Of a stretch of 41,384 bases of DNA, positions 1 to 41,384 are shown in pieces. Each line of letters begins with the position of its first letter. The stretch's first letter is position 1. The DNA comes from Desulfobacteraceae bacterium. Its GTDB lineage: Bacteria > Desulfobacterota > DSM-4660 > Desulfatiglandales > Desulfatiglandaceae. Location: NCBI GenBank assembly GCA_030613055.1, contig JAUWMR010000034.1:1-41384 (forward strand), read 5' to 3'. The position numbers and the translations under genes are program-made. The notes beneath the pieces are model-generated. The model saw only the letters and a list, made by a program, of their open reading frames with translations, was not told where the DNA came from and did no database searches.

Positions 1-136
1 GATGCTCATCCAAAATTTGATCTACAGATTCACCAGCTGCTATCTTTTCCAGAATTAATTCAACTGTAATTCGAGTTCCTTTGATAACAGGTTTGCCCAT
101 CATTATTTTCGGATTTGAGATTATTAACTCGCTCAT
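1..136 (-). CDS. DUF433 family antitoxin-like protein (3' end outside window)
   Basis: The first 45 codons of a minus-strand gene are visible; the rest runs off the left edge. The translation opens MSELIISNPKIMMGKPVIKG and continues with a TRITVELILEKIAAGESVDQILDEH segment, the typical N-terminal pattern of DUF433 proteins (a winged/helix-turn-helix fold often acting as the antitoxin of a PIN-like DUF5615 toxin). The start is supported by an AGGAGAT-type ribosome site at 141-149. In this family the toxin usually follows the antitoxin, so a partner would lie just beyond the left edge; that is inference. Its position next to another TA pair fits an accessory TA cluster. Confidence 0.8.
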   Translation of the reverse strand, partial: MSELIISNPKIMMGKPVIKGTRITVELILEKIAAGESVDQILDEH

Positions 137-235
137 TATTATCTCCTTTTTAGGCATAACGGTTAAATAAGGTGCGGGCCGAAAATCTTGCCCGTCAAGG
201 CCGCAGCGCTTCTTCCCGTCGCCTGAATCTTTTTG

Positions 236-673
236 TTATCCATTTTTATCTATTATTTTAATGGCTTGGGCCATTTTAATAAGTTCTTCTGGTGAATAAA
301 CACGAATTTTTGCATACTTAAAACCGACGGCATCTCTCGTTACTATAGCTTGGGCGCTTGCATGGCGAGCAGCTTCATATAAAACTGCATCCTTAAAATC
401 CGTAAATTTTGAATTTATTGCTGCCTCCAATACAGCTCTGTTGACAGGTGCAACAGCAAAAATAGATAAAAGCTTCGATATCTCCTTTTCTGCTTGTTTT
501 TTACCAACAACCTTGGTTGCAAGGTAGAAAATTGTTGTGACTGTCGTTGCCCCTAAAAAACCAATGAACTCTCCTGCCTCAACCCATGAAAATATAACAG
601 AAGCAGGTGCAGAAAACGGTTTGCGGTCAAGCAAGACATCAAGGACAACGTTGGTATCAAATAAAATATTCAT
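236..673 (-). CDS. PIN-domain toxin (VapC-like ribonuclease)
   Basis: A 145-residue PIN-domain protein, probably the RNase toxin of a type II TA pair. It opens with the PIN signature FDTN (Asp6) and carries further acidic residues expected for Mg2+ binding at Asp95 (FKDAV) and Asp114 (TRDA). PIN toxins cleave specific RNAs, often tRNA or rRNA; the target here cannot be told from sequence. Its start codon overlaps the stop of the upstream DUF6364 gene by 4 bases (ATGA), so the two are translationally coupled with the antitoxin first. Length and motifs look intact. It is more like the broad PIN_3 group than classical VapC, so the symbol is left blank. Confidence 0.88.
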   Translation of the reverse strand: MNILFDTNVVLDVLLDRKPFSAPASVIFSWVEAGEFIGFLGATTVTTIFYLATKVVGKKQAEKEISKLLSIFAVAPVNRAVLEAAINSKFTDFKDAVLYEAARHASAQAIVTRDAVGFKYAKIRVYSPEELIKMAQAIKIIDKNG

Positions 674-912
674 AAATATTTCTCTTCAAGGTATTTTTTA
701 TAATCTTCTTCTGACACCTTTCCTTTTTTGAGTGATCCCATCAGAGAACGTGTTAGAGGAGAAATTTCTCTTTGCCTACCTGATAACTTCTTGTCAATGA
801 GCGCAAAATAATCAGCAACAATTTTAGAAACAGATTTACCGGTTTTAGCTGAATATGACTTTGCACTTTGAATTAAATCTTCATCAAGCCGTAATGTTAA
901 TTTAGAATTCAT
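670..912 (-). CDS. DUF6364 family antitoxin (ribbon-helix-helix-like)
   Basis: An 80-residue protein with the N-terminal pattern MNSKLTLRLDEDLIQSAK, followed by an AKTGKSVSKIVADYF helix pair. This resembles a ribbon-helix-helix DNA-binding antitoxin of the DUF6364 family. The first strand (KLTLRLDE) would contact DNA, and the C-terminal tail (about residues 45-80) would wrap the PIN toxin. It is the first gene of a two-gene operon, preceded by a strong GGAGG ribosome site at 919-923. The AT-rich upstream stretch (925-955) has short palindromic ATATATT-type sequence that could be an autoregulatory operator; no single promoter can be called with confidence. Confidence 0.8.
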   Translation of the reverse strand: MNSKLTLRLDEDLIQSAKSYSAKTGKSVSKIVADYFALIDKKLSGRQREISPLTRSLMGSLKKGKVSEEDYKKYLEEKYL

Positions 913-982
913 GTAGAACCTCCAAATATAATGACGTATAAAATATATTGTATATGTACGCCACTAAAATGAGTTTGTCAAG

Positions 983-1172
983 TTTTGATGGTCTCGTAAA
1001 AAATCTCCAAGGCCGTCACTCCCGCGAAGCGCTTGCCCCAGCGAAGGGAGGGGCGGGAGTCCGGAAGCGGTTGATTTTACTGGATTCCCGCCCCGCCCTT
1101 CGCTGGGGCAAGCTCTTTGCGGGAATGACGAAAACGGGTACTTTCTAACTTTTTATGAGTTTGTCAAGTTTG
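983..1172. repeat. MITE-like palindromic element, family A, copy 1
   Basis: About 190 bases with long inverted ends. The left end (TCGTAAAAAATCTCCAAGG then CCGTCACTCCCGCGAAGC) pairs with the right end (CTTTGCGGGAATGACG, then ACTTTTTATGAG). The centre has a second inverted pair, CTTGCCCCAGCGAAGGG against CCCTTCGCTGGGGCAAG. The same ends recur at 3966-4133 (opposite orientation) and in a decayed copy at 8011-8133. It has no coding capacity of its own. The sequence ATGAGTTTGTCAAGTTT occurs at both 969-985 and 1155-1171, so the left boundary is uncertain. Confidence 0.75.
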
Positions 1173-1253
1173 GATAACGAAAAGCTCACCAGCATTGAAA
1201 GGCACAAGGCTTTCGCTGTCGTGTGAAGCGTCAAGTTGGGTTCAATATTTGCC

Positions 1254-1391
1254 TTAATCAACTTCTCCTGGCTCAGTTATCAGTTTAACGCCATGAAATA
1301 TTTGGGAAATACGATCTCTTGATAACGTTCCGATTTTCTCAGATAAATCGCTTTTGTTCACCATGAAAATCCGGGCATGATCCCTTAGAGT
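1254..1391 (-). pseudogene. 3' remnant of a MazF/PemK-like toxin gene
   Basis: On the minus strand an open stretch of 45 codons, bounded upstream by an in-frame TGA (1392-1394), reads TLRDHARIFMVNKSDLSEK and then IGTLSRDRISQIFHGVKLI before a short tail and TAA. The pattern of a basic segment, a K/D-S-x-L-x-x-K-I-G-x-L-S turn and a final R-I-x-Q-I-x-x-G helix is how MazF/PemK ribonuclease toxins end. The N-terminal two thirds, with the catalytic region, is absent, so this is a relic. It sits in a 430-base space between family A repeat copy 1 and the radical SAM gene. The assignment rests on motif resemblance alone. Confidence 0.5.
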
Positions 1392-1578
1392 TCATGATTC
1401 GAACCATAAAGGGGTTAGGCAACCGCCAATTTCTTTTCGTTCTGTACAGGGCATTTGACTTTTCATTTATAAGAATTAAATTTGATGCGTCTGTATAAAG
1501 TCCTTTTTACAGGTAATTGCGAATTTAAAAGAAGCACAAAATTCCAATTTACTGATAATATATTCCACAGGAGAAAAA

Positions 1579-2478
1579 ATGATGGAACCCGCTGTTGAAA
1601 GCGAAGAGATGCATTACGAAGGAAACTGTATCCGGCCGCCAAGTGAGGCATACAGTATTCTTCTCCAGGTGACCGTGGGATGCTCGCACAACAAATGCAC
1701 ATTTTGCGGCACATACACTGATAAGAGATTCAGGATCAAGGAAGACAAAATAATCCTGGGTGATATCCTGTTTGCGGCAAAATATATGAAGCGGCAGAAC
1801 AGGGTGTTTCTCATGGATGGTGATGCCCTGATCATTCCACAGAAACGGCTCATGTGGATTCTTGACCGGATCAAGGAGCATCTTCCATGGGTAAAAAGAG
1901 TTGGGGCCTACGCAAATTCCAAGAGCATCAGGATGAAGACCTTAGATGAGCTGGTTCGACTCAAGGAAAACGGGCTCGGCATACTGTACTTAGGTGTGGA
2001 AACCGGGGACCCTGGTCTTTTAAAAGAGATCCATAAGGGAACCAGCGCTGAAAACCTGATAAAAATGGGGAAAAAAGTGAGAGAGGCCGGAATCAAGCTT
2101 TCGGTGACGGTCCTGTTGGGCATTGCCGGCAGGGAAAGATCTCTTTTGCATGCAAGGGCCACGGGTAAGCTCTTGAGTGCAATGGACCCCAATTATGTGG
2201 GAGCTCTTACCGTGATGTTGATTCCCCAAACCCCGCTTCATGATGATTACATTAGCGGAAAATTCAATTTGCCATCAGAAAAGGAGCTGTTGTTAGAACT
2301 AAGGGAGATGATCGCAAACACCGATCTGAGCAGAGGCATGTTTTTTTCCAATCATGCCTCCAACTACCTGCCCATCAAGGCCAGGTTGCCCAAAGGTAAG
2401 CAGGAGGCCCTTGACATGATAGACTGCGCGCTCAAAGGTGAAATAGGTCTCAGGCCTGAGTGGATGCGTGCGCTGTGA
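1579..2478 (+). CDS. Radical SAM protein
   Basis: A 299-residue radical SAM enzyme. The cluster-binding motif is CSHNKCTFC at about residues 35-43, a CX4CX2C spacing instead of the canonical CX3CX2C. It is preceded by a PPSEAYSILLQVTVG lead-in. Later segments YLGVETGDPGLL and TVLLGIAGRE match the SAM-binding beta-strands of the Elp3/MiaB-like superfamily. No TRAM, B12-binding or SPASM domain is visible, so the substrate is unknown. The ATG at 1579 follows an AGGAG ribosome site (1569-1573); a second ATG is the next codon. The gene converges with the thioesterase gene, with a single base between the two stops, and no terminator hairpin is evident. Confidence 0.88.
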   Translation: MMEPAVESEEMHYEGNCIRPPSEAYSILLQVTVGCSHNKCTFCGTYTDKRFRIKEDKIILGDILFAAKYMKRQNRVFLMDGDALIIPQKRLMWILDRIKEHLPWVKRVGAYANSKSIRMKTLDELVRLKENGLGILYLGVETGDPGLLKEIHKGTSAENLIKMGKKVREAGIKLSVTVLLGIAGRERSLLHARATGKLLSAMDPNYVGALTVMLIPQTPLHDDYISGKFNLPSEKELLLELREMIANTDLSRGMFFSNHASNYLPIKARLPKGKQEALDMIDCALKGEIGLRPEWMRAL

Positions 2479-2479
2479 A

Positions 2480-2908
2480 CTAAACCCCTTCTTTCGCATT
2501 TTTCAGCACCGCGTAAATTTCAGGGGGAATATCTATCGCCTGGAAATCCTTCGGGTCTGACACATCCATACAAATCCGTTTTTCAAATCCCTCCACCATC
2601 AAATCATCACTTTCTGATGCTAATATAGTATATTTCAGAACAAGCGTTTTTCTGTTCAGGGCATCAATATTCGTCAGGATTCGGATTTCTTGATGATACC
2701 TGGCCGGTATTACGTACCGGCAGGATGTCTCCACCAGGCCAAACAGGATTTTTCTCTTACGCCAGAGGTCTCCGATATTCAGGTTAATTGCTTCAAAGAA
2801 AAGGTGACCGCTGGCATCGATCCATTCATAATACCGTGGATAGAACACTATTCCCAGGGAATCCAGGTCCCCCCACATGATTTTGCGTTTAACCACATGC
2901 TCTTTCAT
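2480..2908 (-). CDS. Acyl-CoA thioesterase, 4HBT hotdog family
   Basis: A 142-residue single hotdog-fold protein. The segment WGDLDSLGIVFYPRYYEWID (about residues 12-31) is the diagnostic 4-hydroxybenzoyl-CoA thioesterase/YbgC motif: the catalytic Asp (Asp16 in the DSLGIVFY context), then the tyrosines and the acidic residue on the central helix. It should hydrolyse an acyl- or aroyl-CoA thioester in the cytoplasm; the substrate is not determined by sequence. It lies 26 bases downstream of ftsY on the same strand and may be co-transcribed with it. No good ribosome site is seen just upstream, so translation may be weak or the start slightly misplaced. Confidence 0.85.
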   Translation of the reverse strand: MKEHVVKRKIMWGDLDSLGIVFYPRYYEWIDASGHLFFEAINLNIGDLWRKRKILFGLVETSCRYVIPARYHQEIRILTNIDALNRKTLVLKYTILASESDDLMVEGFEKRICMDVSDPKDFQAIDIPPEIYAVLKNAKEGV

Positions 2909-2934
2909 AATCTACATTCGAGATTGATGACTTC

Positions 2935-3903
2935 CTAATCAAATATAGCCTGTACGAAATCTCTGGCATTAAAAGGCCTCAGATCATCAATCTTTTCCCC
3001 TATCCCAATATACTTTATCGGTATTTTAAGCTGCCTGGAGATACCCACCACGATGCCACCCTTTGCAGTACCGTCTAATTTGGTCAAAACAATATGGGTG
3101 AGTCCCAGGGCATTATTGAATGTTTCGGCCTGCGAAATGGCATTTTGTCCGGTTGTGGCATCTAAAATCAACCACACCTCATGGGGTGCCCCTGGTAGCT
3201 TACGGCCTGCCACGCGGTGGATCTTGGCAAGTTCTTCCATAAGGTTTATTTTTGTATGAAGTCGGCCGGCCGTATCAATTAAGACTACATCAATCTCCCT
3301 CGAAATTGCAGCCGCCAGACCATCAAAGACAACAGCGGACGGATCGGCCCCGGTTTTTTGTTTTACGACATCAGCCCCCACCCTTTCACCCCAGATGCCC
3401 AATTGTTCAACAGCAGCAGCCCTGAATGTATCCGCCGCCACCAGCATGACCTTTTTTCCCTGTAATATATAGCGCTGTGCAGCCTTGCCGATCGTTGTGG
3501 TTTTCCCGACCCCGTTAACACCAATAACCATAATAACCAAGGGTTCTCCTGGTTCAGGAGATAGATGCGACACTGCCTGGACTTCCAGAAAGGAAAGGAT
3601 ATGATCTCTTAATGCAAATTTAAGTTTTTCCGGATCTTTCAGTTCCTTTCTCTCAACCTTTTTCTGTACGGAATCTATCAGTTCCTGTGTAGTTGCAACA
3701 CCAATATCAGATGTAAAAAGAATTTCCTCCAATTCCTCTAACAGATCATCAGTAATCTCTTTTTTGCCAAAGAAAAGCCGGTCCAGCCTTCCGGTTAAGG
3801 TAGATCTGGTCATTGCAAGACCCTGCTGAAGCCTTTGAACGAGATTCGTGCCTGGATCAGCGTTTTTGATATCCTTTTCAGTATCTTTTTTCTTGAAAAA
3901 CAC
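2935..3903 (-). CDS. ftsY: Signal recognition particle receptor FtsY
   Basis: The 322-residue SRP receptor GTPase, which docks the SRP-ribosome complex at the inner membrane. A short charged A domain (residues 1-20) leads to the helical N domain (about 21-110). The G domain carries the P-loop GVNGVGKTT (128-136), ADTFRAAAVEQL (157-168), DTAGR (210-214), TKLDGTAKGG (274-283) and the GIGE closing motif near residue 306. The short A domain is usual outside the enterobacteria. It lies downstream of smc, an arrangement known in many bacteria, with repeat copy 2 of family A between them. The thioesterase gene follows after 26 bases. Confidence 0.97.
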   Translation of the reverse strand: MFFKKKDTEKDIKNADPGTNLVQRLQQGLAMTRSTLTGRLDRLFFGKKEITDDLLEELEEILFTSDIGVATTQELIDSVQKKVERKELKDPEKLKFALRDHILSFLEVQAVSHLSPEPGEPLVIMVIGVNGVGKTTTIGKAAQRYILQGKKVMLVAADTFRAAAVEQLGIWGERVGADVVKQKTGADPSAVVFDGLAAAISREIDVVLIDTAGRLHTKINLMEELAKIHRVAGRKLPGAPHEVWLILDATTGQNAISQAETFNNALGLTHIVLTKLDGTAKGGIVVGISRQLKIPIKYIGIGEKIDDLRPFNARDFVQAIFD

Positions 3904-3965
3904 AGTCGTAAACCTTGATGAGTTCCCCGGTATATCCGGGGTATTAAAATTATGTTAGAGGCTTA

Positions 3966-4133
3966 AGGTTGATATAGCCGCAAAAAGTCAGAAAGCACCC
4001 GTTTTCGTCATTCCCGCAAAGAGCTTGCCCCAGAGAAGGGAGGGGCGGGAATCCAGGAAAATCAACTACTTATAGACTCCCGCCTTCGCGGGAGTGACGG
4101 ACTTTGAGACTTTTTACGAAGCCGTCAAGGTTA
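3966..4133. repeat. MITE-like palindromic element, family A, copy 2
   Basis: About 168 bases between smc and ftsY, inverted relative to copy 1. The left end contains AAAAAGTCAGAAAGCACCCG and TTTTCGTCATTCCCGC. The right end contains GCGGGAGTGACGGAC and GACTTTTTACGAAGCCGTC. The central palindrome of copy 1 is only half present (CTTGCCCCAGAGAAGGGAGG). It would fold into a long hairpin if transcribed, so it might affect smc-ftsY read-through. Confidence 0.75.
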
Positions 4134-4157
4134 GAGGTTGTAGATTTCCAGATACGC

Positions 4158-7100
4158 TCAATTATAGGAAGGATGAACATCCGGCTGGTTTACTGGGGCT
4201 TTATCTTTTATACCCTGAATGTCAACTGATACTATTTTGGATACCCCTGCCTTTTCCATGGTTACCCCGTAAAGTCTGTCAGCTATTTCCATGGTCCTTC
4301 GACTATGGGTGACCATTATGATCTGAGAAGAGCTCTTGATCTTATTCAACAGATGATTGAACCGGTCAATATTTGCCTCATCAAGAGGCGCATCCACCTC
4401 GTCTAAAAGACAGAACGGGCTCGGTTTGACCATATAAATTGCAAAGAGTAACGCCATTGCCACAAGGGCCTTTTCACCACCGGACAGGAGCCCCATATAA
4501 CTCAGTTTTTTACCCGGAGGATGAACCTCCACCAGCACACCGCTTTCCAATGGCCTTTCCTCATCGGTCAACTTCAGTGCCGCCGTACCCCCATTAAAGA
4601 GAATGGGAAATATTTCCTTCAGTTTTGAGTCCACATCATTGAAAGTCTTTTTGAATTTTTCAAGAGATGTCCTGTTGATTTTTTTAATCACAATTCTTAA
4701 GGACTCAATGGAATTAAGCAGGTCTTCTCGCTGATTTTTGATAAATTCATATCGTTCTTTCAGGGCCTCGTGTTCTCTTATGGCAGCAAGGTTTACATCC
4801 CCCAATCTCTCCCTCAGAACTTTTTTATGATTGAGCTTCTCCTCCATCTCTTGAGCGGAAAAATTCTCATCTATATATTGCTCGTAAATATCGGACAGGT
4901 TCATGCCTGTCTTTTCAGTAACCATCTCCACCAGATTATTCATTTTAAACTGAATTTCCGAATGTTCCATTTTTGCCCTGTTTATTGTTTCCTTAAGGGA
5001 TTCTATCTCTCTCCGCAACTGTTCCGTCTCGCTTTCTTCTTCTCTGATCTTATCATAAAATGTCATACGCTCCCGTTCTGCCTGGTTTACGGCATCTTCT
5101 GACGTCTTCAGCCTTTCATAAAGTCCGTTTAACTCTTCCCCTAAGGTCTCTTTTCTCATCAGGTGCTCTTCACGCCGTCTGCGCCCTGATGCGATGTCTT
5201 CTTCAATCTTTTCTTGTCGTTTCATTGATTCATCAGCAAAATCGTCTAATCTTTCCATCTCGCGGGCCAGGCTGCGTTGTTCTTCTCTAAAAACACGCTG
5301 GTCGGCCTGGGTCTTTGTCAGATCATCTCGAAATTTTTCAAATTCCTGTTCAGACTCTTTCAGCTCATCTTCCTTTTTCTGAAAATATTCTTCCACCTCT
5401 AAGCGTTTTGCCTTTCGCTGCTTGAGCTCATCTTCTATCCTTAAGAGATCCTTTTTGTGCTTGTCTTGCTCTTTATTTTTTCTCTCAAGATCCTGTGATA
5501 CCCTCCTGGATAATTTTTCCATCTGATCCAGTTCCTGGGCAAAACGGAAGAGTGCTTTATCAAACTCATTAATATCATCCTGGCAACTCCACTTATCCTC
5601 CTTCAAATCATTGAGCGCGCCCTTCTTTTCCTCTATCTCTGCAATAATATTTTCGTGTTTGAGTTTCAAACCATCAACTTTTTTCTGGTAACCGGCAGAC
5701 TTCTCTTTCAGTTCCGCCATCTCCCGCTTCCTGGCCAAAAGACCGCCGGAACTCCGGGCAAGCTTTCCACCGCTGATCACGCCTCTCTGATCAACCATGT
5801 CCCCGTCAACAGTTACGAAACACAAATCCTTTATATTCCGGCCGGACGATTCACACAAATTCCCCCATGCTGATAGGGCCGCATCTAAGTTCCCGGCCAC
5901 CACCGTATCTCCTAACAGACAGTTTATCAGCGCCCTGTATTGTTCCGGAACATTAATCAGGTCTGACAGGAACGGAAACTGCATGTCATCTATTGGGTCT
6001 TTTCCGTTTCCCTTCAAGTTCTCAAGCGGGATAAAACTGCTTCGTCCTCTTGCCCTTTTTTTCAAATAATCTACTGCCTCTTTGCCGTCCTCCTGCGATT
6101 TCACAATAATGTATTGCAACTTATCGGCCAAAACCACTTCGACAGCCTGTTCATACATTGGGTCCACCTGTATAATATCAGCTAACAGCCCTAAAACACG
6201 TCCTTTTCGCCGGGGTTCAAGATCCTCGGCCTTCATGATGGTCCTTACTCCCATTTTGTAACCTTCGAAATTATCCGTCAGTGCCTGCAGGCTGGCAAGT
6301 CGAGACTGGCACATATTTATATCTGCTTCCGCCGTCTTGAGTTCTGTTTCGACGCTGGTCCTCATCTGTTCCAGTTCCTCGCTGCCTGCCTTCTGCTCCT
6401 CAATCGCTTCTTTGATTTCATTAAGTCTCTCGACAGTTGCCTCTCTGGCTAAGCTTTTATTTCTGGAAACACCCGTAACGTGCTCAATCCTAACATTGAC
6501 ATCGTTCAACTCCTTTTCCAGCCGGATCCGGCTATCTGTGATCTGATTGAGCATTTTGTTCAAATAACCTGATTCGTGATTGAGACCTAATTCTTTGTTT
6601 TCGCTGGCGCTCAATTCCTCCCTTGCCTTTTCATATGCTTCCTTTATACCCTTTACAAATTCTCGCTTGGTCCTCATCCGTTTCTCTTTCAGGGAAATCT
6701 CCCCTTCAAGCACCTGTGAGTTCTCCTTTATTTTCTTTAGTTCATTCTGGATATTAATCCTGTCCTCCTCAAGACCTGCGAGCCGTTTCTTGATTTCCTC
6801 CTTTTCTCCTTTTAACCGTTGTTCCATCTCTTCCTGCATCCTCATTTCCCCGTTAAGGGATTCAAGGCTGCTCTCCTTTCTGTGGACAATTTCCTTTAAA
6901 TCGGAGTCTCTTTTCCTCAGGCTTGATAATGCAGCATCCTTTTCTTCTAATTCCAGATTCATAGTCTGTATTTGCGCGTTCATGCTGGAGAGTTGCGTGG
7001 ATTTGGCTATCTCCTGCTGGACAAGGTCATCGTTCGATCTCAGTCTGTTCTCTAATTCTTTCTTGAGCTGGTGATAATTATTGGAATACAGCATCAATTC

Positions 7101-7784
7101 CAGGTTCCGAATCTCCTCACCAATGGACTTATAGCGTCTGGCCTTTGCAGCCTGTCGTTTAAGAGACCTCATCTGCAATAAGACCTCTGACGAAATGTCC
7201 TCAACTCTCTGGAGATTGACCTCTGCAAGTTCAATCTTTCTCTGTGACGCCTCCACTCTCCTCCTGTATTTTGTTATCCCGGCGGCCTCTTCTAACATGA
7301 ACCGGGTCTCTTCAGGTTTTTGCTCTATGATGCTGCCGATTTGTCCCTGACCAATAATCGAATAGGCCCTGTTCCCTAAACCGGTATCCATAAAAATCTC
7401 CTGGATATCCTTGAGCCTGCAGGGAACCTTATTAATCAGGTACTCACTCTCACCCGACCGGTACAGGCGTCTGGTCACTGATATCTCATCATCCTGGGCA
7501 AACGCGGCAGGAAATGAGCCATCGCCATTTTCGAAAATAATGGACACTTCCGCCATTCCGAGCGGTTTATTAACTCCAGCGCCGTTAAATATTACATCTT
7601 CCATCCGGCGACCCCTCAGCAGTTTTGGGCTCTGTTCCCCCATACACCATCTGATGGCATCAACGATATTACTTTTCCCGCAGCCATTAGGCCCCACAAC
7701 ACTGCTGATACCCATGGGAAACGTGATTTCAAGCCTGTCAAAAAAAGACTTGAAGCCTAAAATGAAAAGCTTTTTGATCTTCAT
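4158..7784 (-). CDS. smc: Chromosome segregation protein SMC
   Basis: The bacterial condensin ATPase, 1208 residues, which with ScpA/ScpB compacts and segregates the chromosome. The N-terminal head has Walker A GPNGCGKSN (31-39). Two very long charged coiled-coil arms flank a hinge around residues 510-680, with segments NFEGYKMGVRTIMKAED and GGKLARSSGGLLARKREM. The C-terminal head has the LSGGEKALVA signature (about residue 1100) and Walker B FCLLDEVDAPLDE (about 1124). The start at 7784 is chosen because GGAGGG (7789-7794) stands 4 bases upstream and the protein then begins MKIKKLFILGFKSF as SMCs do. A longer frame to 7847 adds 21 unconserved residues. Open frames on the other strand here are shadows of the coiled coil. 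Confidence 0.97.
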   Translation of the reverse strand: MKIKKLFILGFKSFFDRLEITFPMGISSVVGPNGCGKSNIVDAIRWCMGEQSPKLLRGRRMEDVIFNGAGVNKPLGMAEVSIIFENGDGSFPAAFAQDDEISVTRRLYRSGESEYLINKVPCRLKDIQEIFMDTGLGNRAYSIIGQGQIGSIIEQKPEETRFMLEEAAGITKYRRRVEASQRKIELAEVNLQRVEDISSEVLLQMRSLKRQAAKARRYKSIGEEIRNLELMLYSNNYHQLKKELENRLRSNDDLVQQEIAKSTQLSSMNAQIQTMNLELEEKDAALSSLRKRDSDLKEIVHRKESSLESLNGEMRMQEEMEQRLKGEKEEIKKRLAGLEEDRINIQNELKKIKENSQVLEGEISLKEKRMRTKREFVKGIKEAYEKAREELSASENKELGLNHESGYLNKMLNQITDSRIRLEKELNDVNVRIEHVTGVSRNKSLAREATVERLNEIKEAIEEQKAGSEELEQMRTSVETELKTAEADINMCQSRLASLQALTDNFEGYKMGVRTIMKAEDLEPRRKGRVLGLLADIIQVDPMYEQAVEVVLADKLQYIIVKSQEDGKEAVDYLKKRARGRSSFIPLENLKGNGKDPIDDMQFPFLSDLINVPEQYRALINCLLGDTVVAGNLDAALSAWGNLCESSGRNIKDLCFVTVDGDMVDQRGVISGGKLARSSGGLLARKREMAELKEKSAGYQKKVDGLKLKHENIIAEIEEKKGALNDLKEDKWSCQDDINEFDKALFRFAQELDQMEKLSRRVSQDLERKNKEQDKHKKDLLRIEDELKQRKAKRLEVEEYFQKKEDELKESEQEFEKFRDDLTKTQADQRVFREEQRSLAREMERLDDFADESMKRQEKIEEDIASGRRRREEHLMRKETLGEELNGLYERLKTSEDAVNQAERERMTFYDKIREEESETEQLRREIESLKETINRAKMEHSEIQFKMNNLVEMVTEKTGMNLSDIYEQYIDENFSAQEMEEKLNHKKVLRERLGDVNLAAIREHEALKERYEFIKNQREDLLNSIESLRIVIKKINRTSLEKFKKTFNDVDSKLKEIFPILFNGGTAALKLTDEERPLESGVLVEVHPPGKKLSYMGLLSGGEKALVAMALLFAIYMVKPSPFCLLDEVDAPLDEANIDRFNHLLNKIKSSSQIIMVTHSRRTMEIADRLYGVTMEKAGVSKIVSVDIQGIKDKAPVNQPDVHPSYN

Positions 7785-7965
7785 AATTCCCTCCGTAAAC
7801 CAAGCATCTTCCACCCAAAAGATAGAATAATACTCTAATTCAGCCACACAAAATGTTTGTTAACAGAAATAATATCGCTTGTAAAGCAAAAAATACTATA
7901 TAATGTGTAAAGCATTGTAAAAAATGTCAATATATAGTGCAATAGGCATGTCAATTGAAATAATA

Positions 7966-7995
7966 TTGACAATATTGCGATAAACTTGCTATTAT
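7966..7995 (+). promoter_or_regulatory. Predicted sigma70 promoter for the LysM gene
   Basis: TTGACA (7966-7971), an 18-base spacer and TATTAT (7990-7995) form a near-consensus promoter on the plus strand. Transcription would start near 8002 and give a leader of about 175 bases containing family A repeat copy 3 before the LysM gene. The surrounding 7850-8010 stretch is very AT-rich and should also carry the smc promoter on the other strand, for which no convincing pair was found. Confidence 0.5.
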
Positions 7996-8010
7996 TAATG
8001 TTATTTTGCT

Positions 8011-8133
8011 TTGATGAACTCGGAAAAAGTCATTTTAACGCCTGGATACCCACCCAGCATCAAGTGCGGGATAAACTACGGCGGGAATCCAGATAAATAG
8101 GAAAATTCGACTTTTTTCGAAGTCGTCAGCTTT
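8011..8133. repeat. MITE-like palindromic element, family A, decayed copy 3
   Basis: A shorter, diverged copy. The left end contains TTGATGAACTCGGAAAAAGTC and the right end CGACTTTTTTCGAAGTCGTC, matching the GACTTTTTACGAAGTCGTC end of copies 1 and 2. The middle keeps only GCGGGAATCCAG from the central palindrome. It lies in the untranslated leader of the LysM gene. Confidence 0.6.
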
Positions 8134-8176
8134 AGTCACATTAATTTTTAGAATTGGAAAAAAAATAAATTTTAAG

Positions 8177-9907
8177 ATGACATTACGGCTCCCCAAGCAC
8201 ATTTTTTGGCCCATTTGCACCTTCCTTCTGCTTATGTTTTGCTTTAGGCTTTCATCGGCCCAGGAGGAAGAAAAAAACTATTCCATATCACTCGTTAAGA
8301 CAGCGGAGGTGGAAAAAGACATACACGAAGTTGATGATAGAAAGGTCCTGACGCAAACCCTCACGGTTCAGAAAGGGGATTGGGTCTGGAAGATCTTGAG
8401 AGAAAAAGGGTTGTTAAAAAGACGCAATCTGTCTCAATTACTTTCAGTTTTAAAAAAGCTCAATAAGTCCTTTGATAACCTCGATTTAATCCATCCTGGA
8501 GAAACAATCATCATCCCCATTAAAATTGCCCCTGTTCCTGGCGCATTTGTCCGGAGAGGCACAGCACCAAAAAAAATAATTCCGATTGCTGATCTAAAGG
8601 ATCTGGATTTTGAAAAATACACTGTCCAGCCGGATGACACGCTAATCAGGGTACTCAAGGACCGGTACGGTCTTCCTCCGGATGCTTCATCCCACAAATA
8701 TCTTGAGATTGTTAAGCAACTAAATCCCTCCCTCAAGAACATAGATACCATATATCCGGGCCAGGTAATCAGGCTTCCCGTCTATTCTCCTCAAATCGTT
8801 AGGATGCGTATAAAACGCCCTGTTTCAAAGAAACCGGCAATCATAGACAAGAGGGCAAGCCCATTGGCTTATGATCTGGCATCATTGTTTTCTGAAATAG
8901 GAGAGAAATGGGTACAGGCAGGAAAACATTATATCCCCTTAAAATCAGGAGGCCAGATAGCCCTTGACGCCCTAACGTTTCCCATTCTCAACCTCCGGAA
9001 TGGCCAAAGCGTAGTTATCGACCTTAACAATAAATTGCCAGCCAAAATGGCCAGGCTTATTGGATCCAGCTGGGATAATTTCCGGGTTGTGCGCCTCAAA
9101 AAGGAGGATGACCTTGCAAGTGCAATGGAAAAAACACTTAGGGAGTGCAGCTATCCCAAGGTATTCAAGAAAGGTGAGCCCCTTAACCTGAAAGGGGATA
9201 TTTCTCTAAGGATAACCGGAGACTGGATAGTTGCCCTTCCCGGTACAGGATCAAATGACCTGCCAAACACTGTTGTCATTAACATGATGACCAAAGACGC
9301 ACAGTATACGCCGGAAAAAATCAAGGATTATTTATGGAAATTGGGTATTAAGGTTGTTGACTATCCCACATGTTATCATGAGAGCTCATCAGAGACAAAA
9401 AAAATTAAACTATTATATGGAGGAAATACACCTTCGTCATTGGTAAAAAAGGTATTGAACCTCGTTGACCGGCCATTTTCTTTTCAGGTAGATATTCCCC
9501 TTCATGAACAGCAAAAATCGGGCTTCAAATTGACTACCAGGGCGGATTTTCTGTTAGAGACTAAAGCAAGAAACGCCATAATTGACCTTACTGGTCTGGC
9601 CCCTGAAATGGCTTCTATTTTAAGAGAGCGCAAATTCCTGATACTGTCTCTTGCTGCCGAAAAGGATCCGTTGGTCATAATCGGGAAGGTGCTTGAGTTT
9701 CTTGATATTGATTTCGATTACGGTCCCCGCTCCGTCATGGTCACAAACAGGCATATTACAAAGAACATAAAACTGATCATGTCCGGTATCACCTTTTCAG
9801 ATATCAGCGGTGCCTCTATCCTTGCCACATCGGTCCGCGTGCCGGATGAAATCGGGGCTTTTCTTTCAGAAAAAGGCTATAGAATTTTAAGATTGACCCC
9901 GCCATGA
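8177..9907 (+). CDS. Exported LysM-domain protein
   Basis: A 576-residue protein with an N-terminal signal peptide (hydrophobic core about residues 9-24, probable cleavage after LSSA near 28). Two LysM-type modules follow, near residues 60-114 (TLTVQKGDWVWKIL to IHPGETIIIP) and 147-201 (YTVQPDDTLIRVL to IYPGQVIRLP). LysM modules bind peptidoglycan N-acetylglucosamine, so the protein probably sits in the periplasm on the wall. The remaining 370 residues contain no hydrolase motif I recognise. The SP-LysM-LysM layout suggests an anchor or scaffold. It begins a plus-strand run (lhgO, nitroreductase, patatin), but spacing does not prove an operon. The ATG at 8177 lacks a strong ribosome site; AAATAAATTTTAAG precedes it. 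Confidence 0.8.
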   Translation: MTLRLPKHIFWPICTFLLLMFCFRLSSAQEEEKNYSISLVKTAEVEKDIHEVDDRKVLTQTLTVQKGDWVWKILREKGLLKRRNLSQLLSVLKKLNKSFDNLDLIHPGETIIIPIKIAPVPGAFVRRGTAPKKIIPIADLKDLDFEKYTVQPDDTLIRVLKDRYGLPPDASSHKYLEIVKQLNPSLKNIDTIYPGQVIRLPVYSPQIVRMRIKRPVSKKPAIIDKRASPLAYDLASLFSEIGEKWVQAGKHYIPLKSGGQIALDALTFPILNLRNGQSVVIDLNNKLPAKMARLIGSSWDNFRVVRLKKEDDLASAMEKTLRECSYPKVFKKGEPLNLKGDISLRITGDWIVALPGTGSNDLPNTVVINMMTKDAQYTPEKIKDYLWKLGIKVVDYPTCYHESSSETKKIKLLYGGNTPSSLVKKVLNLVDRPFSFQVDIPLHEQQKSGFKLTTRADFLLETKARNAIIDLTGLAPEMASILRERKFLILSLAAEKDPLVIIGKVLEFLDIDFDYGPRSVMVTNRHITKNIKLIMSGITFSDISGASILATSVRVPDEIGAFLSEKGYRILRLTPP

Positions 9908-9956
9908 AATCATATCCCCAAAACACCCCTTTAATCCATCTGCATACGGAGTTTTT

Positions 9957-11132
9957 ATGTCAAATGAGATTTCCATAGCCATTGTGGGTGGCGGTGTAGT
10001 CGGTTGCGCGGTAGCCTGGGAACTTTCCAGGCATTACGATGGTATTTTTGTCTTTGAAAAAAACCCGGGCATTACCCAGGGGGAAAACCAATCGAGCCGT
10101 AACTCTGGTGTTATCCATTCAGGGATCTACTATGATCAAAAAACACGACCCCTTAAGGCAGAACTCTGCGTGAAAGGGAACCGGTTTCTTTATGATTTTT
10201 GTGACCGCCATGAGGTTCCGGCCCTTAAAACCGGGAAGCTCATGGTTGCTACAAACGGATATGAAGACAACGTCCTGGATATTTACCTTGAGCGGGCAAG
10301 GCAAAACCGCGTGCCTGGCGTTAAAAAGATTTCAGGCGCAAAGGTCAAAAAACTGGAACCCAATGTAAAGGCCATATCGGCCCTTTTTGTCCCTACTGCC
10401 GGCATTGTCGAGCCCACCACGCTAACATACAGGCTTTACACATTAGCATCCGGGGAAGGTGTCCAGTTTATGACCGCAACTGAAGTAACCGGAATTGAAC
10501 CGGAGGACGATCTACTAAGGCTTACCATACGTTACCGTGATGGTCATGAAGACCAGGTCAGAACCGGGGTTGTGATCAATTCAGGGGGTGTCGACGCGGA
10601 CCTGTTAGCCAGACTTTTTAATCCGGATTCCCCGTTTGAACTGGATCCGGTTAGAGGCGAAAGCTACAAGTTTTATGGACATAAACGGCCTGAGCTGGAG
10701 GTCCGTGGGATGAATATCTATCCTACACCACAATCAGTAGTAACTCCCTACGGGCAGCATTTCACCGTGGGTGTTCATCTAACTCCCGCTTTTGAAGATA
10801 TTTCGTTTCCACCTTCCCTTGGAACAACCGTAACCATTGGCCCGAAGTTGATTCCTGTAGAGGACAGGCAGGCGCGGGCAGGCAAACCGGTTGAGGCTAA
10901 TGTCTTTTCTGAGAAAATTCGTTCCTTTTTTCCGGACATAAAAGATGAAGATCTTATCTGGCACCAGGCAGGACTCCAGGCAAGGCTCAAAGATAATCCT
11001 GACTTCATAATAGAGGCCGATGCGGATAATCCTCATTTTATCAATCTACTTGGAATAGACAGCCCGGGGTTGACCGCTTGCCTTTCCATTGCCAGGCGAG
11101 TAAAAGAAATAATAGTTACGAGTAACGAGTGA
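9957..11132 (+). CDS. lhgO: L-2-hydroxyglutarate oxidase-like FAD enzyme
   Basis: A 391-residue FAD-dependent oxidoreductase of the DAO family. The Rossmann dinucleotide-binding motif is VGGGVVGCAVAWEL (about residues 10-23). SRNSGVIHSGIYYD (47-60) is the hallmark of L-2-hydroxyglutarate dehydrogenase/oxidase (LhgO), and HQAGLQARLKDNPDFIIE near residue 340 matches the family C-terminus. It would oxidise L-2-hydroxyglutarate to 2-oxoglutarate, passing electrons to oxygen or a quinone; in an anaerobe the acceptor is probably a quinone or flavoprotein (inference). Start: GGAG lies about 6 bases before ATG 9957. Oddly, the last codons (VTSNE, stop) are formed by GAGTAAC/GAGTGAC heptamers of a repeat cluster that begins at 11120. 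Confidence 0.87.
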   Translation: MSNEISIAIVGGGVVGCAVAWELSRHYDGIFVFEKNPGITQGENQSSRNSGVIHSGIYYDQKTRPLKAELCVKGNRFLYDFCDRHEVPALKTGKLMVATNGYEDNVLDIYLERARQNRVPGVKKISGAKVKKLEPNVKAISALFVPTAGIVEPTTLTYRLYTLASGEGVQFMTATEVTGIEPEDDLLRLTIRYRDGHEDQVRTGVVINSGGVDADLLARLFNPDSPFELDPVRGESYKFYGHKRPELEVRGMNIYPTPQSVVTPYGQHFTVGVHLTPAFEDISFPPSLGTTVTIGPKLIPVEDRQARAGKPVEANVFSEKIRSFFPDIKDEDLIWHQAGLQARLKDNPDFIIEADADNPHFINLLGIDSPGLTACLSIARRVKEIIVTSNE

Positions 11133-11146
11133 CGAGTGACAGGTAA
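11120..11146. repeat. Short heptamer repeat (GAGTRAC) at the lhgO 3' end
   Basis: Three heptamers (GAGTAAC, GAGTGAC, GAGTGAC) followed by AGGTAA, read on the plus strand. They are the reverse complement of the units at 11325-11401, so the two clusters form a large inverted repeat around 11147-11318. The lhgO stop codon lies inside this array. Confidence 0.75.
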
Positions 11147-11324
11147 TTGTTATTTCATTTAGGAGTTCAAAATGATTTTTGGAGATCAATGATCGTACTT
11201 GAAATTTTGTCGGGTCCTTGAAGCAAGGGATCTACATTTTCAATATCATCGAATCCCGGATTTCGGCCGATTAACATCTTTGATGCAGTTTTTCTATTTC
11301 GTTATCTTTGATCTCCCAATACCT

Positions 11325-11401
11325 GTCACTCGTAACTTGTCACTCGTTACTCGTCTCTCGTCACTCGTCTCTCGTCACTTGTCACTCATCACTCGTCACT
11401 T
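11325..11401. repeat. Tandem heptamer array, 11 units of GTCACTC type
   Basis: Eleven perfect-length 7-base units run without gaps: GTCACTC, GTAACTT, GTCACTC, GTTACTC, GTCTCTC, GTCACTC, GTCTCTC, GTCACTT, GTCACTC, ATCACTC, GTCACTT. It ends 18 bases before the nitroreductase start, so any length change alters the spacing upstream of its ribosome site (AAGGAG, 11407-11412). The space 11147-11318 between this array and its inverted partner holds no gene I can support. Confidence 0.9.
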
Positions 11402-11419
11402 ATAAAAAGGAGTTGAACC

Positions 11420-12070
11420 ATGGACATAATAGAAGCAATTAAAGAAAGGAGAAGTTCCAGGGCCTTTCTCGACAAACCGGTTGAGAGAGGAACGCTGGAA
11501 AACCTCCTTGCATTAGCCACACAGGCACCATCTGCGATAAACCTTCAACCCTGGGAATTGACAGTAGTATCAGGTGAAGAAAAAAAACGGTTAAGCAGGC
11601 TCCTGGTAAAGAGGATGAAGGAGATGAATATATCGTGCGGGCCCGGTGCCAATAAGCCACTGCCGGAGTATTTTATTGAAAGGCAAAGGGGACTTCTCAA
11701 TGTAATGCTTCCAGGCCTCCCGGAGCAGACCAACTTTCAGGACTTTATCAATGAGGGAAGCTGTAATTTTTATGGTGCCCCCACCGCAATCATCATTACC
11801 ATTGATGACGTTTTTTCAAGTGCCCGGTTGACCGACATAGGAGTTCTTGTGGGATATCTTGTGTTAGCAGCCCTTGGCCTTGGCCTTGCGACCTGCCCGA
11901 TCGGCCTGATCACGGCGTTTGACGACGACATAAAAGAAGAATTGAATATTCCTGAAGAAAAACACGTTGTAATCGGTATTGCGGTAGGTTATGCGGACCC
12001 CCAATCCCCTATCAATCTACCCAGATCGGAAAGGGCGTCTTTAAGTGAAGTGGTGAAATGGAGGGATTGA
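11420..12070 (+). CDS. Nitroreductase family protein
   Basis: A 216-residue FMN-dependent nitroreductase-like oxidoreductase. The N-terminus MDIIEAIKERRSSRAFLDK has the R-R-S-x-R FMN-phosphate contact. APSAINLQPWELTVV (about residues 36-50) is the Q-P-W flavin-binding turn, and LGLATCPIGLI (about 152-162) lies in the family C-terminal core. The family reduces nitro groups, quinones or flavins with NAD(P)H, but many members have other substrates, so the true one is unknown. The start follows an AAGGAG site. It overlaps the patatin frame by 13 bases, which suggests translational coupling. Upstream lies the heptamer array. Confidence 0.87.
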   Translation: MDIIEAIKERRSSRAFLDKPVERGTLENLLALATQAPSAINLQPWELTVVSGEEKKRLSRLLVKRMKEMNISCGPGANKPLPEYFIERQRGLLNVMLPGLPEQTNFQDFINEGSCNFYGAPTAIIITIDDVFSSARLTDIGVLVGYLVLAALGLGLATCPIGLITAFDDDIKEELNIPEEKHVVIGIAVGYADPQSPINLPRSERASLSEVVKWRD

Positions 12071-12987
12071 GAATAGCCAAAGCAGGTATGACTAACTCCA
12101 TTTCAACAATAAATAACAGACAACAAACAACGGACGGCGAAGCAAAGCCATCCAGGCTCGGTGTCGTCTTTTCATCAGGGTTTTTTGGCTTCTTTGCCCA
12201 TGCCGGATTCCTGTCAGCACTAAGAGAACTTCAAATCAAACCCTGCGGGTATGCTGGTTCCAGTTCAGGGGCCATTGTCGCGGCCATGGCCGCGTCAGAC
12301 ATGGACGATGATGCCATAAGACAAATGCTTCTCAGAGTAAAAAAGGCCGACTTCTGGGATCCTGATCCATGGTATTTCATATTCAAAGAAGCCCTGAAAT
12401 TCTTTAAAGGTTATACAGGTTACTTGACGGGCGACGGTTTTGCCAGGCTCCTGGCTGGCATTCCAGCAAGACGAATCGAAGACTGCCCTACCCCCCTGGC
12501 TATTGCGGCCACCGATCTCACACATAAAAAGGAGGCCATCTTCACACAGGGAGATTTGACAGAGGCGATCCAGGCATCAGGCGCCGTCCCCATGTTGTTC
12601 AAACCTGTGGAAATCAACGGGGCCTTTTATGTGGATGGTGGCGTAACAAACAAGGCCCCTTTGAAGGCCCTTGCCGATCTTGTGGCCGTGGACAAAATGA
12701 TTGTCCATTTCATAGCATCCGATAATGTGACAGAAGATGAGTGCGGATTTTTAAAGAAAAGGATGACGCCCTGGCACATCCAGTACCTGGCTGTCAATAT
12801 CGCGAGAAACGAGGCTTATAAAAGACAATTAAAGATGGTCAGGATGCAAGGAATTGAAGTTATTGAGGTGAGAACTAACGCCCCTGCCCTCGGTCCCAAT
12901 AGCCTGGATATGGGCCTTTCAGCCTACAAAAGCGCAAAGGCATCGACCTTGAAAATACTGAAGAATCCTAATAGCTTAGCCCTTTGA
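12058..12987 (+). CDS. Patatin-like phospholipase family protein
   Basis: A 309-residue patatin-fold acyl hydrolase. The nucleophile elbow is GSSSG (67-71, Ser69) and the dyad aspartate is in YVDGGV (Asp193). The oxyanion-hole loop reads SSGFFGFFAHAG (39-50) where most patatins have GGGARG, so the usual arginine is a phenylalanine. It should hydrolyse lipid acyl esters, with no signal peptide seen. The ATG at 12058 lies inside the nitroreductase gene; ATG 12088 (MTNSIS) is an alternative that removes ten weakly supported residues, and conserved sequence starts only near residue 33. The last eight codons and stop (KNPNSLAL) are formed by a dispersed repeat, family B (12967-13017), so the native C-terminus may have been replaced. 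Confidence 0.85.
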   Translation: MEGLRIAKAGMTNSISTINNRQQTTDGEAKPSRLGVVFSSGFFGFFAHAGFLSALRELQIKPCGYAGSSSGAIVAAMAASDMDDDAIRQMLLRVKKADFWDPDPWYFIFKEALKFFKGYTGYLTGDGFARLLAGIPARRIEDCPTPLAIAATDLTHKKEAIFTQGDLTEAIQASGAVPMLFKPVEINGAFYVDGGVTNKAPLKALADLVAVDKMIVHFIASDNVTEDECGFLKKRMTPWHIQYLAVNIARNEAYKRQLKMVRMQGIEVIEVRTNAPALGPNSLDMGLSAYKSAKASTLKILKNPNSLAL

Positions 12988-13017
12988 AAACAGTACCGGG
13001 CCATGGGGATCTCTCAC
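12967..13017 (+). repeat. Family B repeat end, solo copy 1
   Basis: Contains AATCCTAATAGCTTAGCC, CTTTGAAAACAG, GGGCCATGGGGATCTCT in order. The same series occurs at 15655-15712 and twice, inverted, at the ends of the element at 21732-22012. It straddles the patatin stop codon. Confidence 0.7.
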
Positions 13018-13044
13018 TGACCCCTGTTGTACATGAGCCATTGC

Positions 13045-13728
13045 CTAAATCTTTTTCTTGGATTCCTCGTAAATCTTTTCCGCCAGTGAATAGTAGGGGC
13101 TTTCTGGAGATAAGGCGTCCTTCAAAGCTTCGGCGTAACTCTCAATTTTCTCTAAGGCATCTGACTGTACCTGGATGATTGTTTCATAGCCCTTTTGCAT
13201 ACCGAACACTTGATCAATCCTTGATCCCAGTGTCCTCAACATTTGCTGAAGCTGTTCTTCGGGAATATCAGTTCTATTCTCCAGCAAATTTAGCAGTTCG
13301 TTATGGAGGGTTTTATAAATCCGCAGGGAAGTTTCTGAATCAATAAAATTTCTGTACTCCAATATTCTATCAATTTTTTCTTTTAGCTCATTGAGTGGAA
13401 CAGGCTTCATAATGTAATCAAAAGCGCCAACCTTCATCGCTTCTACAGCGGTTTCTATTGTGGCATACCCCGTCATCATTATTACCTCTGCCGATGGCAT
13501 ATGCTTTTTTGCATACCTCAAAAGGGTCATTCCTCCCTCCGTGTTATCCTCAGCATCGGGCATGTTTTTGTCCGTCACAATAATATCATATTCATTCTTT
13601 TGCATTAACTCCAACGCTCTATTCACACTTTCCGCTACGTCAACCCGGTAACCATGGAACTCCATGAACCTGGCAACTACATCAAGGACTTGCTCTTCAT
13701 CATCAGCAACCAGTATTTTTATTTCCAT
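13045..13728 (-). CDS. Response regulator with C-terminal helical region
   Basis: A 227-residue protein whose first 120 residues form a CheY-like receiver: acidic pocket Asp9/Asp10, phosphoacceptor Asp53 (VTDKNMPD), Thr86 (MMTGYAT) and Lys108 (IMKPV). The C-terminal part (about 125-227) is charged and predicted helical with no DNA-binding or enzymatic motif I recognise, so output is probably by protein interaction. No histidine kinase gene is adjacent, so it is an orphan. AAGGAAAG stands just upstream of the ATG at 13728. It converges with the patatin gene across 57 bases. Confidence 0.88.
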   Translation of the reverse strand: MEIKILVADDEEQVLDVVARFMEFHGYRVDVAESVNRALELMQKNEYDIIVTDKNMPDAEDNTEGGMTLLRYAKKHMPSAEVIMMTGYATIETAVEAMKVGAFDYIMKPVPLNELKEKIDRILEYRNFIDSETSLRIYKTLHNELLNLLENRTDIPEEQLQQMLRTLGSRIDQVFGMQKGYETIIQVQSDALEKIESYAEALKDALSPESPYYSLAEKIYEESKKKI

Positions 13729-13839
13729 TTGCTTTCCTTCTCCCGAACAGGGTTTACACGGATTCTATTCCTTTTTTTTGTAACGCCCTAATTGAGTGAA
13801 AATTAATGCGTTTGGCTAATTTGGTTAGGTGAATTTTTT

Positions 13840-14262
13840 TTACTATTCAGGTATCTCTTTTTTTGACAGGATAACCCCGCGTTCCGCGGGGCAGGCAAGG
13901 ATAAACAGGAATCTGTTTTTATTAAGTCACAAACAAGCCCTTATTGTAATAATCCTGTAAATCAAATAAAAAATCCTGGTAATATACCTTTGAGATAAAC
14001 TCCAAATAAGGAATTTAATATAATCTCTTTGCGCCTTTCTTAAATATGAAATGAATATTTAAAATAACTTCCGAGCAATGGGGAGAGCGGGTTAAACCAG
14101 ATAATAATAGAAGGGTTTAGCCCAAGCAATTACACATAAAGCAAGGAACAGTCTATCAGGATATCTTAAGGATTTACAGGAATTCAAAAAAATCAAGTTA
14201 ATATTTGCCTGCCCCGCGGAACGCGGGGTTATCCTGTCTAATAAATACCTGTGTAGTTACAA
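13840..14262. mobile_element. Non-autonomous element with ~55 bp terminal inverted repeats
   Basis: A 33-base perfect inverted repeat at 13865-13897 and 14206-14238 (GACAGGATAACCCCGCGTTC... pairing with ...GAACGCGGGGTTATCCTGTC) is extended outward by about 20 imperfectly matched bases (TACTATTCAGGTAT against ATACCTGTGTAGTTA). Each arm also has its own small hairpin, CCCCGCG-TTC-CGCGGGG. The roughly 310 bases between the arms have no credible ORF. It fills nearly all of the gene-free space between the response regulator and radA. A clear target duplication could not be identified. Confidence 0.65.
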
Positions 14263-14288
14263 TTTTTTTTTAATTTATCGATGTCATG

Positions 14289-15647
14289 TCATTTGAACAA
14301 CAGATCATACACATCTTGAATGGATTCAGCACCTAAAAGTTGCATCTTCTTTTGGACAATTGCCCCCTCTTTATTACTGCGGGAAAGGAGACACCTGAAA
14401 AAACCAAGTTTTTTTGCCTCTCCTATTCTCATATCCGGCTGGCTGACACCCCGAATTTCACCTGCCAGTCCCACCTCTCCAAACATAACCAGATCACGAT
14501 CCACAGGTTTGTTCAGAAAACTGGACATCATGGCGGTAACGATGCCCAGGTCGGCGGCCGGTTCATCCACCTTCAGGCCGCCAGCCACATTTACAAATAT
14601 ATCCTGATCTCCTAATTCCATACCTATCTTTTTTCCTAAGACTGCCACCAGAAGGGATATGCGGTTATGATCCACACCGATTGCCGTCCTTCTTGGCATA
14701 CCTAAAGGACTTGGGCCGACTAATGCCTGTATTTCAACTAAAAGGGGCCTTGTCCCTTCAATGCAGGGGATGACCACAGAGCCGGGTACGTCTTGCGGCC
14801 TTTCTTCAAGAAAGATGCGCGAGGGATTGCCCACTTCTTCAAGGCCCGAGTCTTTCATTTCAAAGACCCCTATTTCATTTGTAGACCCAAAACGATTCTT
14901 TACCGATCTCAGTATCCTGAACACATGTCCCCTGTCCCCCTCAAAGTAAAGAACCGTATCCACTAAGTGCTCCAGGACCTTTGGCCCGGCAATGGCGCCC
15001 TCTTTGGTCACGTGCCCGATCAGAAAAACCGGAATACCTGACTGCTTGGCTAAGGTCATCAGGCGAGCCGCGACCTCCCTCACCTGGCTTACGCTTCCGG
15101 GCGCTGAATCAATCGCATCAGTGTAAACGGTCTGTATGGAATCTACGGCCAAAAGGTCCGGTTTTAACGGTTCTGATTTTTCAAAAAAGTCCTCAATACA
15201 TGTTCCTGTTATAATGTAAAGGTTGTCCGAATGAACAGAGAGCCTTTCGGCCCTGAGCTTTATCTGCTGGGGCGATTCCTCCCCGGATAGGTAGAGCACT
15301 CGACTCCCCTGACCGGCCAACCTGTCTAATACCTGGAGTATAAGGGTAGATTTTCCGATACCGGGCTCGCCACCGATCAGGACCATGGACCCGGGGACAA
15401 CCCCGCCCCCCAATGTCCGGTCAAACTCAGCTAATCCGGTTTTCAAACGCATCTCCTGGGCAAGAGAGATATTATCTATGCTCGTGGCCTGGCTCATGCC
15501 AGAGGAGACTTTTCCTTTTGTTTGAGGTCTAGGCGCTTCCTCCACCATACTGTCCCACTCGCCGCAGTCAGGGCAACGCCCCATCCATTTCGGCGACTGG
15601 CTCCCGCAACTCTGGCACACATAAACTAATTTTTTTTGTCCGGCCAT
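14289..15647 (-). CDS. radA: DNA repair protein RadA
   Basis: A 452-residue RecA-like ATPase that promotes branch migration of recombination intermediates. The zinc finger has Cys pairs CQSC and CPDC near the N-terminus. Walker A is GGEPGIGKST, the RadA-specific motif is KNRFG (about residue 250), and a Lon-protease-like C-terminal domain includes FVNVAGGLKVDEPAADLGI. The start is placed at ATG 15647, with AGGA 9 bases upstream; the alternative GTG at 15653 adds two residues. Family B repeat copy 2 begins 8 bases upstream, and its TAGGAT end provides the ribosome site. Confidence 0.96.
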   Translation of the reverse strand: MAGQKKLVYVCQSCGSQSPKWMGRCPDCGEWDSMVEEAPRPQTKGKVSSGMSQATSIDNISLAQEMRLKTGLAEFDRTLGGGVVPGSMVLIGGEPGIGKSTLILQVLDRLAGQGSRVLYLSGEESPQQIKLRAERLSVHSDNLYIITGTCIEDFFEKSEPLKPDLLAVDSIQTVYTDAIDSAPGSVSQVREVAARLMTLAKQSGIPVFLIGHVTKEGAIAGPKVLEHLVDTVLYFEGDRGHVFRILRSVKNRFGSTNEIGVFEMKDSGLEEVGNPSRIFLEERPQDVPGSVVIPCIEGTRPLLVEIQALVGPSPLGMPRRTAIGVDHNRISLLVAVLGKKIGMELGDQDIFVNVAGGLKVDEPAADLGIVTAMMSSFLNKPVDRDLVMFGEVGLAGEIRGVSQPDMRIGEAKKLGFFRCLLSRSNKEGAIVQKKMQLLGAESIQDVYDLLFK

Positions 15648-15654
15648 AATCACA

Positions 15655-15712
15655 AATCCTAATAGTTTAGCTCTTTGAAAACAGGACGGGACATGGCGAT
15701 CTCTTTTTTAGA
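15655..15712 (+). repeat. Family B repeat end, solo copy 2
   Basis: Contains AATCCTAATAGTTTAGCTC, TTTGAAAACAGGACGGGAC and ATGGCGATCTCTTTTTTA. It matches 12967-13017 over its whole length and both arms of 21732-22012. It lies immediately upstream of radA on the opposite reading, so its complement forms the radA leader. The rest of the 15713-15838 space shows nothing further that I can name. Confidence 0.75.
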
Positions 15713-15838
15713 AGATCTCTCCATATATACCCCTTCTTTTATACATAACTTTTATGTGTATACATATTACCTGAAAAGAAAGGAAGTCAAATAATATGTA
15801 GGCGTTCACTGGTTTACCACTAAAAGCGGGATTCACGG

Positions 15839-18289
15839 TTACATCTCTTTTTCCCTGAAAAACGTCCTGACATCAAAACGATCCGGGCCGACACTTATCT
15901 TAACGGCACCTGTCCGGTCAATCCTGATGACCCTGCATCCTATATCTCTTAATCTCCTGAGGGTTTGCTCATGGGGGAATCCAAAAAAATTTCCTTCTCC
16001 CGATGAAATAACACAGATACCGGGCCGTACCATGTTCAAAAATTCTTTTGTACTCGAACTCCGGCTACCATGATGAGGAGAAAGGATGATATCGCTTTTG
16101 ACGCCATGGCCCGCATTTGAAATGAGAATTTTCTCCCCCTCTCTCTCAATATCTCCCGGGAACAAAAAAGATTTGCCCGCGAATGAAATTTTTAAAACAA
16201 GTGAATTATTGTTCAGTCCTCTTGCGTTCTTAAAGGGTCTTATAGATCGCTCTACGGGCATTGGGTGAAGGACTTCAACCCTGACCCCATTGATTTCCCT
16301 GACGCGCGAGAGGTCGGCAGGGAGCAGCTTCTTGATCTTTCTTGATTCAATAATTGAGATCAATTCCTTAAAAGATGCGGTTTCGACCCGGTCCCCGTTA
16401 TACCAGAATTCTTTGGGATGAAAGGCCCTGGCAATGAATCGAAGCCCGTTCATGTGGTCAGACTGGGGGTGGCTTAACACCAGATAGTCAATCCGCGCAA
16501 TCTTTGAATGCCATAGACATGGCGCCACTACCATCTTTCCAACATTAAAAGTATCCCCGGAAAAACCACCACCATCAATAAGCATTTTCTTTCCACCGGG
16601 AAATGCAATCAGGGCCGCGTTTGCCTGGCCCACATCTAAAAACGTCACCCTCAGGTCTCTGTTAAAACGAACACTATGTGTCCAGTACGCGATATCTGCC
16701 GAGATAATAATCGCAAGGATTAAAATTCCAATTTTTGCCCCTTTCCATCGCTTATAAAAGACTATAAAAGTAATAAGCGCATAAAACATGAACATCTCAA
16801 AGAGATTTGGCGTAATGACCCAGAAACTGGACCAGGGCAGGTCTGACCAGAACCGGATCATTGCCATTATCGCGTGTAATCCCCATGAGCCTAACTCGAG
16901 AAAAGCACCTGCCGCTTGCGGAAAAATTGGAAGGGCTACTGCTGACAGCAGTCCGAACGGTATTACCCACAGGCCTAAAACAGGCACTACGGTCACATTG
17001 GCCAGGATAGTCACAAGGGAAATCCGGTGAAAATAGAATGTCGTAATAGGAAGGAGAAAGATCATCGCTGAGAAGCTTACTACCATGAGGCCAATAAAAT
17101 AAATAAACAGAAAATCAAAGACCGTCTTTTTCCTTTGTGGTGTCTCAGAAGGCATGGGAATCCTCTTCAGGATAGCCGGAGTCAACCATAAAATACCGAT
17201 AACCGCGATAAAAGATAGCTGAAAAGAGATACTGAACATGGCTTGAGGGTCTACAGCAAGGATCAGCAAGGCAGCCAGGGCAAGGGTGGACCAGACCTCC
17301 TTTTCCCTTCCCAGGATCACAGACCACAGAAAAGCCAAAACCATTATCATGGCCCGCTGGCTGGATATCTGGAAACCCGCAAGGCATGTATACCCGATGA
17401 CCGGAAGACATGTCAGGAATGCTGCCAGCTTGCTGATATCCGTCTTCAGTATAAGCCTGTAAGATAATAAAAATACACCTCGAAAAAGAAAAAAGACAAC
17501 ACCTGCCACCAGCCCGATATGAAGACCGGAAACGGCCAACACATGACCCAGTCCGGTCTGATTAAAGGGCTCTCTTAGCGAAGGGCTGATATCCTGGCGT
17601 TCTCCCAGGATCAGGGCGCGGAAAAGGGCACAGTCCTGATTGTCGAGTCTTTTTTGAAAAAACTCCCTGGTGGGTCGTTGTATCTTTTCCACAAATCTGC
17701 GGCTAAATGGAAGGTTGCCCTGTCCCATGAGAACAATGCGCCTCCCGTCTGAAACAGATGCGGCGCATACGAACCCCTTCATTTTCATAGCCGACTCATA
17801 ATCATACCGGCCTGGATTATTGAAATTCTTAAAATGCCTTAACCTGGCAGGAAACCGGATCTTTTCTCCGGGTTCAAGACGGGGAAAATTATAATAAACG
17901 CTAACAAGGATGTCTTCATTGACCCATATCATCTCATCCCGAACAAACACTCTGTGCGCCCTGACCCTGATCCTTGCTGTTTTCTTTGTTCTCTTGACAG
18001 GCTCAAGGATGGTTCCCTCAATCGTGACTTTATCGCGCTGGCTTGCCAGGGGCTCAATTTGAGATGGACCGTGCTTTTGCAGGGTTAGAAAAATACCGGT
18101 GAAAAAAAATGTCAAAAGCAGGAAGTAGACCCTTAACCGTGAAGACATAAAAAGTGCGGTAAAAAGGAAGACAGCGACACACAGAAATACGGGGAGTATG
18201 AACCCATGGTAAGAAGAAAGAAGATTATGACATATAAATATGCCCCCAAAAAAAGAAAAGAGGATGGGTATAAGGGGGCGTTGAAACAT
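15839..18289 (-). CDS. comEC: DNA internalization competence protein ComEC/Rec2
   Basis: An 816-residue membrane protein of the DNA uptake channel. The order is N-terminal transmembrane segments (about residues 5-70), a DUF4131-type soluble domain (about 70-200), the polytopic ComEC competence domain (about 210-500, with GLGHVLAVSGLHIGLVAG and SFQLSFIAVIGILWL) and a C-terminal metallo-beta-lactamase-like domain (about 535-800) with LDVGQANAALI, LIDGGG, LSHPQSDHMNG and LSPHHGSRSS. The last domain may degrade the non-transported strand. The length matches the full three-domain form, implying capacity for natural transformation if pilus genes exist elsewhere. It starts 31 bases after murA and may be co-transcribed with it. 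Confidence 0.94.
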   Translation of the reverse strand: MFQRPLIPILFSFFGGIFICHNLLSSYHGFILPVFLCVAVFLFTALFMSSRLRVYFLLLTFFFTGIFLTLQKHGPSQIEPLASQRDKVTIEGTILEPVKRTKKTARIRVRAHRVFVRDEMIWVNEDILVSVYYNFPRLEPGEKIRFPARLRHFKNFNNPGRYDYESAMKMKGFVCAASVSDGRRIVLMGQGNLPFSRRFVEKIQRPTREFFQKRLDNQDCALFRALILGERQDISPSLREPFNQTGLGHVLAVSGLHIGLVAGVVFFLFRGVFLLSYRLILKTDISKLAAFLTCLPVIGYTCLAGFQISSQRAMIMVLAFLWSVILGREKEVWSTLALAALLILAVDPQAMFSISFQLSFIAVIGILWLTPAILKRIPMPSETPQRKKTVFDFLFIYFIGLMVVSFSAMIFLLPITTFYFHRISLVTILANVTVVPVLGLWVIPFGLLSAVALPIFPQAAGAFLELGSWGLHAIMAMIRFWSDLPWSSFWVITPNLFEMFMFYALITFIVFYKRWKGAKIGILILAIIISADIAYWTHSVRFNRDLRVTFLDVGQANAALIAFPGGKKMLIDGGGFSGDTFNVGKMVVAPCLWHSKIARIDYLVLSHPQSDHMNGLRFIARAFHPKEFWYNGDRVETASFKELISIIESRKIKKLLPADLSRVREINGVRVEVLHPMPVERSIRPFKNARGLNNNSLVLKISFAGKSFLFPGDIEREGEKILISNAGHGVKSDIILSPHHGSRSSSTKEFLNMVRPGICVISSGEGNFFGFPHEQTLRRLRDIGCRVIRIDRTGAVKISVGPDRFDVRTFFREKEM

Positions 18290-18320
18290 TTATCGGCAGT
18301 CCGTTGTTCTAATCAAGAAT

Positions 18321-19577
18321 TTATTCCTTTTCCCGCCATATGGTAGCTCCCAATTTTTCGAACTTGGTCTCCAGGGCTTCGTATCCCCTGTCTAAATGGT
18401 AAATCCGATGTACTTCTGTCCTGCTGCCTTCCGCCACAAGGCCAGCTAAGACAAGGGAAGCACTGGCCCTTAGATCGGTGGCCATTACAGGAGCTGAAAG
18501 GAGGCGGTCTTTACCTTTCACAAGGGCTTGATTTCCGTTTATTTCAATATCCGCACCCATTCTCTTGAGTTCGCTCACATGAATGAACCGGTTTTCGAAT
18601 ACCGTTTCTTTTATCGTGCTTCTGCCATTAGCAATGCACATAAGCGCCATAAACTGGGCCTGAAGATCCGTGGCAAAACCCGGATAGGGCATGGTTTCTA
18701 TATCAACACTTTCGATGCTGCCGGATCCTTTGACCAGGATACTGTCCCCTGTTGCCTTTACTCTCGTTCCAGCGGACTTAAGCTTCTCTATGAGCGCACC
18801 TAAGTGTTGAGGTCGGCACGACTCGATCTTTATTTCACCCCCTGTCATGGCGCCGGCGATCATAAAGGTTCCGGCCTCAATCCTGTCAGGAATGATCGTA
18901 TGCCTGGCCGGACTGAGATCCCTGACGCCCCGGATGTAAATTGTGTCTGTTCCATCCCCTTCAATGTCCGCGCCCATATCCCGCAACATATCAGCCAAAT
19001 CCTGGATTTCAGGTTCCTTCGCAGCATTTTTCAAAACCGTCTCACCGCTGGCTGTCACTGCGGCTATCATAATATTTTCCGTACCTGTCACAGTTGGTAT
19101 ATCAAAAATAATATTAGCCCCCTTTAACCGGTCAACCATCGCGTTGACATATCCTCGATCTAAAAACATGTCTACCCCCATGGCTGCTAATGCTTTCAAG
19201 TGAAAGTTTACGGGGCGTGCGCCTATTGCGCAACCACCTGGCAGGGATATCCTTGCCTTACCATAACGGGCCAGAAGAGGGCCTAAAAGAAGAATCGATG
19301 CCCGCATGGTTTTTACCAGGTCGTAAGGCGCTTCGCAGTCATTTAAGTCATCTGAATTTACTTCAAGGGCTTCTCCCCCGTCTCTGAATACCACTCCTAA
19401 TTCCGACATTATACTTTTTATAGTCTCAATGTCCTTGAGATGGGGGATATTGTGCAGGCGATGCCATCCACCGGTTAACAGGCACGCGGAAAGGATGGGA
19501 AGAGCAGCATTTTTTGCTCCACTCACCTTAACCGACCCGTTTAGAGTATTACCACCTATAATGACTATCTTATCCAT
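18321..19577 (-). CDS. murA: UDP-N-acetylglucosamine 1-carboxyvinyltransferase MurA
   Basis: A 418-residue enzyme of the first committed step in peptidoglycan synthesis, transferring enolpyruvate from PEP to UDP-GlcNAc. The active-site Lys22-Asn23 pair is in [10 protein letters not shown]. The catalytic Cys115 is in [11 protein letters not shown], so the enzyme has the cysteine form that fosfomycin can alkylate. The conserved FATDLQAQ aspartate loop is near residue 300. No ribosome site precedes the ATG. The leader contains a tandem duplicate of ACAATGGATA, which places a second, out-of-frame ATG 11 bases upstream that could lower expression. Confidence 0.97.
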
Positions 19578-19733
19578 TGTTATCCATTGTTCAAAGGGTA
19601 TGGTCTGATAAATCGTGGTTGCAAGTATTTACCACTTATAATAAGTATGATAAATCGTTAATATAGCACTAAAGCGTTTGACGCAATGCTTTAATACCAT
19701 GGCTTTTTGATGATAATGGGAAAGGCCAAAGAA

Positions 19734-20237
19734 ATGAAATTTGTGGCGGATTCAATGCTCGGCAAATTGGCCAAATGGCTCAGGGTGCTGGGCCATGATA
19801 CCCACTATCAGCGTTATTATAGTGCCGGAACTATCAATCAACTGGTAGATGAAGGCCGCTATTTATTATCGCGCCACAGGGAGACAGCTAAGCAATACAA
19901 CAATGTCTTGCTTCTCCATAGCAATAATGTGGGGGATCAATTAGCCGAACTGAAGGAATTGGTTGACTTGGCGTCTGCCCGGTCAAAATGGTTTACCAGA
20001 TGCCTGATCTGTAATGACCTTCTGGAAAACGTGCAATTAAATAAAGCGCAAGAAAATGTTCCTGAATACGTTTTTTATCATAACGCTTCGGGAATCAGAC
20101 ACTGCCCTTCATGCGCGCGATACTACTGGCCCGGAAGTCATAGAAAAAATATGGTCAGGCAATTGGAAAAATGGGGCTTTACCCCCTTTCAGGTACTAAA
20201 AGACCCTTCCGGTAATGGAACACCCCTACCAGCTTGA
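19734..20237 (+). CDS. Mut7-C RNase domain / zinc-ribbon protein
   Basis: A 167-residue protein with the Mut7-C (DUF82) pattern: MKFVADSMLGKLAKWLRVLG, a PIN-like acidic Asp6, and a C-terminal zinc ribbon CLICNDLL ... CPSCARYYWPGSH. The family is predicted to be a nuclease related to the C-terminal part of the exonuclease MUT-7; cellular role unknown. A TTG at 19707 extends the frame by nine residues, but the conserved region starts at ATG 19734 with GGGAAAGG (19718-19725) at good distance. It is divergent from murA; the space between (19578-19706) contains a TGATAAATCGT direct repeat (19607, 19648) and the small palindrome ACTTATAATAAGT. Confidence 0.83.
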   Translation: MKFVADSMLGKLAKWLRVLGHDTHYQRYYSAGTINQLVDEGRYLLSRHRETAKQYNNVLLLHSNNVGDQLAELKELVDLASARSKWFTRCLICNDLLENVQLNKAQENVPEYVFYHNASGIRHCPSCARYYWPGSHRKNMVRQLEKWGFTPFQVLKDPSGNGTPLPA

Positions 20238-20268
20238 CTCTATCAACTAATGCCTGGAAAACAAAAAA

Positions 20269-20499
20269 CTATTTTTTCTTAGCTACTCGTTTCTTTTTAG
20301 CGACCGGTTTTTTCTTTACAACACGCTTCTTCTTTCCTGCGGCTTTTTTGGCTTTGGCCATTTCTGCAGCCTTTGCCTTTTTGAGCTCGGCCTCTAATTT
20401 CTTAATCCTGCCTTTCGTAGCAGTCAGTTCTTTGTTGACCCTTGCTAATGTCTTTTTCGCGTTCCGCAACCTGAATTGAATTTGTTTAGCAGTCGCCAT
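20269..20499 (-). CDS. Small lysine-rich histone-tail-like protein
   Basis: A 76-residue very basic protein. Residues 1-45 form a heptad-like helix (KQIQFRLRNAKKTLARVNKE and on) and residues 46-76 are a lysine/alanine/proline tail with KKKRVVKKKPVAKKKRVAKK. The tail resembles histone H1 or bacterial H1-like (Hc1/AlgP) tails, so nucleic-acid binding is likely, but no known family is certain. Start: AAGGAGG lies 4 bases upstream of the ATG. A near-consensus sigma70 promoter (20546-20574) serves it alone, so it is probably a well-expressed single gene. Confidence 0.8.
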   Translation of the reverse strand: MATAKQIQFRLRNAKKTLARVNKELTATKGRIKKLEAELKKAKAAEMAKAKKAAGKKKRVVKKKPVAKKKRVAKKK

Positions 20500-20545
20500 A
20501 CTTCCTCCTTTGATTTAAGGTTAATGAAAACATTTTTTGCAGGTG

Positions 20546-20574
20546 AGAATAAGTAAAAAATGTGCACAAGTCAA
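20546..20574 (-). promoter_or_regulatory. Predicted sigma70 promoter of the lysine-rich protein
   Basis: On the minus strand TTGACT (20569-20574), a 17-base spacer and TATTCT (20546-20551). The transcript would start about 40 bases before the ATG at 20499. Confidence 0.6.
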
Positions 20575-20667
20575 GAAAATACGTACTGCCATTGAATAGC
20601 TTAAATACTCTGCTGTCGGTTAAGCATAAAAATCCGGAATAACGCTATGACAGATCAAATCACAAGA

Positions 20668-21684
20668 TCAATACCAGATCCTTTCTTGAATGACCTGTAC
20701 AAAAAGAAAAATTACCGCAAACGACAGTGCAATTGTAACACCGGCCGAATACTTGATAATACGAATTGCCCTTTTAATATCGATTGGCACCGGATCAGGA
20801 CTTCCTATACCCAACCAGGGCCTGCTCCTATGACCGTCACTGTATTGCGCAGGGCCGCCTAATCGGATATTCAAGGCCCCTGCAAAAAAGCTTTCCGCAT
20901 GGGCTGAATTGGGCGAATCATGTTTTAACCGATCCCTTAAGGCTCCCCTCAGGCCCTTTATGGGATGCATGAAGGCAAACAATGTGCCAAAAAAAAGTAC
21001 AAAAAGGGATAGACGCGCGGGAAAAAAGTTCATACAGTCATCGAGCCTTGCCCCTGCCCATCCAAACTGAAGATATTTTTCGGTCCTGTACCCCACCATT
21101 GAGTCTAATGTATTTGCGATCTTAAACACTAACATAAAACCCACCGCTACATTAACCTGATAATATCCTGACAAGCAAGTTAAAATGCCTCCTGTCACAT
21201 ACCAGAAAATGGGTGAAAGAAAACCGTCTACAAAGTTTTCAGCTAAGGTTTCGATTGCCGCCCTGCTGATTTCCCTGTCATCCAGGAAACTCACGTCACG
21301 CCCTACAACTTCTGAAAGCCTTTCCCTTGCCTCGGGAATGTTGGCCGTCTCTAAAGCATGGGCCACAGGTCTTACGTGATGGATCAGGTCTTTTAAGGCA
21401 AGGCATGAATAACAGATAAAGAGATCAAAACACAAACCAAGCGGGTAATAGAAGCCATAAAGGCCAAAACTTATCAAGAGATACACGGCTAAAAAGACGA
21501 TCACAAGTACTACTACAAGAAATATGCCTCCCCCCCTGCCGTTGAACCCGATGTTCCGCAGAATCTTCTCGAAAAGGGATATGCCATCTCCAATGATCCT
21601 GATGGGATGGTACCTGTAGCGGGGATCGCCTATGATGAGATCAAGGAGGAATGCGATGAAAAGGATGCCCGTTAGTTCAAGCAT
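20668..21684 (-). CDS. cbiB: Adenosylcobinamide-phosphate synthase CbiB
   Basis: A 338-residue inner-membrane enzyme that joins aminopropanol (or its phosphate) to adenosylcobyric acid, the step before nucleotide-loop assembly. The N-terminus IAFLLDLIIGDPRYRYHPIR, with its conserved D-P-x-x-x-H-P, is diagnostic. Hydrophobic segments lie near residues 60-95, 160-185 and 220-245, and SVVGRDVSFLD-type and FVDGFLSPIFWY segments are conserved in the family. It ends a minus-strand cobalamin group with cobT and a CobC/CobD-like aminotransferase, but a 281-base element (family B) lies between it and the upstream gene. Confidence 0.93.
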   Translation of the reverse strand: MLELTGILFIAFLLDLIIGDPRYRYHPIRIIGDGISLFEKILRNIGFNGRGGGIFLVVVLVIVFLAVYLLISFGLYGFYYPLGLCFDLFICYSCLALKDLIHHVRPVAHALETANIPEARERLSEVVGRDVSFLDDREISRAAIETLAENFVDGFLSPIFWYVTGGILTCLSGYYQVNVAVGFMLVFKIANTLDSMVGYRTEKYLQFGWAGARLDDCMNFFPARLSLFVLFFGTLFAFMHPIKGLRGALRDRLKHDSPNSAHAESFFAGALNIRLGGPAQYSDGHRSRPWLGIGSPDPVPIDIKRAIRIIKYSAGVTIALSFAVIFLFVQVIQERIWY

Positions 21685-21731
21685 AATTACGTAAATTGAT
21701 GTGGTCCTATAAGGAGTAATAAATATAATAA

Positions 21732-22012
21732 TTTAGCTCTTTGAAAATATCGATCATAGCGTGTAGGGACGTAGGGATCTCTTTTTTAAAAGCCGCATCA
21801 CAAATTCACCAAATGCCAGCAACACGCCCCCAGGGCTTTGACCATTTGCGCTGAGCAGGCAGGAATGGCGGTCTTAATGATGAAGATTTCTATATGGGGC
21901 TGTCCGTTGCTTGAATTTCAGGTCCTAACTGCCGTGCCATGTAATGGTGTAAGCATATGCGGCTTTTAAAAAAGAGATCCCCATGTCCCATTCCTGTTTT
22001 CAAAGGGCTAAA
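21732..22012. mobile_element. Full-length family B element with ~60 bp inverted ends
   Basis: The left arm (21732-21797: TTTAGCTCTTTGAAAA, then GGGATCTCTTTTTTAAAAG and CCGCAT) is matched by the inverted right arm (21955-22012: ATGCGGCTTTTAAAAAAGAG, then CCCCATGTCCC and TTTTCAAAGGGCTAAA). The inside (about 155 bases) has no ORF. The element sits between the aminotransferase gene and cbiB, 4 bases after the former's stop. Its arms match the solo ends at 12967 and 15655. Confidence 0.7.
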
Positions 22013-22015
22013 GTG

Positions 22016-23089
22016 TTACGAAAGAATTAATATCAAGCGATCATTTTCCACGGGTGTTCGAAGCCCCACGCGGAAAAAGTTGTCCTCAAGTCCCGGGAAA
22101 TTCCGGCAGTCCCTCACGTATGCACCATGTTTTAGGAGATGCCGCATCAGATCATCTAAGTTTGCGGTTTGATTCCACTGGCAGAGGATATAATTTGCAG
22201 ATGAAGCAAACGGTTTGATCCCGTTCAACACTCCAAGTTTCTCAAAAACTCTTTTTCGTTCCATCGTGACCGCGGAATGCGTTCTGTTATCATAGTCATC
22301 GCACTCAATGAGAAGAAGGGCCATCTTTTCCGCTATCCCATTGACCGTCCATGGCTCTTTTGCCCCTCTAAGGCATGAAATGGCTTTCTCAGCACCTACA
22401 ATACCTCCCATTCTCAGGCCAGCCATGGCATAGAATTTTGTCAGCGAGTGAATTACCAGGACATTATCGGGCCTCTGTTGTTCGATAAGAAGGCTGTTGT
22501 TTTCCCATCGATCCGTAAATTGAACAAAGGCTTCATCAATAATAAACCATTTATCAGGAAACCTCGCTGCAAGCTCGATGAGCATTTCTTTTGGGAACAA
22601 TGTGCCGGTGGGATTATTCGGACTTCCCGCCCAGAGGGCTTCGGCATTCTTAAGGACGTCAATCAATCCATTCACATCGGGAATAGAAAAATCATTCTCA
22701 GGCAGAAGGGGGTATCTGACCACGTTTGCGCCTGCCAATATGGAAGCCCTCTCGTAGTCATGGTAAGATGGGGTGATGACCACAACGTTTCTGAAGTGGA
22801 ATGCCCTGGGCACCAGATAAATCATTTCTGTTGAACCGTTACCGGCCAAAAAATTTGCGGATGTAATGCCAAACTTTTTTTTGTAGTAACAACTAATAGC
22901 ATTCCCTTCAACACTGGGATATTTCTCAACCCCATCGAGGATATCCATCCATCTTTCACTGGCAACTGATGGTGGGCCAAGAAAATTGAGGTTGACACTA
23001 AAATCGAGTACCTGTCTGTCCGGCAAATTCAGCCTGGCCAGATCCAGTTGTGGTGTTCCACCATGTTGATATTGTAATTGTGCGTTCAC
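22016..23089 (-). CDS. Threonine-phosphate decarboxylase / CobC-like PLP aminotransferase
   Basis: A 357-residue fold-type I PLP enzyme related to HisC. In cobalamin synthesis such enzymes (CobD of Salmonella, CobC of Pseudomonas) decarboxylate L-threonine phosphate to aminopropanol phosphate. Visible features are LDFSVNLNFLGPP, the phosphate-binding GNGSTEMIYLVPRAF, the N-P-T loop SPNNPTGTLFP and the PLP lysine in HSLTKFYAMAGLRMG. Context with cobT and cbiB favours the cobalamin role over histidine synthesis. The start is placed at GTG 23089, with GAAAGG 9 bases upstream, just before the conserved QYQHGG. An in-frame GTG at 23152 adds 21 unconserved residues and has no ribosome site. Confidence 0.88.
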   Translation of the reverse strand: MNAQLQYQHGGTPQLDLARLNLPDRQVLDFSVNLNFLGPPSVASERWMDILDGVEKYPSVEGNAISCYYKKKFGITSANFLAGNGSTEMIYLVPRAFHFRNVVVITPSYHDYERASILAGANVVRYPLLPENDFSIPDVNGLIDVLKNAEALWAGSPNNPTGTLFPKEMLIELAARFPDKWFIIDEAFVQFTDRWENNSLLIEQQRPDNVLVIHSLTKFYAMAGLRMGGIVGAEKAISCLRGAKEPWTVNGIAEKMALLLIECDDYDNRTHSAVTMERKRVFEKLGVLNGIKPFASSANYILCQWNQTANLDDLMRHLLKHGAYVRDCRNFPGLEDNFFRVGLRTPVENDRLILILS

Positions 23090-23167
23090 CAAAACAAACC
23101 TTTCGCCCTGATTGAGCCAAAGCCCGATCAGCCTCCAGCCCTGAGATATCACTAAAACAAAATTCTA

Positions 23168-24223
23168 TTAAGCGCCTGGTTCTATGCCCACTTCTTCAAA
23201 AGTAGCCATTTCATTATATATACTCACCGAATCTTCAATAATCTGCATTGCTATGGCAGCGCCGGTCCCCTCACCTAATCGAAGGTCAAGATCAAGGATA
23301 GGTTGTATTTTTTCCTTTTTAAAAAAAACACTGTGTCCCTTTTCAGAAGAGTTATGAGAAAAAAACAGATAATCCTTAACCACTGGATTGAGTCGCATGG
23401 CCACAAGTGCGCCGGCACTGGAAATAAAACCATCTACGACAACAATCATCCGGTGAGCGGCGCCCCCTAAACACAGACCGCAGATGCCGGCGATCTCAAA
23501 TCCTCCCACGGCCGCGAGTGTCGAAATCGGATCATCCATACGATTCCGGTTAACCTCAAGGGCTTTTTTTATCACCGTTACCTTGTGTATTAAGCCCTCA
23601 TCATCAAGACCTGTCCCCCGGCCTGTCACATCATCAATTTCGGCGGGTAACAGGGCTGCAAAAACGGCAGAAGAAGGAGTCGTATTTCCAATACCCATCT
23701 CTCCCGAGGCTATCATAACGGTTCCATCATCAAAGGCATTTTCAGCCATTTCAATGCCCACGTCAATAGCCTTTCCTGCCTCTTCGCGGCTCATTGCAGG
23801 TCCACTTGCAATGTTACCGGTTGCCCTTCTCACATTTTTCTTTATAAGTCTATCCGCGTCTTCAAGGTCCTCTTTCATTCCGATATCAATAATAGACACA
23901 CCGGCCCCGGCAGCCCGGGCCAGCACGTTGATTCCGGCCCCTCCGCCCAGGAAATTCCTGACCATCAAACCTGTAACCTCCTGGGGATAGGCGCTGACTC
24001 CATCTGAAACCACGCCGTGGTCACCCGCGAATACAAAGACCTCCTTTTCCTCAAGTAACGGCCTTTCCTCCTCCCGGATGGCAACAACACGGGCCGCCAT
24101 CTCTTCAAGGCGGCCCAGGCTGCCCCTTGGCTTTGTTAAATTGTCCAGCCTCTGCCCGGCCTTATCCATCCACTTTTGCGAAACAGGTTGAATCTTTTTC
24201 AGCGTTTGTTCCCACATCATCAA
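23168..24223 (-). CDS. cobT: Nicotinate-nucleotide:dimethylbenzimidazole phosphoribosyltransferase CobT
   Basis: A 351-residue CobT that makes alpha-ribazole phosphate, activating the lower ligand of B12. Conserved segments are LDNLTKPRGSLGRLEEMA, VFAGDHGVVSDGVSAYPQEVT, the GEMGIGNTTPSSAV substrate loop and the C-terminal LRLGEGTGAAIAM, whose glutamate is the catalytic base. It is the first gene after the cobalamin riboswitch and terminator. GGAGG lies 10 bases before the first of three consecutive ATG codons. The downstream CobC-like gene is on the same transcript. Confidence 0.96.
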   Translation of the reverse strand: MMMWEQTLKKIQPVSQKWMDKAGQRLDNLTKPRGSLGRLEEMAARVVAIREEERPLLEEKEVFVFAGDHGVVSDGVSAYPQEVTGLMVRNFLGGGAGINVLARAAGAGVSIIDIGMKEDLEDADRLIKKNVRRATGNIASGPAMSREEAGKAIDVGIEMAENAFDDGTVMIASGEMGIGNTTPSSAVFAALLPAEIDDVTGRGTGLDDEGLIHKVTVIKKALEVNRNRMDDPISTLAAVGGFEIAGICGLCLGGAAHRMIVVVDGFISSAGALVAMRLNPVVKDYLFFSHNSSEKGHSVFFKKEKIQPILDLDLRLGEGTGAAIAMQIIEDSVSIYNEMATFEEVGIEPGA

Positions 24224-24251
24224 TACAACACCTCCCTATTTTATAATTCCG

Positions 24252-24296
24252 AAAAAAACCCCACCCAGGTCATAGCGGCAAATAACCTGGATGGGG
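24252..24296 (-). terminator. Intrinsic terminator of the cobalamin riboswitch
   Basis: On the minus strand CCCCATCCAGGT pairs with ACCTGGGTGGGG (one mismatched position) around a 14-base loop, followed by seven T. It stands about 20 bases after the riboswitch and 28 bases before cobT, as expected for ligand-controlled early termination. Confidence 0.88.
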
Positions 24297-24317
24297 TTAT
24301 AGCATCTTTATCCCTCA

Positions 24318-24580
24318 TAATCGTCAGATCTTCTGGCTTACCCGCCCCCGGCTTTCTCTCCCATCCGACGCTCAAATATTTGAGCGCCGGATAAGTGCAG
24401 AGCAGTGACTTTTAATCCTGTAAATATTTAAACAGGAACTTTGCAGGGAGATAACTACACCGTGCTATCTACATTGTGTCAGGTTCACAGCACCGGCCAC
24501 TGTGCGGCGGACTCTAACCGCCTTCCCTTTTCACCCGCTTTAGGAATCCAAACGCCCCTTTTGCGGACACCGATCATGAC
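24318..24580 (-). ncRNA. Cobalamin (B12) riboswitch
   Basis: On the minus strand the landmarks occur in order: GGTGTCCGC paired with GCGGGTGAAAAGGGAA, then GGCGGTTAGAGTCCGCC and GCACAGTGGCCGGTGCTGTG, then peripheral hairpins (CCTGTTTAAATATTTACAGG and CCGGCGCTCAAA/TTTGAGCGTCGG), and the closing B12-box-like GCCAGAAGATCTGACG. Cobalamin binding should favour the terminator at 24252-24296 and shut off cobT, the CobC-like gene and cbiB. The box departs from consensus GCCAGGAGACCTGCC, but the order and pairings are convincing. Exact ends need covariance-model search. Confidence 0.85.
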
Positions 24581-24677
24581 TTTTTGTGTTGTCCTATTAA
24601 CCCTCCCAACCAATCCAGACAGGGTCGTCTGTAAAATCCCTGTAAATGGAAAAGGTTTTTTGGCCAATTTTCAGGGT

Positions 24678-24706
24678 GTGCTAACCTAATTCAACAGAAT
24701 TGTCAA
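24678..24706 (-). promoter_or_regulatory. Possible promoter of the cobalamin operon
   Basis: On the minus strand TTGACA (24701-24706), a 17-base spacer and TAGCAC (24678-24683). The -35 is perfect but the -10 is weak. It lies about 100 bases before the riboswitch, where a promoter is needed. The stretch 24580-24785 has no gene. Confidence 0.35.
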
Positions 24707-24785
24707 TATTACTATTTTAATGCACAGATTACACGAATTTAGTTAGTTGTTGGGTTTAATTTCTCGAAGCTTACTGCGGGGCAGT

Positions 24786-25859
24786 TCATTGAGAGATATA
24801 AACACCTCTTTCCTTGTTCCTAATCTTGCCCTGTCTCCTGGCCTTATTGATAAAATTTCTTATCTGTTTGTCATCAAACCCTGTCTTTTCTCTAATCAGT
24901 GCAACATTAACGCCTTTTCTGCTTCTCCTGATAATTCCAACAACCGTGTCGAAAGGAGATTTTGATCTTGTTCTGGTCATGGCCTTTTTCGGCGCTGCTT
25001 TCGTCCTGGGCTTTCGAGTTATAGATTTAGCTTTTGTCTTCTCAGTCGCACGGATCAGTGGCTTTTTCTTTCGTGACGATTTTTTAGGAGGTTTCGACCT
25101 TTTCTTGTATGGCGTTGCAGGATCTTCCATCTCAAGGCCGAATACATCCGCAATATCAGATTCAGCAATAACTCTTGCGGTTTTCTTTTTGGCCTTTTTG
25201 AGCAACTTTCGTGTCTTATCTTCCACGGCCTGGGTTACAAGGTCTTTCATCTTGACTTTTCTGAGTTTAAAAAAGAGATCTGGCTCTTCATCAAGCCTTG
25301 CGCCTATGCCATACAGGGTGGCAGCCACATGCTTGCACATATAGGCCCAGTCAGGACAACTGCAAGAAAATTCAATCTCTTTTGGCGAGGGGAACAGGCC
25401 CTTCCCCCGGGTCGTAAATATTTCACCTAATGCCTTTGGAAATTTCCCGGCTAAAAGCTCCTGCAGTGAATCTAATTCACCTTCACAGACAGCCTTAATT
25501 TCCTGCCAGACCTTTTTATTAACAGCCTTTATCTTAATACTTACAGAATAGGGTCTTGATCTCGTCCCCTGAACAAGGGATTCGACCTTACCTGAAGCTA
25601 TCTGTAGATCCAGCACTGCGCCGTGACGAACATAACTCTGTCCCCGGCCAATACGATTGGAGTAATCTGCATAACTTTCAAGGTTGCGATTCCATGATTT
25701 GCCCCACCATGTCCTGGTAATCGCCCTTCCCTCAATAAAAATAGGTTTGATATCCGGGTTTTTCTTTTTGAGTTGTTCTAATTTCCTTTCTGCTTTTGCT
25801 CTCTTCTCAGCAACGGATACATAAGGCAGATAATAACCCCAATAGCCCATAATGCTCAC
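24786..25859 (-). CDS. SWIM zinc-finger protein, SNF2 helicase partner
   Basis: A 357-residue protein with a SWIM zinc finger CSCPDWAYMCKH (Cys166, Cys168, Cys175, His177) preceded by a conserved WWGKSWNRNLESYADYSNRI-type N-terminal region (residues 51-70). A lysine/arginine-rich linker (about 255-300) and a C-terminal winged-helix-like segment (about 303-357) suggest DNA contact. SWIM proteins of this kind very commonly sit beside a SNF2 ATPase in bacteria, as here: the ATPase gene lies 212 bases upstream on the same strand. The function of the pair is not established. A family C palindrome separates the two. Confidence 0.85.
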   Translation of the reverse strand: MSIMGYWGYYLPYVSVAEKRAKAERKLEQLKKKNPDIKPIFIEGRAITRTWWGKSWNRNLESYADYSNRIGRGQSYVRHGAVLDLQIASGKVESLVQGTRSRPYSVSIKIKAVNKKVWQEIKAVCEGELDSLQELLAGKFPKALGEIFTTRGKGLFPSPKEIEFSCSCPDWAYMCKHVAATLYGIGARLDEEPDLFFKLRKVKMKDLVTQAVEDKTRKLLKKAKKKTARVIAESDIADVFGLEMEDPATPYKKRSKPPKKSSRKKKPLIRATEKTKAKSITRKPRTKAAPKKAMTRTRSKSPFDTVVGIIRRSRKGVNVALIREKTGFDDKQIRNFINKARRQGKIRNKERGVYISQ

Positions 25860-25912
25860 CTCTCAATCGTATTTGCTCAATAATTTGATTTTATAAAAAT
25901 ACTTTTTTTAAA

Positions 25913-25974
25913 CGTAGCGCAGGGCTTCAGCCCTGCATTTCAACGGCAAAGCAGAGCTAAAGCTCTGCGCTACA
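25913..25974. repeat. Palindromic repeat family C, copy 1
   Basis: CGTAGCGCAGGGCTTCAGCC followed by CTGC is inverted at the other side as GCAGAGCTAAAGCTCTGCGC then TAC, about 62 bases in all. Each arm is itself palindromic (GGGCTTCAGCCC; AGAGCTAAAGCTCT), giving a hairpin of hairpins. A second copy is at 33841-33905. It lies between the SNF2 and SWIM genes; the remainder of 25975-26071 shows no feature. Confidence 0.85.
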
Positions 25975-26071
25975 TGCCCGCACCGAAGATGCGATATGTT
26001 CGTTGAATAAAAAGCTTCTTTTCTTTCGAGTCCGCCCCAGACTGACGTTAGATAAAATCGCGAAAGCGATT

Positions 26072-28747
26072 TTATAATGACAATTTAAAAATATCCATTA
26101 GTTCATCATTTTTCATTTCGGTTATCCAGGACTCTTTTGTGCTTGCAATAACATCTTCCGACAACCTGGATTTTTCTTCCAACATCATATCAATTTTCTC
26201 TTCCACAGTGCCCTTGGTCAAAAACTTGTGTACAATTACATTTTTTTTCTGCCCAATCCTGAACGCACGGTCGGTTGCCTGGTTTTCTACGGCAGGATTC
26301 CACCACCGGTCAAAATGAATTACATGGTTTGCCTCTGTCAAATTCAACCCTACTCCTCCTGCCTTTAAAGACAACACCATAAAAGGAACATAGCCCTGAC
26401 TCTGAAATTGCTCAATAATCTTTCTCCTTTTACCCACAGCCACACTCCCATGCAAAATCAGGCCCTTTCGATGAAAAATGCCCTCTAAAAAATCATGAAG
26501 CGGTTCCGTCATTTCCTTAAACTGCGTAAAAACGAGGACCTTTTCTCTTTTCTCATATATTGTTTCGCAAATTTCACGAAGCCTTAGAAACTTGCCGCTC
26601 TCTTTTTCTTCAAATCCTCCGGTCCCTAAATACTGATCCGGGTGATTGCAGATCTGTTTGAATTTCATAAGGGAAGAAAGGATCAGCCCCTTTCTTTGGA
26701 TCCCCTCTGTTTCGGCGATTGACTCCCTTATCCCTTCAACCATATTTTTATACAAAAGGACCTGTTTCTTGCTTAAAGGGGCATATGTCTTCATCTCAAC
26801 CTTTTCAGGGAGATCGGAAATAACCGATTTATCGGTTTTCAACCGTCTCAGAATATAAGGGCTGATAAGCCTGCGCAATCTTGAATAACCTGTGTGATCA
26901 TCCTTTAAATCTTTTGAAAATTGTTTAAACTCTTTTACGTTTCCAAGCAATCCCGGATTTAAAAAATCAAACAGGGACCAGAGGTCCGAGAGCCGGTTCT
27001 CAATCGGGGTTCCCGTCATGACAATCCTGTTTCGGGAAGTGAGTTTTTTTATTGCCCTGGTCTGTTTTGTCCCTGGATTTTTGATCGCCTGGGCCTCGTC
27101 CAGAATAATGTAGTCCCATGAATAGGATTGAAGCCATTCATATCTTTGAGCCAACGCATAGGTGGTTATGACAAGATCAAACGCGTCCAATGATTTCTTG
27201 TCTTCAATCCTGGCGTTCTTCTTTGGGTTCGCCCCGGGATGCGCAATATGGAATTTGATTTCAGGGGAAAACCGGTTGATTTCATTGGCCCAGTTGGAGA
27301 TAAGGGATGCCGGAATAACCAGCAGGCTTGCATTGCGGGATTTCCCTGGTTTTTTCAGATCAGACTTTAATCTATTTAAAAAGGCCAGGACCTGGACGGT
27401 CTTGCCAAGGCCCATATCATCAGCCAGGCAGGCCCCGAACCGGAGCGAATGCAAGAAATAGAGCCAGTCCAGGCCTTTCTGTTGGTACTTCCTTAGCTCG
27501 CCCTTGAATGCCTTGTCAGGTGTTACTGAGATAATTAGGGCAGGGTCCAGCAGCTTGCGGAATACCGATTCCAGCCATTTCCCGTTTGAGACACTGCTCT
27601 CTACCTCAGCGTCCTGAATACCTAAGAATTTTTCAGGCATAAGTTGCAGGCGCATGGCATCTTTCAAGCTCAGGCCCTCATCTCCCATCATCTTTTTCGC
27701 TTTTTCATAGGCATCAAGTGTCTGTTTCAGCTTTTCAGGATCGACTGCCACCCATTTATTCTTTATGAAGGCAAGCCCTTCCGATTCATCCAGTAATTGT
27801 CTTGCTTCTTTTTCAGAAATCTGCGTGTCCCCGAGAAACAACCGGGCATTAAAATTCAAAATTGCATCCATGCCAACAAAAGAGGGCTTTGAATCACCGG
27901 CGCTGAAATTCAGACTCACACTCGATTTATTACCCTTCCACCAGTTTGGAATCCTGCACAAAATACCTGATTCTTCGTAAACAGGGATCTCCTTTAGAAA
28001 AGTAAATGCCTCTTTGGAAGTCCAGGCAAGGGGATGAAAGAGTTCTCCTGTCTCAAGAAGATCTGTAATTAGAGGACTTTTTTTTGCGGCGATATGAACC
28101 GTTGCAAGAAGTTTTAACAGCCTTTCATTATCGTTTTCATATTCCTGCATTGCGTGTTTGAGCGGGAGATGTTTTGACCTTCCCTGCCTGTTTAGCCTGG
28201 TGGAATAGGTTGCCATAAAAGCAAACGGATAATCTTCACTCTTATTTTCAACGAGATGGAAAAACACCCTGCCCACGAGATGCACATTGGGGCTGTAAGT
28301 CTTAATGAAATCCTCAACGGTTCCTTCGTAAGCATTAATCGCCCGGCTAAAGGCATTGTTTAACCCCTCCCACACCGCTTCAAGCAGACCCATACTTAGA
28401 TATTCCGAACCGATCATCATAGGGGCACGATCTAAATGCGTCCTTAATTCATCTTCTTCTATCAAAACCTTGGCATTATGGCGAAGCATCTCAAGATCAG
28501 GAGTCTGGCTCAATCTCTTAGTATAAACCCCGGTGAAATTTCGCCAGTAATCAAGGGAAGGGGAAAATAATACCTGATGATCGCAAAACCCCAGGAACAA
28601 AAGCCATGAATCGGAATCGTCAGAGAAGCGTTTAAATATTTCGTCCTGCAACAGCCGGGTGCTCTTGTTTGTGGCATTTTGCGCGTCAGTCCATTCCAAC
28701 TGGAGCGAACCGTTCGGCATAACAACAACAATCAATTCCTGGTTCAT
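26072..28747 (-). CDS. SNF2/RapA-family DNA-dependent ATPase
   Basis: An 891-residue Swi2/Snf2-type ATPase. The N-terminal 420 residues are a bacterial SNF2-associated region. The ATPase core has motif I DDMGLGKT (about 443-450), motif II LDEAQ (about 549-553), motif III MTGTPIENR and motif VI QATDRAFRIGQ. Motif I reads DDMGLGKT where DEMGLGKT is usual. It should remodel or translocate on DNA or DNA-protein complexes. The start at 28747 is chosen for GAGGAA immediately upstream of ATG; the frame is open to 28861 but that stretch contains a REP-like hairpin and is unconserved. The SWIM protein gene is its likely partner. Confidence 0.92.
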   Translation of the reverse strand: MNQELIVVVMPNGSLQLEWTDAQNATNKSTRLLQDEIFKRFSDDSDSWLLFLGFCDHQVLFSPSLDYWRNFTGVYTKRLSQTPDLEMLRHNAKVLIEEDELRTHLDRAPMMIGSEYLSMGLLEAVWEGLNNAFSRAINAYEGTVEDFIKTYSPNVHLVGRVFFHLVENKSEDYPFAFMATYSTRLNRQGRSKHLPLKHAMQEYENDNERLLKLLATVHIAAKKSPLITDLLETGELFHPLAWTSKEAFTFLKEIPVYEESGILCRIPNWWKGNKSSVSLNFSAGDSKPSFVGMDAILNFNARLFLGDTQISEKEARQLLDESEGLAFIKNKWVAVDPEKLKQTLDAYEKAKKMMGDEGLSLKDAMRLQLMPEKFLGIQDAEVESSVSNGKWLESVFRKLLDPALIISVTPDKAFKGELRKYQQKGLDWLYFLHSLRFGACLADDMGLGKTVQVLAFLNRLKSDLKKPGKSRNASLLVIPASLISNWANEINRFSPEIKFHIAHPGANPKKNARIEDKKSLDAFDLVITTYALAQRYEWLQSYSWDYIILDEAQAIKNPGTKQTRAIKKLTSRNRIVMTGTPIENRLSDLWSLFDFLNPGLLGNVKEFKQFSKDLKDDHTGYSRLRRLISPYILRRLKTDKSVISDLPEKVEMKTYAPLSKKQVLLYKNMVEGIRESIAETEGIQRKGLILSSLMKFKQICNHPDQYLGTGGFEEKESGKFLRLREICETIYEKREKVLVFTQFKEMTEPLHDFLEGIFHRKGLILHGSVAVGKRRKIIEQFQSQGYVPFMVLSLKAGGVGLNLTEANHVIHFDRWWNPAVENQATDRAFRIGQKKNVIVHKFLTKGTVEEKIDMMLEEKSRLSEDVIASTKESWITEMKNDELMDIFKLSL

Positions 28748-28838
28748 CACTTCCTCAATGTGCTGACTCTCAAATAAACAGGCCTGGGCGACCTCGTTTG
28801 AAAATTTACACTTATCCTCAACTAACCCCGCAGATTGA

Positions 28839-28868
28839 CCTGTCTGCGTGCGGCGACGCACAGGCAGG
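28839..28868. repeat. REP-like hairpin
   Basis: CCTGTCTGCGTGC and GCACAGGCAGG pair around a short loop (GGCGAC). It has the size and shape of REP/BIME units. A REP-associated type transposase lies at the right edge of the window, but whether it acts on this hairpin is unknown. Confidence 0.6.
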
Positions 28869-28899
28869 CGCAGAGATCGTGAAAAAGGGCCATTTCCAG

Positions 28900-29030
28900 G
28901 AGGCTGTCCGAGAATTCAGAAAAACTGTCATTTCGAGCGTAGCGAGAAATCTTATTGTATTGAAAATACATAAGTTTTAGATTTCTCCCTGCGGTCGAAA
29001 TGACATAAAAACCTATTCTCGGACAGCTTC
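28900..29030. mobile_element. MITE, family D, with target duplication
   Basis: A 131-base element with ends GAGGCTGTCCGAGAAT and ATTCTCGGACAGCTTC (one mismatch). The inner arms GTCATTTCGAGCGTAGCGAG and TCCCTGCGGTCGAAATGAC pair, so the whole folds into a hairpin. CCAG flanks both sides (28896-28899 and 29031-29034), a likely 4-base target duplication. The region between it and the ATPase promoter (29035-29268) contains an inverted repeat AACTGTGCG/CGCACAGTT (29104 and 29190) and a short open tail (see findings), but no gene I can support. Confidence 0.75.
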
Positions 29031-29269
29031 CCAGATGGACACTACATAGAATCAGGACGTTTCAATCAATATCAAGATTTATACCTGTATGCAAAGATTT
29101 TCAAACTGTGCGGTTATATGTAACTCCCAGAAATCTGCCACCCTTTTCCCACATAACCACTCCTACAAACAAAGAACTTTAAATCCAATCGCACAGTTCG
29201 AAGATTTTCGACCAATGTTTCAACATGTCTCATTTTTCATTAAAAAAACAAAAGCCCCTAAAAAGATAT

Positions 29270-29328
29270 TGACTTTTTTATCTTATGAGATAAAATGGTG
29301 ATGACTTTTTTATCTTATGGGGTAAAAT
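29270..29328 (+). promoter_or_regulatory. Tandem promoter/operator of the DUF4143 ATPase gene
   Basis: Two copies of a 27-base unit, TGACTTTTTTATCTTATG then R-G-R-T-AAAAT, start 32 bases apart (29270 and 29302), about three helical turns. In copy 1 TTGACT (29269-29274), a 16-base spacer and TAAAAT (29291-29296) make a sigma70 promoter, and the palindrome TTTATCT-TATG-AGATAAA (29277-29294) covers the spacer and -10. Copy 2 keeps the left half-site. It ends 6 bases before the ATG, so the leader would be very short. The design suggests cooperative repression. Confidence 0.6.
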
Positions 29329-29334
29329 AGCGCT

Positions 29335-30558
29335 ATGATTAAGAGACACCTGAATGAAGTTTGTTTTAGTCCGGGTTTTGGACGCCAGATGCGTTTTGTG
29401 GCCGGTCCCCGTCAGGTTGGCAAAACAACCCTTGCCAGGTCCTTTCTTGAGCAGCTTAAAATATCCAAAATGTACTATAACTGGGACCTCAGGAAAACCA
29501 GGGATGCATTCCGCAATGATCCCTATTTTTTTGAAACCATGGTATATGATTTTTCAGGTCAAGGACCTTTGTGGATATGTTTTGACGAGATCCACAAAAT
29601 GCCAAAGTGGAAGAATATTTTAAAGGATTATTTTGACAAATTTGAACAGCATTGCAGGTTTATTGTTACGGGCAGCGCGCGCCTTGACTGGTTTCGCAGG
29701 TCAGGGGATTCTTTAGCCGGCCGCTATTTTTTGTTCAGGCTGTTTCCGTTATCGCTTTCTGAACTTGTGGGTAAGAAGCCTATATACATAGAAGAAGGAC
29801 AATCAGCAGAAGAATTTATTGAACGCAAATTAGCAAAAGTTACCTATGAAGCGGATTTGTTAGAACAATTGCTGAACTTCAGCGGTTTTCCCGAGCCCTG
29901 TCTTAAAGCAAAATCCACCTTTCATCGCCGCTGGCAGAGGGACATGGTGGACCGCCTAGTGAGGGAGGACATCCGTGATCTAACCCGTATCATGGACGTT
30001 GAAAACGTAGCTACCATTATGAGTTTATTACCTGAAAGGGTCGGGGGTCTGTTATCCCTGAACGCGATTAGAGAAGATGTGGGCATAAGTTACACGGCTG
30101 TAAAGAATTGCATTTCAGCCCTGCAGTTGTCTTATGCCGTATTTTTAATCTCTCCTTACAGTTCGAGAATTGCAAGGGCCATTAAAAAAGAAAAGAAGTG
30201 CTATTTTTTTGACTGGACCCGCTGCCCGGATAAATCCAGACGATTTGAGAATTATGTTGCAGTTGAACTTAAGAGCATGATTGAACGCTGGAATGACCAA
30301 GGCATTGGGGACTTCGATCTATGTTTTATTCGCACAAAAGAGAGAAAAGAGACCGACTTTTTAATAGTTAATAATCAAAAACCCTGGTGCCTCTTTGAGG
30401 CAAAATTGAAAGACCAAACAATAGACAACCATCATCTGAAACAAGCAAAAGCCCTGGGAGATATCCCGGTAGTTCAGATCTGTCACCAAAATAAGGTCCT
30501 AAAAAAGAGCGACAATCAATTATTCAGGATTTCTGCCAGCCGTTTTTTCAACAGTTGA
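29335..30558 (+). CDS. AAA ATPase with DUF4143 C-terminal domain
   Basis: A 407-residue ATP-binding protein of the AAA_14/DUF4143 family. Walker A is GPRQVGKTT (24-32), Walker B is ICFDEIHKMPKW, and sensor-like VTGSARLD follows. The C-terminal part has a winged-helix-like stretch (INAIREDVGISYTAVKN type) and a nuclease-like strand pair ETDFLIVNNQKPWCLFEAK (about residues 340-360), the arrangement of PD-(D/E)XK folds. Such proteins are abundant in mobile and TA-rich regions; function is largely unknown, possibly toxin-like or DNA-processing. No ribosome site precedes the ATG other than GGGG at 29319-29322. Its promoter is the tandem operator at 29270-29328. Confidence 0.88.
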   Translation: MIKRHLNEVCFSPGFGRQMRFVAGPRQVGKTTLARSFLEQLKISKMYYNWDLRKTRDAFRNDPYFFETMVYDFSGQGPLWICFDEIHKMPKWKNILKDYFDKFEQHCRFIVTGSARLDWFRRSGDSLAGRYFLFRLFPLSLSELVGKKPIYIEEGQSAEEFIERKLAKVTYEADLLEQLLNFSGFPEPCLKAKSTFHRRWQRDMVDRLVREDIRDLTRIMDVENVATIMSLLPERVGGLLSLNAIREDVGISYTAVKNCISALQLSYAVFLISPYSSRIARAIKKEKKCYFFDWTRCPDKSRRFENYVAVELKSMIERWNDQGIGDFDLCFIRTKERKETDFLIVNNQKPWCLFEAKLKDQTIDNHHLKQAKALGDIPVVQICHQNKVLKKSDNQLFRISASRFFNS

Positions 30559-30589
30559 TGGTACAGTGTGCAAGGAGGGGATTAAAAAT

Positions 30590-30649
30590 ATGTCAGTAAA
30601 AAAGTATATTAATTTCAAAATGTTAGGGGTCAACATTTATTGGTTATAA
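30590..30649 (+). other. Ribosome-site-led mini-ORF of 19 codons
   Basis: AAGGAGGGG (30572-30580), 9 bases and ATG begin MSVKKYINFKMLGVNIYWL then stop. It lies 32 bases after the ATPase gene. The strong ribosome site is striking for so short a frame. It could be a truncated gene start, cut where the GGGGTCAA-type sequence at 30625 begins (seen again near 41054 before the transposase), or a chance match. Confidence 0.25.
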
Positions 30650-30698
30650 ATGCCCACCAAGCCTTTTGGCAGGCTTTGTTCCCTGGCTCTTATTATCT

Positions 30699-31022
30699 TC
30701 ACCTTCTCGGTTTTGCCTTTGGTTGTACAGGAAGCTTCACTGGTATAGAGAATTTAATGCGACTCATCGAGCTACTTGCAACATCAGATTGATCTTGAGA
30801 ACCCACCGGCCCGAGAGGACCAGCAAAAACACCAATACCACCTTTTGTTTCTGAACTCTCACTTATGCTGACCGCGACGTCAAAGTGAATATTACGCATT
30901 TAAACAATTGAGCCGCCGCGTGGATTGATTTTAGCTCCGAGTTCAATGGCACTCTCCTGAGCGCTCCTTACTCCGCTAATGATCTGCTTGAGAGTCTCTT
31001 TTATGAAATCTTGCAGTTCCAT
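30699..31022 (-). pseudogene. Conserved hypothetical gene split by one in-frame stop
   Basis: On the minus strand AAAGGAG then ATG (31022) begins MELQDFIKETLKQIISGVRS and continues to GAKINPRGGSIV, stops at TAA (30900-30902), and continues in the same frame with MRNIHFDVAVSISES, ETKGGIGVFAGPLGPVG and a basic tail ending KPKAKPRR-like at 30699. The two halves read as one 107-residue protein of a type seen in many bacteria: an N-terminal helix of about 30 residues and a beta-rich domain. A C-to-T change at a CAA codon would create this stop. The second half could restart at its own ATG, directly after the stop. Function unknown. Confidence 0.7.
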
Positions 31023-31055
31023 TACTGAACTCCTTTTTTCTTACCTCATTACACA

Positions 31056-31970
31056 TTATAAGTACAAATTATTAAATTTCTTTTCATCTCTCCTGCTATC
31101 AAGATCCAATGAAGTGCCCGCACCGCTTAAGCCAACAATCTTTAACCTTAACCCCTCATAGTCGGAAAACATCCTTTCAATATCTGAGATTTTTAGACCT
31201 TGCCTGTATCTTCTGATCAAATTTTTTCCAAATATTTCCTTTAGCTTATCCCTTGAACTCTTCCTATGAAATTTTCTAATATTGTATGCTTCATCAATCC
31301 TCTCCACCGGGAAACTCTCTAAATTCGCAAAAGCCATGCTTGTTATCCTAAATCCAACTCTTCCATCTTCTCGAACCTCTTTTTTATCGATGTAATCAGC
31401 AGGAAATATAGTATCCGGTATCATCTTGAAAAATGGCCTGGGGAATGACCTGTAATATTTTTTTAACAAAGACTCTTTCACAAATGGATATATTAAATCA
31501 TATTCATCACATAACTCTTCACATATTTCTATGAACTCAGATACATCCCCTTCTTTTGTTGTAGGGGAATCCGAAGCAACAAATAAAACATATTTTTCTC
31601 CGGCATGGTTATAACCTTCTTTTACGTTATGCCCAAAGCTCTCTTTTTGCTGGATGAGCTTAATATTACTCCCCTCTGATAGTAAGTCAGGATCAATTTG
31701 CTCTCTCATTTCCTTTTCAGGACCAACAACAAGGATTCTGGCTATCTTTTCTGTGTTCCTTAGTGTGTTTAATATGTATTCTACCATTGGCTTTGGCTTG
31801 CCGGTTACACTTCTCGTCACCTTTATCTTTTTTAATGATTTGTATCCTCTCCTGAAATACCATTCTCCATAGGTAAATAAATCCTCCAATTGGTGATAAA
31901 ACTCTCTGAAAGAGAATCCTTTGACACCCCCTGCTAAAACTACTGCAACGATTTTGTTTTCAAGAGCCAT
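31056..31970 (-). CDS. Nucleotidyltransferase family protein (MobA-like NTP transferase)
   Basis: A 304-residue protein with a GT-A type NTP-transferase N-terminus: VVLAGGVKGFS (about residues 9-19), GKPKPMVEYIL (about 56-66, the K-P-M signature), RILVVGPEKE, and VLFVASDSPTTKEGD (about 127-141) for the metal-binding aspartate. The L-A-G-G loop lacks the usual G-x-G-T-R arrangement, so nucleotide and acceptor cannot be predicted. The last 90 residues are specific to this protein. It is an isolated minus-strand gene between a broken gene and a BrnTA pair. Confidence 0.75.
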   Translation of the reverse strand: MALENKIVAVVLAGGVKGFSFREFYHQLEDLFTYGEWYFRRGYKSLKKIKVTRSVTGKPKPMVEYILNTLRNTEKIARILVVGPEKEMREQIDPDLLSEGSNIKLIQQKESFGHNVKEGYNHAGEKYVLFVASDSPTTKEGDVSEFIEICEELCDEYDLIYPFVKESLLKKYYRSFPRPFFKMIPDTIFPADYIDKKEVREDGRVGFRITSMAFANLESFPVERIDEAYNIRKFHRKSSRDKLKEIFGKNLIRRYRQGLKISDIERMFSDYEGLRLKIVGLSGAGTSLDLDSRRDEKKFNNLYL

Positions 31971-32086
31971 AACTTAGGAAAACCCTGTTACCGGTATAAA
32001 ATATTGATCTAATACCCTAATTGAGCTAAAGCCCATCTACCTAAGGCAGTTATAAGCAAATGCGAAAAATGCCACGGCTTTTCCGA

Positions 32087-32344
32087 TCAGGTGAACTGAT
32101 TGGTTCGGGGCGGTTGCTTATGATGTGCGGCATATAGATCTAAAAGCCTGCGGATCATTTTTTGATACCGTGTATTATGCTTTTTTGCTTCATTTTTAAA
32201 AAAATCAATACTGTCTTTGCTGAGAGTGATCGTAATTTTTACATTCTCTTCTTTAAATAATAAATCTTCCGGAGGAGGTAGAAAATCATCAACTATACGT
32301 AATTTTCCCAATGGTTCATCAGTGTATTTAATTTTAGCTTTCAT
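32087..32344 (-). CDS. brnA: BrnA-type antitoxin
   Basis: An 85-residue antitoxin with the BrnA pattern: a middle strand VKITITLSKDSIDFFKNEA followed by YQKMIRRLLDLYAAHH, a ribbon-helix-helix domain at the C-terminal half. The start at 32344 follows GGGAGGAAAACAT. A longer frame to 32401 overlaps most of the toxin end and is less likely. It overlaps the toxin gene by 11 bases and is downstream of it, the usual toxin-first order of BrnTA. It should neutralise BrnT and repress the operon. Confidence 0.82.
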   Translation of the reverse strand: MKAKIKYTDEPLGKLRIVDDFLPPPEDLLFKEENVKITITLSKDSIDFFKNEAKKHNTRYQKMIRRLLDLYAAHHKQPPRTNQFT

Positions 32345-32606
32345 ATGTTTTCCTCCCTTTTCGCCAGTATCCTGCACCGATAATGCGTATAACACTGCCA
32401 CGATATGTGAAACGAACTGTTATAATACCATTTCCAACTTTGCCGAAACAGTAATATCGTTTTTCTTTTTGGCTGTGATTTAAGTCCTCTGCAATAATGC
32501 GGTCAGGATCGGTAAAAGCATATTGGGCAAATTCAAATGAAACTCCATGTTTCTCCTGATTTTGCTTGTCTTTTTTAGCATCCCACTCAAATCTTGCCTT
32601 TTTCAT
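32334..32606 (-). CDS. brnT: BrnT-type ribonuclease toxin
   Basis: A 90-residue BrnT toxin: FEWDAKKDKQNQEKHGVSFE and F-A-x-x-A-F-T-D-P are family hallmarks, then EKRYYCFGKVGNGIITVRFT, and the IRIIGAGYWRKGRKTY end (family usually I-I-S-A-R-x-A). BrnT has a RelE-like fold and degrades RNA. ATG 32606 is chosen; a TTG five codons upstream is possible. No ribosome site is evident. The 32607-32840 space upstream is AT-rich, then has a GC-rich palindromic stretch (32689-32725) with no gene. Confidence 0.85.
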   Translation of the reverse strand: MKKARFEWDAKKDKQNQEKHGVSFEFAQYAFTDPDRIIAEDLNHSQKEKRYYCFGKVGNGIITVRFTYRGSVIRIIGAGYWRKGRKTYES

Positions 32607-32840
32607 AATTAATAATATCAAAGGGGAGGGAGAAAACCAATATAAATATACATATAATAATATGGTTTTTAACTGGGCAGCCGAGCACCGAACGGCCGGC
32701 GGGATGAGCCGCCGTCGGCTGGGGGCGGATCATACCGAAACAGTGGTTAAAACCTTACATGTTGCGACTTTTCATAATTATTGTAAAAGCCGCAAGATAT
32801 AGCCCGTCTGTCTTCATGGCGTTGTTATTGTTATGTCATT

Positions 32841-33239
32841 CTACTCAATTAACTCGAAAAGTTCGAATTTTGATGCTCTCTTGTCGAATGTAAGGACACA
32901 CTTGCAACCTGAAGATTTTGCAGAATGTGCGATTAAAAGATCTGAAAGGTCGATTTTGCCTTCACGGCCTGAAAAGATAAAACGCTGAATGGCTGACTGG
33001 TTCTCAAACTTTAAAATAGGCATTAATAAAAGCTCGTTCATAGAGTCTAAAATTTGTTGTCTCGGAATCTCATAGACAGATTCCAGCACCCATAGCGTCT
33101 CAAGAACAACGAGCAACGGAACCCAAAATTCTTCTTTATCAGCCTCTGCCTGCTTGAAAATGCTGTAAATCGCTTTGGCTTGCAGCTCATCGTCTCTCAC
33201 AAGAAATCTTACCAACACATTAGTATCTATAGCCCTCAT
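32841..33239 (-). CDS. vapC: PIN-domain toxin VapC-like
   Basis: A 132-residue PIN ribonuclease with the four-acid pocket: Asp5 (IDTNVLVRFL), Glu47 (VLETLWVL), Asp97/Asp100 (IDLSDLLIA) and Asp119 (TFDKRA). It overlaps the upstream AbrB antitoxin gene by four bases (ATGA). This is a standard VapBC layout with antitoxin first. The RNA target is unknown. It appears intact. Confidence 0.9.
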   Translation of the reverse strand: MRAIDTNVLVRFLVRDDELQAKAIYSIFKQAEADKEEFWVPLLVVLETLWVLESVYEIPRQQILDSMNELLLMPILKFENQSAIQRFIFSGREGKIDLSDLLIAHSAKSSGCKCVLTFDKRASKFELFELIE

Positions 33240-33484
33240 TGAAAACTATCCTTCATTTTTCGCCTTATTACTGCATCCATCTCCCCTGTTGAAATAGCCT
33301 TTCTGTTAGGTTTGTGCAATTTGCCAAAGATGTCATCGACCTTTTTAGATATTGGCCTAAGAAGTGCTTCTCTATTATTAGTAACGACAAACTCTATCTT
33401 ATCCCCTGTGTGCAATCTCAGGTAATCCCGCACTGCCTTCGGAATTGTCACTTGTCCCTTAGTTGTGATTGTTGCCAATGTCAT
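33236..33484 (-). CDS. AbrB/SpoVT-type antitoxin (VapB-like)
   Basis: An 82-residue antitoxin with a SpoVT-AbrB swapped-hairpin N-terminus: TITTKGQVTIPKAVRDYLRL, then GDKIEFVV. The C-terminal half would bind the PIN toxin. GGAGGTT stands just upstream of the ATG. The promoter at 33522-33550 and two TAAAGTAAG repeats are probably its autoregulatory site. Confidence 0.9.
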   Translation of the reverse strand: MTLATITTKGQVTIPKAVRDYLRLHTGDKIEFVVTNNREALLRPISKKVDDIFGKLHKPNRKAISTGEMDAVIRRKMKDSFQ

Positions 33485-33496
33485 AACAATAACCTC

Positions 33497-33550
33497 CTTA
33501 CTTTAATCGCTTTCTTACTTTAGGGTAAGGCGTATTTGTTTAGCTGTCAA
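33497..33550 (-). promoter_or_regulatory. VapBC-type promoter with paired operator repeats
   Basis: On the minus strand TTGACA (33545-33550), 17 bases, TACCCT (33522-33527). Two exact TAAAGTAAG direct repeats follow (33514-33522 and 33497-33505), 17 bases apart, one touching the -10. The arrangement fits autorepression by the antitoxin-toxin complex. Confidence 0.6.
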
Positions 33551-33840
33551 GCCATTTATTATTTAGAGTGGAGTAATGTCATGATTTTAGGCAGTTATCA
33601 GAAAGTAACGTTAAAGCGATTCATTGATATGCAGAGAAAAATGAATTATTGACATTGTCAATAGATGGAAAAGATTGCTTGATATTACCACAATAGCACA
33701 GCAAATATTCCACCTGTTTTTATGTTTAATGGACAAATCTGGAAGATTTGTCCTTGATTTTCCCACCTTATGTAATTATGCCAGGATAGCATGGAAATAG
33801 GCAAGCCAAAATTCAGACCGGATCCCTAATTATCTTAAAG

Positions 33841-33905
33841 CGTAGCGCAGGGCTTTAGCCCTGCCGTATTGCACGGGTTAGGGGCAGGGCTAAAGCCCTG
33901 CGCTA
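33841..33905. repeat. Palindromic repeat family C, copy 2
   Basis: CGTAGCGCAGGGCTTTAGCC then CTGCC is inverted as GGCAGGGCTAAAGCCCTGCG then CT, with a 17-base centre. Same family as 25913-25974, with better-paired arms. It lies in the 33551-34108 gap. Confidence 0.88.
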
Positions 33906-33911
33906 AAAAAT

Positions 33912-34010
33912 ATGAAAAAAGAGTTAAAGAATCAGGTTTTGAAATATCACTTCAGCCGATTGCAAACGCTGAAGTTTCTTAAGAGGGTTAATGAAGCGGT
34001 AGTGTCGTAA
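33912..34010 (+). other. Short ORF of 32 codons, uncertain
   Basis: MKKELKNQVLKYHFSRLQTL continues with a basic stretch and ends EAVVS. No good ribosome site is seen. It overlaps a hairpin ACTTCAGC/GCTGAAGT (33949-33975). It may be a relic; no family recognised. Confidence 0.15.
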
Positions 34011-34108
34011 GCATTTGACATTCATGTTGAGATTTGGGACATGCTATAGTGAAAGAATGGAATTGAAAAAAACAGAAGGCTGGACTTTAACAATAAAATG
34101 GAGAACAG

Positions 34109-35494
34109 ATGAGACCGCATCACTTGGATATTTTTATGTCGCCCGGCTCCGTGGCCGTAATAGGGGCAAGCCGCAAGACAGGAAAAGGCAACTTTAACGT
34201 AATCGAAAATATGAGGGATTTCGGTTTCAAGGGAAAGATATATCCCGTAAACCCGATGACCGATGAGATACTGGGTATAAAGACCCATAAAGATGTAAAG
34301 GAGATCGGCAAACCCATCGACCTGGCCATTATCGCCACACCCAGAGAACAGGTTCCCCGTATTACACAGGACTGTGCCGATCTGGGGATAAAGGGGGCAA
34401 TCGTTGTGCCCCAGGGTTTTGCGGACGCCGATGCCGATGGCAAGGCCCTACAGGATCAACTCACACGGATTGCTCATGAAAGGGGGATCAGGATATTAGG
34501 CCCCAATACTCTGGGTATTGTAAATGCATTTTCAGGGTTTACGTCGTCTTTTATGTCCCTGGCAAGGGAAAAGGTTCCAATAGGGGTTATCTGCCAGTCA
34601 GGGATATTTTTTGTTGGTTCATCTCAATTTACCGGCATGATGGGTAAGGGAATTGATGTTGCAAACGGATGTGATCTCGATTTCGCGGATGCCCTGGACT
34701 ATTTTGGCGATGACGATGATATCAGGGTCATTTTCATGCATATCGAGGGGATGAAACAGGGAAAGGAGTTTTTTGATGCAGCCCGGAGGGTCGCCCTGAA
34801 AAAGCCTGTGATCGCCCTCAAGTCCGCCAGGACACGACGGGGAGCAGTGGCAGCATCCACGCACAGCGGCGCGCTTGTGGGAAACCACGAAGTCTTTGAG
34901 GCCGCCTTCCGCCAGGCAGGGGTCATCTCTGCTAATGATCCGCAGGAGGTCTTTGACTTTACTAAGGCGCTCCTAAATCTTAGCCCCATGCGGGGCAACC
35001 GTGTGGGTCTTGTCACATTTACCGGGGCCGGCGGTATTATTCTGATCGATACCCTCCAGGAATATGGCCTTGAGGTAGCAGAGCTGTCTCCTCCTGCGAT
35101 CAAAAAGATAAAGGATCTTTCCCCGGCCTGGATGCCTATTCAAAACCCCTTAGATATCTGGCCCGCCCTGATGAAGCACGGGATGGAATATGTCTATGAA
35201 CTCGCGCTGTCTGAGATCCTTAAAGATTCTGCCGTGGATGCCGCCATCTGCATTGCCATTGCCCCGGAACTCCCAGAGAATGCCCACCTTGATGCAACGG
35301 GTATAATCAAAAAGACCGCGGCCTCCTTTCCTGATAAGCCGGTAGTCTCATGGCTTTACGGGCCAAACCAGCTTTCGGTCTCAAATATGCTGGAACAAGG
35401 GGGACAGGTGGTTTCCCTTCCCACGCTTCCACGCGCCGCCCGTACCCTGGCCATGTTATACGGCCGGGGGCAATTTCTCCAGAGGGCTACATAG
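34109..35494 (+). CDS. NDP-forming acyl-CoA synthetase alpha-type subunit (CoA-binding)
   Basis: A 461-residue CoA-binding protein of the ADP-forming acyl-CoA synthetase family. The N-terminal CoA-binding Rossmann domain (SPGSVAVIGASRKTGKGN, residues 10-27; VNPMTDEILGIKTH) is followed by a succinyl-CoA ligase-like domain with GPNTLGIVNA, GVICQSGIFF and the phosphohistidine loop ASTHSGALVGN (about residues 249-259). The enzymes convert acyl-CoA, ADP and phosphate to acid, CoA and ATP, a substrate-level step in anaerobes, and need a beta (ATP-grasp) part. No ATP-grasp gene is adjacent, so it is stand-alone here. GGAG lies 5 bases before the ATG. The substrate acyl group is unknown. Confidence 0.88.
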   Translation: MRPHHLDIFMSPGSVAVIGASRKTGKGNFNVIENMRDFGFKGKIYPVNPMTDEILGIKTHKDVKEIGKPIDLAIIATPREQVPRITQDCADLGIKGAIVVPQGFADADADGKALQDQLTRIAHERGIRILGPNTLGIVNAFSGFTSSFMSLAREKVPIGVICQSGIFFVGSSQFTGMMGKGIDVANGCDLDFADALDYFGDDDDIRVIFMHIEGMKQGKEFFDAARRVALKKPVIALKSARTRRGAVAASTHSGALVGNHEVFEAAFRQAGVISANDPQEVFDFTKALLNLSPMRGNRVGLVTFTGAGGIILIDTLQEYGLEVAELSPPAIKKIKDLSPAWMPIQNPLDIWPALMKHGMEYVYELALSEILKDSAVDAAICIAIAPELPENAHLDATGIIKKTAASFPDKPVVSWLYGPNQLSVSNMLEQGGQVVSLPTLPRAARTLAMLYGRGQFLQRAT

Positions 35495-35507
35495 AATATT
35501 TAGGTTC

Positions 35508-35529
35508 TTCTCCCAATTAGTTGGGAGAA
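35508..35529. other. Perfect stem-loop after the acyl-CoA synthetase gene
   Basis: TTCTCCCAA-TTAG-TTGGGAGAA, a nine-pair stem, 13 bases after the stop. It has no T run, so it is not a standard intrinsic terminator but may stabilise the transcript end. The remaining 35530-35922 space contains an imperfect TCCTTGAATCCTTGGCCCC repeat patch and no gene; a weak TTGACT-like -35 (35789) precedes the operon. Confidence 0.5.
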
Positions 35530-35922
35530 AGGGGTCCGGGAGCCGATAAGACTTTTGCCAAACCATCAATTCTTTATAGTTTTTGAGCATTTCACTGAAA
35601 TCCTTGAATCCTTGGCCCCTTGAATCCTCTCAGGATCACCAACCAATTTGGAGATGATCCGATATTTATAACAGTTCATACCATTTTTCATCCCACAAAC
35701 GCATTGTATTTCGACAACGATGTCGAACACCCATCCTGCTCTCGACATTTATTGCCGTATTTTGAGACCGCAACATGGGATTTTCATTGACTTTTATTCA
35801 AATTCACTTTTAATTTCAAGGTGTTGGCAGAATTTTCCACTATCCGGCATACATATTGCGTAAATAGCTGTAACCAAATGAAAAACTTGGTATCATAATA
35901 ATAAAATAAAAGGAGGGCACCT

Positions 35923-36633
35923 ATGAGTCTGGTAACTGCAAAAAATTTGTCCAAGACATATATCACCGGAGAGGTCGGCGTTGAGGCATTGAAGGGCCTT
36001 GATTTTGAGATTGAACCGGCCTCTTTTATATCCTTTGTCGGCCCTTCCGGCAGCGGGAAGACTACACTCCTAAACCTTATAGGCTGCCTGGACAAGGCGA
36101 CTGAAGGAGAACTAATTGTGGCAGGGAAACGTGTGAGTGATCTTGACCGCAGGCAGGGTGCGGATTTCCGGGGTTCGGCCCTGGGGTTTATTTTCCAGTC
36201 ATTCAACCTTCTCCCGGTGCTGACGGCCTATGAGAATGTGGAATATCCATTAGTGATGATCAAAAACGAGTCAAAAGCAACCAGGACGGAAATGGTACTG
36301 AAGGTCCTTGAATCGGTCGGCATGCTCGACCAGAAGGATAAATTTCCTGACCAGCTTTCCGGAGGACAAAAGCAGCGCGTGGCAGTGGCACGGGCCCTGG
36401 TTACCCAACCAAAGCTGGTGTTGGCGGACGAGCCAACGGCCAACCTCGATCATGCGACCGCCAAAAACGTAATTCAACTTATGCGGGCCATGCGAGACGA
36501 ATTCGGAACCACGTTTGTCTTCTCCACTCATGACCCGAGGGTAATGCATGAGGCCGAGGTTATTCACACGCTGGAAGACGGCAGGCTGACACACACGGAA
36601 CAGGGTTCAGACAGGAGGGGAAACCATGATTAA
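35923..36633 (+). CDS. ABC transporter ATP-binding protein, LolD/MacB-like
   Basis: A 236-residue ABC ATPase of the MacB/LolD/FtsE class. Walker A is GPSGSGKTT (40-48), the Q-loop is [21 protein letters not shown], the signature is [15 protein letters not shown] and Walker B is [12 protein letters not shown]. This class powers extrusion or lipoprotein release with a FtsX-fold permease and does not drive transport through the membrane. Start: AAGGAGG lies 7 bases before the ATG. Its stop overlaps the permease start by 8 bases. First gene of a five-gene operon. Confidence 0.93.
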
Positions 36634-37879
36634 TATCTTTAAAATAGCCGCTCGCAACCTTTTGCGTTACAAAAGAAGAACTCTTCTTACTTCACTATTG
36701 ATCACCGTGGGAGTGGTGATGGTTATCCTCTTCTCAGGCCTTTCCGGCTCCTTTAAACAGATGATGATCGGCCTTATCACCGACGCTACGTTGGCCCAGA
36801 TGCAGATTCATAAAAAGGGATATGTCTCTTCCATTGACACCAGTCCCCTCAATCTGAACCTGGGGCCAAAGGCATACGGAAAGGTCAGGGATATGCTTGA
36901 GAAAAATCCGCTGGTGGAATCCTATTCACCGAGGATAAAATTGGGCGCCATGTTGAGCAACTACAAGGAGACCACCAACATCAGGCTTAATGCCATTAAA
37001 CCGGACAGCGAGATAAAGGTCTGCCCTGCCCTTCCTGATCGCATCACGTTCAGAGACAGAGAATCAGGACAGGGTCTTATAAATCCGGGAGAAATCATTA
37101 TCCCTGACAAACTGGCCAAAGGTCTCAAAATAAAACAAGGCGATACAGTGGTCCTTGTGGCCCACAACAAAGAAGGCTCGGTAAACGGCCTTAATTTCAC
37201 GGTAGCCGGTGTCATAGAAAGCGTGGCGGGTCCCCAGGGAAAGGAAGGGTATATACATATCAAGGATGCCCGTGACCTCCTGCGTATAGATAAGCCCGAA
37301 GTCACAGAGGTGGCAATACGCACCCGGGATTTCAATAGGATCGATATGCTTTACGCGGAGATTAACAGTGCCCTTGCTGAATATAAAAATCCCAAGGGAA
37401 ATCCCATGTTCGAGATTCATACATGGGAGGCACTCTCCCCATTCTACAATATCGCCAGAATGATCGACCTGATGGCCATGTCCATGAAAATCATCATGAT
37501 CGCCATTGTCCTTATAAGCATTTTAAATGTTATGATGATGTCTGTCTATGAACGGATCAGGGAGATCGGGACCATCGCGGCAATAGGCACTGCCCCAGGC
37601 AAAATCATGGGCCTGTTTTTGGCAGAAGGATTTTCACTTGGATTAATCAGCACGCTGTTTGCGAACGCCATCGGCGTTGGAGCTATTTATATCCTGAATA
37701 TCCATAAAATAACGTTCTCATTTGGCCGCACGGAGAACCTGTTGCTCTCCCCCTCGGTCAACTTTAACGAACTGATCTGGGTATCGGCCATTGTGCTTTT
37801 AGTTTCCATCTTTGCGACTATTCAGCCAGCGTATAAGGCATCAAAGATGGAGCCGGTTGATGCCTTAAGACATGTATAG
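36626..37879 (+). CDS. FtsX-fold ABC permease, LolC/LolE/MacB-like
   Basis: A 417-residue permease with four transmembrane segments in the MacB/LolCE arrangement: TM1 near residues 18-40, a large periplasmic MacB_PCD-like domain (about 41-285), then TM2-4 (about 290-320, 330-360 and 375-400). It ends YKASKMEPVDALRHV, the A-x-x-x-P-x-x-x-L-R coupling helix of the FtsX fold. It would couple ATP use in the cytoplasm to shape changes in the periplasm. A strong GGAGGGG ribosome site precedes it inside the ATPase gene. The next gene starts 12 bases later. Confidence 0.92.
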   Translation: MINIFKIAARNLLRYKRRTLLTSLLITVGVVMVILFSGLSGSFKQMMIGLITDATLAQMQIHKKGYVSSIDTSPLNLNLGPKAYGKVRDMLEKNPLVESYSPRIKLGAMLSNYKETTNIRLNAIKPDSEIKVCPALPDRITFRDRESGQGLINPGEIIIPDKLAKGLKIKQGDTVVLVAHNKEGSVNGLNFTVAGVIESVAGPQGKEGYIHIKDARDLLRIDKPEVTEVAIRTRDFNRIDMLYAEINSALAEYKNPKGNPMFEIHTWEALSPFYNIARMIDLMAMSMKIIMIAIVLISILNVMMMSVYERIREIGTIAAIGTAPGKIMGLFLAEGFSLGLISTLFANAIGVGAIYILNIHKITFSFGRTENLLLSPSVNFNELIWVSAIVLLVSIFATIQPAYKASKMEPVDALRHV

Positions 37880-37891
37880 GAGGAATTTGAT

Positions 37892-38287
37892 ATGAAAAGA
37901 TTATTTGTTATAAGCCTTGCAATCCTGTTGCTTTGTCCGGTTATGGTCAATGCCGCCGGCTTTGAAAACAGTAAAATTGCGGTCGCGTCCAGCGGTAAAA
38001 CCACGGCAGCGTCTGTAAGCGATCAGGCTGCTAAGTGTCCTTACTATCTTATGTTTGACGGCAAAGGGAACTTGACCGGGATGATTGATAACCCGTACAG
38101 AAATGCAAGTCGCGGCGCAGGGCCTTCGGCGGCAAATTTCCTTGCCCAGAGAGGCGTTACTATGGTAATAGCCGGGAACTTTGGCTCGAAAATGATTAAT
38201 GCCCTGAAAAACAAAGGCATAGCCCATTTGGAATATAAAGGCAACGCGGGTGATGCTGTGAAAAAGGCCTTAGAGAGGAGGCAGTAG
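37892..38287 (+). CDS. Exported NifX/NifB-type (Nitro_FeMo-Co) domain protein
   Basis: A 131-residue protein with a clear signal peptide (MKRLFVISLAILLLCPVMVN, cleavage near residue 21-22). The mature part is the dinitrogenase iron-molybdenum cofactor biosynthesis fold: KIAVASSGKTTAASVSDQAA, KCPYYLMFD (Cys49), NPYRNASRGAGPSAANFLAQ, GVTMVIAGNFGSKMINALKN. Members of this family (NifX, NafY, NifB C-terminus, MTH1175) hold FeS or FeMo cofactor precursors in the cytoplasm; an exported copy with one mature cysteine is unusual. The H-F-G-R seen in many members is replaced by Q-A-A-K. AGGAGG lies upstream of ATG. Its stop is one base from the next ATG. Confidence 0.88.
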   Translation: MKRLFVISLAILLLCPVMVNAAGFENSKIAVASSGKTTAASVSDQAAKCPYYLMFDGKGNLTGMIDNPYRNASRGAGPSAANFLAQRGVTMVIAGNFGSKMINALKNKGIAHLEYKGNAGDAVKKALERRQ

Positions 38288-38288
38288 C

Positions 38289-39017
38289 ATGCAAAAATTC
38301 TTTATCTTTCTTATGGCGATGATGTTTGCATCGCCTGTTTACGCGATAGACGGCAACGAACTTTTAAAAAAGGTTGACCGAAATCTGAATCCCGAGACTT
38401 TTGAAATGTACCGGAAGATTATCAACATAGAACCCGACGGCTCAAAAAAGGAGTTTGTCATGTATTCCGCCAAAAAGGGCAAGGACAAGGTCGTGTCACT
38501 CTTTCTGTCTCCCGCCAGTGAAAAGGGCAGGTCAAGCCTGAGAGTCGGGGAAAATATGTGGCTTTACATCCCGAACGTAGGCAAACCAATCCGAATTACG
38601 AGCCTCCAGTCCGTGACCGGCGGCATATTCAATAACGCGGATATAATGAGAATCGATTACAGTACGGAATACAACTGCGAAAACGTGGAGCGGGCCGAAG
38701 GGAAATACCTGCTTGATCTGAAGGCAAAGACAAAGGCGGTTGCCTACGACAAGGTGAAAATGTGGGTGGACGATAAGGGGCTGCTCCCCATCAAAATAGA
38801 ATGCTTCGCCTCGTCGGGGATGCTGATCAAAACCCTTTATTTCAAGGAGATCAAGGATTTTGGTAACGGCATTGTCCGTCCCGCGGTGACTGAAACGGAC
38901 AGCCCTCTTCACAAGGGCTACAAGTCCATCATGATATTTGCAAAACTGAAAAAAAGGGATCTGGCCGACGAGGTCTTCACCCTGAATTATATGTCAAGGG
39001 TGGGTGACCTCAGATAG
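38289..39017 (+). CDS. LolA-like outer membrane lipoprotein-sorting protein
   Basis: A 242-residue periplasmic carrier with a signal peptide (cleavage after PVYA, about 19). It matches the LolA_like family: MYRKIINIEPDGSKKEFVMY, SLRVGENMWLYIPNVGKPIR, ITSLQSVTGGIFNNADIMRI, YDKVKMWVDDKGLLPIKIE. LolA-type half-barrels bind acyl chains and ferry lipoproteins or lipids from an ABC release complex to the outer membrane. The ribosome site AGGAGG lies in the upstream gene. Its place after a LolCDE-like ATPase/permease suggests it accepts their cargo. Confidence 0.86.
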   Translation: MQKFFIFLMAMMFASPVYAIDGNELLKKVDRNLNPETFEMYRKIINIEPDGSKKEFVMYSAKKGKDKVVSLFLSPASEKGRSSLRVGENMWLYIPNVGKPIRITSLQSVTGGIFNNADIMRIDYSTEYNCENVERAEGKYLLDLKAKTKAVAYDKVKMWVDDKGLLPIKIECFASSGMLIKTLYFKEIKDFGNGIVRPAVTETDSPLHKGYKSIMIFAKLKKRDLADEVFTLNYMSRVGDLR

Positions 39018-39043
39018 GGGACATTTTTCGAAGGTCTCCATAT

Positions 39044-40345
39044 ATGAAAATATTCATCAGATTAACATGGCTCTGTTTAATTTCGGGCATCATCGCGTTT
39101 AACGCGTGGGCCGGCGAGTATGACTTTGATATTCCCGAGATAGAGAAGAAGCCCTACGAGTTCGGCGGCAGCGTCAAAGCGGGATACATACTTTCCTGGT
39201 TGGACAGGGACTCGGCCCAGTATCATCAGAAGTTCTATAATCGTGATGAGGGCTCCACTGTTGACACATACGGGCTTACCCTTCAATTAGAGGGAAGCTA
39301 CACAAAGGGCATTGCAAAGCTTTACGCAAAAGGTAACACAGATATTACCCACGATTACCTCGGTTGGGAGGAAGACACAAGACTGTACGAAGGCTTTATC
39401 TCTATAAAGCCGTCACCTGCCTTTACTATCGAAGCCGGCAAGAAGGTTATGAAATGGGGAAAGGGCTATGCCTGGAATCCTGTGGCCTTCACCAGCAGGC
39501 CAAAAGATCCGGATGACCCGGAACAATCCCTTGAAGGCTATACATTAGCCTCTGTCGATCTGATAAAGAGTATGTCAGGTCCCATCAAGACCATTGCCCT
39601 TACGCCGGTTGTCTTTCCCGTTTATGAAGAAATCAACAACACGTACGGGGAAACCGGCCATGTGAATTACGCCGGTAAGCTTTACCTCCTGATATTTGAT
39701 ACGGATATAGACCTCATGTTTTTTCTCGGAGACAGCAGGGAAGACACCTACGGCCTGGACTTTTCAAAGAACATTTTGGTCAACCTTGAGGTTCACGGTG
39801 AGGTGTCATACACAAATGACTTTGAGAATGGATATATAGACAGAAACGGCATCGCCTATAGCAGGCGATCCAGCGCCGTAAGTTTCCTTTTAGGGACACG
39901 TTATCTGAATAAGTATGATACTACTTTTATAGTGGAGTATTACAGAAACGGGAAAGGGTTCAGCAAGGCGGAAATAACTGATTACTTCATGTTTACCGAA
40001 GACGGATACAACATTTATCAGGCAACCGGCAATGAGAAAAAGCTAAAAAAGGGCATCAGTCTTTCAAAAAATTATTTTAGCGAAAAAAACTATATGAAGG
40101 ACTATATTTATCTTAAGGTAACCCAAAAAGAACCTTTTAATATCCTTTATTTCAACCCCTCTCTCGCGGTCATTTTCAATGTGGCGGACCAGAGTTATTC
40201 CATTACGCCGGAGTTGCTGTATACGCCCGTATCAAACCTTGAACTGAGGCTCAAGTCTACCTTTTTTCAGGGAAGCAGGTACTCTGAATTCGGAGAAAAG
40301 CCCTTTGATTGCAAAGTTGACTTCTCGGTAAAATACTACTTTTAA
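39044..40345 (+). CDS. Outer-membrane beta-barrel protein of the envelope operon
   Basis: A 433-residue protein with a signal peptide (cleavage after NAWA, about 23). Alternating amphipathic strands fill the mature part, and the C-terminus ends FSVKYYF with a terminal Phe, as in barrels inserted by BAM. The segment MKWGKGYAWNPVAFTSRPKD (about residues 141-160) is shared by DUF1302-like outer-membrane proteins. No TonB box or plug domain is seen, so it is probably not a TonB receptor. It closes the operon, 26 bases after the LolA-like gene. It could be a porin, an acceptor for the carrier or an extrusion channel. Confidence 0.8.
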   Translation: MKIFIRLTWLCLISGIIAFNAWAGEYDFDIPEIEKKPYEFGGSVKAGYILSWLDRDSAQYHQKFYNRDEGSTVDTYGLTLQLEGSYTKGIAKLYAKGNTDITHDYLGWEEDTRLYEGFISIKPSPAFTIEAGKKVMKWGKGYAWNPVAFTSRPKDPDDPEQSLEGYTLASVDLIKSMSGPIKTIALTPVVFPVYEEINNTYGETGHVNYAGKLYLLIFDTDIDLMFFLGDSREDTYGLDFSKNILVNLEVHGEVSYTNDFENGYIDRNGIAYSRRSSAVSFLLGTRYLNKYDTTFIVEYYRNGKGFSKAEITDYFMFTEDGYNIYQATGNEKKLKKGISLSKNYFSEKNYMKDYIYLKVTQKEPFNILYFNPSLAVIFNVADQSYSITPELLYTPVSNLELRLKSTFFQGSRYSEFGEKPFDCKVDFSVKYYF

Positions 40346-40403
40346 TTCCTCTCCAATCCCCTGGCCTAATCTCCCGGTCCATCACTTAAGCCAATATACT
40401 ATG

Positions 40404-40492
40404 GCACATATTTTTGCGCATTTTATAGCCTTCGCTTTTTTTGCACAGTTTTCTGTGCATTTTCTTGCCTTTATGCACAGATTTTTGTGCAT
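40404..40492. repeat. Series of TGCACA...TGTGCA hairpins
   Basis: Two clear palindromes, TGCACAGTTTTCTGTGCA (40442-40459) and ATGCACAGATTTTTGTGCAT (40473-40492), plus a looser GCACATATTTTTGCGCA at 40404-40420. The first is followed by TTTTCTT, so it could stop transcription of the barrel gene; the spacing of about 32-39 bases also fits a binding-site array. Confidence 0.6.
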
Positions 40493-41108
40493 TAAATCAA
40501 AATTCACCTATATTTTTCCTAAAAAAGGCTTATTTGCTTGACATTTCCAACCTTTGGCCTATTCTAACCTTCATATCATTACCTGAATCCTGCATAAACA
40601 ATCTTGAACGTTTCTATAAAAAGGCGCACCATGATACCTCACCTCAAATTGTGCCTAACACTCTCCTGACAGAAGAAATCTTTTCTGTTGGGAGTTCCCG
40701 CAGGGAACTAAATTATATTCCCGAATGTCAAAAGATTCAATGAACTCAGAAATCGAGCGGGCTTTTGGCCTCTTTAATCGTAACCTTTTTAATTTATAGG
40801 CGTTAAACAGAAACTATATAATCACTTTTCTGTATATCACTCTTAAGTGTGGAGATATGCAGAACTATAGAATAACTTGTTCGGCGGCGACGGAAACGAA
40901 AAGATCGCTAGGCGTAATCATCACTTAAGGGTCAACATAATGACCCCTGGCATGGCAATGAAATGGTCGATCAGTTCAAGGGATTGATTGATCAGGAGAT
41001 CAGTTGGAAATCGGAAGGAGAGGTAACTTAAATGGCTAATTATAAAAATGGGGTCAAATCTCCTATTAGCTCTTGTTATTTCAAAACAAATATTGTATAA
41101 CTCTGCCT
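40493..41108. other. Gene-free stretch before the transposase
   Basis: About 600 bases with no gene I can support. A palindrome GGGTCA-ACATAA-TGACCC lies at 40929-40946 and GGGGTCAAATCT at about 41053, as often seen near REP-associated transposases. A short open tail ending EISWKSEGEVT (stop near 41032) could be a gene relic; its family is not recognised. Confidence 0.4.
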
Positions 41109-41384
41109 ATGTCACGTCCATTAAGAATAGAATATCCAGATGCCTGGTATCATATAATGAACAGGGGTGGGCGTTATGAGGCTATTTTTGAAGATAAGAA
41201 TGATTATTCTATATTTCTGGATTTATTGCAGGAGACAATCGATATTTTTCATGTAAAGGTTTCTGCTTTTTGTCTAATGCAAAACCATTATCACCTTTTG
41301 ATTCAGACTCCTGAAGCAAACATCTCAAGAAGTATGAGACATATAAATGGTGTTTATACTCAAAGATTTAATAAGATACATGGA
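41109..41384 (+). CDS. REP-associated tyrosine (Y1) transposase, 5' part
   Basis: The first 92 codons of a transposase; the rest lies past the right edge. MSRPLRIEYPDAWYHIMNRG and FCLMQNHYHLLIQTP carry the Y1 HUH motif (His-x-His), here NHYHLL where NHxHLL is typical. RAYT enzymes nick at hairpin ends and move palindromic units. The catalytic Tyr would lie beyond the visible part. The start follows AACTCTGCCT without a good ribosome site. Confidence 0.88.
   Translation, partial: MSRPLRIEYPDAWYHIMNRGGRYEAIFEDKNDYSIFLDLLQETIDIFHVKVSAFCLMQNHYHLLIQTPEANISRSMRHINGVYTQRFNKIHG

Follow-up and report, generated by a model that had tools for sequence, protein, structure and literature searches.

What does an operon that joins a Lol-like ABC pump, an exported protein of the NifX fold, a LolA-like carrier and an outer-membrane barrel carry across the cell envelope? 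The question is raised by five open reading frames at positions 35923 to 40345 on the plus strand of the window, by which we mean the whole 41,384-nucleotide stretch of contig JAUWMR010000034.1, from a Desulfobacteraceae bacterium, that was analyzed here. The probable answer is something greasy or metal-bound, moved from the inner membrane to the outer one.

Layout of the operon and its relation to the Lol pathway

The five genes are separated by -8, 12, 1, and 26 bases. The first (35923 to 36633) encodes a LolD/MacB-type ABC ATPase of 236 amino acids (Pfam ABC_tran, 3.4e-32), and the second (36626 to 37879), which overlaps it by 8 bases, an FtsX/LolC-E-like permease of 417 amino acids (Pfam FtsX, 1e-14, and MacB_PCD, 1.7e-13). 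These are followed by genes for an exported Nitro_FeMo-Co (NifX-fold) protein of 131 amino acids (37892 to 38287), an exported LolA-like carrier of 242 amino acids (38289 to 39017; PF17131, 4.7e-43), and an outer-membrane barrel of 433 amino acids (39044 to 40345). Purine-rich stretches resembling ribosome-binding sites precede the starts, for example, AAGGAGGG before 35923 and AGGAGG before 37892. The predicted signal peptides of the last three products (MKRLFVISLAILLLCPVMVNA, MQKFFIFLMAMMFASPVYA, and MKIFIRLTWLCLISGIIAFNAWA) are clear on inspection of the sequence; read by eye, they are encoded at 37892 to 37954 (about 21 residues, ending in VNA), 38289 to 38345, and 39044 to 39112, all on the plus strand. 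The open reading frames, Pfam matches, and leader sequences thus confirm the spacings, gene order, and three signal peptides reported in an earlier, sequence-only reading of this DNA. A weak terminator-like hairpin lies 3' of the operon on the same strand (40442 to 40459), such sites being no more numerous than in shuffled sequence; promoter and terminator scans likewise gave no excess over shuffled sequence.

The operon has its ATPase type, permease type, and carrier fold in common with LolCDE-LolA-LolB but differs in having a single permease gene, a PF17131 carrier instead of a PF03548 carrier, and a barrel where LolB would be. The scores of its pump components fell far under the Lol cut-offs. 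The best NCBIfam model for the ATPase was LolD (TIGR02211), at 220 bits against a cut-off of 307.75, and the permease, whose best solved relatives were LolF, LolC, and LolE, scored 120.9 bits against the LolCE model (cut-off, 362.45) and 31.8 against MacB, so that neither protein reached the Lol equivalog level. The LolA-like protein passed the curated cut-off of PF17131 (147.4 bits; cut-off, 30) and did not match the LolA family PF03548 in Pfam; its solved relative is NE2245 (3buu; E, 1e-29), and its mean column identity was 65% in an alignment from 11 cassettes. Because the host encodes a canonical PF03548 LolA on contig C47 and a canonical LolCE, both outside the operon, the five genes represent an extra pathway. 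MacAB-TolC efflux was rejected as a match, the ATPase and permease being unfused and the operon containing neither a MacA adaptor nor TolC.

The barrel protein matched no Pfam family, and comparison with the PDB by sequence returned nothing useful. Its AF2 model (pLDDT, 90.6; pTM, 0.83) shows 18 strands, residues 308 to 344 forming a helical insert, and resembles folds of the Occ/OprD/AlgE types (Z, about 21 to 23; identity, 8 to 12%). Among the matches listed, Occ/AlgE-type folds were best and Omp85 relatives were absent, although an Omp85-type barrel is still conceivable.

A four-gene core conserved across phyla and its optional NifX-fold accessory

Gene order at this locus is conserved far beyond chance. 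Across Desulfobacterota, Nitrospirota, and Beta/Gammaproteobacteria, 80 related loci were compared; the permease and the barrel each recurred in order around the LolA-like gene in 76 of them, most gaps being contig ends. The four-gene core, consisting of the ATPase, the LolC/E-like permease, the PF17131 carrier, and the 18-stranded barrel, is a unit kept across phyla, and the supposition that the set is conserved together held for this core. It did not hold for the exported NifX-type protein, which had been counted as a member of the pathway and is instead an optional accessory of the cassette, present in 18 of the 59 resolvable loci (about a third), with no fewer than 14 gains or losses.

When present, this accessory stays with the cassette. 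Its gene occupies one of two positions, 5' of the ATPase or between the permease and the LolA-like gene, and is seldom seen apart from the core. In the phylum sample, each of the 10 further Desulfobacterota genomes that encode a close exported NifX has the set adjoining it, one of them only as far as a contig end within the LolA-like gene. NifX and the LolA-like protein also diverge in parallel (Mantel r, 0.62; 0 of 2,000 permutations). When 299 Pseudomonadota genomes were compared with the alignment of exported NifX proteins, the one strong match (L163) was a cytosolic NifX by MinD-type ATPases and not part of a cassette; weaker matches (L072, L073, and L164) were cytosolic and belonged to ORP-type loci. 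Close matches by TRAP transporter genes (L042 and L043) were set aside, having an extra N-terminal region before the NifX domain and other neighbors. Plasmid relatives comprised only distant LolA-like matches (no more than about 30% identity) with no barrel match, which gives no resistance-plasmid context.

The NifX-type protein itself passed the curated cut-off of PF02579 (47.6 bits; cut-off, 26.3), and its AF2 model (pLDDT, 89.4) matched TM1290, ORP (2wfb), TM1816, NifX (9ian), and NafY (1p90) in Foldseek. It has fold and family in common with NifX, ORP, and MrpORP but differs from them in being exported, in lacking conserved Cys or His, and in sitting inside an envelope transport operon. 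Its export, proposed from this one sequence, agrees with the rest of the family, throughout which the hydrophobic N terminus is kept: the best 12-residue stretches of the other full-length exported orthologues have mean hydropathies of 2.6 to 3.3, against 1.1 for a cytosolic NifX from the same scan. We know of no characterized NifX-fold protein that acts in the periplasm.

Metal context and a proposed trans-envelope route

ArsP_1 (PF03773) is a family of metal and metalloid efflux permeases that includes ArsP, the Cu/Zn permease SO_0444, and SaoE. In tests made after the flanks had been inspected, ArsP_1 occurred within 7 kb of the cassette at 5 of 50 loci, where its whole-genome density predicts 0.22, an approximately 20-fold excess. 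Metal_resist proteins likewise occurred near cassettes at 5 of the 50, the expectation being about 0.14. Four of the five ArsP_1-neighbored cassettes bear NifX, and among the 127 proteins flanking NifX-bearing loci, ArsP_1 was one of the commonest families, its 6 members equaling the number of histidine kinase domains. Three loci (L076, L109, and L119) have the order ArsR, permease, (thioredoxin), cassette, and ArsM is present at two (L064 and L145). In the host genome (C32) and six others, a NifX domain is fused to a half-size ArsP_1-like permease; in more genomes the two are adjacent, and at L069 a pair of such half-permeases adjoins a five-gene cassette, the half-permease matches to PF03773 being at or below its cut-off. 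The operon itself, however, has no ArsP_1 permease, and no metal gene adjoins it in the window. Most cassettes have neither NifX nor an ArsP neighbor, so the cargo of the core may be unrelated to metals; one relative is followed by genes for an MMPL/RND pump and another LolA-like protein, which suits a greasy cargo.

The metal link drawn in the sequence-only reading is thus sustained by context, namely ArsP_1, ArsR-type regulators, Metal_resist proteins, and NifX-permease fusions, but not as Fe-S ligation. No Cys or His column was conserved among 26 aligned exported orthologues, and the MrpORP motifs CXHFGHCE and CDH (PMC6345978) were absent, so that a ligated Fe-S cluster is not indicated.

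We favor, at a rough probability of 0.4, the view that the operon encodes a second, dedicated Lol-like route across the envelope, which would move an amphipathic cargo under metal or metalloid stress and have the NifX-type protein as its periplasmic binder. Homology suggests that the ABC unit, whose permease is probably a homodimer, would extrude the cargo from the inner membrane's outer leaflet; the LolA-like protein would then shield it through the periplasm, and the barrel would take it for insertion into the outer membrane or release through it; the architecture of the set fits the trans-envelope pathway first proposed. Gene context suggests that many hosts may use the route in metal or metalloid stress and that the NifX-type protein would bind whatever a partner permease of the ArsP_1 type exports, most likely a metal or metalloid bound to thiol or sulfide. 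The protein would capture this substrate once it has been exported and then present it to the Lol-like path or protect that path. A complete disposal line, in which an ArsP-type permease would release the thiol- or sulfide-bound metal or metalloid into the periplasm, the NifX-type protein would hold it in a soluble complex, and that complex or a lipophilic adduct would exit via the ABC unit, LolA-like protein, and barrel, appears unlikely.

Alternative cargoes and related systems

The ABC unit and LolA-like protein might instead supply the barrel with one specific lipoprotein or membrane lipid, with the NifX-type protein a regulator or ligand sensor that has no metal role. This specialized sorting is possible, if doubtful: the permease and ATPase are most like LolC/E and LolD, PF17131 belongs to the LolA superfamily, and Borrelia BBJ23-29, a predicted export system with ABC, LolA-like, and outer-membrane barrel components and no NifX part, has been so interpreted (PMC13078400). 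This predicted system is the closest published kind to the operon. Both cluster an ABC ATPase, a single Lol-type permease (LolE/MacB-like in Borrelia), a LolA-like carrier, and a barrel, with a separate LolA besides; the Borrelia barrel, however, is of the Omp85 type whereas that of the operon is predicted to have an 18-stranded, Occ/AlgE-like fold, and Borrelia has two TPR proteins and no NifX-type protein whereas the operon has the NifX-type protein and no TPR protein. The earlier remark that no described system with this combination was known must accordingly be narrowed to the exported NifX, for which a search of one literature library (with LolA, a Lol-like cassette, ABC, or ArsP) found no description. 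Sorting of this kind is at odds with the lack of LolB and of a lipoprotein gene in the operon and with the canonical LolA and LolCE elsewhere in the genome, and it leaves the link between NifX and ArsP-type permeases unexplained.

Efflux of hydrophobic organic compounds such as solvents, terpenes, or aromatic metabolites, with the NifX-type protein as a stress accessory, is improbable. Its model is AmeABCD of Castellaniella defragrans, an RND pump with a LolA-superfamily protein, required for growth on monoterpenes, and a DUF1302 barrel (PMC6394551). The same three roles recur in the operon, as inner-membrane pump, LolA-superfamily periplasmic protein, and outer-membrane protein. The host also has cassettes of RND and PF17131 genes, one with a DUF1302 barrel, and RND- and ABC-type cassettes are united in one gene run (L039/L082). 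The operon nevertheless differs from AmeABCD, with its DUF1329 and DUF1302 proteins and its monoterpenes, in that its pump is of the ABC and not the RND type, and the neighbors of the cassettes indicate metals or metalloids over hydrocarbon catabolism.

Loading or delivery of an Fe-S or Mo-type cofactor by the exported NifX for periplasmic or outer-membrane enzymes, as originally suggested, is very unlikely: gene 3 has the NifX/ORP fold, and in Desulfovibrio the domains ORP and MrpORP are known to bind clusters of metal and sulfide (PMC6345978), but the MrpORP motifs noted above are missing, no Cys or His is conserved, no metalloenzyme gene recurs frequently by NifX-bearing cassettes, and the cassette can do without NifX.

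Under the reading that we prefer, a second Lol-like route with a periplasmic NifX-type binder, the NifX fold would act in the periplasm. LolA-like cassettes of the PF17131 type are widespread, most of them without a known cargo; for the present one, the combination of cross-phylum conservation, an exported protein of the metal-cofactor type, and metal-efflux neighbors makes the question of cargo testable. Should the disposal line prove true, it would represent a cluster-binding fold used in the periplasm and coupled to a Lol-like transporter.

The operon and its relatives in the host genome

The sequence-only reading had described the operon at 35923-40345 as five open reading frames, and re-reading of the window bore out all of them, with their spacing and domains. 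The permease is closer to LolC/E/LolF than to MacB (120.9 versus 31.8 bits) and its best solved relatives are LolF, LolC, and LolE, yet despite this likeness it scores far under the equivalog cut-offs. The LolA-like protein is a PF17131 member near the solved NE2245 protein, and the modeled NifX-type protein (pLDDT 89.4) matches TM1290, ORP, TM1816, NafY, and NifX. For the barrel, which matched no Pfam family, AlphaFold2 predicts 18 strands in a form like the Occ/OprD and AlgE barrels (pLDDT 90.6). Just downstream, at 41073-41384, an open reading frame resembling REP-associated/IS200-type transposases begins and is cut by the contig end.

Elsewhere, the same genome encodes a separate LolCE above cut-off (contig C35), a separate LolA (contig C47), and three further PF17131 genes. 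Two of those genes adjoin RND pumps, and a DUF1302 barrel accompanies one of the two. The third belongs to a second, divergent ATPase-permease-LolA-like-barrel set lacking NifX (L154:6595-11500, contig C4), whose ATPase, permease, and LolA-like protein are 28-49% identical to those of the operon and whose barrel is 21% identical.

A four-gene core with an accessory NifX protein

Searches of 85 genomes from the class and 395 from the phylum turned up close orthologues of the exported NifX protein in few of them. Outside the order, all 10 phylum genomes examined with the gene (E < 1e-18) carried it in the same five-gene set, although in one, L065, the LolA-like gene is cut off by the contig end and the barrel would lie beyond it. 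Within the class, locus L039 has the full set with NifX first, while L040, L041, and L044 are interrupted by contig ends or fragmented; in L041 an unrelated gene follows NifX, which may make it a separate or incompletely read case.

The LolA-like alignment was scanned against 84,980 species genomes and the best 80 loci were kept, several under two identifiers (L039/L082, L062/L096, L063/L146, and L064/L139). They span Desulfobacterota, Nitrospirota, Beta- and Gammaproteobacteria, and one Omnitrophota bin. The permease and the barrel were each present in 76 of these 80; most others stop at a contig edge, and L106 and L078 may be true exceptions. Exported NifX occurs in 18 and is absent from 41 complete enough to judge, the count leaving out the rest. 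Its gene lies before the ATPase or between the permease and LolA-like genes, staying with the core in either place, and its presence or position changed at least 14 times on the tree of permease and LolA-like protein. The core is thus a four-gene pathway, to which NifX is accessory.

Pairwise identities of NifX and LolA-like proteins correlate (r = 0.62; 0/2000 permutations). The nearest NifX relatives of the window's protein, in L104 and L109 (72%), do not have the nearest LolA-like proteins, a mismatch that allows possible exchange of NifX between cassettes.

Several variants were also seen. One cassette holds a tandem pair of exported NifX genes, one with an insert of ~30 residues (L067:7225-8136). 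Genes at L042:275-823 and L043:7219-7806 encode a NifX domain that shares ~45% identity with the exported protein and carries an additional N-terminal region; they adjoin genes for TRAP transporters and for a response regulator. DUF134 and DUF5320 genes, which usually accompany cytosolic NifX/ORP loci, lie near cassettes in L107, L144, L119, L110, and L077, some without exported NifX.

Metal and metalloid neighbors and NifX-permease fusions

Recurrent neighbors of the cassette encode ArsR-type regulators, ArsP_1 permeases, ACR3-like transporters, Spy-type Metal_resist proteins, arsenite methyltransferases, thioredoxins, and universal stress proteins. As a control for density, ArsP_1 matches were counted across 50 whole cassette-bearing genomes: ~88 above cut-off in 177.3 Mb give an expectation of 0.22 for flanks totaling 452 kb, where 5 were observed (Poisson P = 4e-6, uncorrected, for a family picked after the flanks were seen); four of the five lie beside NifX-bearing cassettes (Fisher P = 0.03). 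Metal_resist genes occurred at 5 loci versus ~0.14 expected from ~56 matches above cut-off. At L039:4950-13244, on the contig shared with L082, a Spy-type Metal_resist gene precedes the cassette, and an MMPL/RND pump with another LolA-like gene follows it, so that the two kinds of LolA-like cassette stand together in a single run.

In L069, two half-size permeases, weakly ArsP_1-like, directly precede the five-gene set. A half-permease query from L165 found matches in 12 of 247 phylum genomes. Because both halves align to PF03773, with matches at or under cut-off, we infer that they are ArsP_1-like. In seven genomes a NifX domain is fused at the half-permease N terminus, including the window's own (L158:6115-6882, contig C32; the others are L169:1102-1917, L170:1483-2328, L171:1015-1872, L173:1117-1920, L174:1480-2268, and L176:1087-1878), and a second half-permease gene usually adjoins the fusion. 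An unfused NifX gene follows the half-permease pair in two more genomes, and also in L165; L069 is the tenth case of NifX with a half-permease. L172 and L178 had no NifX beside the half-permease within the stretch examined.

A proposed route across the envelope

A literature search, partial in coverage, found no description of an exported NifX protein added to an ABC/LolA-like/barrel set, of the cross-phylum four-gene core, of the tie to ArsP-type permeases, or of the NifX/half-permease fusion. A set of ABC unit, LolA-like protein, and barrel has already been proposed in Borrelia, and AmeABCD, which has been studied, is a version with an RND pump (PMC6394551).

The homology of the parts to the Lol system suggests that the ABC unit would extract a putative amphipathic cargo at the expense of ATP, and that shielded transfer and delivery at the outer membrane would follow, a scheme with which the model proposed for Borrelia BBJ23-29 agrees (PMC13078400). 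NifX-fold proteins of Desulfovibrio bind metal-sulfide clusters (PMC6345978). The MrpORP motifs are absent from exported NifX, and its family alignment has no conserved Cys or His; the protein could hold a complex noncovalently, as in ORP. Given the NifX-permease fusions and the ArsP neighbors, exported NifX is a putative binder of what ArsP-type permeases move, which would be thiol- or sulfide-bound metals or metalloids.
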